Origin: Hyphomicrobiales bacterium | GTDB taxonomy: Bacteria; Pseudomonadota; Alphaproteobacteria; Rhizobiales; Xanthobacteraceae | Assembly (NCBI GenBank): GCA_017305535.1 | Contig: JAFKKN010000002.1 | Coordinates: 372,001-436,000 of the forward strand | DNA: 64,000 nucleotides | Reading direction: 5' to 3' | Shown: positions 1 to 64,000 of the stretch, in pieces | Layout of the letters: each line of letters opens with the position of its first letter | Numbering within the stretch: position 1 is the first letter of the stretch | Translations under genes and position numbers: made by a program | The notes under the pieces: model-generated | What the model saw: the letters and a program-made list of their open reading frames with translations, nothing else | Told to the model about the DNA's origin: nothing | Databases searched by the model: none

Positions 1-474
1 CTCGCCGCGTGGTTGACCCCGGACGCGCCAGTGGTGGAACCCGCCACCCGGCACGATTTGGCCGCGCTGGCGCAACTGCACGGGGCCTCGTTCCACCGCG
101 GCTGGGGCGAGGGCGAATTCGACGCCATGCTGCGGGAACCTAATACCCTGGTGCATCGGCTGCGACGGGGCGGAAAAGTGATCGGCTTCGCGGTATCCCG
201 GATGGCGGCCGACGAGGCGGAAATCCTCTCGATCGCGGTGGCGGCAAAGGAGCGCGGCCGGGGCCTGTCGCGCGACCTGCTCGCCACCCATCTTGGACAT
301 CTGGCCGGGCGCGGCGTCCGCACCGTCTTTCTCGAAGTCGAGGAAAACAATCAGCCGGCAACGCGGCTCTACGCCAAGACCGGTTTCGCCGTGGTCGGCC
401 GCCGCGAGCGCTACTATCGCGAGGCCGGCGGCGAGGAACGAAATGCTTTGGTGATGCGTCGCGACTTGTCGTAG
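1..474 (+). CDS. rimI: Ribosomal protein alanine N-acetyltransferase RimI, 5' end beyond the window
   Basis: GNAT-family acetyltransferase expected to acetylate the N-terminal alanine of ribosomal protein S18. The acetyl-CoA binding loop is visible as AKERGRGLSRDLL about 75-90 residues in, followed by the strand LEVEENN and the C-terminal LYAKTGF motif typical of RimI. The frame is open back to base 1. A TTG at 13 could start it, but the codons before it are sense and relatives carry a short N-terminal extension, so the true start is probably just outside the window. It is followed after 45 bases by fur, a pairing usual in Bradyrhizobium relatives. Confidence 0.85.
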   Translation, partial: LAAWLTPDAPVVEPATRHDLAALAQLHGASFHRGWGEGEFDAMLREPNTLVHRLRRGGKVIGFAVSRMAADEAEILSIAVAAKERGRGLSRDLLATHLGHLAGRGVRTVFLEVEENNQPATRLYAKTGFAVVGRRERYYREAGGEERNALVMRRDLS

Positions 475-519
475 CCGCCTTGCAATGGCAAGACAGGGCC
501 ATCGTGGAGCATGAGGACC

Positions 520-969
520 ATGACCGCTTTGAAATCCGCACCGACGTCGAAATCGGCCAGCATCGAGGCGCGCTGCGCCGCCACCGGCATGCGCATGACC
601 GAACAGCGCCGCGTGATCGCGCGCGTGCTCGCGGAGGCGGTCGACCACCCCGACGTCGAGGAACTGTATCGGCGCTGCGCAGCGGTCGACGACAAGATTT
701 CGATCTCGACCGTCTATCGCACCGTAAAGCTGTTCGAGGATGCCGGCATCATCGAACGCCATGATTTTCGCGAGGGCCGCGCGCGCTATGAGACGATGCG
801 CGACAGCCACCACGATCACCTCATCAACCTGCGCGACGGCACCGTGGTCGAATTTACCTCCGAGGAAATCGAGATCCTGCAAAAGGAAATCGCTCGCAAG
901 CTCGGCTACACGCTGGTCGATCACCGACTCGAGCTCTATTGCGTGCCGATCGACGAGAAGAACAACTGA
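520..969 (+). CDS. fur: Fur/Mur family metal-responsive repressor
   Basis: Ferric-uptake-regulator family protein of about 149 residues: a winged helix (TGMRMTEQRRVIARVL, then STVYRTVKLFEDAGII) and a C-terminal metal-binding dimerisation domain. The metal site HHDHLINL is present, but the CxxC pair that normally follows in gammaproteobacterial Fur is absent (LRDGTVVEF instead). This is typical of rhizobial Fur/Mur, which often respond to manganese as well as iron. The ATG at 520 is preferred over the ATG at 511, because GGAG at 506-509 is spaced correctly for 520 and almost touches 511. Downstream is a palindromic repeat and then a HAD phosphatase. Family assignment is firm; the sensed metal is inferred. 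Confidence 0.88.
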   Translation: MTALKSAPTSKSASIEARCAATGMRMTEQRRVIARVLAEAVDHPDVEELYRRCAAVDDKISISTVYRTVKLFEDAGIIERHDFREGRARYETMRDSHHDHLINLRDGTVVEFTSEEIEILQKEIARKLGYTLVDHRLELYCVPIDEKNN

Positions 970-985
970 AGGGTTGCGATAAAGC

Positions 986-1090
986 CGTCATCCTGAGATG
1001 CGAGCCGCACGGCGGCGAGCCTCAAAGTATGACAACGTATGCGAGACCACCCTTCGAGGGCCACGCAAGCGCGGCCACGTCAGGGTGACG
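986..1090. repeat. Palindromic intergenic repeat, family A
   Basis: Begins CGTCATCCTGAGATGCGAGC and closes with the complementary GTCAGGGTGACG after an internal region of smaller inverted repeats. Related to the copy at 43261-43352. It fills the fur-HAD gap and generates a spurious upstream ATG (1039) for the HAD gene. Confidence 0.7.
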
Positions 1091-1104
1091 ACAGAAAGCT
1101 TTCC

Positions 1105-1788
1105 TTGCCCTTCGACCTGATCATCTTCGATTGCGACGGCGTGCTGGTGGACAGCGAGGTGATCTCCTGCCGCGTCCATGCCGAGGTGCTGACGCGGCAC
1201 GGCTATCCCATCACCGCCGAGCAAGTATTCGCGCGCTTCCTCGGCCGTTCGGCGCTCGCCGCCAGCCGTGAGGTGGAAGCTGAACTCGGCCGTGCGCTGC
1301 CGGATGATTTCGACGCGCAGCTCAAGGCGGCGCTGTTCGAGGAATTCGCGGTGTCGCTGCAAGCGGTGCCGCATGTCGCCGAGGCGCTCGCCGCCATCGC
1401 CACGCCCGTTTGCGTCGCCTCCAGCGGCACGCCGGACAAGATCCGCACCAGCCTGACCCACACCGGCCTGCTGCCACGCCTCACGCCGCACATCTTCTCG
1501 GCTACGCAAGTCGCGCACGGCAAGCCGGCGCCGGACCTGTTCCTGTTCGCCGCCGCCCAAATGGGCGCGGTGCCGGGCGATTGCCTGGTGATCGAGGACA
1601 GCGTTCCCGGCGTTACCGCTGCGCGGGCGGCGGGAATGACCGCGTTCGGCTTTTCCGGCGGCAGCCATTGCCGGACCGGCCACACTGAGACCCTGATCGC
1701 GGCCGGTGCCCATGCCGGTTTCGACGACATGCGCCAACTGCCTGAAATGATCCGGAAATTCGCCCTGGCCTCGCTGCCGGCACGATAG
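1105..1788 (+). CDS. HAD-superfamily phosphatase, phosphoglycolate-phosphatase-like
   Basis: Haloacid-dehalogenase family hydrolase. Motif I FDCDGVLVDSE is at the very N terminus, motif II Ser/Thr in ASSGTPDKI, motif III Lys in GKPAPDLF, and motif IV acidic residues in VIEDSVPGVTAARAAGM; together these indicate an Mg-dependent phosphomonoesterase with a helical cap. The nearest named relatives act on phosphoglycolate or sugar phosphates; the substrate cannot be read from sequence. The in-frame ATG at 1039 lies inside a palindromic repeat, so the TTG at 1105, four codons before the conserved core, is the more likely start (about 227 residues). An alternative is a weak start between these points. 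Confidence 0.75.
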   Translation: MPFDLIIFDCDGVLVDSEVISCRVHAEVLTRHGYPITAEQVFARFLGRSALAASREVEAELGRALPDDFDAQLKAALFEEFAVSLQAVPHVAEALAAIATPVCVASSGTPDKIRTSLTHTGLLPRLTPHIFSATQVAHGKPAPDLFLFAAAQMGAVPGDCLVIEDSVPGVTAARAAGMTAFGFSGGSHCRTGHTETLIAAGAHAGFDDMRQLPEMIRKFALASLPAR

Positions 1789-1902
1789 AACCAATTGGCG
1801 GGGCTGGGCTTTTTTGCCGCCTCGTGCTGGATTTTCCGCGTCCGAGCCTATAATTGAGCAGCGCGCGCCGGGCGCGCTTTGTCCCCGATCACCAAAGGTT
1901 CC

Positions 1903-3300
1903 ATGTCCTCGCCGCGCAAGCTGCACATCAAGTCATATGGCTGTCAGATGAATGTCTACGATGCTCAGCGCATGGTGGACACGCTCGCGCCCGAAGGATT
2001 CGTTGAGACCGACAGCGTCGGCGACGCCGATCTGGTGATCCTGAACACCTGTCACATCCGCGAAAAAGCCTCCGAGAAGGTCTATTCCGAACTCGGGCGG
2101 CTGCGCGTCGCCCGCGAGGAAGCCGCGACCCACGGTCGCGACATGAACGTCGTCGTCGCCGGCTGCGTGGCGCAGGCGGAGGGCGACGAGATCATCCGCC
2201 GCGCGCCGGTGGTCGATGTCGTGGTCGGCCCGCAGAGCTACCACAACCTGCCGCAGCTTCTGGCGCGTGCGCGCAACGAAGGCCGCGCCATCGATACCGA
2301 ATTTCCGGTCGAGGATAAGTTCACGCTGTTGCCGCAGCCGAAGCCGGAGATGATCCGCGCGCGCGGCGTCTCCGCCTTCGTCACGGTGCAAGAGGGCTGC
2401 GACAAGTTCTGCACTTTCTGCGTGGTGCCTTACACGCGCGGCGCGGAAGTCTCGCGGCCGGTGGCGCGCATTCTCGATGACGTGCAGCGGCTGACCGAGA
2501 ACGGCGTGCGCGAGATCACGCTGATCGGCCAGAACGTCAACGCCTATCACGGCGACGGTCCCGACGGACAAACCTGGTCGCTGGGCAGGCTGCTCTATCG
2601 TCTGGCTGAAATTCCCGGCGTCGCACGCATCCGCTATTCCACCAGCCATCCGCGCGATGTCGACGACGACTTGATCGCGGCGCATCGCGATCTGCCGGAA
2701 CTGATGCCGTTCGTGCATCTGCCGGTGCAGTCGGGCTCCGACCGTATTCTCGCGGCGATGAACCGCAAGCACACCGCCGACGATTACCATCGCGTGATCG
2801 AGCGATTCCGATCGGCGCGCCAGGACATTGCTTTTTCATCGGATTTCATCGTCGGCTTCCCCGGCGAGACTGAGGAAGATTTCAAGGCCACCCTCGCGCT
2901 GGTCCGGCAAATCGGTTACGCTGGGGCATATTCGTTCAAGTACTCGCCGCGACCGGGCACCCCCGCCGCGGACATGCAGGAGATGGTTGCACCGGCCACA
3001 ATGGACGAACGCTTGGCACGGCTTCAGGAATTGATCGACAGCCAGCAGCACGCCTTCAACCGGGCGGCGATTGGCACCACGGTCGACGTGCTGTTCGAAC
3101 GCGCCGCGCGCAACGAAGGCCAGATCGTCGGCCGCACTGCCTACCTGCAACCGGCGCATGTGATGGCGTCGGAAGACATCATCGGACAGGTGCTGCCGGT
3201 CACCCTCGACAGCCTCGAGCGCTACAGCCTGCTCGGCCGGCTGGTCACGGCCGCACCGCCCGCACGTACATCCTTCGCATCCGCCACCACCGGAGCCTGA
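1903..3300 (+). CDS. miaB: tRNA-2-methylthio-N6-dimethylallyladenosine synthase
   Basis: Radical-SAM methylthiotransferase that converts i6A37 to ms2i6A37 in tRNAs reading UNN codons. The N-terminal UPF0004 domain shows the three cluster-binding cysteines in YGCQMN, NTCHIRE and AGCVAQ. The radical-SAM CxxxCxxC is in [19 protein letters not shown]-terminal TRAM RNA-binding domain covers the last 65 or so residues. The ATG at 1903 is preceded by AAAGG (1894-1898), better than the upstream in-frame TTG at 1879, giving about 465 residues, normal for MiaB. It heads a tight operon with phoH, ybeY, corC and lnt. Confidence 0.96.
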
Positions 3301-3305
3301 AACCC

Positions 3306-4361
3306 TTGCCCAAAAGCGCATCGGATTCACCAACGCTCGTTCCCCGCCGCAAGTTTGATCGCGACATGCAGACCCCGCCGGATACCCGGATCGAAGTGGA
3401 CTACGACGACAACCGCGCGGCCTCGGCCCTGGTCGGGCCTTACGGCCAAAATCTCGCGCTGATCGAACGCCGCCTCAACGTGGTAGTGGATTCGCGTGGC
3501 AATCACATCTCCATCGCCGGCACCCGCGATGCCTGCGCCGCCGCGCATCGCGTGCTCGACGCGCTCTATGCATTGGCGCTGCAAGGCCACGATCTGGCAC
3601 AGGGCGATGTCGAGGGCGCGATCCGCTCGGTGATGGCGCAAGGCTCGCTGTTCGACATCGACGCCAAGACACCAACCACGGCTTTTGAGGCGATCAATCT
3701 GCGCAAGCGCCCGGTGCGTGCCCGCACCGCCGCGCAGGATGCCTACATCCGCGCACTGAAGCACCACGAATTGACATTCGGTATCGGCCCCGCCGGCACC
3801 GGCAAAACCTGGCTTGCGGTGGCGCAGGCGGCACAACTGTTCGAGCGCAAGGAAGTCGACCGCATCATCCTGACACGGCCCGCCGTCGAAGCCGGCGAGC
3901 GGCTCGGCTTCCTGCCCGGCGATCTGCGCGAGAAGGTCGACCCTTATCTGCGCCCGATCTACGACGCGTTGTACGACCTGATGGATTCCCGCATCGTCGA
4001 GCGCGCGTTGCAGACCGGCGAGATCGAAATCGCGCCGCTGGCTTTCATGCGCGGCCGCACGCTGACCAACGCCGCCATCATTCTCGACGAAGCGCAGAAC
4101 ACCACGTCGATGCAGATGAAGATGTTCCTGACGCGACTCGGCGAGAACAGCCGCATGATCGTCACCGGCGATCCGAGCCAGATCGATCTGCCCAACGGCC
4201 AGACCTCCGGCCTGATCGAGGCGGTGCGCCTGCTCGACGGCGTCGACGGCATCGCGCAGGTGCATTTCAAGGCCGAGGACGTCATTCGTCACGAACTGGT
4301 GGCGCGCATCGTCGCCGCCTATGAGGGATTGCCGCAGCGGTCGGCAAACAGCCGTTCGTAA
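3306..4361 (+). CDS. phoH: PhoH-family ATPase (YbeZ)
   Basis: PhoH-like P-loop NTPase. The N-terminal region (ALVGPYGQNLALIERRL onward) is the KH-like part usual in YbeZ-type proteins. The Walker A motif GPAGTGKT and Walker B IILDEAQN are both clear, and the conserved ENSRMIVTGDPSQIDLP (sensor region) follows. In many bacteria it is the partner of YbeY in RNA and ribosome maturation; here it sits directly before ybeY, sharing one base with its start. Start is TTG at 3306, five bases after miaB; an ATG at 3366 is possible but would lose conserved N-terminal sequence. Confidence 0.93.
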   Translation: MPKSASDSPTLVPRRKFDRDMQTPPDTRIEVDYDDNRAASALVGPYGQNLALIERRLNVVVDSRGNHISIAGTRDACAAAHRVLDALYALALQGHDLAQGDVEGAIRSVMAQGSLFDIDAKTPTTAFEAINLRKRPVRARTAAQDAYIRALKHHELTFGIGPAGTGKTWLAVAQAAQLFERKEVDRIILTRPAVEAGERLGFLPGDLREKVDPYLRPIYDALYDLMDSRIVERALQTGEIEIAPLAFMRGRTLTNAAIILDEAQNTTSMQMKMFLTRLGENSRMIVTGDPSQIDLPNGQTSGLIEAVRLLDGVDGIAQVHFKAEDVIRHELVARIVAAYEGLPQRSANSRS

Positions 4362-4867
4362 TGACCGATCCGATCCTCGATACCGACGTGATGACCGTCG
4401 CGACCTGCTGGGACGCGGAGCCCGAAGCCGAAGCGGTGATCCGCCGTGCCGTCGACACCGCCGCGGCGTCAGTGACCGATGATATCGCCGACGCCGAACT
4501 CGCGGTGATGCTGACCGACGACGCCGGCATTCGCACGTTGAACCGCAACTGGCGCAACATCGACAAGCCGACCAACGTGCTGTCGTTTCCGGCGTTGCGG
4601 CCGGAAGGCGCGCGCCAGCCGGACGATCCGCCGCCGATGCTGGGCGATATCGCCATCGCCTATGAGACGACGCGCCGCGAGGCCGACGATGAAGGCAAGC
4701 CGTTCGACCATCATCTCTCTCACCTCGCGGTGCACGGCTTCCTGCACCTGATCGGCTACGATCACGAGACCGACGCCGAGGCCGAGGAGATGGAGAATCT
4801 CGAGCGGCAGATTCTGGCGCAGCTCGGAATTCCCGATCCCTATGCGGATCAGGAGCGCGTGACCTGA
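4361..4867 (+). CDS. ybeY: Endoribonuclease YbeY (rRNA maturation factor)
   Basis: Zinc-dependent single-strand endoribonuclease involved in 16S rRNA 3'-end maturation and late 30S quality control. The diagnostic HGFLHLIGYDH motif supplies three zinc-binding histidines (about H125, H129, H135). Upstream NWRNIDKPTNVLSFP and LGDIAIAYE are the other conserved blocks. Length (168 aa) is normal. The start codon overlaps the phoH stop by one base, indicating translational coupling. It is followed one base after its stop by corC. Confidence 0.95.
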   Translation: MTDPILDTDVMTVATCWDAEPEAEAVIRRAVDTAAASVTDDIADAELAVMLTDDAGIRTLNRNWRNIDKPTNVLSFPALRPEGARQPDDPPPMLGDIAIAYETTRREADDEGKPFDHHLSHLAVHGFLHLIGYDHETDAEAEEMENLERQILAQLGIPDPYADQERVT

Positions 4868-4868
4868 G

Positions 4869-5978
4869 ATGCCGGACTCCGACCCCGTTCAGGACAATCC
4901 GCGCGACACCCAGAACCTGCCGGTGCCGGTGCGCGACGGCGACGTGTTGCGGCCCGCCGCCGACAACTGGCTGATGCGCGCGATCCGCACCCTGTTCGGC
5001 TGGAAGGCCGGCTCGGTGCGCGACGATCTGCAAGTGGTGCTCGACGCCTCGACGCCGGACGACTCCGGCTTCTCCGCCGTCGAGCGCACGATGCTGCGCA
5101 ATTTGCTCAACCTGCATGAGCAGCGCATCGCCGACGTGATGATCCATCGCGCCGACATCGTCGCGGTGAAACAGGACATTCCGCTCGGCGAGTTGATGGC
5201 GCTGTTCGAGAGCGCCGCGCATTCGCGCTTCGTGGTCTACAACGAAACGCTCGACGATCCGGTCGGCATGGTCCACATCCGCGACCTGCTGGCCTTCATG
5301 ACGGTGAAGGCCAAGGTGCCCGAGCCGCCGAAGACGCGCCGCAAGAAGCCGCTCACGGCCGGGCTCGACCTGCGTGCGCTCGATCTGGCGCTGCCGCTCA
5401 CCGACGCCGGCATCATTCGCAACCTGCTCTATGTGCCGCCGTCGATGCGCGCCATCGATCTGTTGGCGCAGATGCAGGCCTCGCGGCTGCATCTCGCGCT
5501 GGTGGTCGACGAATACGGCGGCACCGACGGCCTCGTGTCGATCGAGGACATCGTCGAGCAGATCGTCGGCGAGATCGATGACGAGCACGACAGCACCGAA
5601 CCGCCGTCGATCGTGCGGCAGGGCGAGAACACCTTCATCGCCGACGCCCGCGCCAGCCTCGACGACGTCCGCGAGATGATCGGCGACGCCTTTGATACCG
5701 GCGAAGCCGGCGAGGAAGTTGAAACACTCGGCGGCTTCATCGTCACCCATGTCGGCCGCCTGCCGGTGCGCGGCGAGATTATTTCCGGCCCCGGCGATTT
5801 CGAAATCGAAGTACTCGACGCCGACCCGCGCCGCGTCAAACGGCTGCGCATCGGCCCGCGCAAGGAACGGCCGGCGCCACGCACCCGCGAGCCGCGACGC
5901 CGCGATGCCGCGCCGGACACGACACCATCATCGGGCGAACATCCGGCCTCGCCGACCGGCGGAAGCGACGGCACATGA
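4869..5978 (+). CDS. CBS-domain protein of the CorC/HlyC (TlyC) family
   Basis: Cytosolic CBS-pair protein related to CorC and TlyC hemolysin-like proteins, linked in other bacteria to magnesium/cobalt efflux. The block LLNLHEQRIADVMIHRADIVAV begins the first CBS domain (about residues 75-135). A second follows after a basic linker (PPKTRRKKPL), with LVVDEYGGTDGLVSIEDIVEQIVGEI marking its end. The CorC/HlyC C-terminal domain includes LGGFIVTHVGRLPVRGEII. The last 50 residues are a low-complexity Arg/Pro tail. There are no transmembrane helices, unlike CorB-type paralogues. Its four-base overlap with lnt (ATGA) supports co-translation. Confidence 0.88.
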   Translation: MPDSDPVQDNPRDTQNLPVPVRDGDVLRPAADNWLMRAIRTLFGWKAGSVRDDLQVVLDASTPDDSGFSAVERTMLRNLLNLHEQRIADVMIHRADIVAVKQDIPLGELMALFESAAHSRFVVYNETLDDPVGMVHIRDLLAFMTVKAKVPEPPKTRRKKPLTAGLDLRALDLALPLTDAGIIRNLLYVPPSMRAIDLLAQMQASRLHLALVVDEYGGTDGLVSIEDIVEQIVGEIDDEHDSTEPPSIVRQGENTFIADARASLDDVREMIGDAFDTGEAGEEVETLGGFIVTHVGRLPVRGEIISGPGDFEIEVLDADPRRVKRLRIGPRKERPAPRTREPRRRDAAPDTTPSSGEHPASPTGGSDGT

Positions 5979-7588
5979 TGCTCGGCGGCAGGTTGCGCGC
6001 GGCGGCGCTTTTCATCGTGCTGTCGTGGGGATGGCGGCGCGCGCTGATCGCGCTCATCGCCGGTGCGTTGTCGTCGCTGGCGATGGCGCCGTTCAATGCC
6101 TGGCCGATCCTGTTCGTCACCTTTCCGGTGATGGTGTGGCTGATCGACGGCGCGGGCGCCGGCCGCTTCAATGGTCTGCCGTCGGCGGCGATCGCCGGCT
6201 GGTGGTTCGGCTTCGGTTACTTCGTACCGGGGCTGTACTGGATCGGCTACGCTTTCATGGTCGACGCCGCGAATTTCGGCTGGCTGTTGCCGTTCGCCGT
6301 CTGCGGGCTGCCGGCCTATCTCGCGCTGTTCACCGCGGCGGGCTTCGCGCTGGCTCGCGCATTGTGGAGCCGCGACGCCGCGCGCATCCTTGCGCTCGCG
6401 GGCGCACTGACCATCGCCGAATGGCTGCGCGGCCATGTGCTCACCGGCTTTCCGTGGAACACTTTCGGCTACGCGCTGACCGAGCCGCTGGCGCTGGCCC
6501 AGACCGCATCGTTGATCGGACTGTGGGGCATGACGTTCGTAGCCGTCGCGGTTTTCGCGAGCCCCGCCGTGCTGATCGACAGCAAGCGCACGACACCGCG
6601 CCCGTGGACCTTGCCGCTCGCCGCGCTGGCCCTGCTGGCGGTGATGGGCGCCTACGGCGCCGTTCGCCTCGTCAACAATCCGACGCAGCAGCTTGCCGAC
6701 GTCAAGCTGCGCATCATGCAGCCCAATCTGGCGCAGGACGACCGCTTCAATTATTCCGCCAAGGCTGCGGTGATGCGGAAGTATCTCGCGCTGTCGGATC
6801 GCGCCACCAGCCCGCAAACCTCGGGGGTGCGCGATACCAATATTCTGATCTGGCCGGAATCCGCGTTTCCGTTTTTCCTGACGCGCGAAGGCGACGCGAT
6901 GGCGCAGATCGCCGAACTGCTGCCGCCCGGTACCGTGCTGATCACCGGCGCGGTGCGCGCGCCCGATCTGCCGCCCGGTACGCCGATCCGGCGTGCTTAC
7001 AATTCGATCTATCTGATCGGCGACGACGGCGGCATCCTGTCGGTTTACGACAAGCTGCATCTGGTGCCGTTCGGCGAGTATCTGCCGTTCCAGACCTTGA
7101 TGGAGAAGCTCGGCTTCGAGCAACTCACCAAGGTGCGTGGCGGCTTCATTCCCGGCATGCGGCGCAAGCTGATCGATGTTCCGCATGCGCCGCCGGTGCT
7201 GCCGCTGATCTGTTACGAGGCGATTTTCCCCTCCGACACTGCGGTCGGCGACGAGCGGCCGGGCTGGATCGTCAACCTCACCAATGACGGCTGGTTCGGT
7301 ATCTCGACCGGGCCTTACCAGCACCTTCAACAAGCCCGGATGCGTGCCGTCGAACAAGGACTACCTCTTGTGCGCGCGGCCAACACCGGAGTTTCCGCGG
7401 TGATCGATCCGCTTGGGCGTATTGTGGCGTCGCTTGGCCTTGGCGAAGAAGGAGTTCTTGACGCCCGCTTGCCGACGGCGATCCCGCAAACCGTCTACGG
7501 TCGCGCCGGAGATATTCCCGCCGCCGTTCTGGTGGCTTTCGCCATGATCGTTGCCACGCGACGCCGCAGCCGCAAGCGGAATCCGTGA
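5975..7588 (+). CDS. lnt: Apolipoprotein N-acyltransferase
   Basis: Inner-membrane enzyme that adds the third acyl chain to the N-terminal cysteine of lipoproteins. The N-terminal half holds about six hydrophobic membrane helices, then a periplasmic nitrilase-like domain. The catalytic triad is visible as E295 in IWPESAFPFF, K360 in YDKLHLVPFGEYLP and C413 in LICYEAIFP. Length of 537 aa is typical. It ends the miaB-phoH-ybeY-corC-lnt operon. Lipoprotein substrates include the LptE encoded near 60.4 kb. Confidence 0.95.
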   Translation: MMLGGRLRAAALFIVLSWGWRRALIALIAGALSSLAMAPFNAWPILFVTFPVMVWLIDGAGAGRFNGLPSAAIAGWWFGFGYFVPGLYWIGYAFMVDAANFGWLLPFAVCGLPAYLALFTAAGFALARALWSRDAARILALAGALTIAEWLRGHVLTGFPWNTFGYALTEPLALAQTASLIGLWGMTFVAVAVFASPAVLIDSKRTTPRPWTLPLAALALLAVMGAYGAVRLVNNPTQQLADVKLRIMQPNLAQDDRFNYSAKAAVMRKYLALSDRATSPQTSGVRDTNILIWPESAFPFFLTREGDAMAQIAELLPPGTVLITGAVRAPDLPPGTPIRRAYNSIYLIGDDGGILSVYDKLHLVPFGEYLPFQTLMEKLGFEQLTKVRGGFIPGMRRKLIDVPHAPPVLPLICYEAIFPSDTAVGDERPGWIVNLTNDGWFGISTGPYQHLQQARMRAVEQGLPLVRAANTGVSAVIDPLGRIVASLGLGEEGVLDARLPTAIPQTVYGRAGDIPAAVLVAFAMIVATRRRSRKRNP

Positions 7589-7873
7589 TCACTAGCGGAC
7601 GACGCAGCGTCTTATGGCCGGAGTGAGACAGAATGACGGGTGATGAGACGACCGTTGGCTTGGCAACTGTTGATCCGTCAACTCTTCCCTATCAACTTTT
7701 CGGTTACTTAGATTTCGGTTTTGCGTATAAGGATTAGGCGGCGGGGCATCAGGAGTATATGTATCCGGCCTTCAGAATGCCGAAATTAACCGCAATTGCG
7801 ATCCAGCATCGCGGCCGGATTTGACGGGATTGCCGCATGCGGCATACTTCGCCACGCAGCCAAGGAGAGTTTG

Positions 7874-8290
7874 ATGTCGACCAAAGCGCCCAATCCTGTT
7901 GACAAATATGTCGGCAGTCGTGTGCGCATGCGCCGCATCATGCTGGGCATGAGCCAGGAAAAACTCGGCGAAGCACTCGGGCTGACATTCCAGCAGGTTC
8001 AGAAATACGAGAAGGGCACCAACCGCGTCGGGGCCAGCCGGATCCAGCAGATTTCCGAAATCCTTCAGGTGCCGGTGTCGTTCCTGTTCGAGGGCGGTCC
8101 GGGAGGCAACGTCAACGCCGAAGGCTTCAGCGAAGCGCCCTCGCCGGCTTACGTTTCCGATTTTCTCGCGACGTCCGAAGGTCTGGCGTTGACCCGCGCC
8201 TTCACCCGCATCACCGATGCGAAACTTCGCCGCAGCATCGTCGACATGGTCGAACAGATCGCGGCACGCGAACAACCCGACAATCGCTGA
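7874..8290 (+). CDS. XRE-family transcriptional regulator
   Basis: Small (138 aa) cytoplasmic DNA-binding protein. A lambda-repressor-type HTH covers roughly residues 15-70 (RVRMRRIMLGMSQEKLGEAL, then LTFQQVQKYEKGTNRVGASR). The C-terminal half ends with a helical segment likely used for dimerisation. ATG 7874 follows AAGGAG at 7862-7867; the in-frame ATG at 7796 has no ribosome site. The sequence and its place just after lnt match the rhizobial regulator family that includes PraR. In many Rhizobiales this gene is followed by metK and trmB; here trmB follows directly. Confidence 0.9.
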   Translation: MSTKAPNPVDKYVGSRVRMRRIMLGMSQEKLGEALGLTFQQVQKYEKGTNRVGASRIQQISEILQVPVSFLFEGGPGGNVNAEGFSEAPSPAYVSDFLATSEGLALTRAFTRITDAKLRRSIVDMVEQIAAREQPDNR

Positions 8291-8337
8291 TCGCTCCGCC
8301 TATCCGCGCGCCGTCCATGACTTGCGGACGATGCACG

Positions 8338-8428
8338 CGTTCCATTTAGTGGAACGATTGACGCCTCCCCCTGTCAGCCCGTAAGAGCAATCGCGGTTTC
8401 CGCCGGCGCGACGAATTCATCGTCGCGC
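8338..8428. other. Two perfect hairpins in the XRE-trmB gap
   Basis: CGTTCCA/TGGAACG (8338-8344 with 8350-8356) and GCGCGACGA/TCGTCGCGC (8406-8414 with 8420-8428), each with a five-base loop. No T-run follows either, so neither looks like a standard intrinsic terminator. Function unknown. Confidence 0.45.
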
Positions 8429-8530
8429 GCGGCGACAGGCGTTCTAGATCCCGCGTTTCGAAATTCTGGTTTGAAGGAAGGCCGCCGCGGATCGCGCATC
8501 GCGACACGATATCGGCTCGGATTCGAGGAT

Positions 8531-9235
8531 ATGACTGATTCGGCGCGCCCGCACGGCTCGTTCTTCGGACGGCGCAAGGGCCACAAGCTTCGTCTGCATC
8601 AGGCCGACCTGATCGCGCAGTTGCTGCCGCAGCTCTCGCTTGACCTGAATCATCCGGCGCCGCCCGACCTCCGCGCGCTGTTCGGTGATCCGATCGATGC
8701 GGTGCGGCTGGAGATCGGATTCGGCGGCGGCGAGCATCTCGTAGCCGAGGCGCAGGCCTATCCGCATCTCGGCTTCATCGGCTGCGAACCTTACGTCAAC
8801 GGCATGGCGAAGATCCTCGCGCAGATCGAGACGCACGAGATTCACAACATACGCCTCGTCGCGGGCGATGCCGCCGAACTCTTGGCGTGGGTACCACCGC
8901 ATTCTCTGGCGCGGATCGATCTGATCCATCCCGATCCGTGGCCGAAACGCCGCCATTGGAAGCGCCGTTTCGTGCAGGACGCCACCATCGCCGCGATGGC
9001 GCGCGCTATTCCATCGGACGGCGAATTCCGCTTTGTCTGCGACATCGACAGTTACGTCGAGTGGACGCTGGCGCACCTTGTGCGCGCGCCGCAGTTCGAA
9101 TGGCTGGCAGAACGCGCCGACGATTGGCGCCTGCCATGGCCGAACTACACCATGACGCGCTACGGCCGCAAAGCCACGCGCGAGGGCCGGCGCGCGAGTT
9201 ATTTGCGATTCAGGCGAACTGATACCTCGCAATGA
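8531..9235 (+). CDS. trmB: tRNA (guanine-N7-)-methyltransferase
   Basis: SAM-dependent methyltransferase that makes m7G46 in tRNA variable loops. Motif I EIGFGGGEHL, the acceptor motif GCEPYVNGM, and the family signature HPDPWPKRRHWKRRF are all present. The conserved C-terminal block (WPNYTMTRYGRKA) also matches. ATG 8531 has GAGG a few bases upstream and begins at the usual DSARPHGSFFGRR sequence. The in-frame GTG/ATG region further upstream (8471) adds unrelated residues. Length of 234 aa is normal. A family C palindromic repeat follows. Confidence 0.94.
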   Translation: MTDSARPHGSFFGRRKGHKLRLHQADLIAQLLPQLSLDLNHPAPPDLRALFGDPIDAVRLEIGFGGGEHLVAEAQAYPHLGFIGCEPYVNGMAKILAQIETHEIHNIRLVAGDAAELLAWVPPHSLARIDLIHPDPWPKRRHWKRRFVQDATIAAMARAIPSDGEFRFVCDIDSYVEWTLAHLVRAPQFEWLAERADDWRLPWPNYTMTRYGRKATREGRRASYLRFRRTDTSQ

Positions 9236-9246
9236 CTCTGTCGCGA

Positions 9247-9370
9247 GTCGTCCCCGCGCAGGCGGGGACCCAGACTCCGCAGCGGCAGTGATGCGAGAAA
9301 TGTTTGTTGCCCGCACTTGCAGCAGCGATTCAAGTCAGGGGTAATGGGTCCCCGCCTGCGCGGGGACGAC
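9247..9370. repeat. Palindromic intergenic repeat, family C (paired arms)
   Basis: Left arm GTCGTCCCCGCGCAGGCGGG and right arm ending CGCCTGCGCGGGGACGAC lie about 75 bases apart and are complementary. Each arm also contains its own small palindrome (CCCCGC/GCGGGG). It separates the convergent genes trmB and the PhyH-like gene. Confidence 0.75.
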
Positions 9371-9390
9371 AAGAGGAAAAACCCTGCGCG

Positions 9391-10236
9391 TTAAGACTGC
9401 GCCGCAGCGCGCGCCTTCTTCACGTCAGTCGCTTCCCACACCATGCGCTTGCCGCGTTCGCGGCCGAGCAGTTCGATCGGGTCATGATTATCGATGTGGC
9501 CGAATTGCCCTTTATAAACGCTGTAACCGCACAACTCCTGCAAGCGGCGCGGAAAGCGCTCAGCGGTGTCGCGCGGAATGCCGAGCTGCAAGTTTTCCTG
9601 CTGTCGCATCCAGCCCCAGCAATAGGCGCATGAAAACGCGAAGCGTCGCGCATCGCTCTCATTGGCGCCGCCGCCGTGCCACAGCGCGCTGTCGAACAGC
9701 ATCACGCTGCCCGCCGGCATCGTCGCCATCACCGTGTCGTAATTTTTACCGTACTCCGGCGCGCGATCGTATTTGTGGCTGCCGGGCACGATCCGTGTCG
9801 CGCCGTTGGTCGCGGTGAAATCCGACAATGCCCAGATCGCGTTGATGGTAATCGGAATGTGCGGGCGCGGCAGCGGAATGAGTTGGGTGTCCTCATGGAT
9901 CGGCTGCGCCTCCTGCCCCGGCCCCAGCACGAGCGAGCAGAACGACGACAGCAGGCACTCCTTGTCGAGCACCGCTTCCACCACCGGCAACACCGCGTCG
10001 TGCAGCGGCACTTCCCAGAACACCTCGTCATAGGTCAGCAGATTGTTGACCCGCAGCGTTTTGTAACCTTCGAACGAGGTCTTGGCGGTGGTGAGCGAAT
10101 GCTCGCGCTCGATGCGCTCCACCGCAACCTTGAGATCATTGACCAGTTGCGGGGCGACCACGCGCTCCAGCACGGTGTAGCCATCCTTGCGGATGCGCTC
10201 GGCGTGGGATGTGATTTCGGTTTCGCTCAACATCAT
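9391..10236 (-). CDS. Phytanoyl-CoA dioxygenase (PhyH) family protein
   Basis: Fe(II)/2-oxoglutarate-dependent dioxygenase fold. The iron ligands are readable as H114 and D116 in QPIHEDTQLIPL and H187 in ALWHGGG; the 2-oxoglutarate-binding Arg is probably in ESDARRF. GATRIVPGSHKYDR is the conserved PhyH strand. The protein is 281 aa and cytoplasmic. The start ATG at 10236 follows GGGAGG. It is transcribed divergently from a TetR regulator, with a TTGACA/TATAAA promoter whose spacer is a perfect 20-base palindrome, so repression by that TetR is likely. The substrate is unknown; relatives act on acyl-CoAs, ectoine or diverse small molecules. Confidence 0.85.
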   Translation of the reverse strand: MMLSETEITSHAERIRKDGYTVLERVVAPQLVNDLKVAVERIEREHSLTTAKTSFEGYKTLRVNNLLTYDEVFWEVPLHDAVLPVVEAVLDKECLLSSFCSLVLGPGQEAQPIHEDTQLIPLPRPHIPITINAIWALSDFTATNGATRIVPGSHKYDRAPEYGKNYDTVMATMPAGSVMLFDSALWHGGGANESDARRFAFSCAYCWGWMRQQENLQLGIPRDTAERFPRRLQELCGYSVYKGQFGHIDNHDPIELLGRERGKRMVWEATDVKKARAAAQS

Positions 10237-10322
10237 GAACCTCCCACGGCAAGCAAGTGTCTGGGTGACTGTTTACGCAGACACATCGCCTGCGGTCATC
10301 CCGGTTCGCTGTTGATCCAAAA

Positions 10323-10350
10323 TTTATAATGACACTGACGTCAGTGTCAA
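10323..10350 (-). promoter_or_regulatory. PhyH promoter with 20-bp palindromic TetR-type operator
   Basis: On the minus strand TTGACA (10350-10345) and TATAAA (10328-10323) are separated by 16 bases. The palindrome TGACACTGACGTCAGTGTCA (10330-10349) is perfect and fills this space and most of the -35 box. A plus-strand TATAAT (10325-10330) overlaps it too. A bound repressor here would occlude RNA polymerase. That the adjacent TetR protein binds is inference. Confidence 0.75.
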
Positions 10351-10494
10351 TGTAAAATCCGGCCGCGATCGGGAAGGCCCATGCCTGCCTCCGGCATCAC
10401 CGGCAAACCGGGTCGTCGGATTGACACTCTCCCTCGCGAAACGCAGGTTCGCCGCAACCCGAAGGCAACCGAGACGATTGGAAACGGCCAACCA

Positions 10495-11118
10495 ATGGCG
10501 ACAACACCGCGCAAACAGCCCCGCTCCGACAAGAAGGCGATGGCGGCGGAAACGCGGAGCGCCATCCTGCGCGCCGCGCAAAAGCTGTTTTCCACGAAGG
10601 GCTTTTTCGACACAACCATCGCCGACATCGTCGACAAAGCGGGGGTCAGCCGGGGCACGTTCTACCTCTATTTCAAGGACCGCGAGCAGATCTTCGCGGC
10701 GCTGCTCTCGCAGGCGGTCGACGAAATGTTCTCGTTGTCGGCGTCACGTCCGACCGGCTCGCGCCAGACCCGGATCGAGAGCGCCAATCGCGCTTATCTC
10801 GAGACCTTCCAGCGCCACCGCGCCTTCATGCGCAGCGCCCTGCAAGTTGCGACCTTCGATGCCGGCGTCGCCAAGGTGCTGAGCGAGTTGCGCGGCAAAT
10901 TCATCGAACGCATCCGGACCCATCTCGAGCGCTCCGTCGCGCGCGGCGAATGTCACGACATCGATCCAGCAATCACTTCGTTTTTGCTGGTCATCATGGT
11001 GGAGTTCACCGCCTATTCCTGGCTGTCGTTCGGCTGGCAGCCGGACAAGGAGGGTTTCGATCTCGACAAGGTGGTGAAGGAAGCCAGCGCGTTGTGGTCC
11101 CGCGCCGTCTATAAATAA
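10495..11118 (+). CDS. TetR/AcrR-family repressor
   Basis: About 207 residues. The N-terminal HTH is clear (AILRAAQKLFSTKGFFDTTI, then IVDKAGVSRGTFYLYFKDRE), followed by an all-helical ligand-binding and dimerisation domain. The in-frame ATG at 10381 would add a non-conserved arginine-rich leader, so ATG 10495 is preferred. It is divergent from the PhyH-like dioxygenase, with a perfect 20-base palindrome at 10330-10349 in between, the classic layout of a TetR repressor controlling itself and its neighbour. The inducer is unknown, but probably related to the dioxygenase substrate. Confidence 0.87.
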   Translation: MATTPRKQPRSDKKAMAAETRSAILRAAQKLFSTKGFFDTTIADIVDKAGVSRGTFYLYFKDREQIFAALLSQAVDEMFSLSASRPTGSRQTRIESANRAYLETFQRHRAFMRSALQVATFDAGVAKVLSELRGKFIERIRTHLERSVARGECHDIDPAITSFLLVIMVEFTAYSWLSFGWQPDKEGFDLDKVVKEASALWSRAVYK

Positions 11119-11184
11119 GCGGCCCCGCTCCCGTCGCAGATCGACCGCCTCGCCATCAAATCACCGTGGCCGGCGCCTCGGCCC

Positions 11185-11213
11185 TTGCCGGATCGCCGCA
11201 AAACCGCTATATG
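11185..11213 (+). promoter_or_regulatory. Candidate promoter of the rimP-nusA leader
   Basis: TTGCCG (11185-11190), 17-base spacer, TATATG (11208-11213). The predicted transcript would start near 11220, about 150 bases before rimP, and would first pass the hairpin/terminator pair at 11232-11282. Motif match only. Confidence 0.45.
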
Positions 11214-11250
11214 GCGGCCAGTTAAAGGTTTCTCATACGATGGCGTATTG

Positions 11251-11282
11251 AGAGTGGGCCCCTCCGGGACCCGCTCTTTTTT
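11251..11282 (+). terminator. Intrinsic terminator in the rimP leader
   Basis: AGAGTGGG (11251-11258) pairs with CCCGCTCT (11270-11277), including one G-T pair, followed by a run of T to 11282. A second hairpin just upstream (ATACG/CGTAT, 11235-11248, extendable to 11252) shares bases with the left arm of the terminator. It could end TetR transcription or act as an attenuator of rimP-nusA. Confidence 0.7.
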
Positions 11283-11373
11283 ATTACCTGAAGCAGGCCA
11301 CCGGGACGAACCGGGCCTGACCTCGGGAAACAAGTCCGCCATCGGAACAAACTGGATACGTCCGATCGCCGTG

Positions 11374-12126
11374 ATGACCGAAACCGACCTGACCGCTGAC
11401 CTTCTGAACGAGCCCCGCCTGGTGACGGAACCCGGCGTCGCCGCGCGGGTGGCGGCTGTGGCGATGCCCGTCCTGCAAGGCATGGGCTACCGGCTGGTCC
11501 GCATCAAGGTCTCGGGCGAGGCCGGCTGCACGGTGCAGATCATGGCGGAACGGCCCGACGGAACCATGCTGATCGACGACTGCGAGGCGGTATCCAAGGC
11601 GCTGTCGCCGGTGCTGGACGTCAACGATCCGATCGAACGCGCCTACCGGCTGGAGATTTCCTCCCCCGGCATCGACCGGCCGCTGGTTCGCCGCAGCGAC
11701 TTCGAACGCGCGCAGGGCCATCTGGCGAAGATCGACATGGCGGTGCCGCATCAGGGCCGCAAGCGCTATCGCGGCATTATCGAAAGTCTCGACGGTGAAA
11801 CCGTGCGGCTTCATCGCGATGACATCCGCGAGGGCGAGGATGCGGTGGTCGCGCTGCCGCTCACCGATATCGGCGACGCGCGGCTGGTTTTGACCGACGA
11901 ACTGATCGCGGAATCGATGCGCCGGGGCAAGGCCGCCGAGCGCGACCTGAAGGAAGATCTCGGCATCGAGCCGCCGCCGCCCGCGCACGCCAAGAAGGCC
12001 CGGGCGAAAGGCGCCAAATCGAAACCCGCAAAGGCGAAGAAGCCTTTGCCACAGAACACCAAGCAACACCGGCTCGCCGCCGAACAGGCACGGCGGGACC
12101 GCACCGACCACCCCGAAGGAGACTGA
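11374..12126 (+). CDS. rimP: Ribosome maturation factor RimP
   Basis: Required for maturation of the 30S subunit. The protein (250 aa from ATG 11374) has the N-terminal RimP domain ([20 protein letters not shown], then [19 protein letters not shown]). The signature [12 protein letters not shown] is followed by the C-terminal SH3-like domain. A basic Lys/Ala-rich tail of about 50 residues is an extension usual in alphaproteobacteria. The frame stays open upstream to 11185, but that stretch is the terminator-bearing leader, so ATG 11374 is chosen. nusA begins three bases after its stop: the conserved rimP-nusA pair. Confidence 0.93.
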
Positions 12127-12129
12127 GCC

Positions 12130-13743
12130 ATGGCTGCCGTCAGCGCCAACAAACTCGAGCTGTTGCAGATCGCCGATGCCGTCGCGCGCGAAAAGTCGAT
12201 CGACCGCAACATCGTCATCGAGGCGATGGAGGACGCGATCGCCAAGGCCGCGCGCGCCCGCTACGGCGCCGAGACCGACGTGCACGCCGAGATCCATCCG
12301 AAGACCGGCCAGTTGCAGCTCACCCGCCACATGCTGGTGGTCGAGCAGGTCGAGAACGCCTCGAACCAGATTTCGCTGATCGACGCGCAGCGCGCCAACC
12401 CCGGCGCCCAGATCGGCGACACCATCGCCGACACGTTGCCGCCGCTGGAATACGGCCGTATCGCCGCGCAGTCGGCCAAGCAGGTGATCGTGCAGAAGGT
12501 GCGCGAGGCCGAGCGCGACCGTCAGTATCAGGAATTCAAGGACCGCATCGGCGACATCGTCAATGGCGTGGTGAAGCGCGTCGAATACGGCAGCGTCATC
12601 GTCGATCTCGGCCGCGGCGAAGCCATTATCCGCCGCGACGAGATGCTGCCGCGCGAAGTGTTCCGCAACGGCGACCGCGTCCGCGCCTTCGTGTTCGACG
12701 TCCGCCGCGAGACGCGCGGCCCGCAGATTTTCCTCTCGCGCACCCATCCGCAGTTCATGGCAAAACTGTTCGCGCAGGAAGTGCCGGAAATCTACGACGG
12801 CATCGTCGAAATCAAAGCCGTTGCCCGCGACCCCGGTTCGCGTGCGAAAATCGGCGTGATCTCGCGTGACTCCTCGGTCGATCCGGTCGGCGCCTGCGTC
12901 GGTATGCGCGGCTCGCGCGTGCAGGCGGTGGTGAACGAGTTGCAGGGCGAAAAGATCGACATCATCCCGTGGTCGCCCGATATCGCGACCTTCGTGGTCA
13001 ACGCGCTGGCCCCGGCGGAAGTCTCGAAGGTCGTGATCGACGAAGATCGCGAGCGCATCGAGGTTGTCGTTCCCGACACCAATAACCAACTATCGCTTGC
13101 GATCGGCCGTCGCGGCCAGAACGTGCGTCTCGCCTCGCAACTCACCGGCTGGGACATCGACATCCTCACCGAGAGCGAGGAATCCGAGCGCCGCCAGGCC
13201 GACTTCGAAAACTCGACGCGGGTGTTCATGGAAGCCCTCAACGTCGACGAAGTGGTCGGACAGTTGCTGGCGTCGGAAGGCTTCACCTCGGTCGAGGAAC
13301 TGGCGCTGGTCGACGTTCGCGAACTCGCCGGCATCGAAGGTTTTGACGACGAGACCGCCGAGGAACTGCAGAGCCGCGCCCGCGAATATCTCGAAACGCT
13401 GGAGGCGGAACTGGAAGCACGGCGCAAGGAACTCGGCGTCGAGGACGCGTTGAAGGACGTGCCCGGCGTCACCTCGAAGATGCTGGTCAAGCTCGGCGAG
13501 AACGACGTCAAGACCGTCGAGGATCTCGCCGGCTGCGCCACCGACGATCTGGTCGGCTGGACCGAGCGCAAGGACGGTGGCGAAGTGACCAAGTACCCTG
13601 GTTTCTTCGACGGCATCGAGCTGTCGCGCGAGGACGCCGAGCACCTGATCATGCAGGCGCGCCTTGCCGCCGGCTGGATCACCGAGGCCGACCTCGCCAA
13701 GCAAGGCGAGAACGCCGACGCCACCGAAGACCAAGCGGTTTAA
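12130..13743 (+). CDS. nusA: Transcription termination/antitermination factor NusA
   Basis: Binds RNA polymerase and modulates pausing, termination and antitermination. Domains in order: N-terminal RNAP-binding domain (about 1-130), S1 ([20 protein letters not shown]), and two KH domains ([14 protein letters not shown] to [15 protein letters not shown], then [19 protein letters not shown]). Two helix-hairpin-helix-like acidic repeats near the C terminus ([32 protein letters not shown]) are typical of proteobacterial NusA. 537 aa. It sits three bases after rimP and is followed by the ylxR gene. Confidence 0.97.
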
Positions 13744-13759
13744 GGAGCATGTCACCGGT

Positions 13760-14512
13760 ATGCTTGACCACGTCGACCCGGCCGATCCCGATCACGGCCC
13801 CCGGACCGCAAGGCCCGGGACCGCGCGGATGTGCGTGGTCACACGGCAGGTCAAGCCGGTCGATGAGCTGATCCGTTTCGTCATCGCGCCCGATGGCGCA
13901 ATAGTACCGGACCTGAAACGCAAATTGCCCGGTCGCGGCCTCTGGGTCACGGCCGCGCATCACGCGGTGGCGGAAGCGGCGAAGCGCGGGTTGTTCAGCC
14001 GTGGCTTCAAGAAGACCGTCAAGGCCGCCCCTTCACTTGCCGACGACACCGAACGCCTGCTGGCGCGGGGCGTTGTCGAGGCGCTGGCGATGGCCGCCAA
14101 GGCGGGACTGGTAATCGCAGGTTTCGGCAAGGTCGAGGACGCGCTGGACCGGCATCAGGCGGTCGCCCTGCTGCACGCCAGCGACGGCGCCGACGACGGT
14201 ATTCGCAAGCTCGACGCCAAACTCATGGCAGCTAATCGCCAAATACCTGACGACAGGGACGAAATGACCCCAATTTCGGTCATTTCCGCGCTCACCTCGG
14301 CAGAATTGGATTTGGCACTTGGCCGCTCAAATGTGATACATGCTGCCGTGCTCGCCGGCCCGGCCGGCAAAACGTTCCTGTCGCGAAGCCAGATCCTGGT
14401 CCGATACCGGATGGCGAACGACGGCGGAACCGACGGCAAGACGGCACCGAACAAGACGACAGTGAATTCGCAGACACGACCCGCGCGACACCGCGCACCG
14501 CAACACGACTGA
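13760..14512 (+). CDS. YlxR (DUF448) RNA-binding protein fused to an L7Ae-like domain
   Basis: The N-terminal YlxR domain (RMCVVTRQVKPVDELIRFVIAPDG then KLPGRGLWVTA) is joined to a second domain. That domain (VEALAMAAKAGLVIAGFGKV, then ALLHASDGADDGIRKLDAK) resembles the L7Ae/L30e RNA-binding fold. The tail contains LALGRSNVIHAAVLAG. YlxR proteins of Gram-positive bacteria have been linked to RNase P; the role of the alphaproteobacterial fusion is not established. Start ATG 13760 with GGAG at 13744-13747; the nearer ATG at 13749 is out of frame. It lies between nusA and infB, as in relatives. Confidence 0.88.
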   Translation: MLDHVDPADPDHGPRTARPGTARMCVVTRQVKPVDELIRFVIAPDGAIVPDLKRKLPGRGLWVTAAHHAVAEAAKRGLFSRGFKKTVKAAPSLADDTERLLARGVVEALAMAAKAGLVIAGFGKVEDALDRHQAVALLHASDGADDGIRKLDAKLMAANRQIPDDRDEMTPISVISALTSAELDLALGRSNVIHAAVLAGPAGKTFLSRSQILVRYRMANDGGTDGKTAPNKTTVNSQTRPARHRAPQHD

Positions 14513-14530
14513 GAAGATTGGGACGACTGT

Positions 14531-17158
14531 ATGGTTGATACGAAGAATCCTGGCGACAAGACTTTGAGCGTCAGCCCGAGCAAGACCTTGACGCTGAAGC
14601 CGCGCGTCGAGCAGGGCACCGTGCGCCAGAGTTTCAGCCACGGCCGTACCAAGCAGGTGGTGGTCGAGAAACGCGGCAAGCGTCGCATCGGCGGCGATGC
14701 GCCGGCCGAGCCCGCTGCCAAGCCCGAACCCACGGTCGCGAAGCCGGCGGCGGCGGCGCCTGCCCGCGCGCCGTCGCGTCCGACACCGCCGGCCCGTGCC
14801 GGCTCCGGCGTGGTGTTGCGCACGCTGACCGAGGACGAGCGCAGCGCCCGCGCCAGCGCGCTGGCCGATGCCCGCGTCCGCGAGGAAGAAGAGCGCCGCG
14901 CCGCTGAAGCCGAGGCCGAACGCCGCAAGAGCCGCGAATACATCGAACAGCAGGAGCGCGAAGCTGCCGAGGCCCGCCGCAAGGCCGAGGAAGAACGCCA
15001 CCGGCTGGAAGAAGAAGCCAAGCGCAAGGCTGAAATCCAGGCCAAGAAGAGCGCCGAGGCGGAGGCCAAGCCGGCCGCAACCGCTGCGCCCGCGCGCCCC
15101 GCGACGACCACCGCCCGCGCTCCGATCCCGACCGCGCGCCCCGGTGGCGCCGTTGCGGCCGATGGCAGCGACGAGGACGAGGCTCCGCGCCAGGTGCGCC
15201 GTGGCCCCGGCGGCGCCGCCCGCCCGGTGATCGCCCCGAAGCCGACGGCGAAGCCCGGCCCGCAGAAGCAGCGCGGCCGTCTCACCGTGGTCACCGCGCT
15301 CAATGCCGACGACGTGCGCGAGCGCTCGATCGCCTCATTCCGCCGGCGCACCCAGCGCCTCAAGGGTCACGCCTCCAACGAACCGAAGGAAAAGCTGGTT
15401 CGCGAAGTCACGATCCCTGAAGCGATCACCATTCAGGAACTCGCGAACCGCATGTCGGAGCGCGCGGTGGATGTCATCCGCATGCTGATGAAGCAGGGCG
15501 CGATGCACAAGATCACCGACGTGATCGATGCCGACACCGCGCAACTGATCGCGGAAGAACTCGGCCACACCGTCAAGCGCGTCGCCGCCGCGGACGTGGA
15601 AGAGGGTCTGTTCGATGTCGTCGACGATTCGACCGACACCGAGCCGCGTTCGCCGGTCGTCACCGTGATGGGCCACGTCGACCACGGCAAAACCTCGCTG
15701 CTCGACGCGCTGCGCCACGCCAACGTGGTGTCCGGCGAAGCTGGCGGCATCACCCAGCACATCGGCGCCTATCAGGTCGCCGCACCCGGCGGCCAGAAGA
15801 TCACCTTCATCGACACGCCCGGCCACGCCGCGTTCACCGCGATGCGCGCGCGCGGCGCCAAGGTCACCGACATCGTCATCCTGGTGGTGGCGGCGGACGA
15901 CGGCGTAATGCCGCAGACCATCGAAGCGATCAACCACGCCAAGGCGGCCAAGGTGCCGATGATCGTGGCGATCAACAAGATCGACAAGCCGGAAGCCAAA
16001 CCCGAGCGCGTGCGCACCGAACTGCTGCAACACGACGTGCAGGTGGAAACCTTCGGCGGCGACGTGGTCGACGTCGAGGTCTCGGCCAAGAACAAGACCA
16101 ATCTCGACAAGCTGCTCGAGATGATCTCGTTGCAGGCCGAACTGCTCGACCTCAAGACCAACTCGCAGCGCCCCGCCGAAGGCACGGTGATCGAAGCCAA
16201 GCTGGATCGTGGCCGTGGTCCGGTGGCGACGGTGCTGGTGCAGCGTGGCACGCTGCGGGTCGGCGACATCATCGTCGCCGGCGCCGAGATGGGCCGCGTC
16301 CGCGCGCTGATTTCCGATCAGGGCGAAACCATCGAGGAAGCCGGTCCGTCGGTGCCGGTGGAAGTGCTCGGCTTCAACGGTCCGCCGGAAGCCGGCGACC
16401 GTCTCGCCGTGGTCGAGAACGAAGCACGTGCCCGTCAGGTCACGAGCTATCGCGCGCATCAGAAGCGTGAGAACGCCGCCGCAAGCGCCTCCGGCATGCG
16501 CGGCTCGCTCGAGCAGATGATGTCGCAGCTCAAGACCACCGGCCGCAAGGACTTCCCGCTGGTCATCAAGGCCGACGTGCAGGGCTCGCTGGAAGCGATC
16601 CTCGGTTCGCTGGAAAAACTCGGCACCGACGAAGTGGCCGCGCGCATTCTTCATGCGGGTGTCGGCGGCATCTCGGAATCCGACGTGACGCTGGCCGAAG
16701 GCTTCAACGCCGCGATCATCGGCTTCTCGGTGCGAGCCAACAAGGAAGCCGCCGCGCTTGCCAAGCGCAACGGCATCGAGATCCGCTACTACAATATCAT
16801 CTACGACCTCGTGGATGACGTGAAGAAGGCGATGAGCGGCCTGCTCGCGCCGACCCTGCGCGAAACCATGCTCGGCAACGCGCAGATCCTCGAGGTGTTC
16901 AACATCTCCAAGGTCGGCAAGGTGGCCGGCTGCCGCGTCACCGACGGCACCGTGGAACGCGGCGCCAACGTGCGCCTGATCCGCGACAACGTCGTGGTGC
17001 ACGAAGGCAAGCTGTCGACCCTGAAGCGGTTCAAGGACGAAGTGAAGGAAGTCCAGTCCGGACAAGAGTGCGGCATGGCCTTCGAAAGCTACCACGACAT
17101 GCGCGTCGGTGACGTCATCGAGTGCTATCGCGTGGAGACGATCCAGCGTTCGCTGTGA
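14531..17158 (+). CDS. infB: Translation initiation factor IF-2
   Basis: GTPase that delivers initiator tRNA to the 30S P site. The N-terminal 290 residues are a charged, Ala/Glu/Arg-rich coiled-coil-like extension. The IF2-N domain follows ([20 protein letters not shown]). The G domain has G1 GHVDHGKT (about 381), G3 DTPGH (428) and G4 NKID (482). Domains II to IV continue to a C terminus containing [20 protein letters not shown]. 875 aa is normal for the group. It is separated from rbfA by a family B palindromic repeat (17199-17315). Confidence 0.98.
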
Positions 17159-17198
17159 GTCCAAATCTCACAAGAGCGTCGGACGAACTGAAGTGAGA

Positions 17199-17315
17199 CG
17201 TCATTGCCCGGCCGAAAGCGCGAAGCGCGTCTTCGCATAACGCGCCGGGCATCCACGTCTTCCAAATTAGAAAACGAGAAGAACGTGGATGGCCGGAACA
17301 AGTCCGGCCATGACG
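17199..17315. repeat. Palindromic intergenic repeat, family B
   Basis: Starts CGTCATTGCCCGGCC, with the core CCGGGCATCCACGTCTTCC facing GAAGAACGTGGATGGCCGG, and closes with CCGGCCATGACG. It fills the infB-rbfA gap and extends the rbfA reading frame upstream artefactually. Confidence 0.75.
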
Positions 17316-17336
17316 AGTATTTTTCCAAGGACCACC

Positions 17337-17753
17337 ATGGCTCGCCATCATCAACCCGCGAAACATCCCGGCGGATCGCAGCGCCAGTTGCGCGTCGGCG
17401 AAACCGTGCGTCACGCCATCGCCGCGATTCTCGCGCATGGCGACGTGCACGATCCCGACATCGAGAGTCACATCGTCACCATCCCCGAAGTGCGGATGTC
17501 GCCGGACCTCAAGCTCGCGACCGTCTATGTGATGCCGCTCGGCGGCAACGACACCGACGCGGTGATCGCGGCGCTCGACCGCAACAAGAAGTTCCTGCGC
17601 GGCGAGGTGGCGCGGCGCGTTAACTTAAAATTTGCGCCTGATCTTCGCTTCCGCGTTGATGATCGATTCGACGAAGCGGAACGGATCGAGAAACTATTGC
17701 GAACACCCGCGGTACAGCGCGACCTCAAATCCGATTCGAACGAAAGTGAATGA
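17337..17753 (+). CDS. rbfA: 30S ribosome-binding factor A
   Basis: KH-type 30S assembly factor involved in late 16S maturation. Conserved blocks: [17 protein letters not shown] near the N terminus, [22 protein letters not shown] in the centre, and [25 protein letters not shown] near the C terminus. ATG 17337 with AAGG upstream is chosen; the in-frame ATG at 17289 lies in the palindromic repeat. 138 aa. The stop overlaps the truB start (ATGA). Confidence 0.94.
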
Positions 17754-18859
17754 CAGTGACCTCGCCAACCGACGCCGTCGCCGCCAAAAACGTCGATCCT
17801 GACCTCGTTGCCGAAAATAATTTCGGTCCCTCGCCGGAGCGGATGCGTGCCACCAACGATCCGCGCGCCGACAAGCCGCAGCGGCAGGGCGGCCAGCAGA
17901 AGCGCAACCGCCGTGACGTCCATGGCTGGATCGTGCTCGACAAACCGATCGGCATGACCTCGACGCAGGCGGTCGCGGTGATCAAGCGCCTGTTCAACGC
18001 CAAGCGCGCCGGCCACGCCGGCACCCTCGATCCGCTCGCCTCCGGCGGCCTGCCGATCGCACTCGGCGAAGCCACCAAGACGGTTCCGTTCGTGATGGAC
18101 GGCCGCAAGCGCTATCGCTTCACCGTGGCCTGGGGCGAGGAGCGCGACACCGACGACACCGAGGGCCGCGTGACACAGACCAGCGAGGCCCGCCCCACCC
18201 CCGACGCCATCCGGGCGCTGCTGCCGCGCTTCACCGGTGTCATCGAGCAGATCCCGCCGCAATATTCCGCGATCAAGGTCCAGGGCGAGCGCGCCTATGA
18301 CCTCGCGCGCGACGGCGAGGTGGTGGAACTGAAGCCCCGCCCGGTCGAGATTCACGAATTAGTCCTTGTCGAACAACTGGATAGCACCCATTCGGTGTTC
18401 GAGGCCGAGTGCGGCAAGGGCACCTATGTGCGGGCGCTGGCCCGCGACATCGGCCGCCTGCTTGGCTGCTACGGCCATATCAGCGCGCTGCGCCGCACCC
18501 TGGTCGGCCCGTTCGACGAGCAGGACATGATTCCGCTGGCGGAATTGGAGGCTTTGTGCGATAGAGCCGCGTCTGGCGAGGGCAGCCTCGCCGACGCGCT
18601 ACTGCCCGTTGAGACCGCGCTGGACGACATCCCGGCACTGGCCGTCACACGGGCGGATGCGGCAAGGCTCCATCGGGGCCAGGCCGTTTTGTTGCGCGGA
18701 CGGGATGCGCCCAATTGCAGCGGCACAGTCTATGTCACGGTGGCAGGCCGGCTTTTGGCCCTCGCCGAGCTGGGCAATGGCGAACTCATCCCCAAGCGCG
18801 TTTTCAACCTGTCCGGGCTGACTGCCAGCACCGGCCGCAACAACAACGAAAGAGTGTGA
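17750..18859 (+). CDS. truB: tRNA pseudouridine-55 synthase
   Basis: Makes pseudouridine 55 in the T-loop of tRNAs. The catalytic aspartate is in [34 protein letters not shown] precedes it, and [20 protein letters not shown] is the conserved KGTYIRxL block. About 60 residues at the N terminus, rich in basic residues ([14 protein letters not shown]), extend beyond the usual core and may bind RNA. 369 aa. Four-base overlap with rbfA; rpsO starts two bases after its stop. Confidence 0.95.
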
Positions 18860-18861
18860 CG

Positions 18862-19131
18862 ATGTCGATTACCGCCGAACGCAAAGCGGAAGTCATCAAG
18901 ACCAATGCGAACAAGGCCGGCGATACCGGTTCGCCAGAGGTGCAGGTCGCGATCCTGTCGGAACGCATCAACAACCTCACCGAGCACTTCAAGACCCACG
19001 GCAAGGACAATCATTCGCGCCGCGGCCTCCTGAAGCTCGTCTCCACCCGCCGCTCGCTCCTCGACTACGTCAAGAAGAAGGACGAGGCGCGCTACAAGGC
19101 GATGCTCGAAAAGCACAACATCCGTCGCTGA
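18862..19131 (+). CDS. rpsO: 30S ribosomal protein S15
   Basis: Primary 16S rRNA-binding protein of the platform. 89 aa with all signature blocks: [39 protein letters not shown] and [16 protein letters not shown]. The ATG follows an AGAGTGTGACG stretch; the spacing after truB is two bases. As in other bacteria it precedes pnp, with a long structured gap between them. Confidence 0.98.
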
Positions 19132-19220
19132 GCGGAGATCGCGCGCTTCGCGCGCGGACTTGGCGCGATCCTTCTCCCTCGATTCATTTCGCAATCAGAG
19201 ATCAGGGTCGCGCACAACTG

Positions 19221-19436
19221 ATGCGGACGCCTTCCGGCGTCTGCATGCCGAAGTCCAGCAGCAATCCGGCGGCTGGGCATCTGACGGGCGAGGCGCCCGT
19301 CGCGCGGGCCAATGGCTGCGATCGCAGGACGATCGCTTCGCCCGCACCATCGGAAGGATGGAAGCCATTCAAGACACCAGAGCCATGGCAGGATCGCCGG
19401 ACGCTGGTTTCGCGGACATGCTGCGCCACGCAGCAT
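19221..19436 (+). other. Structured rpsO-pnp intergenic region (pnp leader)
   Basis: The 393-base gap from 19132 to 19524 has no convincing gene but several strong stem-loops: 19221-19246 (11-bp stem with TTCC loop, ATGCGGACGCC/GGCGTCTGCAT), 19283-19301 (GACGGGCG/CGCCCGTC) and 19418-19436 (ATGCTGCG/CGCAGCAT). In other bacteria pnp mRNA is autoregulated through RNase III cleavage of such a leader; here that role is inferred. Confidence 0.6.
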
Positions 19437-19524
19437 CTGCCGCGGACAGCGTCCGGCCGTCTTGCGCATGGCTTTCGTGTTTCGAGGCACCCACGCCGGC
19501 CGACGAACCATGAAAGAAAATCAC

Positions 19525-21678
19525 ATGTTCAATAAGCATACCGTCGAGATCGATTGGGGTGGACGTCCGCTCAAGCTCGAAACCGGCAAGATCGCGCGCC
19601 AGGCCGACGGCGCCGTTGTCGCGAGCTACGGCGAAAGCGTCGTGCTGGCCACCGTGGTCGCCGCCAAGGCGCCGCGCGAGGGCGTCGACTTCCTGCCGCT
19701 CACTGTCGACTACCAGGAGAAGACCTACGCGGCCGGCCGCATTCCCGGCGGCTATTTCAAGCGCGAAGGTCGTCCGACCGAAAAGGAAACGCTGGTTTCC
19801 CGCCTGATCGACCGTCCGATCCGTCCGCTGTTCGCCGATGGCTGGCGCAACGAAACGCAGGTCATCGTCACCGTGCTCTCCCACGATATGGAGAACGATC
19901 CCGACGTGCTGGCGATGGTTGCCGCCTCCGCGGCGCTGACGCTCTCCGGCGCTCCGTTCAAGGGCCCGATCGGCGCGGCGCGCGTCGGCTTCATCAACGA
20001 CGAATACGTCCTGAACCCGGTGCTCGACGAGATGAGCGAAACCCAGCTCGAGCTGGTGGTCGCCGGCACCAGCGACGCGGTGCTGATGGTTGAATCCGAG
20101 GCCAAGGAACTCTCGGAAGAAATCATGCTCGGCGCGGTGATGTTCGGTCATCGCCACTTCCAGCCGGTGATCGACGCGATCATCCAGTTGGCCGAGAAGG
20201 CCGCCAAGGAGCCGCGCGAGGTCACCGTTGTCGACGACAGCGCCATCGAAAAGGAAATGCTCGGCCTGGTCGAGCAGGAGCTGCGCGCCGCTTACGCCAT
20301 CCCGGTGAAGCAGGACCGTTACGCCGCCGTCGGCAAGGTCAAGGAAAAGGCGCTGGCGCACTTCTTCCCCGAAGGCCAGGAGCCGAAGTACGACAAGCTG
20401 CGCATCGCCGGCGTGTTCAAACACCTCGAAGCCAAGATCGTGCGCTGGAACATCCTCGACACCGGCCGCCGCATCGATGGCCGCGACGTCAAGACCGTGC
20501 GTAACATTCTCGCCGAAGTCGGCGTGCTGCCGCGCGCTCACGGCTCGGCGCTGTTCACCCGCGGTGAAACCCAGGCGATGGTGGTCACCACGCTCGGCAC
20601 CGGCGAGGACGAGCAGTACATCGACGCGCTGGCGGGCACGTACAAAGAGACGTTCCTGCTGCACTACAACTTCCCGCCCTATTCGGTCGGTGAAACCGGT
20701 CGCCTCGGCGGCACCAAGCGCCGCGAGATCGGCCACGGCAAGCTGGCGTGGCGCGCGATCCACCCGGTGCTGCCGCCGCATCACGAGTTCCCCTACACCA
20801 TCCGCGTCGTCTCCGAGATCACCGAGTCGAACGGCTCGTCCTCGATGGCGTCGGTATGCGGCGCCTCGCTGTCGCTGATGGATGCCGGCGTGCCGCTGAA
20901 GCGGCCGACGGCGGGCATCGCGATGGGCCTGATCCTCGAAGGCGAACGCTTCGCCGTGCTCTCCGACATTCTCGGCGACGAGGATCATCTCGGCGACATG
21001 GACTTCAAGGTCGCCGGCACCGAAGCGGGCATCACCTCGTTGCAGATGGACATCAAGATCGCCGGCATCACCGAAGAGATCATGAAGGTGGCGCTCGGCC
21101 AGGCCAAGGACGGCCGCATCCACATCCTGGGTGAGATGGCCAAGGCACTGACCAACGCCCGCGCCGAGCTCGGCGAATACGCGCCGCGCATCGAGACCTT
21201 CAAGATCGCCACCGACAAGATCCGCGAAGTGATCGGCACCGGCGGCAAGGTGATCCGCGAGATCGTCGAGAAGACCGGCGCCAAGGTCAACATCGAGGAC
21301 GACGGCACCGTCAAGGTCGCGTCCAGCGACGGCGAGGCGATGAAGGCCGCCATCAAGTGGATCAAGTCGATCGCTTCCGATCCGGAAGTCGGCCAGATCT
21401 ACGAAGGCACCGTCGTCAAGGTGATGGAGTTCGGCGCCTTCGTGAACTTCTTCGGCGCCAAGGATGGTCTCGTGCACATTTCGCAGCTCGCTGCGAACCG
21501 CGTGCAGAAGACCTCCGACGTCGTCAAGGAAGGCGACAAGGTCAAGGTCAAGCTGCTCGGCTTCGACGATCGCGGCAAGACCCGGCTGTCGATGAAGGCG
21601 GTCGATCAGGAGACCGGCGAGGACCTCGAAGCCAAGCCGAAGTCCGACGCCGCGCCGCGCGAAGCCGCTGGCGAGTAA
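19525..21678 (+). CDS. pnp: Polyribonucleotide nucleotidyltransferase (PNPase)
   Basis: Phosphorolytic 3'-5' exoribonuclease of the degradosome. It contains two RNase PH domains (the first with [20 protein letters not shown], the second with [17 protein letters not shown] and [20 protein letters not shown]) and a KH domain ([20 protein letters not shown]). An S1 domain follows ([17 protein letters not shown]) and ends near [18 protein letters not shown] 19525 ([13 protein letters not shown]) matches the usual N terminus; ATG 19510 would add five residues. 717 aa. A strong intrinsic terminator follows at 21702. Confidence 0.97.
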
Positions 21679-21701
21679 ACGCCAACGGCATATCAATTGA
21701 C

Positions 21702-21729
21702 AAAGGGCGGCCGCGAGGCCGCCCTTTTT
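21702..21729 (+). terminator. Intrinsic terminator of pnp
   Basis: AAAGGGCGGCC (21702-21712), GCGA loop, GGCCGCCCTTT (21717-21727), then TT: a perfect 11-bp stem with T-run. It closes the rimP-pnp superoperon and faces the convergent SnoaL-like gene. Confidence 0.92.
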
Positions 21730-21732
21730 GTT

Positions 21733-22107
21733 TCACCCCACCACCTTGATGTAAGTGTCCTTCAAGACAATCTTGCCGTCGCGGAAGGTGTAGAGATCGC
21801 AGCCGAGCCATTCCTGTCGCTCGCCGCTGGTCGTTGTCGCGCTGCGATGCCATTCGGTGACGGCACGATTGCCCGAGATATATTCGGCCGTGTGCCGCCA
21901 CTGAATATTCGGACTGTTGGCGAACAGCGCTTCAAAGAAGGCCCGGATTTCCGCCTTGCCGGTGTAGCTGCGGCCGGACACATCCGGTCCCTTGGCATTG
22001 CGGAAAACGCCGTCGTCAGCGAACGAACCGACGATGGCATCGACGTCGTGTCGCGCAAAAGCCTGGCCCACGGCCTTCAATTGTTCCGGCGTAACGTCGG
22101 ATGACAT
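21733..22107 (-). CDS. SnoaL-like / NTF2-fold protein
   Basis: Short (124 aa) cone-shaped alpha+beta barrel protein. LKAVGQAFARHDVDAIVGSFADDGVFR at the N terminus and YTGKAEIRAFFEALFA are typical of the SnoaL/ketosteroid-isomerase-like family, as is the central EYISGNRAVTEWH and terminal YTFRDGKIVLKDTYIKV. These proteins bind small hydrophobic ligands or act as isomerases/hydrolases; no specific substrate can be assigned. Convergent with pnp; probably monocistronic. Confidence 0.75.
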   Translation of the reverse strand: MSSDVTPEQLKAVGQAFARHDVDAIVGSFADDGVFRNAKGPDVSGRSYTGKAEIRAFFEALFANSPNIQWRHTAEYISGNRAVTEWHRSATTTSGERQEWLGCDLYTFRDGKIVLKDTYIKVVG

Positions 22108-22312
22108 GACTTCCTCCCGTATCGACCTGCGCGGATCATTCGCCCGCTATGATCTTCATTAAAGCCCGATCTCAATCATGATGTCACTGTCTCGGACCTG
22201 CGGCCATCCGGCCCAGCCCGCGCATCGTACCGCCGTTCACAAAGTCTCCATGTTCGGCCATCATCGTAAGCATCCTCCTCGATAGTCCCGCTCACGATGA
22301 CAGGTCGCACCC

Positions 22313-22909
22313 ATGCTGAAACTCTACTGGTCGCCGCGCTCGCGCTCCTTCACCACGCTGTGGCTGCTGGAGGAAACCGGACAGCCCTATGAGCGCGTGC
22401 TGACCGACATTTCCACCGGCGCGCAAAAGAAGCCGGAGTATCTGAAGATCAATCCGATGGGCAAGGTACCGGCGCTGCAAGACGGCGATGTCACGATCGC
22501 CGAATCCGCCGCGATCTGCGCCTATGTCGCCGAACGCTATCCCGATGCGAAACTGGCGCCCCCGCTTGGCGACCCGAAGCGCGGCAAGTATCTGCAATGG
22601 CTGTTCTTCGCGCCGAGCTGCATCGAGCCGGCCATCCTGCAAGCCTTCACCAAGCTCGAAATTCCCCCGATGAGCGCCGCATGGGGCAGCACCACGCAGG
22701 TGTTCGACGTGCTGGAGCAGGCGCTCGACAAGGGACCGTGGCTGCTTGGCGATACGTTCTCCGCCGCCGATGTCGCAATCGGCTCCGGCATGAATTTCGC
22801 GATCCGGCTGTTCAAGATGGTGCCGTCGCGCCCGGCCTTCGACCGCTATCTCGATGCCTGCGCGGCACGGCCCGCGTTCCAGCGCGCCGAGAAAATCGCG
22901 GCGGGATAG
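22313..22909 (+). CDS. Glutathione S-transferase family protein
   Basis: 198 aa with an N-terminal thioredoxin-like domain (LYWSPRSRSFTTLWLLEETG; NPMGKVPALQDGDVTIAESAAICAY contains the glutathione-contacting Pro and the ES pair) and a C-terminal all-helical domain (WLLGDTFSAADVAIGSGM). A serine-class residue near the N terminus probably activates glutathione. The physiological role is not predictable. Convergent with fabI across a short palindromic repeat. Confidence 0.85.
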   Translation: MLKLYWSPRSRSFTTLWLLEETGQPYERVLTDISTGAQKKPEYLKINPMGKVPALQDGDVTIAESAAICAYVAERYPDAKLAPPLGDPKRGKYLQWLFFAPSCIEPAILQAFTKLEIPPMSAAWGSTTQVFDVLEQALDKGPWLLGDTFSAADVAIGSGMNFAIRLFKMVPSRPAFDRYLDACAARPAFQRAEKIAAG

Positions 22910-22920
22910 CAAACTGTGGT

Positions 22921-22946
22921 GTCGTCCCCGCGAAGGCGGGGACGAC
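22921..22946. repeat. Palindromic repeat, family C, single arm
   Basis: GTCGTCCCCGCGAAGGCGGG followed by GACGAC: one arm of the family C unit, placed between the convergent GST and fabI genes. Confidence 0.65.
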
Positions 22947-22959
22947 CACGATGGTTAGT

Positions 22960-23757
22960 CTACTCGCCCTTCAACTCGTCCGGGTGCGGCATCGAGATGA
23001 CGTTGTAGCCGGAATCGACGAAGTGCACTTCGCCGGTGACGCCGCCGGAAAGGTCCGAGAGGAAATACAGCGCGGTGCCGCCGAGCTCGTCAAGCGTCAC
23101 GCCGCGCCCGAGCGGCGAATGCTTCTGCTGGAACGCGAACATCGCGCGCGCGTCACCGATACCCGATCCCGCCAGCGTGCGCACCGGACCGGCCGAGATC
23201 GCGTTGACGCGAATACCTTGCCGGCCGAAATCGGCGGCGAGATAGCGCGTCGAGGCTTCCAGCGCCGCTTTCGCCACACCCATCACATTGTAGTTCGGCA
23301 TCACGCGGGTCGAGCCGCCGAAGGTCAGCGTGATGATCGAGCCGCCATCCGGCATCATCGCCGCCGCGCGCTTGGCGACTTCGGTGAAGGAGAAGCACGA
23401 GATCACCATGGTACGCGAGAAGTTCGCGCGCGTGGTGTCGGCGTAACGGCCCTTCAGCTCGTTCTTGTCGGAGAAGCCGATGGCGTGCACGACGAAATCG
23501 AGCTTGCCCCACTTTGCCTTCAGCGTGTCGAACACCGCATCGACACTGGCGATGTCTTCCACGTCGCACGGCAGGATGAGATCGGCGTTAACTGATTGCG
23601 CCAGCGGCGCCACGCGCTTGCCGAGCGCCTCGCCCTGATAGGTGAAGGCGAGTTCGGCGCCGTGGGCGTGAAGCGTCTTGGCGATACCCCATGCGATCGA
23701 GTGATCGTTCGCGACCCCCATGATGAGACCACGCTTGCCTTGCATCAGTTGTGTCAT
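22960..23757 (-). CDS. fabI: Enoyl-[acyl-carrier-protein] reductase FabI
   Basis: NADH-dependent SDR that catalyses the last step of each fatty acid elongation cycle. From ATG 23757 (GGAG upstream on the minus strand) the catalytic Tyr and Lys fall at Y156 and K163 in PNYNVMGVAK, matching E. coli numbering. The N-terminal GVANDHSIAWGIA loop is the FabI-type cofactor site. 265 aa. It is the third gene of a fabA-fabB-fabI cluster; the 145-base gap to fabB holds a palindromic repeat. Confidence 0.94.
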   Translation of the reverse strand: MTQLMQGKRGLIMGVANDHSIAWGIAKTLHAHGAELAFTYQGEALGKRVAPLAQSVNADLILPCDVEDIASVDAVFDTLKAKWGKLDFVVHAIGFSDKNELKGRYADTTRANFSRTMVISCFSFTEVAKRAAAMMPDGGSIITLTFGGSTRVMPNYNVMGVAKAALEASTRYLAADFGRQGIRVNAISAGPVRTLAGSGIGDARAMFAFQQKHSPLGRGVTLDELGGTALYFLSDLSGGVTGEVHFVDSGYNVISMPHPDELKGE

Positions 23758-23783
23758 GGAGTGCTCCATAGATCGGTGGGTGG

Positions 23784-23879
23784 TCATCACCCGCGCAGGC
23801 GGGTGATCCAGTAGCCACTACGGTCGCGATAAGGGACGATGCGGAATACTGGATGCCCCGCCTTCGCGGGGCATGACGG
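23784..23879. repeat. Palindromic intergenic repeat, family C variant
   Basis: TCATCACCCGCGCAGGCGGG facing CGCCTTCGCGGGGCATGACG across about 50 bases, located between fabB and fabI. Confidence 0.6.
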
Positions 23880-23902
23880 CAGAATTATTCGGATCGGAAA
23901 CC

Positions 23903-25126
23903 TCACGCATCCAACCGCTTGAACACCAGCGTTGCATTGGTGCCGCCGAAACCGAACGAATTGGAGAGCACGGTGCCGACCTTGGCATTGTCGATGCGCT
24001 TGCGCACGATCGGCATGTCGGCGAACACCGGATCGAGTTCCTGAATGTTGGCGCTTTCGCAGATGAAACCGTTGTTCATCATCAGCAGCGAATAGATTGC
24101 TTCCTGCACGCCGGTGGCGCCGAGCGAATGGCCGGTCAGTGACTTGGTGGCGGAGATCGGCGGACACTTGCCCTCGTTGCCGAACACCTTGCGGATCGCT
24201 TCGATTTCCGGCGGATCGCCGGCCGGCGTCGAGGTGGCGTGCGGATTGATGTAATCCACCGGCCCCTTCACCGTCGACATCGCCATCCTCATGCAGCGCT
24301 CGGCACCCTCGCCCGACGGCGCCACCATGTCGTAACCGTCCGATGTCGCGCCGTAACCGACGATCTCGCCGTAGATGCGCGCGCCGCGCGCCTTGGCATG
24401 TTCGAGTTCTTCAAGCACCAGCACGCCGGCGCCGCCGGCGATGACGAAGCCGTCGCGGTTGACGTCATAAGCGCGCGAGGCAACCGACGGCGTGTCATTG
24501 TATTTCGAGGACATCGCGCCCATGGCGTCGAAGAACACCGACAGCGTCCAGTCCAATTCCTCGGAGCCGCCGGCGAAGACGACGTCCTGCTTGCCCCACT
24601 GAATGGTCTCGTAGGCGTTGCCGATGCAGTGATTGGACGTCGCACAGGCCGACGAGATCGAATAGTTGACGCCCTTGATCTTGAACCAGGTGGCGAGGGT
24701 CGCCGACGCCGTGGACGACATCGCCTTCGGCACCGCGAACGGGCCGACGCGTTTCGGGCCTTTGGTGCGGGCGATATCCGCACCCTCGACGATAGTGCGT
24801 GTCGAAGGACCGCCGGAGCCCATGATGATGCCGGTGCGCTCGTTGGAAACGTCGGACGGCTCAAGCCCGGAATCGCGGATCGCCTGTTCCATTGCGATGT
24901 GATTCCAGACGCCGCCTTGCGCGAGGAACCGCATCGCGCGGCGATCGATCATGCCTTCGGGATCGAGCGTCGGCGCGCCCTGCACCTGCGAGCGGAAACC
25001 AAGCTCGGCATATTTCTCGGCCCGTGTAATGCCGGGCTTGGCCTCATAGAGACTCGCCAGCACTTCCTGAGTGTTGTTTCCGATCGATGAGACAATCCCC
25101 ATCCCGGTGACGACAACTCGTCTCAT
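23903..25126 (-). CDS. fabB: 3-oxoacyl-[acyl-carrier-protein] synthase I (FabB)
   Basis: Condensing enzyme needed for unsaturated fatty acid elongation. Cys-His-His active site: C161 in [12 protein letters not shown], His in [11 protein letters not shown], His in [13 protein letters not shown] with the conserved Lys before it. ATG 25126 with GAGG upstream gives 407 aa starting at [16 protein letters not shown]; the longer frame to 25177 lacks a ribosome site. The fabA neighbour supports FabB rather than FabF. A promoter and CRP-like palindrome precede it, so it may have its own control. Confidence 0.93.
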
Positions 25127-25172
25127 ATTTGCCTCGCCTGTCCCTGCGTTGATCCCCGAAGTCCGCCAGCGC

Positions 25173-25218
25173 AACATAACGTCGCGATGACAGCCTGAAA
25201 ATTGTGATTTACGTCACG
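25173..25218 (-). promoter_or_regulatory. fabB promoter with CRP/FNR-like palindrome
   Basis: On the minus strand TTTTCA (25201-25196), 17-base spacer, TATGTT (25178-25173). Immediately upstream, TGTGA-N6-TCACG at 25203-25218 resembles a CRP consensus with one mismatch, centred about 44 bases before the predicted start. Motif-level evidence only. Confidence 0.4.
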
Positions 25219-25302
25219 CCACCGTTTCTGATGATTGCACGCGGCTGACGCACAATTGCATCCGCGAACGAACGCATGACAACCGTTTGACGCCGATCCG
25301 GC

Positions 25303-25818
25303 TCAGGCCGCCGCCTGCTTGAACAGCCCGACCCGCAAATCCTTGGCGCGATAGATAATCTCGCCATCGGCGGAAAGCGAGCCGTCGGCAATTCCGAGCC
25401 ACAATTTCGAACGCATCACCCGCTTGATGTCGACGGTGTAAACGACCTTGCTGATGTTCGGCAGCACTTGGCCGGAGAATTTCAGCTCGCCGAGGCCGAG
25501 CGCGCGGCCGGGACCGGGACCACCGGACCAGCCGAGGAAGAAACCGACCATCTGCCACATCGCGTCGAGACCGAGGCATCCCGGCATCACCGGATCGCCC
25601 TTGAAATGGCAACCGAAGAACCAGAGATCGGATTTGACGTCGAGTTCCGCGCGGACCACGCCCTTGCCGTATTCGCCGCCGGTCTCGGAGATTTCGGTGA
25701 TGCGGTCGAACATCAGCATCGGCGGCAGTGGCAGTTGGGCGTTCCCCGGCCCGAACAGTTCCCCGCGGCCGCAGGCCAGCAGGTCCTCGTATTCATAACT
25801 GCCACGCTTGTCCTGCAT
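25303..25818 (-). CDS. fabA: 3-hydroxydecanoyl-ACP dehydratase/isomerase (FabA)
   Basis: Introduces the cis double bond at the C10 stage of fatty acid synthesis. The hot-dog fold active site is H71 ([12 protein letters not shown]) and D85 (CLGLDAMWQ), matching E. coli H70/D84. ATG 25818 with GAAAGG upstream on the minus strand gives 171 aa beginning [20 protein letters not shown], the family N terminus; the frame to 25977 is an artefactual extension. Divergent from irr, an arrangement shared by many Rhizobiales. Confidence 0.95.
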
Positions 25819-26021
25819 GTCGCTTAGCCTTTCGCCTTCCGATCGATAGCCTTGATAATTGATAGTCTTGGCACCAACCCCGATTGGCAGGCCGATTCGC
25901 TCTCTAACACGCGCTTTGAGGCTGGCAAAGCGATTGCGGGGGGCTGCCCTGCAACGATTTGCCGCCTGCCCAGACACTTAGCGGCTCCGGGCCGCCACGG
26001 GCAGGGCTAGTTGCGAAAAAC

Positions 26022-26049
26022 TTGCATCTAATCCCGGCATCCCTATAAT
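26022..26049 (+). promoter_or_regulatory. irr promoter
   Basis: TTGCAT (26022-26027), 16-base spacer, TATAAT (26044-26049), about 37 bases before the irr start. It is the best sigma-70-like match seen in the irr-fabA gap. Confidence 0.65.
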
Positions 26050-26085
26050 AAAGACCTAGTGTTCTCGCGTTGAAGGGCTGATCGG

Positions 26086-26589
26086 GTGCCTGAAGTGAAG
26101 ATGGACGACAAATCCGTGGTCGTGGCTGACGTCGCCGAGGCGACGATGCCGGTTCCGGGCCGCCATCCGGCGCTGACCGGCTGTCCGTGGCACGACGTCA
26201 ACGAGATGCTGCAATCGGTGGGCCTGCGCCCGACCCGGCAGCGCATGGCGCTCGGCTGGCTGCTGTTCGGCAAGGGCGACCGCCACCTCACCGCGGAAAT
26301 GCTCTACGAGGAAGCCACCCACGCCAAGGTGCCGGTGTCGCTGGCGACCGTCTACAACACTCTCAATCAATTGACCGATGCCGGCCTGCTGCGCCAGGTC
26401 AGCGTCGACGGCACCAAGACCTATTTCGACACCAACGTGTCGACGCATCACCACTTCTACCTCGAGAACAGCCACGAACTGGTGGACATTCACGAGCCGA
26501 ACCTGATGCTGCAAAAGATGCCCGAGGTGCCGGAAGGCTACGAGATCAGCCGCGTCGACATGGTCGTTCGCCTGCGCAAGAAGCGCTGA
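26086..26589 (+). CDS. irr: Iron response regulator Irr (Fur family)
   Basis: Heme-responsive regulator that controls heme synthesis and iron genes under low iron in Rhizobiales. It shows the heme regulatory motif Cys-Pro in LTGCPWHDVNEML and the second heme site HHH in STHHHFYLE, at positions close to those of Bradyrhizobium japonicum Irr (C29, H117-119). The winged helix includes PVSLATVYNTLNQLTDAGLL. A GTG at 26086 with GAAGGG upstream is used; ATG 26101 is an alternative. In B. japonicum heme binding at the Cys-Pro motif triggers degradation, so this copy probably belongs to the conditionally unstable class. Confidence 0.95.
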   Translation: MPEVKMDDKSVVVADVAEATMPVPGRHPALTGCPWHDVNEMLQSVGLRPTRQRMALGWLLFGKGDRHLTAEMLYEEATHAKVPVSLATVYNTLNQLTDAGLLRQVSVDGTKTYFDTNVSTHHHFYLENSHELVDIHEPNLMLQKMPEVPEGYEISRVDMVVRLRKKR

Positions 26590-26617
26590 ACGTCACAGTC
26601 CGCGACTTCGAAATGAA

Positions 26618-26651
26618 AAAGCCCTCGAACGATGTTCGGGGGCTTTGCTTT
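26618..26651 (+). terminator. Intrinsic terminator of irr
   Basis: AAAGCCCTCGAAC (26618-26630), GAT loop, GTTCGGGGGCTTT (26634-26646): a 13-bp stem with one G-T pair, followed by a T-rich stretch (GCTTTT). Confidence 0.85.
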
Positions 26652-26708
26652 TGCCAGCGCTGCGCAGGGCGGCGAGAGCGAATTGCGTTTTGACGAAAAC
26701 ACCCAATC

Positions 26709-26833
26709 CGTCATGCCCGGTCGTAGCCGTTCGAAGAACGGCGTCGCTTCCGCTAGCCCATACTGGGGATCCAGTTCTTGAAGTCTTCGCAAGATCAAGA
26801 ACGTAAATGGCCGGGACGAGCCCGGCCATGACG
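26709..26833. repeat. Palindromic intergenic repeat, family B
   Basis: Opens CGTCATGCCCGGTCGTAGCC and closes with AACGTAAATGGCCGGGACGA then CCCGGCCATGACG. Located between the convergent irr and SH3-protein genes. Confidence 0.7.
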
Positions 26834-26873
26834 AGTTGTTAATTCCTACTGAGTAAAACCTGCGCGAGCCTGC

Positions 26874-27392
26874 TCAGTTCACTTTCTCGTCGGCGTAAAC
26901 GCCCCACAGGCGCGGCTGCTCGATCCAGCCGTCGAAACCCTCGCCGCTGATGTGACACCAGCCGCTGCTGCAACGTTTGACCTGCGCTACCACGCCGGCC
27001 TGCAACCGCGCCGCCACCGCGCTCTTGGCGTCGGGGCGATCGTACAGCGAAGCCAACTCGTCCTTGGACTTCATGGTCACCACCGCGGTACGGCGACCCG
27101 ACAATAGCGAGTGATAGACCCAGCCCTCGGCGCCTTCGGAATCGCGCACCCGCCGCCAGTTCTCAAACTCGGCGGTGACCTCCACCGGCAGGCCGGACTT
27201 GGTATAGATCCAGCTCACCTCATTGTCCTTGGTGGGACCGAGCCGAACGTTGACGTGATCGGACTTGAGGCTGACATAACGCGGGATCGGCAAGCCGCTG
27301 GCCGACCCGACCGCCGCCGCAGCCAGCGCCGCGCCTCCCGTCAGCAGCAACGCGCCACCCGCCACGAACGCCAGAACTCCCTTCAACGCCAT
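26874..27392 (-). CDS. Secreted bacterial SH3-domain protein
   Basis: 172 aa from ATG 27392 (AGGGG upstream on the minus strand). A signal peptide is visible (ALKGVLAFVAGGALLLTGG then AALAAAAVG). Two SH3_3-like repeats follow: KSDHVNVRLGPTKDNEVSWIY with a WRRVRDSEGAEGWVYHSLL end, and ASLYDRPDAKSAVAARLQ with SGWCHISGEGFDGWIEQPRLWG. Such proteins usually bind peptidoglycan peptides in the periplasm. The longer frame to 27443 would place charged residues before the signal sequence. Confidence 0.82.
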   Translation of the reverse strand: MALKGVLAFVAGGALLLTGGAALAAAAVGSASGLPIPRYVSLKSDHVNVRLGPTKDNEVSWIYTKSGLPVEVTAEFENWRRVRDSEGAEGWVYHSLLSGRRTAVVTMKSKDELASLYDRPDAKSAVAARLQAGVVAQVKRCSSGWCHISGEGFDGWIEQPRLWGVYADEKVN

Positions 27393-27729
27393 CAACCTGC
27401 CCCTTGAATCAGCAACGTCACTCGTCCGATCGCGCATCCCCATGCGCGACCGTGTTCCCGCGACCTGATCCGGGCATCGGCGGGGTTCTTGTCTTGGCCC
27501 GGCCTTCTGCTAGAGAGGGTTCAACGTCAACCCTCCGGCGCACGCCTTGGCGCGCCCGACAGGCTGTCGTGGATACCGTGGATATCCGAAATCAGTGCGG
27601 CAGCCGCAGTTTCGAACACCCCGGTTAATGAGGACTGAACAGGCGTGGCCCAAGCCCGAAGTTCGCACGAGATAACATCGACTTCGCAGCGGCCATCGAC
27701 GGCCGGACGACGCGGCGGGAGGACACATC
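27393..27729. other. Divergent intergenic region, no gene seen
   Basis: 337 bases between the divergent SH3-protein and dehydrogenase genes. It holds one 7-bp hairpin (GAGGGTT/AACCCTC, 27515-27535) without a T-run and a ribosome site GGGAGGA just before 27730. No promoter match was strong enough to list. Confidence 0.5.
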
Positions 27730-28731
27730 ATGGCGGCTAAGAAAAAACCACTCGTGGTGGTCACGCGCACGCTGCCCGACTCGATCGAGACGCGGATGCG
27801 CGAACTGTTCGACGCCCGCCTCAATCTCGACGATCACGCCATGAGCCAGGACGAACTGGCGGAGGCGATGCGCACCGCCGACGTGCTGGTGCCGACCGTG
27901 ACCGACGAGATCAACGAGGACCTGATCAAGCAGGCCGGGCCGCAACTCAAGCTGATCGCGCAGTTCGGCAACGGTGTCGACAATATCGACGTCGCCGCCG
28001 CCCATGCGCGCGGCATCACCATCACCAATACGCCGCGCGTGCTCACGGAAGATACCGCCGACATGACCATGGCGCTGATCCTCGCGGTGCCGCGCCGCAT
28101 GATCGAAGGCGCCAACATCCTGCCCGAGGGCAAGGACTGGCCGGGCTGGTCGCCGACCTGGATGCTGGGCAAGCGGCTCGGCGGCAAGCGGCTCGGCATC
28201 ATCGGCATGGGCCGTATCGGCCAGGCGGTGGCGCGTCGCGCGCGCGCCTTCGGCTTGCAGATCCACTATCACAACCGCAAGCCGGTGGCGCCGAAGATCG
28301 CCGACGAACTTGGCGCGACCTATTGGGATTCGCTTGACCAGATGCTGGCGCGGATGGACATCATCTCCATCAACTGCCCGCACACGCCGGCGACCTTCCA
28401 TCTGCTGTCGGCGCGACGGCTGAAGCTGATCCGCAAGGACGCCTACATCGTCAACACCGCGCGCGGCACGGTGATCGACGAGGACACCATGACCCGGCTG
28501 ATCGAGAGCGGCGAGATCGCCGGCGCGGGACTCGACGTCTACGAGCACGAGCCCGCCGTCAATCCGAAGCTGGTCCGCCTCGCCAGGGCCGGCCGCGTGG
28601 TGCTGCTGCCGCATATGGGCTCGGCCACCATCGAGGGCCGCGTCGAGATGGGCGAGAAGGTCATCATCAATATCCGCACCTTCCTCGACGCTCACAAACC
28701 GCCGGACCGCATCCTGCCCAGCATGGTCTGA
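27730..28731 (+). CDS. D-2-hydroxyacid dehydrogenase (glyoxylate/hydroxypyruvate reductase-like)
   Basis: NAD(P)-dependent oxidoreductase, 333 aa. The Rossmann motif is GIIGMGRIGQAVARRAR. The catalytic Arg is in VNTARGTVIDED, with Glu in DVYEHEPAVN and His in LLPHMGSATIEGR; QFGNGVDNIDV is the substrate loop. The overall pattern fits glyoxylate/hydroxypyruvate reductases of the GyaR/GhrB type better than SerA, because no ACT domain follows. The ATG is preceded by GGGAGGA. The exact substrate is uncertain. Confidence 0.87.
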   Translation: MAAKKKPLVVVTRTLPDSIETRMRELFDARLNLDDHAMSQDELAEAMRTADVLVPTVTDEINEDLIKQAGPQLKLIAQFGNGVDNIDVAAAHARGITITNTPRVLTEDTADMTMALILAVPRRMIEGANILPEGKDWPGWSPTWMLGKRLGGKRLGIIGMGRIGQAVARRARAFGLQIHYHNRKPVAPKIADELGATYWDSLDQMLARMDIISINCPHTPATFHLLSARRLKLIRKDAYIVNTARGTVIDEDTMTRLIESGEIAGAGLDVYEHEPAVNPKLVRLARAGRVVLLPHMGSATIEGRVEMGEKVIINIRTFLDAHKPPDRILPSMV

Positions 28732-28887
28732 GGTATCGGGTTCCTCGCTGCCTTCTCGCCTGCCTCCGGTGTCCGACCGAAGCGCCGTTGATGCCGCGTT
28801 TCCGCAAAACCGTTGCGGGACCGCGCGGAATTGCGGGCGTGGAGTGCGCTTGTTACGGTTCGGAAAATGCGAGGGACTGGAGACGCC

Positions 28888-30471
28888 ATGACCGACGATC
28901 TTGCCACCACCATTCAGCACGCGCGCAGCCAGAACATCGGAGACGTCCTGCGCCGTTCGGCGAAGCGACTGGGTCACAAGACCGCCGTCAAGTGCGGCGC
29001 GACGACATGGACTTATGCGGAGTTCAACACGCTCTGCGACCGCCTCGGTCGCGGGCTTGGCAAATACGGCGTTGCCAAGGGTGATCGCGTCGCGGTGCTA
29101 TCACGCAATTCGCATGCCTTCGCCGCGCTGCGCTTCGCGTTGGCGCGGATCGGCGCGGTGATCGTGCCGATCAACTTCATGCTCAATCCGGACGAAATCC
29201 GCTTCATCCTCGCAAGCTCCGGCGCGACGGTGCTCGCGGTCGGCCCGGACTTCATCGACACCGCGCGCACGGCATCCGCCAAGGATTGCGCGGTGAAATC
29301 GATGGTGTGGCTGCCCGGCGAGCAGCCGTCGGCACCGCCGGCCGGCATGACCACCTTCGACGATCTGCTCGATGCCGACGCCTCGCCGGTGAACACCTAT
29401 GTCGACAGCCGCGACCTCGCCCAGATCATCTACACCAGCGGCACGGAATCGCTACCCAAGGGCGCGATGCTGAGCCACGACGCGGTGATGTGGCAATACA
29501 CGAGCTGCATTATCGACGGCGACATGTCGGAAGATGATGTCATGCTGCACGCGCTGCCGCTCTATCACTGCGCGCAGCTCGACGTGTTCCTCGGGCCGGC
29601 GACATATCTCGGTGGCACCAGCGTCATCATCGGCCAGCCCGCGCCGGACCTGATCCTGTCGCTGATCGCGCAGCACGGCGTTACCTCGTTCTTCGCGCCG
29701 CCGACGGTGTGGATCGGCATGCTGCGCTCGGCCCATTTCGACACCACCGATCTGAGCAGCCTGCAAAAGGGCTACTACGGCGCATCGATCATGCCGGTGG
29801 AAGTGCTGCTCGAATTGCAACGCCGCCTGCCCGACGTGCGGTTCTGGAATTTCTACGGCCAAACCGAGATCGCGCCGGTCGCCACCGTGCTGAAGCCGGA
29901 GGACCAGTTGCGCAAGGCGGGCTCCGCCGGCAAGCCCGCGATCAACGTCGAAACCCGCGTCGTCAACGATGCGATGGAGGACGTCGCGGTCGGCGAAGTC
30001 GGCGAAATCGTGCATCGCTCGCCGCATCTGTTGTCGGGCTACTACAACAATCCGGAGAAGACGGCGGAAGCCTTCTTCGGCGGCTGGTTTCACTCCGGCG
30101 ACCTCGCCACCGTGGATGAAGACGGCTACATCACCGTGGTCGATCGCCGCAAGGACATGATCAAGACCGGCGGCGAGAACGTCGCCAGCCGCGAGGTCGA
30201 GGAGATGATCTACCGGCTGCCGGAAGTCTCCGAAGTCGCCGTGGTCGGCCTGCCCGATCCGCGCTGGATCGAAGCGGTGACCGCGATCATCGTGATAAAG
30301 GCCGGGCAGTCGCTCACCGAGGGCGCGGTGATCGATCACTGCGCGAAAGCGATGGCGCACTTCAAGACGCCGAAGCGCGTCATCTTCGTCGACAGCCTGC
30401 CGAAAAATCCCAGCGGCAAACTGCTCAAGCGCGAATTGCGCCAGCGCTACCTCGCCGCGGCCGCCGAGTAG
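28888..30471 (+). CDS. AMP-forming acyl-CoA synthetase
   Basis: ANL-family ligase that activates a carboxylic acid to its CoA thioester through an acyl-adenylate. The P-loop appears as IIYTSGTESLPKGAM. The adenylate-binding motif is NFYGQTEIAPV, the hinge region DRRKDMIKTGGENVASREVEE, and the C-terminal catalytic Lys lies in PKNPSGKLLKREL. ATG 28888 follows GGAGA; upstream in-frame starts (28813, 28867) lack this. 527 aa. The fatty-acyl specificity is a family-level inference; the chain length cannot be read. Confidence 0.88.
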   Translation: MTDDLATTIQHARSQNIGDVLRRSAKRLGHKTAVKCGATTWTYAEFNTLCDRLGRGLGKYGVAKGDRVAVLSRNSHAFAALRFALARIGAVIVPINFMLNPDEIRFILASSGATVLAVGPDFIDTARTASAKDCAVKSMVWLPGEQPSAPPAGMTTFDDLLDADASPVNTYVDSRDLAQIIYTSGTESLPKGAMLSHDAVMWQYTSCIIDGDMSEDDVMLHALPLYHCAQLDVFLGPATYLGGTSVIIGQPAPDLILSLIAQHGVTSFFAPPTVWIGMLRSAHFDTTDLSSLQKGYYGASIMPVEVLLELQRRLPDVRFWNFYGQTEIAPVATVLKPEDQLRKAGSAGKPAINVETRVVNDAMEDVAVGEVGEIVHRSPHLLSGYYNNPEKTAEAFFGGWFHSGDLATVDEDGYITVVDRRKDMIKTGGENVASREVEEMIYRLPEVSEVAVVGLPDPRWIEAVTAIIVIKAGQSLTEGAVIDHCAKAMAHFKTPKRVIFVDSLPKNPSGKLLKRELRQRYLAAAAE

Positions 30472-30520
30472 CGGCCGAAGGCTTCGTCATCCCGAGGTGC
30501 GAGCGGCGAATGCCGCCGCT

Positions 30521-30922
30521 TCATGAGACCACCGCGCGGTTGGTCATCGTCTGCGCGACGGCGATCACGATCGGCAGCAGCAATTCGGGCACGAGGTAAC
30601 CGAGCCAGAGCGCGGGCGGCTCCGGAACGCCGACCTTGCTGATAGACAGCAAGCGGCCGCAGCCGGCGATGAACACACTCACGGCGATCAGAAAAACCAG
30701 CGTATCCTGCTGCCGGATCGTGAGCGCCGCCCAGAAGCAGATCAACCCGCAGCCGAAATAGATGCCGGCCATGAAGCGGTGGACGTTGTCGAGTCGGGGC
30801 GCGGTATCGGGCTGGCCCAGCACCATCTGCAAGGTGCCGCCCATCACCGCGATCGCCGAGAGCAGGAACAGGCAAACCTGCACAACACGCTGGCTCGGCA
30901 GCATGGGAGCAACGGCATCCAT
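30521..30922 (-). CDS. DUF4345-like four-helix membrane protein
   Basis: 133 aa from ATG 30922, preceded by AAAGG on the minus strand. It contains about four membrane helices (VVQVCLFLLSAIAVMGGTLQ, FMAGIYFGCGLICFWAALTI, TLVFLIAVSVFIAGCGRLLS, LVPELLLPIVIAVAQTM). The pattern fits DUF4345, of unknown function. The open frame continues upstream to 31192, but that part is the frameshifted moeB remnant and is not counted. Confidence 0.75.
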   Translation of the reverse strand: MDAVAPMLPSQRVVQVCLFLLSAIAVMGGTLQMVLGQPDTAPRLDNVHRFMAGIYFGCGLICFWAALTIRQQDTLVFLIAVSVFIAGCGRLLSISKVGVPEPPALWLGYLVPELLLPIVIAVAQTMTNRAVVS

Positions 30923-31086
30923 CGCAGCACCTTTCTGGCATGGCGCCCATGCGCCGTATATTCCAGCGTGATCTGCCTCGACGGACTTCGCAATGAAAAT
31001 CGGTTCGGCCACGCAAAATGATGGTCGCTGCGTTCGCGTTGTGAATGACCAATGGACAAATGCCGCCCGCTGGAGACGCTCTTCGG

Positions 31087-31194
31087 CTAGCGATGTGCGC
31101 TCAAGTCCCTGATCGTCGGGTTGTCGCCGTTGAGCGGATTGGCCGGAGCACGGGCGCAGCGTTTCGAAGCGCATCGCGCGGGCATCGATCATCA
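31087..31194 (-). pseudogene. Decayed duplicate of the moeB 3' end
   Basis: Bases 31111-31194 align to 33050-33138 in the intact moeB-like gene with about four mismatches outside a 5-base deletion. On the minus strand it reads IDARAMRFETLR, loses frame at the deletion, then continues in the original frame as NGDNPTIRDLSAHR and ends at its own TAG (31089-31087). No start or 5' part is present. It marks the far boundary of the 1.9-kb segment carrying the unknown gene and the TetR gene. Confidence 0.85.
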
Positions 31195-31198
31195 GGCA

Positions 31199-32269
31199 TC
31201 AGGGTACGACCGATGCTTCGTTACCGATCGTGGTAACCAGTCGGACGTCGTCGCCGCGTTTCGAACACGCCACATTGACGGTGCGTGTCGCGGCCCAGTT
31301 CGGATGCTCCGGTATCAGGCTGATCGATGAACCATCGGCATCGCTCGTCAGCTCGACACGGCCGGTGACGAGCGCCTGCGCTTTGTCGATCGAAAGAGCA
31401 AAACGCCCTGCGTTGAAGATCAAACCGAAACCACCCTCAGTCTCTCCCCCGGTTCGAAGGATCTGAGAGACCTGAAGCCCCGCAGCCGTCGCAAGAGCCG
31501 TAATCACTTCGGCGCCGTCGCCCGATCTGACGATCCGGATATGTCCTGCGGCGTCGCACTCCACGATACGATAGATCACTTTATCCGGGCCGCTCTCGAA
31601 GACCCATCCGGCTCCCACGCGAATGCGATCCGGCCTGCTATGCAACCGCATGTCGATCGTGCCCGCACGAATGACGCCCATGGCATGGAGCGCGCTATAA
31701 TATCCTTCGTGGGCGACAAACGCGCCCGCACGAATTTTCACTGGCGTTTCGTAGTCGCGGCCGTCGATCGTCACGCGGGTTTCGGGTCCCGCCAGCGTGC
31801 TGGCGCCTCGCCACATCAACGGCAGGCTGCTGTCGGGAGAATGCCGTCCGGGATCGGAGAGACCTCCCCGCTCGGCGCTGGGCTGAGCTAGCGTCACGAG
31901 ATCGAGCACGATGGATTCCCCCGCATGCGAGACGAACGCGAGCCGCGCATGCTGTTTACCGCCTTCCGTCTTGTTTCGAAAAGCGATGGCGCGGAAGCAG
32001 GTCTGACGATGCACCCCGTGCGCTTCGGCCAGAAGCGCGTCATCGTTCACATGATCGATCTGGGTCTGATCGTGACGCGTCAGGATCGCACGAATGGAAA
32101 AGTCATCGCCGCGCTTCCGGATCATGGCCTCCACCGCCTCATAGTCCGGATGTCCTTCGAAAAAAGCCATCACATGGAAATCGTCGCGACGAAACCGCAG
32201 GATGAATGGCTGCACGATATCCGGCGGCAAACAGAGGCCGGTGGGACTGTGATGTCGTTCAAGTGACAT
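31199..32269 (-). CDS. Protein of unknown function, paired with a divergent TetR regulator
   Basis: I do not recognise this family. About 356 residues from ATG 32269 (GGAGAGGA upstream on the minus strand); an ATG at 32302 lies inside the operator. No signal peptide and no convincing membrane helix. Visible features are a charged N-terminal third (FEGHPDYEAVEAMIRKRGDD), a central DGRDYETPVKIRAGAFVAHE segment, and a Val/Thr-rich C-terminal half that looks all-beta. The divergent TetR gene and its tandem-box operator suggest that a small molecule induces it. Codon use looks less extreme in GC than its neighbours, and the gene sits between two copies of the moeB tail, so recent acquisition is likely. 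Confidence 0.7.
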   Translation of the reverse strand: MSLERHHSPTGLCLPPDIVQPFILRFRRDDFHVMAFFEGHPDYEAVEAMIRKRGDDFSIRAILTRHDQTQIDHVNDDALLAEAHGVHRQTCFRAIAFRNKTEGGKQHARLAFVSHAGESIVLDLVTLAQPSAERGGLSDPGRHSPDSSLPLMWRGASTLAGPETRVTIDGRDYETPVKIRAGAFVAHEGYYSALHAMGVIRAGTIDMRLHSRPDRIRVGAGWVFESGPDKVIYRIVECDAAGHIRIVRSGDGAEVITALATAAGLQVSQILRTGGETEGGFGLIFNAGRFALSIDKAQALVTGRVELTSDADGSSISLIPEHPNWAATRTVNVACSKRGDDVRLVTTIGNEASVVP

Positions 32270-32290
32270 GGAAACCGCGTCCTCTCCGCT

Positions 32291-32340
32291 TTGAGTACCC
32301 ATCGGTACTCGCTATAGAGTACCGATGGGTACCAAGTCAA
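32291..32340. promoter_or_regulatory. Divergent promoters with a 38-bp perfect inverted-repeat operator
   Basis: Arm GTACCCATCGGTACTC (32295-32310), spacer GCTATA, arm GAGTACCGATGGGTAC (32317-32332): a perfect 16-base inverted repeat. Each arm is itself nearly palindromic (GTACC...GGTAC), giving two side-by-side boxes. Plus-strand TTGAGT/TATAGA (32291-32296, 32313-32318) and minus-strand TTGACT/TATAGC (32340-32335, 32316-32311) both overlap it, so one repressor could silence both genes. Confidence 0.8.
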
Positions 32341-32342
32341 CA

Positions 32343-33026
32343 ATGAAGCCGCCTGCCAAACCGGCCCGCGACAAGCCGGCTTCGGAATTCGCTCCGGCAC
32401 GGCCCGACGTCAGGGACGAAGAAATCCTTCGGGCCGCGCTCGAGGTCTTTTCCGAAAAGGGATTCCATGGCGCGACCATGCTTGAGGTCGCGAATCGCGC
32501 GCGCGCGTCGAAGTCCACGCTGTATATGCGCTTCGAGAACAAGGAGGTCCTGTTCACGGCGCTGATCGCCTGGGGAACGCGGCAGGGAACGGAGGCGCTG
32601 GAGGCGATCGTTCGCGACGATACCCTCGATCCGTTGACGGCATTGCACCGTTACGCGGCTTGCCTGCTGCGGCTGATGATGCAGCCGGACAAGCTCGCGC
32701 TATTCCGGATCGCCCTCGGCGAAGGCGACCGCCTGCCGGAACTCGGAAAGATTTTCAGCCGCTTCACGCGCGATCACGGCGTCAAGCTGGGCCATGTGCT
32801 CGCCACGCGTCTCGTGCGGGAAGGTCTCATCGAGATCGATAATCCCGACGATTACGGACACAGTTTCATGGGGCTTCTGCAGGGCGAACTTTACCTGGCG
32901 ACCCTGCTCGGCACTATCCCCCGGCCGAGCGATAAGGCCATCGAACACCACGCCCGCCGCGCCATGGCGCGCCTCATCCGTGCATTCGCTCCCATCCGAA
33001 AATCGTCAAGAGCCCGTCAAAGCTGA
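32343..33026 (+). CDS. TetR-family repressor
   Basis: About 227 residues. A short Pro/Lys-rich leader is followed by a typical TetR HTH (EILRAALEVFSEKGFHGATM, then VANRARASKSTLYMRFENKEVLF) and a helical C-terminal domain with WGTRQGTEALEAIV and LLQGELYLATLLG. ATG 32343 lies just outside the operator; ATG 32325 lies inside it and would start at or next to the predicted transcription start. Its last 10 bases overlap the convergent moeB-like gene. Probable autorepressor and repressor of the unknown gene at 31199-32269. Confidence 0.85.
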   Translation: MKPPAKPARDKPASEFAPARPDVRDEEILRAALEVFSEKGFHGATMLEVANRARASKSTLYMRFENKEVLFTALIAWGTRQGTEALEAIVRDDTLDPLTALHRYAACLLRLMMQPDKLALFRIALGEGDRLPELGKIFSRFTRDHGVKLGHVLATRLVREGLIEIDNPDDYGHSFMGLLQGELYLATLLGTIPRPSDKAIEHHARRAMARLIRAFAPIRKSSRARQS

Positions 33027-33826
33027 CCGGGGTGCCCGCTTAAATCGCGGATCGTCGGATTGTCGCCATTGAGCGGATTGGCCGGATCGCGCGCGTAGCG
33101 CAGCGTCTCGAAGCGCATCGCGCGGGCGTCGATCATCAACAGGCGGCCGACCAGCCCCTCACCGAAGCCGACGATCTCGCGGATCACTTCCAGCGCCATC
33201 AGCGAGCCGAGCGTCCCCGCCAGCGCGCCCATCACGCCGGCCTCGGCGCAGGCCGGTACCGTGCCGGGCGGCGGCGGTTCGGGAAACAGGCAGCGATAGG
33301 TCGGATTGAGCTTGCCGTCGGCATTGGTTTCGTGCGCGCGGATCGTGGTCAGCGACGCATCGAACACGCCGAGCGCGCCGGTGATGAGCGGCTTCTTGGC
33401 GAGGTGACACGCATCGGCCACCAGATAGCGCGTGGCGAAATTGTCCGAGCCGTCGGCGACGATGTCGTAGTCCGCGAGCAAATCCATCGCGTTCGACGCA
33501 TCGAGCCGCATGGGATGCGCGCGAAACGCCACATGCGGATTAAGCGCGGCGATGCTGGACGCCGCACTGTCGACCTTGCGGTGGCCTACATCCGGCGTGG
33601 TGTGGATGATCTGGCGTTGCAGGTTGGACAGCGTCACCACGTCGTCATCGACGACGCCCAGGGTGCCGACGCCGGCGGCGGCGAGATACATCAGCACCGG
33701 CGCGCCGAGCCCGCCGGCGCCGATCGACAGCACCCGCGCCGCCTTGAGTTTCGTCTGGCCGGGGCCGCCGACCTCGCGCATCACAATGTGACGGGCATAG
33801 CGTTCGAGTTCTTCGGGGGAGAGCAT
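33017..33826 (-). CDS. MoeB/ThiF/HesA-family adenylyltransferase, zinc-less variant
   Basis: E1-like enzyme that adenylates the C-terminal Gly of a MoaD or ThiS sulfur carrier. The nucleotide site GAGGLGAPVLMYLAAAG, the GVVDDDVVTLSNLQRQIIH motif, DGSDNFATRYLVADAC and the catalytic Cys in ACAEAGVMG are present. The two CxxC pairs that bind zinc in E. coli MoeB are not: PTYRC has one cysteine, and the C-terminal pair is NPLNG. 269 aa. Its last 89 bases are duplicated, decayed, at 31111-31194. The pathway (molybdopterin or thiamine) is not settled by context. Confidence 0.85.
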   Translation of the reverse strand: MLSPEELERYARHIVMREVGGPGQTKLKAARVLSIGAGGLGAPVLMYLAAAGVGTLGVVDDDVVTLSNLQRQIIHTTPDVGHRKVDSAASSIAALNPHVAFRAHPMRLDASNAMDLLADYDIVADGSDNFATRYLVADACHLAKKPLITGALGVFDASLTTIRAHETNADGKLNPTYRCLFPEPPPPGTVPACAEAGVMGALAGTLGSLMALEVIREIVGFGEGLVGRLLMIDARAMRFETLRYARDPANPLNGDNPTIRDLSGHPGQL

Positions 33827-33980
33827 GGTGAAGCGACATCCTGAATCTGGCGCCCGCGTTGTAGCACGGCGACGCGCGCCCGAGGGACCATACGTTTGGG
33901 CATCGGACCTTACGGCATCGAACCTCGCGGCCGCTTTTGCCGACTTATGATCTATGCTTCATTGGCAATCTGACGAGGCC

Positions 33981-35366
33981 ATGCAACCGGCGAACTCACC
34001 GCACATGAAATTGCTGATCCCCGCAACGCTGATTCTTGCCGCGACCGCGCTGCCTGTCGCGGCCCAACCCGCCGGCGTCAAGCCGAAGCCGGTCGCGACC
34101 GTGGCCGTGCCGCCGGCAACGCAAACCCCGCTCGACACCATCAAGGCGCTGTCGCAAGGCGAGCGGCAGGCGATCCAGTCGGATCTGGCGTGGATCGGCA
34201 AATACAACGGCCTGATCAACGGCGAGGCCAGCGACCGGCTGGTGACCGCGATCAAGGCGTTCCAGACCGGCCGCAAGAGCCAGCCGACCGGCGTGCTCAA
34301 CCCGCAGGAGCGCGAGCAGCTCGCCGCGATCGCGAAGAAGTTGCAGGCCAATGTCGGCTGGAAACTGATCGGCGATCCCGGCACCGGGATGCGCACCGGC
34401 CTGCCGTCGAAACTCGCGCCGCAGCAGACCACCGACGCCAACGGCACACATTGGCGCTCGGCATCGGGCGCGGTCGAAATCTCGCTGACGCGGCGCAAGC
34501 AGGCCGACATCACCACCGCCAAGCTCGCGGCCGAGGCGCGCGCCGCAGCCGAGCGCAAGGTGACCTATTCCACCGTGAAGCCTGACTTTTTCGTGCTGTC
34601 GGGCACCCAAGAAACCGGTCAAGGCGCGAAGAATTTCTACATGCGCGGCCAGTTGCGCGGCGACGAAGTGCGCCTGCTCACCATCCATTACGACGACGCC
34701 AGCAAGGCCGCGATGGAGCCGGTGGTGATCGCGATGTCGAGCGCGTTCAATCCGTTCCCGACCGGCGCACAGGCGGTCGGCCCACCGCCACGCAAGAGCG
34801 TCGAATATGCCAGCGGCCTCATCGTCAGCGGCAAAGGCTTCATCGTCACCGATCGCCAGCCGATCGAAGGCTGCCAGTCCATCGTCATCCCGGGCCACGG
34901 CAACGCCGACAAGGTCGCGGAGGACAAGTCCCACGACCTCGCACTGCTGCGCATCTACGGCACGCGCGATCTCGCGGCACTGGCGCTCGGCAACGGCGCG
35001 GCGAAATCCGACGTGACGCTGACCGGCATCGCCGATCCGCGCAGCCAAGGCGGGAACGCGGCCGTGAGCGGCATACGCGCGAGCGTGACGCCGACCGGCA
35101 CCAACGGCGAATTGTCGCTGACGCCGGTACCCGGCCTCGGCTTCTCCGGTGCTGCGGCGCTCGATGCCGGCGGTCAATTCGCCGGAATCGCGCAGTTGCG
35201 GCCGATCCAGCTCGCGGGACCGGTGGCAGGCACCGCCGCGCCGCAAGCCATGCTGGTGCCGGCGGATATCGTGCGCGGTTTCCTCAAGAGCAACGATGTT
35301 GCCGCTGATGGTGCGGCGAAGGATGCGAAAGCGGCCATGGTCCGCGTGATCTGCGTGCGGAAGTAG
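33981..35366 (+). CDS. Secreted peptidoglycan-binding protein with a degenerate trypsin-like domain
   Basis: From ATG 33981 (GAGG upstream; ATG 34005 is also possible) there is a signal peptide (KLLIPATLILAATALPVAAQ). A Pro/Thr linker leads to a PG_binding_1-like domain (LAWIGKYNGLINGEASDRLV, then AIKAFQTGRKSQPTGVL) and a C-terminal domain shaped like a trypsin-like protease. The latter has Asp in SHDLALLRI and Ser389 in LGFSGAAALDAGG, but where the catalytic His is expected (ASGLIVSGKGFIVTDRQ) there is none. It is therefore probably a periplasmic binding or scaffolding protein rather than an active protease. Confidence 0.72.
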   Translation: MQPANSPHMKLLIPATLILAATALPVAAQPAGVKPKPVATVAVPPATQTPLDTIKALSQGERQAIQSDLAWIGKYNGLINGEASDRLVTAIKAFQTGRKSQPTGVLNPQEREQLAAIAKKLQANVGWKLIGDPGTGMRTGLPSKLAPQQTTDANGTHWRSASGAVEISLTRRKQADITTAKLAAEARAAAERKVTYSTVKPDFFVLSGTQETGQGAKNFYMRGQLRGDEVRLLTIHYDDASKAAMEPVVIAMSSAFNPFPTGAQAVGPPPRKSVEYASGLIVSGKGFIVTDRQPIEGCQSIVIPGHGNADKVAEDKSHDLALLRIYGTRDLAALALGNGAAKSDVTLTGIADPRSQGGNAAVSGIRASVTPTGTNGELSLTPVPGLGFSGAAALDAGGQFAGIAQLRPIQLAGPVAGTAAPQAMLVPADIVRGFLKSNDVAADGAAKDAKAAMVRVICVRK

Positions 35367-35430
35367 ACGTCCCGGATCGCACGCCCAGCTCGATCGTCAT
35401 TGTGAGCAAAGCGACGGATTTTGAGTACAG

Positions 35431-35522
35431 CGTCATGGCCGGGCTTGTCCCGGCCATCCACGTCTTATTTCATGGAAATATCGTCAAGAACGTGGATGCC
35501 CGGGACAAGCCCGGGCATGACG
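35431..35522. repeat. Palindromic intergenic repeat, family B (best copy)
   Basis: CGTCATGGCCGGGCTTGTCC and GGCCATCCACGTCTT face AAGAACGTGGATGCCCGGGA and CAAGCCCGGGCATGACG. It separates the convergent PG-binding and UbiH-type genes. Translated, it gives the spurious peptide DARDKPGHDE. Confidence 0.85.
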
Positions 35523-35575
35523 AAGAACTGAAGTTCTCTGGAAACAGCGACTACATCGCGCAGGGCATAAGGCCC

Positions 35576-36799
35576 CTACAACGCCTCGCCCTTCAACAGG
35601 CGCGGCACCTCACCCGACAATCCCGCCGCCTGCTTGATGAACATGTTTTTCAGCGGCGGCAGGCGATCGACGATGCCGAGGCCGATGTCGCGGACGCCGC
35701 GCAGCAGGGTCGAATCGTTGGAGAACAGCACGTTGAGCGCGTTGGTGGCGGCGCCCATCGCCATGGTGTCGAAGCGCCGCCAGCGCTGGTAGCGCTCCAG
35801 CACGTTTGCCGATCCCGGATCGATGCCGAGCCGCGCCGCGTCGACGATCACTTCCGCCAGCGCCGCGATGTCCTTCAGTCCCATGTTGAGGCCCTGCCCC
35901 GCGATCGGATGGATCACATGCGCGGCGTCACCGACCAGCGCCATGCGATCGGCGATGAAGGAGCGCGCCACGAAATATTGCAGCGGAAACGCACGCGGCT
36001 TGTCGAGCGCCTTGATCTCGCCGAGGTGCAGGCCGAAGCGCCGTTCCAGTTCGGCGTGGAATTCCTCATCCGGCAACGCGGTGATGCGCGCGGCGTTCGT
36101 GCGCGTTTCGGTCCACACCAGCGACGAGCGCTTGCCCTTCAGCGGCAGGATCGCAAACGGCCCGGCGGGCAAAAAATGCTCCTCGGCGCGGCCCTCGTGG
36201 TCGCGCTCGTGGCCGACGGTGACGACGATGCCGGACTGGTCGTATTCCCAGCCATGGGTGGCGATGCCGGCGCGCTCGCGCAGCTTCGAACGCGCGCCGT
36301 CGGCGGCGACCAGCACGCTGGCATGGACGGTTTCGCCATCGGCCAATGTCACGTCGATGCCGCCGTCATGGGCCTGATAAGTCGTGACGGCGGTTGCGCG
36401 CAGCGTCACGCCGTCCGCCTCGGCGCGCTTCACCAGCGCGTCGATCAGGAGGCGGTTCTCCACCATGTGGGCGAACGGCTCGCCGGGCTCGACCTCGCCG
36501 GCGAAGGTGAGGAAGGTCGGGCGCGTCGCGTCCGCCAGTTTCGAATCCGTCACCACCATGTCGAGAATCGGCTGCGACTGCGGCCCGACCTCATCCCAGA
36601 CACCGATGCCCTCGAACAGGCGGCGGCAGGCGGCGACGATGGCGGTGGCACGCGGATCGCGGCTCGGACGGCTCGCCAGCGCCGGATCGGCGACGATCAC
36701 CGGTACCGCGTCGCCCAGCCCCTGCCGCAGCGCCAGCGCCAGCGCCAACCCGGCGAAGGCACCGCCCGCGATCACAATGCTTGGCTGAGCCGACATCAT
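35576..36799 (-). CDS. UbiH/UbiF/COQ6-family FAD-dependent hydroxylase
   Basis: Class A flavoprotein monooxygenase, 407 aa, of the family that hydroxylates the ubiquinone ring. The FAD Rossmann motif is slightly unusual (VIAGGAFAGLALALAL rather than GAGxxG). The DG motif VLVAADGARSKLRERAG and the GD motif MALVGDAAHVIHPIAGQGLN are standard; ENRLLIDALVKRAE is the UbiH block. Which ring position it acts on (UbiH, UbiF or UbiL) cannot be told from sequence alone. Monocistronic, flanked on both sides by palindromic repeats. Confidence 0.87.
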   Translation of the reverse strand: MMSAQPSIVIAGGAFAGLALALALRQGLGDAVPVIVADPALASRPSRDPRATAIVAACRRLFEGIGVWDEVGPQSQPILDMVVTDSKLADATRPTFLTFAGEVEPGEPFAHMVENRLLIDALVKRAEADGVTLRATAVTTYQAHDGGIDVTLADGETVHASVLVAADGARSKLRERAGIATHGWEYDQSGIVVTVGHERDHEGRAEEHFLPAGPFAILPLKGKRSSLVWTETRTNAARITALPDEEFHAELERRFGLHLGEIKALDKPRAFPLQYFVARSFIADRMALVGDAAHVIHPIAGQGLNMGLKDIAALAEVIVDAARLGIDPGSANVLERYQRWRRFDTMAMGAATNALNVLFSNDSTLLRGVRDIGLGIVDRLPPLKNMFIKQAAGLSGEVPRLLKGEAL

Positions 36800-36913
36800 C
36801 GCACCTTTCTCGAAACCAGACTTGTCAGCGGGTTATAGCTGAGCGAAACAGGTTTCCCAAACAGCAGCGGTCGTGGAACCAAGGCCGCTTGCTGGCAAGA
36901 TTTTATCGGTCCT

Positions 36914-36990
36914 CGTCATTCCGGGATGCGCCTTTTCAGGTGCAGGCCCGGAATCCATATGCCCGGCAGGGGTGATGGGTTCCGGACTCG
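36914..36990. repeat. Palindromic intergenic repeat, diverged copy
   Basis: CGTCATTCCGGGATGCGCC opens the unit and GGGTGATGGGTTCCGGACTC lies opposite, with GGCCCGGAATCCATATGCC between. It belongs loosely to family C and sits in the ubiH-tesB divergent gap. Confidence 0.5.
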
Positions 36991-37053
36991 CTCGCGATCC
37001 GAAGCGACGGTGCATTTTTGGCCGATGTTTCGGCTCGAACTGAAAGTCTTTCC

Positions 37054-37938
37054 ATGTCCAAAAGCCTGATCGACCTGATTTCCATCCTCGATCTCGAACC
37101 GCTTGAAGAGAATCTGTTCCGCGGCGTCAGCCCGAAAACAAGCTGGCAGCGGGTGTTCGGCGGTCAGGTGATCGGCCAGGCGCTGGTCGCGGCCTGCCGT
37201 ACCGTCGAGAACGTCGAAAAGCGGCTGCCGCACTCGCTGCATTGCTACTTCATCCTGCCCGGCGATCCGCAAATCCCGATTATCTACGAGGTCGAGCGGC
37301 TGCGCGACGGCAAGAGCTATGTCACCCGGCGTGTCACCGCGATCCAGCACGGTCAGGCGATCTTTTCGCTCATGGTCTCGTTCCACGCCGAGGAGGAAAG
37401 CGCGTTCGACCATCAGGAGCCGATGCCGCTGGTGCCGACGCCGGACAAGCTGACGGCGGAAGAAGTCGCCAAGCAGCCGATGTTCAAGGAAATGCCGGAG
37501 TTTATCCGGCGCTACTACGAATCCGACCGCCCGATCGAGCTGCGCCCGGTGGAACTCGGCCGTTATTTCGGCGAAAAGGTCGACGACGGCCGTATCCACA
37601 TCTGGATTCGCACCGCCGCGAAACTCCCCGACGACCCGGCGCTGCATATGTGCGCGCTGGCCTATGCCTCGGATTTCTCGCTGCTCGACGCCGCGATGGC
37701 GCGCTATGGCCGCACCCTGTTCGACAACCGGATGATGCCGGCGAGCCTCGACCACGCGATGTGGTTCCACCGACCGTTCCGCGCCGACGAATGGCTGCTC
37801 TACGCGCAGGATTCCCCGAGCGCCCAGGGCGGCCGCGGCCTGACGCGGGGCCAGATCTTCCGGCAGGACGGCACGCTGGTGGCATCGGTGGCGCAGGAAG
37901 GCTCGCTGCGCCAGCGACGAGCAAAGCCGGCCGGCTAA
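37054..37938 (+). CDS. tesB: Acyl-CoA thioesterase II (TesB)
   Basis: Double hot-dog thioesterase, 294 aa from ATG 37054 (GAAAG upstream). Conserved blocks: QRVFGGQVIGQALVAACRTV, the catalytic Asp in SLDHAMWFHRPFR, and the Gln and Thr sites in AQDSPSAQGGRGLTRGQIF. LEENLFRGVSPKTSWQRVFG is the N-terminal signature. It hydrolyses medium- and long-chain acyl-CoAs; the physiological role is probably CoA recycling. Monocistronic. Confidence 0.93.
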   Translation: MSKSLIDLISILDLEPLEENLFRGVSPKTSWQRVFGGQVIGQALVAACRTVENVEKRLPHSLHCYFILPGDPQIPIIYEVERLRDGKSYVTRRVTAIQHGQAIFSLMVSFHAEEESAFDHQEPMPLVPTPDKLTAEEVAKQPMFKEMPEFIRRYYESDRPIELRPVELGRYFGEKVDDGRIHIWIRTAAKLPDDPALHMCALAYASDFSLLDAAMARYGRTLFDNRMMPASLDHAMWFHRPFRADEWLLYAQDSPSAQGGRGLTRGQIFRQDGTLVASVAQEGSLRQRRAKPAG

Positions 37939-37990
37939 CCTATTCCGGTACCGGGCCGGAATAGTCCGAGCGTTCGAACTGTCTCATTGA

Positions 37991-38419
<429 letters not shown>

Positions 38420-38447
38420 AATGGGTATCGCGGTAACAACAACTTTC

Positions 38448-38524
38448 CGTCATTGCGGGCGAAGCGACGCGATCCGGTGATCGTCTGATTGATTTCAGGC
38501 GTCGCTCCGCTCCCGGCAATGACG
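38448..38524. repeat. Palindromic repeat, family D, inside the glnK1-amtB1 gap
   Basis: CGTCATTGCGGGCGAAGCGA faces TCGCTCCGCTCCCGGCAATG then ACG across about 35 bases. It lies between two genes expected to be co-transcribed. Confidence 0.7.
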
Positions 38525-38542
38525 ACTCTATGAGATCGAGGA

Positions 38543-39853
38543 ATGACAATGGGGGCAGTTCGGCGTTTTGCGGCTTGCGCTGCGGCGGTGGCCGCGACAT
38601 CGACCACTCCCGCGCTGGCGCAATCGGCCGCGCCCGCGAGCACCATCAGCGCCGCCGATACCGCATGGATGATCGTCGCCACCGCCTTCGTGCTGATGAT
38701 GACGATCCCCGGCCTCGCCCTGTTCTACTCCGGCATGGTGCGCAAGAAGAACGTGCTGGCGACGATGGCGCAAAGCCTCGCCGCGGTGGCGCTGATCTCG
38801 GTGCTGTGGGTGGCGTTCGGCTACACGCTGACCTTCGGCGGCAGCGGCAAGTTTCTCGGCACGCTCGATCGCGTCTTCCTGATGGGCATGACGCTCGACA
38901 GCGTCAACCCGGCGGCGAAGAACATCCCCGAAGCGCTGTTCATGCTCTACCAGATGACCTTCGCCGTCATCACCGTGGCGCTGGTGGCGGGCGCGGTCGC
39001 CGACCGCATGAAGTTCTCCGCCTATCTGCTGTTCTCGATCGGCTGGTTCATGTTCGTCTACATCCCCTTGGCGCATTGGGTGTGGGGCGGCGGATTCCTC
39101 GGCAATGCCGGCGTGCTGGATTTCGCCGGCGGCACCGTGGTGCATCTCAGTGCCGGCAGCGGCGGCCTCGTCGCCGCGATGGTGATCGGCAAGCGCCATG
39201 GCTACGGCAACGATAACCTTGCGCCGTTCGACCTGTCGCTGGCGGTGATCGGCACCGGCCTGTTGTGGGTCGGCTGGTTCGGCTTCAACGGCGGCTCGGC
39301 GCTCGGCGCCAATTCGCGCGCCGTCTTCGCCATCACCGCGACGCATCTCGCCGCCTGCGCCGGCGCGCTGACGTGGGGCGCCATCGAATGGCTGACGCGG
39401 CGCAAGCCTTCGGTGCTCGGCATGATTTCCGGCGCGGTGGCGGGGCTCGGCACCATCACGCCGGCGTCCGGCTTCGTCGCGCCGTGGCACGGCCTCGTCA
39501 TCGGCGTCATCGCGGGCGGCGTCTGTTACTGGGCCTGCACCGGCCTCAAGCACCGCTTCCACTACGACGACTCGCTCGACGTATTCGGCGTCCACGGCAT
39601 CGGCGGCCTGATCGGCACGCTGCTCGCCGGCGTGTTTGCCACCGAATCCATCGGCGGCGTGTCGGGCCTGCTGGAAGGCAACCCGCAACAGTTGCTGATC
39701 CAGTTCTACGGCGTCGCGGTGACCTTGCTGTGGACTGTCGCCGTGACCTTCGTGCTGCTGAAGATCGTCGGCGGCTTCGTGCCGTTGCGCGTGACGCGCG
39801 ACCACGAACTGGAAGGTCTCGACCTCACCCAGCACGGCGAGGCGCTGCAATAG
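38543..39853 (+). CDS. amtB: Ammonium transporter AmtB (copy 1)
   Basis: About 436 aa with a cleavable signal sequence (AVRRFAACAAAVAATSTTPA) and eleven membrane helices. The AmtB signature DFAGGTVVHLSAGSGGLVAA carries the conserved Asp and first pore His. The second pore His is in DVFGVHGIGGLIG. The C-terminal cytoplasmic tail ends RDHELEGLDLTQHGEAL, the GlnK-interacting region. ATG 38543 or 38549. Partner of the upstream glnK1. Confidence 0.95.
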   Translation: MTMGAVRRFAACAAAVAATSTTPALAQSAAPASTISAADTAWMIVATAFVLMMTIPGLALFYSGMVRKKNVLATMAQSLAAVALISVLWVAFGYTLTFGGSGKFLGTLDRVFLMGMTLDSVNPAAKNIPEALFMLYQMTFAVITVALVAGAVADRMKFSAYLLFSIGWFMFVYIPLAHWVWGGGFLGNAGVLDFAGGTVVHLSAGSGGLVAAMVIGKRHGYGNDNLAPFDLSLAVIGTGLLWVGWFGFNGGSALGANSRAVFAITATHLAACAGALTWGAIEWLTRRKPSVLGMISGAVAGLGTITPASGFVAPWHGLVIGVIAGGVCYWACTGLKHRFHYDDSLDVFGVHGIGGLIGTLLAGVFATESIGGVSGLLEGNPQQLLIQFYGVAVTLLWTVAVTFVLLKIVGGFVPLRVTRDHELEGLDLTQHGEALQ

Positions 39854-39902
39854 CACCGGCCGTCCCCCCTGAGGGGAAATTCGTTTTACACGCAGGCTCG
39901 CA

Positions 39903-39940
39903 ACACGAAAATCGTCGTCCCTGCGCAGGCAGGGACGACG
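39903..39940. repeat. Family C arm, left member of a direct pair
   Basis: 38 bases beginning ACACGAAAATCGTCGTCCCT; matches 41101-41138 at 36 of 38 positions in the same orientation. The two copies flank the DUF4339 gene. Confidence 0.75.
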
Positions 39941-39947
39941 CGGGGGG

Positions 39948-40868
39948 TTATATATTGCGGCTCACAAGCTCGGTCTGCGAGGCGACCCAGCGCATCATCC
40001 AGCGATACACCCACGGAATCGGGATGATGAAGGAGGCGGCGATAGCGGCCACGATCGCGCGCCAAAGAAAGTCCAGTCCGCTGCCGTTGAAGACCACCGC
40101 GCGGCGCGTGCCCTGAATGTTGTTGCAGAACCAACGCATCCACGCGGTGTAGACCCATGCCCAGCCGATGACGGTGATCACGGAGAGGACTCCCAGCACG
40201 GCCCAGCCGAAAAAGGCCCACGCCGAACCGGAGAAGCTGAGCCCGAGCGGGCGTCCATCGGCGGCGAGGTTCGCGATCAGCCATCCGATGAACAGCCACT
40301 GAAGCACCACCTGGATGATGATCGACAGATTGCTGAGCAAGTGGCTTCCCGTCATGGCGAGGGCGATGATCACCACGATGCCGCCGAAGTACCACGGCAC
40401 GATCGTCATCGCCGTGCCCTCGAAACTGAGATTCGGCCGACCCTGCACCTGAACCCGGGGGACGAGCCATTTCAGGTACCAGACCAGTACCCACGGGAAC
40501 GGGATGATAAACACCGAGCAGATCGCCAGCACGATGCTGCGCCAGGTGAAGTCCCAGATGCCGAAGTCGATCCACAGCGATCCACCGGAGGCCCCATCCG
40601 CGGTCGCCACCGATGCGGCTGACGACGGCGCCCCGCCAGGGCTGTTTCCCGCAACGCTCGCACCCGCAAGATTCGGTGGTCCCGGCGGCCGCGGCCGATT
40701 CATCAGGCCGGGAACGTCCTGTGCGTGCTGCCAGTTCTCCATCCCGTTGGTCCAGACATAGCTGGCGCCGGACACTGTCCCGTTGGCGATCAGGTCACGA
40801 AACTGACTTTCCGAAAAAGGTCCAAGCTGCTTGCCGCCGTCGGCGTAGAACCAGACGCGATCCGACAT
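39948..40868 (-). CDS. DUF4339 (GYF-like) membrane protein
   Basis: 306 aa. The first 50 residues are a GYF_2/DUF4339 domain (VWFYADGGKQLGPFSESQFR then WTNGMENWQHAQDVP). A Pro/Ala/Ser linker leads to about six membrane helices. The membrane part contains an internal duplication: DFTWRSIVLAICSVFIIPFP plus WVLVWYLKWLV resembles DFLWRAIVAAIAASFIIPIP plus WVYRWMMRWVA near the C terminus. Such GYF_2-DUF898-like proteins are of unknown function. The gene is flanked by two same-orientation family C repeats and separates amtB1 from xthA. Confidence 0.78.
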   Translation of the reverse strand: MSDRVWFYADGGKQLGPFSESQFRDLIANGTVSGASYVWTNGMENWQHAQDVPGLMNRPRPPGPPNLAGASVAGNSPGGAPSSAASVATADGASGGSLWIDFGIWDFTWRSIVLAICSVFIIPFPWVLVWYLKWLVPRVQVQGRPNLSFEGTAMTIVPWYFGGIVVIIALAMTGSHLLSNLSIIIQVVLQWLFIGWLIANLAADGRPLGLSFSGSAWAFFGWAVLGVLSVITVIGWAWVYTAWMRWFCNNIQGTRRAVVFNGSGLDFLWRAIVAAIAASFIIPIPWVYRWMMRWVASQTELVSRNI

Positions 40869-41100
40869 GCTGTCTCCTCAGAGGTTGCGCGCGAGGAAGC
40901 CCCCCTCGGCACGGAAAAACGGACGCACGGAGAAACTGCGACGGGACCGCCGCATCAGTGGTAGTCGGCTCAGACTACACGGACGTTCACGAGATTTTGA
41001 GTGACGATAATACCGCAGCGGCAGTTTCCCACCAGCGACGGCAAGCGGGACGCCATGGCATCGCCTGCCTCACGACGGGTCAGCTTTGCGCGGCCGTGCC

Positions 41101-41138
41101 ACACGAAAATCGTCGTCCCTGCCTAGGCAGGGACGACG
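41101..41138. repeat. Family C arm, right member of a direct pair
   Basis: Same 38-base unit as 39903-39940, differing at two central positions (CTAGGC for GCAGGC). Confidence 0.75.
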
Positions 41139-41164
41139 GCGAGGCAATGCGATTCTGCTCGCCC

Positions 41165-41980
41165 TTACAGCTCGAACACCGCCGACACCGGGACGTGGTC
41201 GGACGGCCGTTCCCAGCCGCGCGCGTCGCGCAGGATACTGAAGTCGCGCACGTTATCCCGCAGCGCCTGCGAGACCCAGATGTGGTCGAGCCGGCGGCCG
41301 CGATTGGCGGCGGCCCAGTCGGCGGCGCGATAGCTCCACCACGTATAGACCTTCTCCGACAGCGGAATCCGCTCGCGCGCGATATCGAACCAGCCGCCAT
41401 GCGCCTGCACGCCGAGCAGCTTCTCGGTTTCCACCGGCGTGTGGGAGACGATCTTGAGCAACTGCTTGTGCGACCAGACATCGTGCTCGTGCGGCGCGAC
41501 GTTGAGATCGCCGACGAGAATATGCCGCGCGTCGCCCGCAGGATGCAGCGGCGCGCAGTCGCGCATCTCGTCGAGGAATTTCAGCTTGTGATCGAATTTC
41601 GGATTGAGCGCGACATCGGGAATGTCGCCGCCCGCCGGCACGTAGAAATTATGCAACACGAGCGGCGCCTTGAGATTGGCCTTGGCGCCGATCGATACCG
41701 AGATGTGCCGCGAATCCAGCTTGTCGCAGAAGGTGCGAACATCGGTCGAATCGAAGGGCAGCTTCGAGACGATGGCGACGCCGTGATAGCCCTTCTGCCC
41801 GTTGAGTGCGATGTGCTCGTAGCCAAGTTGCTTGAAGCGCTTCAACGGAAAGGCATCATCCGGGCACTTGGTCTCTTGCAGGCACAGCACGTCCGGCCGC
41901 GCGGCCTTGATGAACTTGGCGACCAGCTCGATGCGCAGCCGCACCGAATTGATGTTCCAGGTGGTGAGCTTGAATTGCAT
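41165..41980 (-). CDS. xthA: Exodeoxyribonuclease III
   Basis: Metal-dependent AP endonuclease/3'-5' exonuclease of base excision repair. Motifs in order: TTWNINSVRLR, CLQETKCPDDAFP (catalytic Glu), GYHGVAIVSKLPF, LVGDLNVAPHEHDVW (Asp, Asn), RRLDHIWVSQAL and PSDHVPVSAVFEL (catalytic His). 271 aa, normal length. Monocistronic, with repeats on both sides. Confidence 0.95.
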   Translation of the reverse strand: MQFKLTTWNINSVRLRIELVAKFIKAARPDVLCLQETKCPDDAFPLKRFKQLGYEHIALNGQKGYHGVAIVSKLPFDSTDVRTFCDKLDSRHISVSIGAKANLKAPLVLHNFYVPAGGDIPDVALNPKFDHKLKFLDEMRDCAPLHPAGDARHILVGDLNVAPHEHDVWSHKQLLKIVSHTPVETEKLLGVQAHGGWFDIARERIPLSEKVYTWWSYRAADWAAANRGRRLDHIWVSQALRDNVRDFSILRDARGWERPSDHVPVSAVFEL

Positions 41981-42078
41981 GGATGATGGAGAAACCTACG
42001 GAAGGAAAGGCATTGCGTCCTTCTACACGTCAACGCGAACAAAGCGAAGTGACCGATCGCGCAATCACACCCATCGAC

Positions 42079-42254
42079 GTCGTCCCCGCGAAGGCGGGGA
42101 CCCAGACTCCCTGTCGCCGTCGGCCATACAAGCGGACCGGCTAACTCTCCTGAAAACGAGAATGATAATCGATGGTCGCCGACCCGCCACTTGGCGACAG
42201 CATCGCGCACTTGCACAGCCAGGGGTAATGGCTCCCCGCCTTCGCGGGGACGAC
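42079..42254. repeat. Palindromic intergenic repeat, family C (paired arms)
   Basis: GTCGTCCCCGCGAAGGCGGG facing CCCCGCCTTCGCGGGGACGA with about 125 bases between. It fills most of the 308-base gap between xthA and the LolA-like gene, where no gene was seen. Confidence 0.75.
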
Positions 42255-42288
42255 TATCCGTTGGCCCAATGCAAAGAAGCCGGCCTTA

Positions 42289-43146
42289 CTAACGCTGCGT
42301 GGAATAGTTGGTGAAGTCGATCTTGAACATCGACGGATCGGGCCGCTTGGTGGTGTCGAGATTGTAGACCGCGACGGTGGTGTCGTAGCCCTGCGGATCG
42401 GTGATGGTCCACTGCTTGAGCTGGTTGTCCTTGACGCCGTACATCAGCATCAGCCGGCTGGTGCCGACCAGCGGGTTCTGCTCTTCCAACGTGATGCTGA
42501 TGTAGAGATCATCGGCCGAGACGCCGACCACCTTGGTATCCTGCATCAGGTCGATGCGGTTCGACAGCAGGAATCGCAACGGCGTCTGCGACAGCGGATA
42601 GGTATCCTGCGTCGCCAGCTTGGTGTCGCGCACCACCACCGACTGCCCGTCGGCGATGATCGAGATGTTGCTCGGTGCGTCATACTCGAAACGGATCTTG
42701 CCCGGCTTCTGCATATAGAAATCGCCGGTGGTGCGGCTGCCGTCCGGCCCGACCTGCACGAACTGCCCGACCAGCGTTTGCAGCGACGACAGGTAAGCGC
42801 TGACCTTCGCGGCCTCGGCGCGCTGCTTCGCGTCAAAGCTGGTGAACAGCCCGCCGGCGGCGCGCTTGCGCGGATCGGGGATGATCGGATCGGGCGGCTT
42901 GGTCGCGGCCGGCGCGGGTTTGCCGGCGACCGGCTTTGCGGCCTGCGCCACCACCATATTGCCGTCACGCATGGCGGGTGCCGGCGTCGGCAAGGGAATC
43001 GATTCAGCGAATGCGGGCAGCGCCAGCAATCCCGACAGTGCGGTCGCGGCGATCACGCGCCCGACACGTGCTCGTGCCTTGATGGAATCGCCCCGAACAA
43101 CGCCTTCAGCGAAACCTTGGGTGAGCCTTTTCGGATGTCTGTGCAA
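42289..43146 (-). CDS. LolA-like outer membrane lipoprotein carrier / sorting protein
   Basis: Periplasmic protein with a signal sequence (VGRVIAATALSGLLALPAFA), a Pro/Ala linker, and a LolA-type domain (AAKVSAYLSSLQTLVGQFVQ; GDFYMQKPGKIRFEYDAPSN; VGVSADDLYISITLEEQNPL). LolA shuttles lipoproteins across the periplasm. No ATG gives a natural start: the frame to 43266 begins next to a family A repeat, and a TTG at 43146 with AGGA upstream is used here. It lies downstream of ftsK on the same strand, a pairing also seen in relatives. Confidence 0.78.
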   Translation of the reverse strand: MHRHPKRLTQGFAEGVVRGDSIKARARVGRVIAATALSGLLALPAFAESIPLPTPAPAMRDGNMVVAQAAKPVAGKPAPAATKPPDPIIPDPRKRAAGGLFTSFDAKQRAEAAKVSAYLSSLQTLVGQFVQVGPDGSRTTGDFYMQKPGKIRFEYDAPSNISIIADGQSVVVRDTKLATQDTYPLSQTPLRFLLSNRIDLMQDTKVVGVSADDLYISITLEEQNPLVGTSRLMLMYGVKDNQLKQWTITDPQGYDTTVAVYNLDTTKRPDPSMFKIDFTNYSTQR

Positions 43147-43260
43147 TGTCTCGTCCTGATGGGCCGTCGTGAGGCTGGCGCTAATGCAAAGCTGTGGCGA
43201 TTTCGCGACCCATAACGTTTGGGGCGCCCAGAGCATGATTTTCCGAGGCTGAACTGAGGT

Positions 43261-43352
43261 CGTCACCCTGAGGTGCTGGCGCGTAGCGCCAGCCTCGAAG
43301 GGCGACGGCCGCGATCCTTCGAGGCTCGCTTCGCTCGCACCTCAGGATGACG
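43261..43352. repeat. Palindromic intergenic repeat, family A (best copy)
   Basis: CGTCACCCTGAGGTGCTGGC opens the unit, with GCGCGTAGCGCC and CGAAGG/CCTTCG inner hairpins; it closes with TCGCACCTCAGGATGACG. Between ftsK and the LolA-like gene. Confidence 0.8.
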
Positions 43353-43382
43353 GCACCCGCTTCAATTCAAACCCATCACGCT

Positions 43383-45881
43383 TTAGAAAGGACTCTCCTC
43401 CTCCTGATCGATCAAAATCTCGCGCTTGCCGGCGTGATTGGCCGCGCCGACGATGCCTTCCAGTTCCATGCGCTCCATCAGCGAGGCGGCACGGTTGTAG
43501 CCGATCTGCAAGCGGCGCTGGATGTAGCTGGTGGAAGCCTTGCGGTCGCGCTTGACGATCGCCACCGCCTGCTGGAACAGGTCGCCGCCGCCGTCGCCGC
43601 CCATGCCGGTGGAATCGAACACCGCGCCGTCCTCGCCCTCGGCGGGCTCTTCCGCTGTGACCGCCTCGAGATATTCCGGCTGGCCCTGCGTCTTGAGGTG
43701 ACGCACCACCTTCTCGACTTCCTCGTCCGAGACGAACGGGCCGTGCACGCGCGAGACGCGGCCGCCGCCGGCCATGTAGAGCATGTCGCCCTGACCGAGC
43801 AGTTGCTCGGCACCCATCTCGCCGAGAATAGTACGCGAGTCGATCTTCGACGTGACCTGGAAGGAAATACGCGTCGGGAAATTGGCCTTGATGGTGCCGG
43901 TGATGACGTCGACCGACGGACGTTGTGTGGCGAGAATGACGTGCAGGCCGGCGGCGCGCGCCATCTGCGCGAGACGCTGCACCGCGCCTTCGATGTCCTT
44001 GCCGGCGACCATCATCAGGTCGGCCATTTCGTCGACGATGATGACGATGTAGGGCAGCGGATCGAGGTCGAGCTTTTCTTCCTCGTAGATCGCCTTGCCG
44101 GTTTCCTTGTCGAAGCCGGTATGAACCGTGCGTGTGATCTCCTCGCCCTTGGCGCGCGCTTCCGCGAGCCGCGCGTTGAAGCCGTCGATGTTGCGCACGC
44201 CGAGCTTGGCCATCTTCTTGTAGCGCTCTTCCATCTCGCGCACGGCCCACTTCAGCGCGACGACGGCCTTTTTCGGATCGGTGACCACCGGCGTTAGCAG
44301 ATGCGGAATGCCGTCATAGACCGAGAGTTCGAGCATCTTCGGATCGACCATGATCAGGCGGCACTGATCCGGCCGCAGCCGATAGACCAGCGACAGGATC
44401 ATGGTGTTGATCGCCACCGACTTGCCCGAACCGGTGGTGCCGGCGATCAGCATGTGCGGCGTGCGCGCCAGATCGATGATGATGGATTCGCCGCCGATGT
44501 TCTTGCCGAGGCACAGCGGCAGTTTTGCGGTGGATTCTTCCGCCTCCTTGGCGACGAGCAATTCGCGCAGGTAAACTTTCTCGCGCTTGAGATTGGGCAG
44601 TTCGATGCCGATGGCATTGCGGCCGGGCACCACCGCGACGCGCGCGGACAAGGCGCTCATCGAGCGTGCAATGTCGTCGGCGAGGCCGATGACGCGCGAC
44701 GACTTGATGCCGGGCGCGGGCTCCAGTTCGTACAGCGTAACGACGGGACCGGGACTTGCCTTCACGATTTCACCGCGCACGCCAAAATCCTGCAACACGC
44801 CTTCCAGCGAACGCGAGTTGTTGTCGAGCTCGGTCTTGCTGAGCGAGACGCGATCGGATGCCTTCGGCGCGGCCAGCACGTTGACTGAGGGCAGTTCGAA
44901 TGTGGTCTGCGCCTTGCGCGCCGGCGCGCGTGGCGCGGCCTTCTTGCGCGGGGCGCGGGCGGCGGGCGCTTCGTCCTCTTCTTCCTCCTCCTCGACCTCT
45001 TCGTCCTCGTACTCCTCCTCGTCGTCGGCTTCGTCGGCCTCGTCATGCGGCGCGATGGAGGGACTGACGCGGCGACCGTTGCCGTCGAGGCTCGGTTCAT
45101 GCCGCTCGAAACGCGCGGCGGGCTGACCCGAGCCGCTCGCCACCAGCGAGCGATAGGCCGTGACCATGAGACGGCCGAGCCGCGCCTTGGCGCTCATCAG
45201 CGCGTGGACAACAAAACCGAGCATCGCGGCGCGGCGATCGCTCTCCGCCTCGTCGTCGGCGGACAGCGGCGTCTCGTCCTCGTCGTCAAACAGCGCGGCC
45301 TCTTCGGTTTCCCGCGCGCCGAAGCCGGCCGCGAAGACGAAGGCCGCAAGCGTCGCGGCGAGATAGATGGTGCCGAACAGCAACGAATAGACGAAGCCGA
45401 GCGGCCCCAGCACCAGCGCCGGCGCGCGCACCAGGCCGTCGCCGACTACGCCGCCGAGCCCGGTCGGCAGCGGCCACGCGGCGTTATGCGGCCAGCAGCT
45501 GGCGAAGCCGGCAGCGAACACGGTACACAATACCCAGCAGCCGAGCCGCAGCGCCTCGCGGTCGAACGGCCGCCGCGTCAGCATCCGCCAGCCCCACACC
45601 GCCACCGGCAGCAGAAGCATGATGGCGCCGAGGCCAAGGATCTGCATCAGAAGATCGGCGCCGATCGCGCCGGGATAGCCCATGATGTTGCGGATCGGCC
45701 GCGAGGTGGCGTGACTGAGCGAGGGGTCCTGCACGGACCAGGTGATCAGCGCCGCCGCCGTCGCCGCCGCCAGCGCGATCAGGCCAAGCCCCGTCAACGC
45801 GCGCAACTGTCGAAACAGCATGTCGCGGATCGAGGCCGGCAAGTGCCCGACCAGGGGAATGACGCGTTCCATCGCCGGCAT
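43383..45881 (-). CDS. ftsK: DNA translocase FtsK
   Basis: Septal DNA pump that resolves chromosome dimers. Four to five N-terminal membrane helices ([48 protein letters not shown]). A linker with a long acidic run ([20 protein letters not shown]) precedes the motor domain, which has Walker [16 protein letters not shown] and Walker [15 protein letters not shown]. The C-terminal gamma winged helix ([20 protein letters not shown]) reads KOPS sequences. 832 aa, a normal length for the group. On the same strand, 18 bases after the aminotransferase gene. Confidence 0.96.
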
Positions 45882-45899
45882 ACTCGTGCGCCCCCGCGC

Positions 45900-47117
45900 T
45901 TAATCCAAAACCGCGACCAGCCGATGCAAGGCCTCGGCGGCCGTCTCACTGTCCTGCACCATCGCGACGCGGATATAACCCGCGCCGGGATTTGAGCCAT
46001 CGGCCTGCGGGCGGGCCAGATAACTGCCCGGAATCACCCGCACGCCGCCGTCCTTGAAAAGTTTCACCGTCGCCGCCTCGTCGCCGCCGTAAGCGGAGAC
46101 ATCGAGCCACAGGCAGAAGCCGCCGGCCGGGCGGCTGTAGCCGTAACGATTGCCGAGGATCTGATCGGCGAGATCAAACTTCAGTCGGTAGAGCCTTCGA
46201 TTCTCCTCGACATGCGCCTCGTCGTTGTAGGCGGCGGCCGCAACATATTGCAGCGGCACCGGCACCTGCGGCGCGGCGACGTTGCGCAACTCGTGAAACG
46301 CGGCGAGGAACTTCGGGTCGCCGGCGACGAAACCGACGCGCATCCCGGGCAGGTTCGAGCGCTTCGACAGCGACTGGAACACCACGACATTGGCGAAATC
46401 CGGCCCCGCCGCCTCCAGCATGCTGCCGGGTGCGGCCTTGGTGTAGATTTCCGAGTAGCACTCGTCGGCGAGGATCATGAAGCCGTATTGCCGCGCCAGC
46501 GCCACCAGCCGATCGCAATAGGCCCGCGAAGCCACCGACCCCTGCGGATTGGCGGGCGAGGCGATATAGATCGCGACCGTGCGGGCCAGCGTCGCCGGAT
46601 CGAGCGCGTCGAGATCGGGCAAAAAGCCGTTGTCGCGGGTGGTCGGCAGGAAGATCGCTTCGCAGCCCGCCGCCTGCGCGCCCGCGGCATAGGCCGGATA
46701 GAACGGATTCGGCAGCAGAATCGCGGGCACGCCCTGCCGTGGCCCGACAAAGCGCGCGGCGGTGACTGCGGCGAAGAACAGCCCCTCGCGGCTGCCGTTG
46801 AGCACCAGCACCTCGGTTTCCGGATCGACCGGGTGCGCAAGCGCATAGCGCCGGTTGAGCCAGTTCGCCGCCGCCATGCGGAACGGCAAAATCCCCTTGG
46901 CGATCGGATAGCGACCGAACTCATTGATATGCTGCGACAAAACCGACCCCACGAACGGCGGGATCGGGTGCTGCGGCTCGCCCAGCGACATCGCAATCAG
47001 CGGCTTGCCGGGCTGATGGGGCGCCAGCAGTTCAGCCAGCCGCGCGAACGGCGAGCGCTGGCCGCCGACCGGGCCGGAAGCCGACTGCGCCGCAGCGGAT
47101 GTCGCGGAGATCACCAT
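45900..47117 (-). CDS. Class I/II PLP-dependent aminotransferase (DapC-like)
   Basis: 405 aa fold-type I aminotransferase. The PLP Lys is in FQSLSKRSNLPGMRVGFVAG; other conserved residues lie in SLGEPQHPIP (N terminus), IYIASPANPQGSV and MILADECYSEIY. The pattern resembles N-succinyldiaminopimelate aminotransferases of lysine synthesis, though the substrate is not certain. It lies directly upstream of ftsK on the minus strand, as in related genomes. Confidence 0.88.
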   Translation of the reverse strand: MVISATSAAAQSASGPVGGQRSPFARLAELLAPHQPGKPLIAMSLGEPQHPIPPFVGSVLSQHINEFGRYPIAKGILPFRMAAANWLNRRYALAHPVDPETEVLVLNGSREGLFFAAVTAARFVGPRQGVPAILLPNPFYPAYAAGAQAAGCEAIFLPTTRDNGFLPDLDALDPATLARTVAIYIASPANPQGSVASRAYCDRLVALARQYGFMILADECYSEIYTKAAPGSMLEAAGPDFANVVVFQSLSKRSNLPGMRVGFVAGDPKFLAAFHELRNVAAPQVPVPLQYVAAAAYNDEAHVEENRRLYRLKFDLADQILGNRYGYSRPAGGFCLWLDVSAYGGDEAATVKLFKDGGVRVIPGSYLARPQADGSNPGAGYIRVAMVQDSETAAEALHRLVAVLD

Positions 47118-47314
47118 CTTGAAACGCCAGCACTTTCTCGGAACCCGACCGCGCCAAAGTTAAGCATCCCGGGCCGGGCAGAAACGGATGCCTAACATAA
47201 GGACGCCGAGGTTAAGACGCGATTAACCATCGGCGCGATGCCGAAATGGAACCCGGCTTTGGGGCAAGATCATGCTCCCCTTCGGGAAATCATACTCGGC
47301 TGGACATCTGGCGA

Positions 47315-47344
47315 AGTAATACCATATCCTCGAAAAGTATTACT
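47315..47344 (+). promoter_or_regulatory. Inverted-repeat operator before vapBC
   Basis: AGTAATAC (47315-47322) and GTATTACT (47337-47344) form a perfect 8-base inverted repeat with a 14-base spacer, ending 12 bases before the vapB start. It is AT-rich against a GC-rich background. Likely binding site of the VapB/VapBC complex; that binding is inferred. Confidence 0.7.
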
Positions 47345-47356
47345 TTGGAGGCAGCG

Positions 47357-47587
47357 ATGGCCACCACCGTCACGCAAAAAGGTCAGGTGACGATCCCGAA
47401 GCCGATCCGCGACCATCTCGGCATCAAGCCCGGCAGCAAAGTCGAATTCCGCCGCGCCGCCGACGGGAGCGTGGTGATCGCGCGTGCCGGCGACAAGCCG
47501 GCCGAAGGAAAGTTTGACGCTCTCGTCGGCATCCTTGGTCCGGGCCCCTCCACCGACGAAATCATGGAATGGACGCGCGGCGAATGA
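47357..47587 (+). CDS. vapB: AbrB/SpoVT-type antitoxin VapB
   Basis: 76 aa swapped-hairpin AbrB DNA-binding protein: TTVTQKGQVTIPKPIRDHLG and IKPGSKVEFRRAADGSVVIA are the family blocks. The acidic C terminus (EIMEWTRGE) is the part expected to hold the toxin. ATG 47357 follows GGAGG, and an inverted repeat lies just upstream. The VapC toxin begins four bases after its stop. Antitoxin role inferred from the pairing. Confidence 0.9.
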   Translation: MATTVTQKGQVTIPKPIRDHLGIKPGSKVEFRRAADGSVVIARAGDKPAEGKFDALVGILGPGPSTDEIMEWTRGE

Positions 47588-47591
47588 CCCG

Positions 47592-47999
47592 ATGACCCTC
47601 ATCGACTCAAACGTGCTGCTCGACATCTTCGGCCGTGATCCCAACTGGTGGCAATGGTCGCTCGCGCAATTAAAGAACGCTTCGCGCCGAGGGCCGCTAT
47701 ATATCAACGACATCATCTACGCCGAGACATCGATTCGTTTTCCCGACGCCGCAATGTTCGATGACGCGCTCGATGAAATCAGCGTGATCCTCGCCACCGT
47801 CCCGCGCATGGTGCCGTTTTTGGCAGGAAAGGCCTTTGCCCGCTATCGCGAGGCCGGCGGTGTGCGTAACAGCGTGCTGCCGGACTTCTTCATCGGCGCT
47901 CATGCCGAGGTCGAGCGGCTGCCGCTGTTGACCCGCGATGCGCGGCGTTATCGCAACTACTTTCCGAACGTCACGCTGATCGCACCGGATGAGGTCTAA
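47592..47999 (+). CDS. vapC: PIN-domain toxin VapC
   Basis: 135 aa Mg-dependent ribonuclease of the PIN family. The acidic active-site residues are all present: D5 (IDSNVLLDIF), E45 (YAETSIRF), D98 (LPDFFIGAHAE) and D116 (TRDARRY). VapC toxins usually cleave tRNA or rRNA. ATG 47592 is four bases after vapB. All catalytic residues are intact, so the module is probably functional. Convergent with the MobA-like gene, stop codons almost touching. Confidence 0.9.
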   Translation: MTLIDSNVLLDIFGRDPNWWQWSLAQLKNASRRGPLYINDIIYAETSIRFPDAAMFDDALDEISVILATVPRMVPFLAGKAFARYREAGGVRNSVLPDFFIGAHAEVERLPLLTRDARRYRNYFPNVTLIAPDEV

Positions 48000-48001
48000 C
48001 G

Positions 48002-49909
48002 TCACCCTCTCCGCAGCATGAACCCGCCGAAAAACGCCGCGAGATGGTCACGCGCATCGAGCGGCAGCACATGGGCGACGTACTGGTCCGGACGCAGCAC
48101 GACGATGCAGCCGTTCGCACGGTCGATACCGCGCGCGTCGAAAATGTCGGGACCGTTTTTCAGGTCTGGACAGAACGCCTTTTCATAATCGATCAGTTTG
48201 AGGCATCCCTTGCGTGGCCGCAGCAGCGGCGGCAGCGCGTCGAAGGCGAGATCGCGGTGCCCCTGCTGAAACACCGCGCGCACATCGATCACCGAATCGA
48301 TATCGGCTTCCACCGGTGTGTAAGCCCGCAGCGGCGAAGCGTCGGATTGCGCCAGCCATTCACATAGCGCGCGCAACCGCGACGATGCATCGTCCGGCGC
48401 TTTATCATCCGCGAACAGAAACAGCCGCCAGCGGCCGTCCGCCTTCGCGACATGGCCGAGATGCAGCGGTTTCGCATCCGCCAGCCGGATCACCGGCGCG
48501 GAGTGAAACCGCATTCCGACGACGAAGCCCGCCGCAAGCTGCTGATGCAACGGCGCGGCGGAAATCAGCGACGGCGCATAATGCACGGCTGTACCGGCGG
48601 TGAAGCGGCCTTGCTTGACGAAATATTTTTGAAACTCCGCCGGATCGATGCCGTCGCCATCGCGCGTACCGGATTCCTTCGGCCGCGCGCTGAACATTTT
48701 TGCGAAGGCGCGATCGAAATCGATCAGCTCTTTCGCCAGCGCGCGTCGTTCGTCGGAATAAGTATGCAGGATCGCCGGCGACGATTGCCCACGAAGCACG
48801 GCGGCGAGTTTCCAGCCGAGATTGAAACCGTCTTGCATCGAGACGTTCATGCCCTGCCCGGCTTTCGGGCTGTGGGTGTGGCAGGCATCGCCCGCGATGA
48901 AGACCGATGGATGTGTGGAATCGTCCGGCGCGTTGTCGAAACGATCGCACAGCCGTTGTCCGATCTCATAAACCGACCACCATGCGATCTCCTTCACGTC
49001 GAGGGTGTAAGGACGGAAGATGCGTTGCGCCGCCGCCACCAGATGCTCCGCGGTGATGGCCTTGCTGGCGACGCGCTCGCCCTCCGCCAGCTTGTCGAGT
49101 TCGATGTAGAGGCGAACGAGGTATCCGCCCTCGCGCGGAATCACCAGCACGCTGCCGTCGTTCGCCGAATGAATCGCCGCCTTGAGCCGGATATCGGGAA
49201 AGTCGGTCACCGCCAGCACGTCCATCACGCCCCAGGCCTGATTGGCGGAATCGCCGGTCAGCGCGCGGCCGATCGCCTGCCGCACGTTGCTGCGCGCGCC
49301 GTCGCAGCCGATCACGTAACGCGCGCGCACGGTTTCGATCTCGCCTTGATGCTCGGGATCGAGCCGTTCAAGCCGTGCGATCACCGGATGCGTGGCGGAC
49401 GATTGCTCCATGTCGATCCCGACGAAGCGCCGCGCGTAGCGCGGCTCAAGTCGTAACGGCGCATGCCACATCGTCTCCAGCAGAAAATCGTGCACCCGCG
49501 CCTGATTGAGAATGACGTGCGGCATCTCCGACAGCCCGTCCTCGACATCCTGCACGCGGCCGCTGCGCACGATGCGCGACGGATCGGCGGCGTCCGGCTT
49601 CCAGAACGCGACCTCGTTGACCCAGTAGGATTCCTTCTTCACGCGCTCGCTGAAACCGAACGCCTCGAACATCTCCATGGTGCGGCAGGCGATGCCGTCG
49701 GCCTGGCCGAGTTGCAGCGGGCCGTCCTTGCTCTCGACGATCATGGTCGTGATGTCGGGAAAGGCCGCGAGCTGCGCCGCCAGCGTCAAGCCGGCGGGAC
49801 CGCAGCCGACGATCAGCACGTCGACAGCGTCAGACTTCGCCGCGTTCGATTCAGGTGCGTGTGCGATCGCCGGATCGCCGGGCCGAAACCCGTCGAGATG
49901 AAATTGCAT
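48002..49909 (-). CDS. FAD-dependent aromatic monooxygenase, 3-hydroxybenzoate 4-monooxygenase-like (MobA)
   Basis: 635 aa from ATG 49909 (GGAGGG upstream), starting QFHLDGFRPGDP like MobA. The FAD motif VDVLIVGCGPAGLTLAAQLA, the DG motif RYVIGCDGARSNVRQAIG and the GD motif VFIAGDACHTHSPKAGQGMN are complete. A C-terminal thioredoxin-like domain as in phenol hydroxylase follows (PPLLRPRKGCLKL region). It probably hydroxylates a phenolic substrate such as 3-hydroxybenzoate. No ring-cleavage or transporter gene is next to it, so the pathway assignment is tentative. Confidence 0.8.
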   Translation of the reverse strand: MQFHLDGFRPGDPAIAHAPESNAAKSDAVDVLIVGCGPAGLTLAAQLAAFPDITTMIVESKDGPLQLGQADGIACRTMEMFEAFGFSERVKKESYWVNEVAFWKPDAADPSRIVRSGRVQDVEDGLSEMPHVILNQARVHDFLLETMWHAPLRLEPRYARRFVGIDMEQSSATHPVIARLERLDPEHQGEIETVRARYVIGCDGARSNVRQAIGRALTGDSANQAWGVMDVLAVTDFPDIRLKAAIHSANDGSVLVIPREGGYLVRLYIELDKLAEGERVASKAITAEHLVAAAQRIFRPYTLDVKEIAWWSVYEIGQRLCDRFDNAPDDSTHPSVFIAGDACHTHSPKAGQGMNVSMQDGFNLGWKLAAVLRGQSSPAILHTYSDERRALAKELIDFDRAFAKMFSARPKESGTRDGDGIDPAEFQKYFVKQGRFTAGTAVHYAPSLISAAPLHQQLAAGFVVGMRFHSAPVIRLADAKPLHLGHVAKADGRWRLFLFADDKAPDDASSRLRALCEWLAQSDASPLRAYTPVEADIDSVIDVRAVFQQGHRDLAFDALPPLLRPRKGCLKLIDYEKAFCPDLKNGPDIFDARGIDRANGCIVVLRPDQYVAHVLPLDARDHLAAFFGGFMLRRG

Positions 49910-49997
49910 CGCCGCCCTCCGCTTCGTCTCGCGAAAACCTACCGCTTCCTCGCATGGCGTGGAAAGCGGTTCGCGTGAATGAAGCGTATCGTGAAAC

Positions 49998-50027
49998 GAA
50001 GGGCTCCGGTTTTCACCGGAGCCCTTC
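49998..50027 (-). terminator. Strong hairpin downstream of amtB2
   Basis: GAAGGGCTCCGGT (49998-50010), TTTC loop, ACCGGAGCCCTTC (50015-50027): a perfect 13-bp stem. On the minus strand it follows amtB2 by about 90 bases and is trailed by GTTTC, a weak T-run. Confidence 0.65.
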
Positions 50028-50120
50028 ACGGCCGGGCGAGCTTGGGAGGAGGAAGTACCCGGCCAAGACGGTGTCCGTCATGGCTTGGCTGACAATGACG
50101 GCGATAGTTTGGACGGCGCC

Positions 50121-51617
50121 TCACATGTTGTAAGCGCGCTCGCCATGGTCGGTGATGTCGAGGCCTTCGCGCTCGGCGTCGACCGACGGACGCAGGCCGA
50201 TGACGAGATCGACGACCTTGAACAGGATCGCCGAACCGACGCCGGACCACACCAGCGTCGCCAGCACCGCCTTGCCCTGCGCCAGCATCTGCGTGGCGAA
50301 GTCGTAGGTGCCGGCGTTGTTGCCCGCGAAGTTGGCGTAGTCGGTGATGCCGACGCCGCCGAGCGCGGGGTTGACCAGAATGCCGGTGCCCAGCGCGCCG
50401 ATGATGCCGCCGACGCAGTGAATGCCGAACACGTCGAGCGCGTCGTCATAGCGGAAGGTGTTCTTCACGGTGGAGACGAAGAACAGACAGACCGGCGAGA
50501 CGATCAGGCCGAGCACCAGCGCGCCGACCGGACCGGCAAAGCCCGCGGCCGGCGTCACCGCGACAAGGCCCGCCACCGCGCCGGAACAGATGCCGAGCAG
50601 CGAAGGCTTGCCCTTGTGCGCCCACTCCGTCAGTAGCCACGACAACGCCGCACCAGCGGTCGCCACCATGGTGTTGACGAAGGCAAGCGCGGTGGTGCCG
50701 TTGGCTTCGAGGTTCGAACCGGCGTTGAAGCCGAACCAGCCAACCCACAGCAGCGATGCGCCGATCATGGTCATGGTCAGCGAGTGGGGCGGCATCAGGT
50801 CCTTGCCATAGCCGACCCGCTTGCCGACGATCAGCGCACCGACCAGACCCGCGATGCCGGCGTTGATGTGCACCACCGTGCCGCCGGCGAAGTCGAGCGC
50901 GCCGGAGCCCGCGAGCCAACCCGCGCCCGACGTGACCTCGTCGAGCTTGGCCTGCGCCGCCGTCTTCGCCGCGCCATCGGCCGCCGCCGCGAGCGCCTTG
51001 GCGGCCGCCGCGACATCATCGGGTGCCGGAACGAACCACACCCAATGCGCGATCGGGAAATAGATCACCGTCAGCCACAGCAGCACGAAGACGAACACCG
51101 CCGAAAACTTGATGCGCTCGGCGAAGGCGCCGACGATCAGCGCCGGCGTGATCATCGCGAACGTCATCTGAAACACCAGATAGGCGAATTCCGGAATCAC
51201 CACGCCGTTGGAGAAGGTCGGCACCGTCGAACTGGCATCGACGCCCCGCAGCAATGCCTTGCCGAGGCCGCCGATATAAGGCGTCAGCGCGCCGCCGCCG
51301 TCGGTGAAGGCGAGCGAGTAGCCGTACAAAATCCAGATCACGCCCGCGAGCGACACGATGGCGAACACCTGGGTGAGGATCGACGCCATATTCTTGGCGC
51401 GCACCAGGCCGCCATAGAACAGCGCGAGGCCGGGCACCGACATCATCAGCACCAGCGCGGCGCTGATCAGCATCCAGGCGGTGTCGCCCTTGTTGGGCAC
51501 CAGCGCCGGCGCGGCGGCCGTGGTCTGCGCCAGCGCCATGTCGGTAAATCCGACGATTGCGGCGAGGCCGACGGCGGTAACGATGAGTCCCGCGCGAACG
51601 GGATGAGCGAAGGTCAT
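50121..51617 (-). CDS. amtB: Ammonium transporter AmtB (copy 2)
   Basis: 498 aa from ATG 51617 (AGGAG upstream). A signal peptide (GLIVTAVGLAAIVGFTDMALA) precedes eleven membrane helices. The signature DFAGGTVVHINAGIAGLVGA carries the conserved Asp and His; the second pore His is in DVFGIHCVGGIIGALG. Compared with copy 1 it has a longer periplasmic insertion rich in Ala (PDDVAAAAKALAAAADGAAK). The C-terminal tail ends EREGLDITDHGERAYNM, the GlnK-binding region. Follows glnK2 after 40 bases. Confidence 0.94.
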   Translation of the reverse strand: MTFAHPVRAGLIVTAVGLAAIVGFTDMALAQTTAAAPALVPNKGDTAWMLISAALVLMMSVPGLALFYGGLVRAKNMASILTQVFAIVSLAGVIWILYGYSLAFTDGGGALTPYIGGLGKALLRGVDASSTVPTFSNGVVIPEFAYLVFQMTFAMITPALIVGAFAERIKFSAVFVFVLLWLTVIYFPIAHWVWFVPAPDDVAAAAKALAAAADGAAKTAAQAKLDEVTSGAGWLAGSGALDFAGGTVVHINAGIAGLVGALIVGKRVGYGKDLMPPHSLTMTMIGASLLWVGWFGFNAGSNLEANGTTALAFVNTMVATAGAALSWLLTEWAHKGKPSLLGICSGAVAGLVAVTPAAGFAGPVGALVLGLIVSPVCLFFVSTVKNTFRYDDALDVFGIHCVGGIIGALGTGILVNPALGGVGITDYANFAGNNAGTYDFATQMLAQGKAVLATLVWSGVGSAILFKVVDLVIGLRPSVDAEREGLDITDHGERAYNM

Positions 51618-51657
51618 GAATTTTACTCCTGAAGGAAAACGAATACGGGCGGGGAAT

Positions 51658-52095
<438 letters not shown>

Positions 52096-52098
52096 CTA

Positions 52099-52114
52099 AT
52101 CAAGAGCCGTGCCA
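52099..52114 (-). promoter_or_regulatory. Sigma-54-like promoter of glnK2-amtB2
   Basis: On the minus strand TGGCAC (52114-52109), 5-base spacer, TTGAT (52103-52099). The -24 element is perfect; the -12 element has GA where GC is usual. Predicted start near 52089, about 93 bases before glnK2. Confidence 0.5.
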
Positions 52115-52291
52115 GAGTGGGTTGAGCGAGATAGGGCTTTGGGAATGCTTGGTTTTCTGGCGAGACGCGAAAGCCGCCACATGTCGCAGCAACGGCAGCG
52201 CACAATGCCTAGCCGTGACTGCTCAAAAATTCAGCAGATGATCGTGAGGATGAGGTTATGGGCAGAGACGAGCCGGACATTCTTCAGGGTG

Positions 52292-52407
52292 GTCCCCGCG
52301 CAGGCGGGGACCCAGACGCCGCAGCGGTTCGGCTCTATCATCAAGAGGGAGTGTCTTTGCGACCATTAATGCCAGGGGCTTTGGGTCCCCGCCTGCGCGG
52401 GGACGAC
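52292..52407. repeat. Palindromic intergenic repeat, family C (paired arms)
   Basis: GTCCCCGCGCAGGCGGGGAC facing GTCCCCGCCTGCGCGGGGAC with about 75 bases between. It occupies the centre of the 452-base gap between glnK2 and the cNMP-binding gene; the rest of that gap holds the sigma-54-like site and nothing else recognisable. Confidence 0.8.
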
Positions 52408-52448
52408 GATTTTCGAGTGGTCAGCTTGTCCGGAAAATCCGTCTCAAC

Positions 52449-52898
52449 TCAGCTCGTCAGCCGGCCGCCGATCAGGACCAGATCGCTGGCGGCCTGGCTG
52501 GTGCGGTGGGCGAACTCGTCGCGCAGGCGACGCGCGCCGTCGGGCTCGCTGTCGAGCACGCGCTGGAATAACGTCCGGGTAATACGAATGACCGAGGCAT
52601 ATTCCCGCGCGGTGGCGGTAGCGGGCCGCGCCATCGGCACGATCAGCGCCAGTTCGCCGATCAGCGCGCCGGGACCGGCGACGATGTCGTCCTTGCCACC
52701 GCCGGGAAAGCTCAGATGGAACGAACCGCGCTGCACGACATAACCGCAATCCGATGCATCGCCGGCGCGAAACAGCACCGAGCCGCTGGCAAATTCCTGT
52801 TGTTCCGAGCCGATGGCCAGAACGCGGATCGCCGCGTTGCCCAACAGGTGAAATGTCGGGACGCGGTCGAGCAGGACAACATCGTCTTCAATCGACAT
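52449..52898 (-). CDS. Cyclic-nucleotide-binding-domain protein without HTH
   Basis: 149 aa, essentially one cNMP-binding fold. The beta-roll includes FASGSVLFRAGDASDCGYVV, and the phosphate-binding cassette is GALIGELALIVPMARPATATA, close to the GELALxxxxRxATV consensus. A helical end follows. There is no DNA-binding domain, unlike Crp/Fnr regulators, so it probably acts on a partner protein. It is followed upstream (same strand) by an OmpR-type response regulator gene. The partner is unknown. Confidence 0.8.
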   Translation of the reverse strand: MSIEDDVVLLDRVPTFHLLGNAAIRVLAIGSEQQEFASGSVLFRAGDASDCGYVVQRGSFHLSFPGGGKDDIVAGPGALIGELALIVPMARPATATAREYASVIRITRTLFQRVLDSEPDGARRLRDEFAHRTSQAASDLVLIGGRLTS

Positions 52899-52940
52899 GA
52901 GGCGGGCGCGCGGAGTTAACGAATCGTTGCGCCAAACGTA

Positions 52941-53627
52941 TCACGGCACCAGCTTGTAGCCACCGGCTTCCGTCACCAGGATTTCCGGGCTCGCGGCGTC
53001 CTGCTCGATCTTCTGCCGCAGGCGGTAGATATGGGTTTCCAGAGTGTGGGTGGTGACGCCGGAGTTGTAGCCCCACACCTCCTGCAACAGCGTGTCGCGC
53101 GACACCGGCGCCTGCCCGGCGCGGTAGAGGAAACGCAGGATCGCGGTTTCCTTCTCGGTCAGCCGCACCTTCTTGCCGCCGCCGTTGGTCAGCATTTTCG
53201 AGCCGGGGCGGAAGCTGTACGGCCCCACCGAGAACACCGCGTCTTCGCTGGCTTCGTGCTGGCGCAACTGCGCGCGAATGCGCGCCAGGAGCACCGCGAA
53301 GCGGAACGGCTTCACCACATAATCGTTGGCGCCGGATTCAAGTCCCAAAATGGTGTCGGAATCGGTGTCGTGGCCGGTCAGCATGATGATCGGCGCCTTG
53401 AAGCCGTTCTTGCGCAGCGAGCGCACCACCTCGCGGCCGTCGGTATCGGGCAGGCCGACATCCATCAGCACCAGATCGGGCGTGTTGGCTTTCGCGGCGG
53501 AAGCCCCCTTGGCGCCGGTATCCACGGCGGAAGCTTCGAATTCCTCGTGCAGCGACAACTGCTCGACGAGCGCCTCGCGCAAATCGTTGTCGTCATCCAC
53601 GATGAGGATCTTGCGAGCATTGGCCAT
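52941..53627 (-). CDS. OmpR/PhoB-family response regulator
   Basis: 228 aa from ATG 53627. Receiver domain with acidic pocket (ILIVDDDND), phosphorylation site D56 in LVLMDVGLPD, and Lys in NDYVVKPFRF. The DNA-binding winged helix (VRLTEKETAILRFLYRAGQA; HTLETHIYRLRQKIE) completes it. No histidine kinase gene is adjacent, so it is an orphan here. Highly conserved among Bradyrhizobium relatives; regulon not known to me. Confidence 0.9.
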   Translation of the reverse strand: MANARKILIVDDDNDLREALVEQLSLHEEFEASAVDTGAKGASAAKANTPDLVLMDVGLPDTDGREVVRSLRKNGFKAPIIMLTGHDTDSDTILGLESGANDYVVKPFRFAVLLARIRAQLRQHEASEDAVFSVGPYSFRPGSKMLTNGGGKKVRLTEKETAILRFLYRAGQAPVSRDTLLQEVWGYNSGVTTHTLETHIYRLRQKIEQDAASPEILVTEAGGYKLVP

Positions 53628-53798
53628 CGTTGGCTGTCCTTCGAACGGGAGCGCGCGAGAGGTGCGCATGACATCACGGATCACAGATAAGATCGATCGG
53701 GGCTGGGAACCAGTTACCAATTGGCAATCAATCTCGCTTTCTCGTGACATATTTCTAAGATCGGCGGTGCGTTCACCGGCGCCGCCGAGACCATCAGA

Positions 53799-54368
53799 AT
53801 GAAAGTACGATATATTTCAATGGCTTACGGAACAGATCGGAGCAGCCGGCCGCTCACCGCGCTGACCGTGCGCGCCGCGCCGGGCCGCCCCAGCCGGGGT
53901 TGGCTGATCGCCGACAGGCAGGCGATTCCAGTGGCGCTGGGGCGTGGTGGCATCCGCGCCAACAAGTTCGAGGGCGACGGCGGCACGCCGCGCGGCACTT
54001 TTCATCCGCTGAAACTATGGTGGCGGGCCGACCGCTGGCCACGCCCGCGTACCCATCTTCCGATTCGCCGTATCACCGCACGCGATGCATGGTGTGAGGA
54101 CCCTGCCGACCGTCACTACAACCGGGCGGTGTTGCGCGCCCCGAACGAGGCAGGCGACCGGCTCAAACGCGCCGATCATCTTTACGACTTCATCATCGAA
54201 ATCGACCACAACACCCGGCCGCGCGTCACCAATCGCGGCAGCGCGGTGTTCCTGCATCTGGCGCGCGACAATTTCGGCCCCACCGCCGGCTGCGTCGCCA
54301 TGACCCGCCCGATGATGCTGCGCTTGCTGGAACGGATCGGCCCGCGCACGAAGATCGTGATCGGGTGA
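53799..54368 (+). CDS. L,D-transpeptidase (YkuD) family protein
   Basis: 189 aa. The YkuD signature is visible as AVFLHLARDNFGPTAGCVAM with the catalytic Cys165 and His153. GDGGTPRGTFHPLKLWWRAD is the conserved upstream block. L,D-transpeptidases form 3-3 peptidoglycan crosslinks or attach proteins. No obvious signal peptide is seen, which is unusual for a periplasmic enzyme; ATG 53799 or 53820 may start it. Divergent from the response regulator. Confidence 0.82.
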   Translation: MKVRYISMAYGTDRSSRPLTALTVRAAPGRPSRGWLIADRQAIPVALGRGGIRANKFEGDGGTPRGTFHPLKLWWRADRWPRPRTHLPIRRITARDAWCEDPADRHYNRAVLRAPNEAGDRLKRADHLYDFIIEIDHNTRPRVTNRGSAVFLHLARDNFGPTAGCVAMTRPMMLRLLERIGPRTKIVIG

Positions 54369-54382
54369 GGTCCATCATCGGC

Positions 54383-54410
54383 CATCGCCCCCGCGAAGGC
54401 GGGGACGACG
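54383..54410. repeat. Palindromic repeat, family C, single arm
   Basis: CATCGCCCCCGCGAAGGCGG followed by GGACGACG; between the convergent L,D-transpeptidase and DUF1330 genes. Confidence 0.6.
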
Positions 54411-54428
54411 GCGAAATGCGCCGGATAT

Positions 54429-54848
54429 CTACTCCCCAAATCCCTCGCCGCCTTGCTGCGGCTTGAGGCGAATGAGACGTGAGTCTTTCACCGCGGCCTG
54501 CCGATGCTTCACCGCCTCGCGATAAACCGGATCACGGATCATGCTAACGAAGGCGTCCACCGACGGATATTCTGCGATGAAGCAGTGATCCCAATGCTCC
54601 TGCTGCGGGCCGATCAGCATCAATTCGAACGCGCCGCGCCAGACGATCTTGCCGCCGAGTTTCGAAAACACCGGGCCGCTCTCTCGACCGTAAGCCGCAT
54701 AGGCTTCCGCGCCCGTCGCCTTGCGACCATCCGGATAGCGCGCCTCGTCATGAAGCCGCACCAGATTGAGCATGTGGATCGGGCCGGGACGATTGTTGTC
54801 GCGAAACTGCGCGAAAATTTCCTTGGTCGGATCGATGTGGCCGGTCAT
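54429..54848 (-). CDS. DUF1330 family protein
   Basis: 139 aa ferredoxin-like (dimeric alpha/beta barrel) protein. MLNLVRLHDEARYPDGRKAT, GRESGPVFSKLGGKIVWRGA and FIAEYPSVDAFVSMIRDPVYREAVKHR are the family blocks. Function unknown; such proteins resemble small monooxygenases and stress-response ABM domains. Monocistronic, with repeats on both sides. Confidence 0.8.
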   Translation of the reverse strand: MTGHIDPTKEIFAQFRDNNRPGPIHMLNLVRLHDEARYPDGRKATGAEAYAAYGRESGPVFSKLGGKIVWRGAFELMLIGPQQEHWDHCFIAEYPSVDAFVSMIRDPVYREAVKHRQAAVKDSRLIRLKPQQGGEGFGE

Positions 54849-54888
54849 GTTTCCATTTTCCCTTGGCGTGACGCGCCCCCGATGACTG

Positions 54889-54963
54889 CGTCATGCCCGG
54901 ACTTGATCCGGGCATCCATCTTTCTCAAAAGGATGGATCGCCGGGTCAAGCCCGGCGATGACG
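54889..54963. repeat. Palindromic intergenic repeat, family B, short copy
   Basis: CGTCATGCCCGGACTTGATC and CGGGCATCCATC facing GGATGGATCGCCGGGTCAAG and CCCGGCGATGACG. Between the DUF1330 gene and yggS. Confidence 0.75.
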
Positions 54964-54988
54964 CCAATAAAACCGAACGACGGCGACC

Positions 54989-55690
54989 CTAAACCGGCTT
55001 CGGCCGCGTGCCGAAAATCGCCGAGCCGACCCGCACGTGCGTTGCGCCGAAGGCGATCGCGGTGGCGAAGTCGGCGCTCATGCCCATCGACAGTTTGGCC
55101 AGCCCGTTGCGCGCGGCAACCTTCGCGGTCAGCGCGAAATGCGGCGCGGGGGCTTCGTCCACCGGCGGAATGCACATCAGCCCCGAAATCGTCAGACCGT
55201 AAGTCTCGCGGCAACGCGCGATGAAGGCGTCGGCGTCGGTGGGCGCGATGCCGGCCTTCTGCGGCTCCTCGCCGGTATTGATCTGCACGAACAGCTCCGG
55301 CCGGCGCGGCTGGCGTGAAAATTCCTTGGCGAGCGCTTCGCACAAACTGTCGCGATCCACCGAATGGATGGCGTCGAACAACGCCACCGCTTCCTTCACC
55401 TTGTTGGATTGCAGCGGTCCGATCAGGTGCAGCGCGATGCCGGGCGTGTCGCCCATCAGCTCCGGCCACTTCCCCTTCGCCTCCTGCACGCGGTTCTCGC
55501 CGAACACACGCTGACCGCGCGCGATCACCGGCTTGATCGCGTCGGCATCGAATGTCTTCGACACCGCGACCAGCGTGACCTCCGCGCGGTCGCGGCGCGC
55601 ATCGCGACAGGCATGCGCGATCTCGTGCTCCACCGCATCCAGTCCGGATGATGAAGACGGCGTTAACGAAACATCGGGCGGCGGCATCAT
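54989..55690 (-). CDS. yggS: YggS-family pyridoxal-phosphate homeostasis protein
   Basis: PLP-binding TIM-barrel protein that regulates vitamin B6 pools. PLP Lys in VTLVAVSKTFDADAI; FGENRVQEAKGKWPEL, HLIGPLQSNKVKEAV, QINTGEEPQKAGI and LSMGMSADFATAIAFGATHVRVGSAIFG are the family blocks. ATG 55690 (or 55687) precedes a short linker; the ATG at 55729 is also possible. The extended N terminus before AVEHEIAHACR is variable in relatives. Divergent from the diguanylate cyclase gene. Confidence 0.92.
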   Translation of the reverse strand: MMPPPDVSLTPSSSSGLDAVEHEIAHACRDARRDRAEVTLVAVSKTFDADAIKPVIARGQRVFGENRVQEAKGKWPELMGDTPGIALHLIGPLQSNKVKEAVALFDAIHSVDRDSLCEALAKEFSRQPRRPELFVQINTGEEPQKAGIAPTDADAFIARCRETYGLTISGLMCIPPVDEAPAPHFALTAKVAARNGLAKLSMGMSADFATAIAFGATHVRVGSAIFGTRPKPV

Positions 55691-55798
55691 GATGCGGGGT
55701 CGGCTCCTGGATTCAACGGCATCGCTCAAATTTTAAGAAAGAGGGAAAAGGCTCCTTGAGCCGTTGCTGCTAGAGAGATGGCGGGGCAAGGGCAGGCA

Positions 55799-57496
55799 AT
55801 GTCGCGCAACAGTTACAACCGCCGTAAAATGAAACTCAAGCGGCTTTTCGGCATTCGTGGCCGTCTGGTGCTGTTGGCGCTGATTCTGGTGATTCCGCTG
55901 ATGCTCGAGCGTGCCCGCTCGCTCGAGGACGCGCGCGCCAAGCAGATCGCCGCCACCTCGCTCGAATACAAGGCGCTGGCCAATCACACCATCGATGCCC
56001 AGCGCCTGGTGATCTCATCGGTCGAGGCGGTGCTCAAATCGTCGTCCTACATCTATGCACTGGGCACCGAAATCAGCCAGCCCTGCATGGTGATGCGCGC
56101 CAGCTTTCGGGTCGATCTGCCGTGGATACTCCACCTGTCGATCGTCGATCGCGCTGGCCGCATCCAGTGCTCGACGCTGCCCGGCGTTACCGGCCTCGAT
56201 CTCAGCGACCGCCAGTACCTGAAGAAGGCGCTGGTCTCGCGCTCGCTGGTGCTCAGCGACTATGTCTTGAGCCGGGTCGTCCACCGGCCAGTGCTGATGG
56301 CAGCCTATCCGCTGAAGACATCGGGCAAGGAACACCCCGGCGCCATTATCGTCGCCTCCATCAACCTGGGCTGGATGTCGTCGGTGATGCGCGAACTTGG
56401 CGGCCGTCCCGGCGTTACCGCGCTTCTGGTCGACAGCAACGGCGTGGTGCTTGCGGCGCCCGACGATCTCGCCAGCACCGTGACCCATCCGCTGGCCGAC
56501 AAGGCGCTGCTGCCGGCCGTCGTCGCGCATGAGAACAGCACCGGCGTGCAGAGCGGCTCGTTCACCTATCGCGGCGGCAACGAGGGTAAGCGCACCGTAT
56601 CGTTCGCGCGGCTGCCGGGCAGCACCGCGCGGTTGATCGTCAGCATCGACGAAGCGGCGATCAGCGCCGACATCAATCGCGAAATCCGGCTCGCCTATAT
56701 TCAGCTCGCCTTCGTCTGCCTGCTGGTTCTGCTCGGCGCGCTGCTCGTCGTCGAAGGCCTGATCATGCGTCCGATCCAGATCCTCGCCGGAATCGCCCAG
56801 AAGCTGGGGCGCGGCGAGCGCGACATTCGCGCGGCGCGCCACGAGCTTCCCACCGAATTCATGCCGCTGGCACGCGCCTTCAACACGATGGCGACGCAAC
56901 TGACCACGCGCGAAAGCGAGCTCCTGGCCAGCAACAACCGACTCAGCGTCATCGCCACCATCGACACCGTGTCGGGTCTCGCCAACCGGCGCGGGTTCCA
57001 GAGCCGGCTCGATTTCGAGTGGCACAAGGCCGACCAGACCGACACCGAATTGGCGCTGCTGATGATCGATGTCGATCACTTCAAGCTCTACAACGACAAT
57101 TACGGCCATCTCGAAGGCGACACCTGTCTTGCGCGGCTCGGCGAGGCTCTGGCCGGTATCGCCGCCCGCACCACCGGATTCGCCGCGCGTTACGGCGGCG
57201 AGGAGTTCTGTGTGCTGCTGCCGGATACCGACGTCGTCCGCGCCATGGAGATCGGCGAGATGGTCCGGAGCGCGGTCCATGACCTCGCGATCCCGCATCG
57301 CGCCAGCGCGTCCCAAAATGTTACCCTCAGCGTCGGCGTGGCGGTCACCCGGCCAAATCCGACCATGCGGATCGCCGACCTGATCGAGGCCGCCGACGCC
57401 GCGCTCTACGCCGCCAAGCACGCTGGCCGCGATTGCGTGATCGAGCACGGCCGGCACGATCCGCCGCCACCGGCCCGGATCTCGATGGCGGGCTGA
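55799..57496 (+). CDS. Membrane diguanylate cyclase with Cache sensor domain
   Basis: Makes cyclic di-GMP. Order: TM helix ([17 protein letters not shown]), large periplasmic Cache-like sensor (about 30-300; [20 protein letters not shown]), second TM ([20 protein letters not shown]), HAMP, and GGDEF. The active site is GGEEF at about 466 ([12 protein letters not shown]); [18 protein letters not shown] is intact. The product-inhibition site reads RTTG instead of RxxD, so feedback by c-di-GMP may be lost. Several starts are possible; ATG 55799 has AGGGCAGG upstream. Confidence 0.9.
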
Positions 57497-57734
57497 AGGC
57501 CGGCCACCGCCGGTTGCGTCTAAAACCCTGACCCGGCGCGGTCTTTTGTCGCCAGAACCGGCCGTCCGGGGCGCGTTTTCTTTGCGCGAACCGGTTTCCA
57601 CTTGGCGCGAAACCGCTATAGTGAGCCGCTTTCCGCGCGGGCGCGGCCAAGGCCGGTATCGGCTTGCCTTAACTTTGCGCTTCACTCCCGATCGCGCCGG
57701 TCGCGATCCAACACCCGGTCAATTTCCGATCCAA

Positions 57735-60374
57735 ATGAGCAACGAACGCTACAACGCCCGCGAGTGCGAACCGCGCTGGCAGAAAATCTGGGACGAACAG
57801 GCGATCTTCACCACGAAGAACGACGATCCGCGGCCGAAATACTACGTGCTGGAGATGTTCCCCTATCCGTCCGGGCGCATCCACATGGGCCACGTCCGCA
57901 ACTACACCATGGGCGACGTGGTGGCGCGGACGATGCGCGCCAAGGGTTTCAATGTGCTGCATCCGATGGGCTGGGACGCCTTCGGTCTGCCGGCGGAAAA
58001 CGCCGCGATGCAGAACAAGACCGATCCGGCGAAGTGGACCTACGCCAATATCGACGCCATGAAGAAACAGCTCCAGACCATGGGGCTGTCGCTGGACTGG
58101 AGCCGCGAGATCGCCACCTGCGATCCGAGCTACTACAAGCACCAGCAGAAGATGTTCCTCGATTTCCTGAAGGCCGGCCTCGCCGAGCGCGAGAAGCGCA
58201 AGGTCAACTGGGACCCGGTGGACATGACCGTGCTCGCCAACGAGCAGGTGATCGACGGTCGCGGCTGGCGTTCCGGCGCGGTGGTCGAGCAGCGCGAGAT
58301 GAATCAGTGGGTCTTCAAGATCACGAAGTACTCGCAGGACTTGCTCGCCGCGCTCGACACCCTCGACCGCTGGCCCGACAAGGTGCGCCTGATGCAGCGC
58401 AACTGGATCGGCCGCAGCGAAGGCCTGTTAATCCGTTTCGCGCTCGACGCCGCGACGACGCCGAACGGTGAAAACGAGCTAAAAATTTTCACGACGCGCC
58501 CCGATACTTTGTTCGGCGCGAAGTTCATGGCGATCGCGCCGGATCATCCGCTGGCCGCCGCCGCGGCGAAGAACAATCCGGCGCTTGCCGAGTTCATCGC
58601 GGAGTGCAAGCGGCGCGGCACCTCGCAGGCCGAGATCGACACCGCCGAGAAGATGGGTTTCGATACTGGCATCAAGGCGGTGCACCCGTTCGACCCGAAC
58701 TGGAAGCTGCCGGTCTACGTCGCCAATTTCATCCTGATGGAATACGGCACCGGCGCCATCTTCGGTTGTCCGGCGCACGACCAGCGCGACCTCGATTTCG
58801 TCAACAAATACGGCCTCGGCAACGTGCCGGTGGTGTGCCCCGACGGACAGGACCCGGCCACCTTCGTCATCTCCGACACCGCCTATGACGGCGATGGCCG
58901 CATGATCAATTCGCGCTTCCTCGACGGCATGACCATCGAGGCGGCGAAGAACGAAGTGGCGAAGCGACTGGAGGGCGAGACGCGCGGCAACGCGCCGGTC
59001 GGCGAGCGGCAGGTCAACTTCCGCCTGCGCGACTGGGGCATTTCGCGGCAGCGCTATTGGGGCTGCCCGATCCCGATCATCCACTGCCCCAAATGCGACG
59101 TGGTGCCGGTGCCGGACAAGGACCTGCCGGTGGCGCTGCCGAACGATGTCTCGTTCGACAAGCCGGGCAACGCGCTCGACCATCATCCGACCTGGAAGAA
59201 CGTCAAGTGCCCGCAATGCGGCGGCGATGCGCGACGCGAAACCGACACCATGGACACCTTCGTGGATTCGTCCTGGTATTTCGCGCGCTTCACCGATCCG
59301 TGGAACGAAAACGCGCCGACCACCCGCGCGGTGGTGGACCGCATGCTGCCGGTGGACCAGTACATCGGCGGCGTCGAGCACGCGATTCTGCATCTGCTGT
59401 ACTCGCGCTTCTTCACCCGCGCGATGAAGGCGACCGGCCACGTCGGCATGGACGAGCCGTTCAAGGGCATGTTCACGCAGGGCATGGTGGTGCACGAGAT
59501 CTACCGCAAGGCCGACGGCACCTATGCCTCGCCGGCCGAGGTGAAGATCGAAGTGGATGGCGACAACCGCCGCGCCACGCTCATCGCCACCGGCGAACCG
59601 GTCGAGATCGGTTCGATCGAGAAGATGTCGAAGTCGAAGCGCAACACCGTCGATCCCGACGACATCATTTCGACCTACGGCGCCGACACCGCGCGCTGGT
59701 TCATGCTGTCGGACTCGCCGCCGGACCGCGACGTGATCTGGAGCGAGGAGCGGGTGCAGGGCGCGAGCCGCTTCGTGCAGCGGCTGTGGCGGCTGGTGAA
59801 TGACGCGGCGGCGATCGCCGCCAAGGCGCCGGCGGCACGGCCGGCGGCGTTCGGCCCCGAGGCGCTGGCGATCCGCAAGGCCGCCCACGGTGCGCTCGAC
59901 AAGGTCTCCACCGGCGTCGAGAAGCTGCATTTCAACGTCTGCCTGGCGCAGATCCGCGAATTCGCCAACGCCTTTGGCGATGCCCTGACGCCGCTGGCCA
60001 AATCCGGCCCGGACGCAGTCACCCCCGACACCGCGTGGGCGGTGCGCGAGGCCTCGGCCATTCTGGTGCAACTGTTCGCCCCGATGATGCCGCACTTGGC
60101 CGAAGAATGCTGGCACGCGCTGGGGCAGCAGGGCCTGGTCTCCAACGCCACCTGGCCGGCGGTCGAACCCGACCTGCTGGTCGAGGACACGATCACGCTG
60201 CCGGTGACGGTCAACGGCAAGAAGCGGGGTGAGGTTATTGTGCCACGGGCCGCGGAAAATGCCGAAATAGAGGCTGCCGCTTTGGCGCTCGATGCGGTAA
60301 AGCAGTCAATCGGGGACAAACCGGTTCGCAAGGTCATCGTGGTTCCGCAAAGGATCGTCAATGTCGTGGTTTAA
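57735..60374 (+). CDS. leuS: Leucyl-tRNA synthetase
   Basis: Class I aminoacyl-tRNA synthetase with editing domain. HIGH motif as [15 protein letters not shown] (about residue 43-57) and KMSKS as [14 protein letters not shown] (about 630). The CP1 editing domain lies between, and a C-terminal domain ends [17 protein letters not shown] 57735 gives about 879 residues starting [15 protein letters not shown], as in relatives; the frame to 57546 is an extension. Its end overlaps lptE by 14 bases. Confidence 0.97.
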
Positions 60375-60912
60375 GACGCGCATCGCCGCCCGGCTGGCCG
60401 TGATTGCCGCATTGGCGGCGCTGACAGCCGGCTGCTTCCAGCCGATGTACGCCGAGCACAAGGACGGAACTCCGGGGCTGCGCGAGAAGCTGATGGGCGT
60501 CGAACTGACGCCGGTGAGCCTGCCGAACGCCTCGCGCGAGGCTCGCCTCGGCGTCGAAATCCGCAACGCGCTGGCGTTCAAGCTCTACGGCAACGCCACC
60601 GGAATGCCGCCGACCCATCGGCTTGAGATGAAGCTCAGTTCCAACCGTTCGTCGTTGATCCTCGATCCGGCAACCGCGCTGCCGTCGATCGAAAGCTACA
60701 ATCTCAATGCCAGCTACAAGCTGGTCGAAGTCGCCACCGGCAAGACGGTGCTGACGGGCTCGACTTTCTCGCGGGTGTCCTACGACATTCCCGGCAGCTA
60801 CCAGCGCTTCGCCCGCGCCCGCGCCTTCCGCGACGCCGAGGATCGCGCCGCGCAGGAAATCGCCGAGAACCTCAACACCCGGCTGATGTCGTTCTTCTCC
60901 GCCGGGATTTGA
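60361..60912 (+). CDS. lptE: LPS-assembly lipoprotein LptE
   Basis: 183 aa outer membrane lipoprotein that plugs LptD and delivers LPS. Signal peptide with lipobox LTAGC ([19 protein letters not shown]). The rest ([56 protein letters not shown]) fits the LptE/RlpB family. Start overlaps leuS by 14 bases, as usual for the leuS-lptE-holA order. Expected substrate of the Lnt encoded at 5975-7588. Confidence 0.93.
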
Positions 60913-60960
60913 GGCAAGATCGTCGGATTGAGAACTGAACGGATTTCCAGCACCGGAATC

Positions 60961-61079
60961 GTCGTCCCCGCGCAGGCGAGGACCCATACGCCGCAGCGGT
61001 TCGGCTCAATCACCGACGCGAGTTTCTTTTACAACAACCGACGCCAGGGGTGATGGGTCCCTGCCTTCGCAGGGACGAC
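60961..61079. repeat. Palindromic intergenic repeat, family C, inside the lptE-holA gap
   Basis: GTCGTCCCCGCGCAGGCGAG facing CCCTGCCTTCGCAGGGACGA. It separates two genes normally contiguous. Confidence 0.75.
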
Positions 61080-61128
61080 TCCGAGGCCTAAATGCGCACC
61101 CGTTTCGTTTGCTGACTTGAGGACCCGC

Positions 61129-62157
61129 ATGGTCGCGCTGCGCGGCAGGGACATCGACAGCTATCTCGCAAAACCCGATCCGGCGCGGCCGATCGTGCTG
61201 CTGTACGGCGCCGACGCGGGCCTGGTGCGCGAGCGCGCCGACGCGCTGATCGCCTCCGCCGTTGACGACGTCAACGATCCGTTCTCGCTGGTACGGCTTG
61301 ATGGCGACGACCTCGCCGCAGAACCTTCGCGTCTCGTCGACGAGGCGATGACGGTGCCGCTGTTCGGCGGTCGCCGCGCCATCCGCGTCAAGGCTGGCGG
61401 ACGCAGCTTTGCCAGCGGCGTCGAGACCTTGTCGGAGATGACGCCGAAGGATTGCCGCATCGTCATCGAGGCCGGCGAGCTGCGCCCCGAGTCGCCATTG
61501 CGCAAGGCGTGCGAACGGGCGAAGAACGCGGTGGCAATCGCCTGCTATCCCGACACCGAACGCGACCTCGCCAAGCTGATCGACGACGAGATGCGCGCGG
61601 CGAACCTGCGCCTCGCCGTTGACGCGCGCGCGACGCTGATGGGCGCGCTCGGCGGCGACCGCCAGACCTCGCGCAACGAACTGCGCAAGCTGACGCTCTA
61701 CGCCCACGGCGCGCGCGAAGTGACGCTCGACGACGTCGCCGCGGTGATTTCCGACGCCTCCGATCTGAAACTCGATCCCATCGTCGACGCTGCCTTTGCC
61801 GGCAACGCCGCCAAGGTCGAAAGCGAATTCGGCAAGGCAATGGCGGCCGGCACCTATCCCGGCGTCATCATCTCAGCCGCGCAGCGCCATGTGGCGGCAC
61901 TGCACAAGGCGAGCCTCGCGATGGACGAAGGCGCGTCGCCGACGGCGGCGGCGGAAGGCGGTTTCCCTCGCCTGCATTTCTCGCGCAAGGGCGCCGTCGA
62001 AACCGCGCTGCGCAACTTCAACGCCGCGCGCCTCGCGCAGGTGATGGACCAGCTCGCCTCGGCGGCACTCGACTCGCGCAAGCAGGCGGCGCTTGCCGCC
62101 GCTATCGTCCAGCGCGCGCTGATCGTCATCGCCGCGAGTGCGCGGCGGAGGGGATGA
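61129..62157 (+). CDS. holA: DNA polymerase III delta subunit
   Basis: Clamp-loader subunit that opens the beta clamp. About 342 aa: AAA-like N-terminal domain (PIVLLYGADAGLVRERADAL), then FGGRRAIRVKAG and ALGGDRQTSRNELRKLTLYA, and the C-terminal collar domain. ATG 61129 has GAGG upstream; TTG 61117 would add four residues. Follows leuS-lptE, interrupted by a repeat. Converges on parB. Confidence 0.93.
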   Translation: MVALRGRDIDSYLAKPDPARPIVLLYGADAGLVRERADALIASAVDDVNDPFSLVRLDGDDLAAEPSRLVDEAMTVPLFGGRRAIRVKAGGRSFASGVETLSEMTPKDCRIVIEAGELRPESPLRKACERAKNAVAIACYPDTERDLAKLIDDEMRAANLRLAVDARATLMGALGGDRQTSRNELRKLTLYAHGAREVTLDDVAAVISDASDLKLDPIVDAAFAGNAAKVESEFGKAMAAGTYPGVIISAAQRHVAALHKASLAMDEGASPTAAAEGGFPRLHFSRKGAVETALRNFNAARLAQVMDQLASAALDSRKQAALAAAIVQRALIVIAASARRRG

Positions 62158-62182
62158 TGTTTCACCGCAATGACAAACTCTC

Positions 62183-62272
62183 CGTCATGGCCGGGCTTGT
62201 CCCGGCCATCCACGTCTTGTCTGTGGAATCAACGAAAGAACGTGGATGCCCGGCACAAGGCCGGGCATGACG
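62183..62272. repeat. Palindromic intergenic repeat, family B
   Basis: CGTCATGGCCGGGCTTGTCC and GGCCATCCACGTCTTG facing GAACGTGGATGCCCGGCACA and AGGCCGGGCATGACG. Between the convergent holA and parB genes; nearly the same as 35431-35522. Confidence 0.85.
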
Positions 62273-62294
62273 AAAGAGAGGCGATCGCTCGCCG

Positions 62295-63176
62295 TCACGC
62301 CCCCAACCGACGCATCACTTCGTCGAGCTGATCGAGGTCGCCGTAGCGGATCTGCACGGTGCCGCCGGGATCGCGATGCGACACCGTCACCTTCAGGCCG
62401 AGCGCATCGCTGACACGCTTCTCAAGATCGAGCGTATCGGTGTCCTTCGGCGATGACGCCGACGCGCTGCGCGGCTTCATGCTCTTGCGTTCGGGCGCGC
62501 CCTCTTCATGCGCGAGCGCTTCGGTCTGCCGCACGCTGAGGCCTTCCGCCACGACGCGCTGCGCGGCGCTCGATGCATCCGGGACATTGATCAGCGCGCG
62601 CGCGTGGCCCGCCGACAATTGCCCCGATGAAATCAGCTCCTGCACATCCTTCGGCAGCTTCGTCAGCCGCATCATGTTGGCGACGTGGCTGCGGCTTTTG
62701 CCGACCAGCTTTGCGATATCGTCGGCGCTGTGTTTGAATTCGCTGGCGAGCGCGTGATAGCCGAGCGCTTCTTCCATCGCGTTGAGATCGGCGCGCTGCA
62801 CGTTCTCGACGATGGCGATTTCCAGCGCCTCGCCGTCGCTCACGTCAACCGGAACGATCGGCACTTCATGCAAGCCGGCGAGCTGCGCCGCGCGCCAGCG
62901 TCGTTCGCCGGCGATGATCTCGAAACGATCGTTGGCGCCCTTCACCGCACGCACCACGATCGGCTGGATCACGCCGCGCTGCCTGATCGAATCCGCAAGC
63001 TCGGCGAGTTCGGCTTCGGCAAAGGTGCGGCGCGGGTTGCGCGGATTGGCCTTGATGAACTCGATCGGCACCTTGCGCTGCGCGCGCGGCCGCTCGACAT
63101 GCGCGGCCTCACCGCCGACATCGCCGATCAGACTCGCCAGACCACGTCCCAGCCGCGAACGGGTTTCTTCGGCCAT
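62295..63176 (-). CDS. parB: Chromosome partitioning protein ParB
   Basis: CTP-dependent DNA clamp that loads at parS and spreads. 293 aa from ATG 63176 (GGGAG upstream): LGRGLASLIG near the N terminus; ParB/Srx domain with NPRRTFAEAELAELADSIRQ, the CTP-binding IIAGERRWRAAQLAG and ENVQRADLNAMEEA; HTH with GKSRSHVANMMRLTKLP; C-terminal dimerisation segment ending IRYGDLDQLDEVMRRLG. Downstream of parA on the same strand, but 291 bases of repeats separate them. No parS-like GTTTCACGTGAAAC was seen in the window. Confidence 0.96.
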   Translation of the reverse strand: MAEETRSRLGRGLASLIGDVGGEAAHVERPRAQRKVPIEFIKANPRNPRRTFAEAELAELADSIRQRGVIQPIVVRAVKGANDRFEIIAGERRWRAAQLAGLHEVPIVPVDVSDGEALEIAIVENVQRADLNAMEEALGYHALASEFKHSADDIAKLVGKSRSHVANMMRLTKLPKDVQELISSGQLSAGHARALINVPDASSAAQRVVAEGLSVRQTEALAHEEGAPERKSMKPRSASASSPKDTDTLDLEKRVSDALGLKVTVSHRDPGGTVQIRYGDLDQLDEVMRRLGA

Positions 63177-63223
63177 CGCCAGCTCCCTTGGATTCACGCG
63201 TGATACTCCATCGTCCTTTTATT

Positions 63224-63324
63224 CCCTCCCCCTTGTGGGGGAGGGTCAGGGAGGGGGGTGAGCCGCAAGCACCTTCGCTTGTGAGACCCCCCTCTCCACC
63301 TCTCCCCCACAAGGGGGGGAGAGA
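63224..63324. repeat. Palindromic repeat, family E, between parB and parA
   Basis: CCCTCCCCCTTGTGGGGGAG near the start faces CTCTCCCCCACAAGGGGGGG; a second inner pair (AGGGAGGGGGGTGAG with AGACCCCCCTCTCC) lies within. Confidence 0.75.
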
Positions 63325-63363
63325 GCAGTTCGTGCAGCGCCGCCAGCGCATCGCCTCTCAATT

Positions 63364-63443
63364 CGTCATTGCAAGCGAAGCAATCCAGAAACCCACGAAG
63401 GAAGGACTGGATTGCTTCGTCGCATTCGCTCCTCGCAATGACG
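63364..63443. repeat. Palindromic repeat, family D, between parB and parA
   Basis: CGTCATTGCAAGCGAAGCAA and GCTCCTCGCAATGACG at the ends, with AAGCAATCCAG/CTGGATTGCTT as inner arms. Confidence 0.75.
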
Positions 63444-63467
63444 GCGCAGCAATCGCAGTCCGCGCCC

Positions 63468-64000
63468 TCACCCCGCCGTGCGCAACTCGCGCTCGCGCTG
63501 GATCACTTCCGTCGCCAGTCGCAAATACGCTTCGCTGCCGGCGCATTTGAGATCGTAGACCAGCACCGGCTTGCCGTAAGACGGCGCTTCCGAGATACGG
63601 ACATTGCGCGGGATCATGGTCTCGTAGACCTTCTTGCCCATGAACTGCCGCACGTCGGCGACGACCTGGTTCGACAGGTTGTTGCGCGAGTCGTACATGG
63701 TCAGCACGATGCCGTGGATCGACAATTCCGGATTGAGCGTCGAGCGCACCTGCTCCACCGTCTGCAACAGCTGCGACAGGCCTTCGAGCGCGAAAAACTC
63801 ACACTGCAACGGCACCAGGATCGCATCCGACGCCGCCATCGCGTTGACGGTGAGCAGGTTCAGCGACGGCGGGCAATCGATCAGGACATAGGTGAAGTCG
63901 GCTTCCGGCGAGACGTTGGCGTTGAGCGCCTCGATGGCATTGCGCAGCCGGAAGGCGCGGTCGCGCGTGTGGCCGAGTTCGAGTTCGAGCCCGGAGAGAT
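63468..64000 (-). CDS. parA: Chromosome partitioning ATPase ParA, N-terminal part beyond the window
   Basis: Minus-strand frame open to the window edge. It contains GLELELGHTRDRAFRLRNAI, YVLIDCPPSLNLLTVNAMAA (Walker B region), ILVPLQCEFFALEGLSQLLQ, and ends YDLKCAGSEAYLRLATEVIQ. The Walker A motif lies outside the window. An ATG at 63839 is internal, not the start. ParA and ParB drive origin segregation. Confidence 0.96.
   Translation of the reverse strand, partial: LSGLELELGHTRDRAFRLRNAIEALNANVSPEADFTYVLIDCPPSLNLLTVNAMAASDAILVPLQCEFFALEGLSQLLQTVEQVRSTLNPELSIHGIVLTMYDSRNNLSNQVVADVRQFMGKKVYETMIPRNVRISEAPSYGKPVLVYDLKCAGSEAYLRLATEVIQRERELRTAG

Follow-up and report, generated by a model that had tools for sequence, protein, structure and literature searches.

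Gene arrangement

The window, which is the whole 64,000-nucleotide stretch of Hyphomicrobiales DNA that was analysed, contains a gene for a TetR-family repressor, a divergently oriented gene called P0002, and a perfect inverted repeat between them. The repressor gene is on the plus strand (32325-33026) and codes for 233 residues if translation begins at the preferred ATG; an alternative in-frame ATG is found at 32343. P0002 is on the minus strand (31199-32269). The repeat occupies positions 32295-32332.

The repressor carries two Pfam domains. TetR_N (PF00440, residues 34-80) scores 56.8 bits against a cut-off of 24, which assigns the protein to the TetR family, and TetR_C_7 (PF14246, residues 106-221) scores 56.9 bits against a cut-off of 22, which assigns it to the AefR-like subfamily. 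The protein is thus similar to the AefR-like regulators, as both domains exceed their cut-offs. By sequence, the closest relatives in the Protein Data Bank are the TetR-type regulators 3bhq and 6g87. On plasmids, 480 records match the protein, all of them at less than 60% identity.

The product of P0002 has 356 residues and is predicted to be an all-β protein. It has no match in Pfam or NCBIfam. A protein search of 61 genomes found it in two, its own and G034, and a profile of the family matched 4 of the 391 genomes of the same taxonomic family, 4 of the 386 genomes of the class and 1 of the 101 genomes of the ortholog's genus, with the own or source genome counted in. The matches in G737 (E of 9.4e-4, with internal stops) and G075 (E of 3.8e-4) are weak. 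There were zero matches in the plasmids or phages searched, and the profiles of P0002 and TetR found no relative in viral contigs. As far as sequence searches can tell, P0002 is a rare family scattered across several bacterial lineages.

An AlphaFold model of P0002, calculated with four sequences, has a mean pLDDT of 84.5. Foldseek found no match to this model in the Protein Data Bank at E <= 0.001. VIA-align superimposed residues 23-202 onto acetoacetate-decarboxylase-like barrels with a Z-score of up to 10.8, and gave Z-scores of about 8 to 9 with the chains of AttH, a pericyclase and a 25-phosphosteroid lyase; best Z-scores of 7 to 8 are usual when no clear relative exists. The likeness of the model to acetoacetate-decarboxylase/AttH-like barrels suggests only a common fold and makes no functional claim. 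The matches of the P0002 family profile to PDB sequences were weak and were dismissed.

A scan of genome contigs for P0002 found three loci in total. One of them, in a Phenylobacterium record (L036), has an identical divergent arrangement of a TetR gene and P0002. The identity between the window and this locus is 60% for the repressor and 48% for P0002, and the Phenylobacterium repressor also contains TetR_C_7 (59.6 bits). Elsewhere, P0002 relatives are accompanied by other regulators: a divergent LysR gene in L037 and a PadR gene in L077, the latter immediately upstream and in the same orientation. Using phmmer on reading frames of at least 120 residues, a TetR gene was found to be absent from L037, L077, L078, L079 and L080; L079 and L080 carry little weight here because phmmer missed the P0002 relative in the former and the latter record has only 3769 bases. 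The scan took in these five loci, leaving aside L038 and what had matched in G737 and G075.

The inverted repeat

The repeat is 38 bp long. Its left arm (32295-32310, GTACCCATCGGTACTC) and its right arm (32317-32332, GAGTACCGATGGGTAC) have 16 nucleotides each, are 100% complementary, and are held 6 nucleotides apart by the spacer GCTATA. Direct comparison of the arms thus bore out the repeat described in the first-pass annotation. No other perfect inverted repeat with arms of at least 16 nucleotides and a spacer of up to 20 exists in the window. In the chance control, 100 order-1 Markov windows, the mean number of repeats per window was 0.00 when the arms had 16 nucleotides and 0.02 when they had 14. 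The second longest perfect repeat of the window with a spacer of up to 20 is at 41111-41138 and has 14-nucleotide arms (CGTCGTCCCTGCCT) and no spacer; a version of it with 12-nucleotide arms that begin with the same letters is positioned at 39913-39940.

The arms were also said to be near-palindromic themselves, creating two adjacent boxes, and GTACC-N4-GGTAC is indeed present in each arm with zero mismatches. When one mismatch is allowed, this motif has 3 matches in the window compared to 0.34 expected. The two candidate operator boxes, to which no strand is assigned, have their centers 24 bp apart. Box 1 (32293-32310) reads GAGTACC-CATC-GGTACTC and consists of perfect 7-bp half-sites, extending 2 bp past the reported left arm, to position 32293. 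Box 2 (32317-32332) reads GAGTACC-GATG-GGTAC and holds the ATG at 32325. Both boxes have counterparts in Phenylobacterium, where they are 25 bp apart. The core made of the two boxes and the promoter-like hexamers has 42 of 54 columns identical between the two loci, and most box letters are kept, as are TTTGAGT, ATAGAG and GTCAAC.

A repeat of this size might be an RNA hairpin, a terminator or the end of a recombining element instead of a protein-binding operator. Any transcript that spans the whole site could fold into a 16-bp perfect stem, and the two genes have the look of an acquired segment, next to which the 3' end of moeB is repeated. However, the terminator scan lists nothing at the repeat, and the terminator/hairpin reading was rejected for this reason. 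The predicted TetR and P0002 transcripts would both start within the repeat, so that the whole stem would be on neither of them. As for recombination, the repeat is located between the two genes, away from the edge of the acquired segment, and the only sizeable genes recognised between the moeB copies are TetR and P0002, neither being an integrase by Pfam. A role of this kind is scarcely credible, and the repeat is better described as a pair of putative protein-binding sites.

Promoter-like elements and the divergent spacing

Two pairs of promoter-like hexamers can be read by eye across the repeat. The putative TetR promoter, on the plus strand, has a -35-like TTGAGT at 32291-32296, which is kept in Phenylobacterium within TTTGAGT, and a -10-like TATAGA at 32313-32318, 16 nucleotides past the -35; the Phenylobacterium counterpart of the latter is CATAGA with a spacing of 17. 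The putative divergent promoter, on the minus strand, has a -35-like TTGACT at 32335-32340, kept in Phenylobacterium as GTCAAC, and a -10-like TATAGC at 32311-32316, 18 nucleotides past the -35, for which Phenylobacterium has TATGTC at equal spacing. If the repressor starts at 32325, the divergent -35-like element is within its codons 4-6.

Both -10-like hexamers overlap the six-base spacer GCTATA. The earlier claim that the repeat covers both promoters and that their -10 elements share the spacer therefore holds insofar as both hexamers are there and have counterparts in Phenylobacterium. The hexamers are imperfect, however, both pairs being weak matches to the consensus, and a strict sigma-70 scan of positions 31000-33100 lists neither the TetR nor the divergent promoter. 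Provided that the two -10 elements are used, their common spacer means that RNA polymerase would occupy just one promoter at a time. The predicted transcription start of the TetR gene falls in the center of box 2, close to 32325, and that of P0002 near the center of box 1, around 32304.

The gap between the divergent start codons is 55 bp in the window and 52 bp in Phenylobacterium, in both cases under 200 bp. According to PMC3511530, TetR-family regulators closer than 200 bp to a divergent neighbor mostly repress it; all five of the tested regulators within this distance did so. The same source describes eight characterised regulators in its Discussion with distances from 65 to 190 bp and surveys 250 divergent pairs spanning 0 to 1123 bp. 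A distance of 55 bp is below that of all eight regulators but within the range of the survey, and is thus short but not exceptional.

The start codon of the repressor

The first-pass annotation gave the repressor gene as 32343-33026 and pointed out a possible start codon within an arm of the repeat. The Phenylobacterium locus instead favors 32325-33026, with the start codon within box 2. The ATG at 32325-32327 does fall in the right arm, and Phenylobacterium has an ATG at the matching place. There, the TetR frame opens after a TGA, four codons (CAT AGA GTA CCC) precede the ATG, and the next ATG, GTG or TTG is 35 codons past the ATG of box 2, inside the helix-turn-helix region. With no other ATG, GTG or TTG between the stop codon and the helix-turn-helix region, the Phenylobacterium start must be in box 2, barring a rare start codon. 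Because its position is the same as that of 32325 in the window, 32343 is less likely to be the start. The Phenylobacterium locus is the best evidence for a start codon inside the arm, and the operator comparison rests on this one ortholog.

It is conceivable that the double operator and the repression are as proposed here, but that translation begins at ATG 32343 behind a leader of about 18 nucleotides, so that nothing would be leaderless. The in-frame ATG is available, and the repressor of the window has 14 residues near its N terminus that lack a counterpart in Phenylobacterium. The protein alignment has a gap after residue 4, and the N-termini past the first residues are consequently not firmly aligned. 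The DNA of the two loci, on the other hand, aligns gap-free through ATG-RGTACC-NNG-TCAAC. Furthermore, 32343 is not preceded by a Shine-Dalgarno sequence, the best match being AAG, and Phenylobacterium has no in-frame ATG, GTG or TTG at the corresponding position, its sole start being in box 2. Initiation at 32343 is thus rather unlikely.

The mRNA of the repressor probably begins with ATG 32325, which would make it leaderless. The plus-strand -10-like hexamer is separated from 32325 by 6 nucleotides, a spacing that suits a transcript start at that A. In both genomes, a GAG is found 5 nucleotides upstream of this ATG, inside the operator, and would be a weak Shine-Dalgarno sequence if transcription started further upstream. 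This idea is unremarkable, as alphaproteobacteria have a fair number of leaderless mRNAs: PMC4117421 and PMC3616915 report 375 in C. crescentus and 171 in S. meliloti. The former source also describes C. crescentus leaderless mRNAs as being translated as well as other mRNAs, so that weak translation of the repressor is not a necessary consequence.

Other TetR genes were used as a control. Of 30 loci, 8 had a candidate start within a loosely defined palindrome, but only 2, the window and Phenylobacterium, had an ATG so placed, which is weak evidence because the palindrome test is loose and the loci without an ATG candidate were pooled with the rest. The 30 loci are what remained of 34 after the removal of L027, L030 and L032, which had no tblastn hit, and L017, which had no start candidate.

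Distribution of the box motif

Without mismatches, the bare pattern GTACC-N4-GGTAC is found at 3 places in the whole genome (the pair plus one more) compared to 6 for the backward pattern, and it is therefore not rare genome-wide. The uniqueness of the locus rests on the longer pattern AGTACC-N4-RGTAC, which was picked after both the window and the Phenylobacterium locus had been seen. All its matches, 3 of 3 in G000 and 3 of 3 in G798, correspond to the two boxes of the TetR/P0002 locus, on one or both strands. Read backwards, the pattern has 2 matches in G000 and 1 in G798. When 385 genomes of the class were searched with the operator pattern, it turned up in 1, the window's own; the pattern was strict and would overlook related operators with altered letters. 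As AGTACC-N4-RGTAC occurs nowhere else in either genome, the switch seems to be dedicated to the TetR/P0002 pair, although a further site with altered letters may exist.

The same data bear on whether a different regulator, be it a TetR paralog or some other protein that dimerizes, binds the boxes while the adjacent TetR works elsewhere. Candidates exist, since the genome has 13 protein matches to the repressor, itself included. Nevertheless, the motif is confined to one locus in two genomes and is beside the TetR gene in both, and in the genome of the ortholog the next-best paralog lags far behind, scoring 84.8 bits versus 408 for the ortholog. Binding by another regulator is highly improbable, and the adjacent repressor is taken as the protein that recognizes the boxes.

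Origin of the gene pair

The 3' end of a moeB-like (ThiF) gene occurs twice, on either side of the P0002-TetR pair: a displaced copy at 31087-31194 and, at 33032-33138, the one belonging to the intact gene. The two copies are identical to each other in 90 of 110 aligned columns. The displaced copy is nearest to the congener G004 (95/108), whereas the intact copy is nearest to the congeners G003 (104/115) and G002 (102/113). Two of the six congeners for which the region was fetched, G003 and G004, have the moeB-like gene directly after an AMP-ligase gene, which leaves no space for the pair; the stretch around the moeB-like gene in the other four has no AMP-ligase match. None of the seven congeners searched has a match to P0002. 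The G+C content is 0.59-0.62 across the pair and about 0.65 around it. This sequence pattern suggests that the pair arrived by horizontal transfer on a segment which, if the event ran in this direction, put a 3' end of its own in place of that of the gene into which it inserted.

Several other features were observed in the flanks. The 3' ends of the TetR gene and of the moeB-like gene, which converge, share 10 bp (33017-33026), and the protein encoded by moeB ends in other residues than its counterpart in G003. A reading frame at 30521-31192, situated between the AMP-ligase gene and the duplicated end of moeB, matches DUF4345 over residues 104-213 of 223; as the match begins only at residue 104, the true start of this frame is probably further in. 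In the congener G005, a stretch similar to this frame adjoins moeB in the opposite orientation.

Comparison with known systems

The locus is similar to tetR/tetA of Tn10 and Tn1721, which, according to PMC3511530 and PMC3037858, consists of a divergent repressor and target with two palindromic operators over the promoters. PMC3017554 cites tetR of Tn1721 as a leaderless gene, which is a further likeness to the repressor mRNA proposed here. Unlike tetR/tetA, however, the repressor of the window is not TetR proper, as it reaches 23 bits with NCBIfam NF010319, for which the cut-off is 265, and its target is a protein without a Pfam match and not an efflux pump. The sequence of the boxes also differs from that of tetO.

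The acuR gene of R. sphaeroides also belongs to the TetR family, and PMC3017554 describes its start codon as being at the 5' end of the mRNA and its operator as covering the promoter. The repressor of the window is not AcuR, however, since its score with NCBIfam NF051457 is 30.4 bits compared to a cut-off of 247. Furthermore, acuR heads the operon under its control and is not divergent from it, and where the window has two boxes, acuR has a single inverted repeat, TAATAGAC-n6-GTCTATTA (PMC3017554).

Proposed regulation of the locus

Very probably, the repeat serves as a double operator in a TetR-type switch that is local and autoregulated and sits between divergent genes. The original proposal of two TetR operator boxes is supported at the sequence level by the TetR_N and TetR_C_7 domains, by a two-box symmetry that exceeds chance, by divergent genes with a start-codon gap of 55 bp, by conservation in Phenylobacterium and by a motif that is specific to the locus.

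Dimers of the repressor (32325-33026) bound to box 1 and box 2 would cover both overlapping promoters. Without a ligand, the repressor gene and P0002 would both be poorly transcribed. A small-molecule ligand, bound by the AefR-like C-terminal domain, would free the repressor from the operator and P0002 would be induced. The repressor transcript would begin at or beside the first base of ATG 32325 and, being leaderless, would likely be weakly translated; as argued for acuR in PMC3017554, a leaderless mRNA would suit a low repressor level. The P0002 mRNA, in comparison, would carry a leader with a Shine-Dalgarno-like sequence, which is AGGA, 10 nucleotides before the ATG, in the window and GAGGT in Phenylobacterium. 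The induction of P0002 would thus come with self-limited synthesis of the repressor.

Codons 1-6 of the TetR gene might serve three purposes: the leaderless start and N terminus of the protein, the right half of box 2, and the target promoter's -35 element. Selection would then have kept this overlap in both Phenylobacterium and the lineage of the window, making the coding start, the repressor's control of itself and the target promoter inseparable. The case for and against this triple use is evenly balanced.

The switch is ordinary and familiar in kind, although its layout is elegant. If the proposed reading is right, the locus would be a compact natural repressor switch with a testable start codon built into its operator. 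The ligand of the repressor would then likely be linked to the role of P0002, and would provide a handle on this rare protein.
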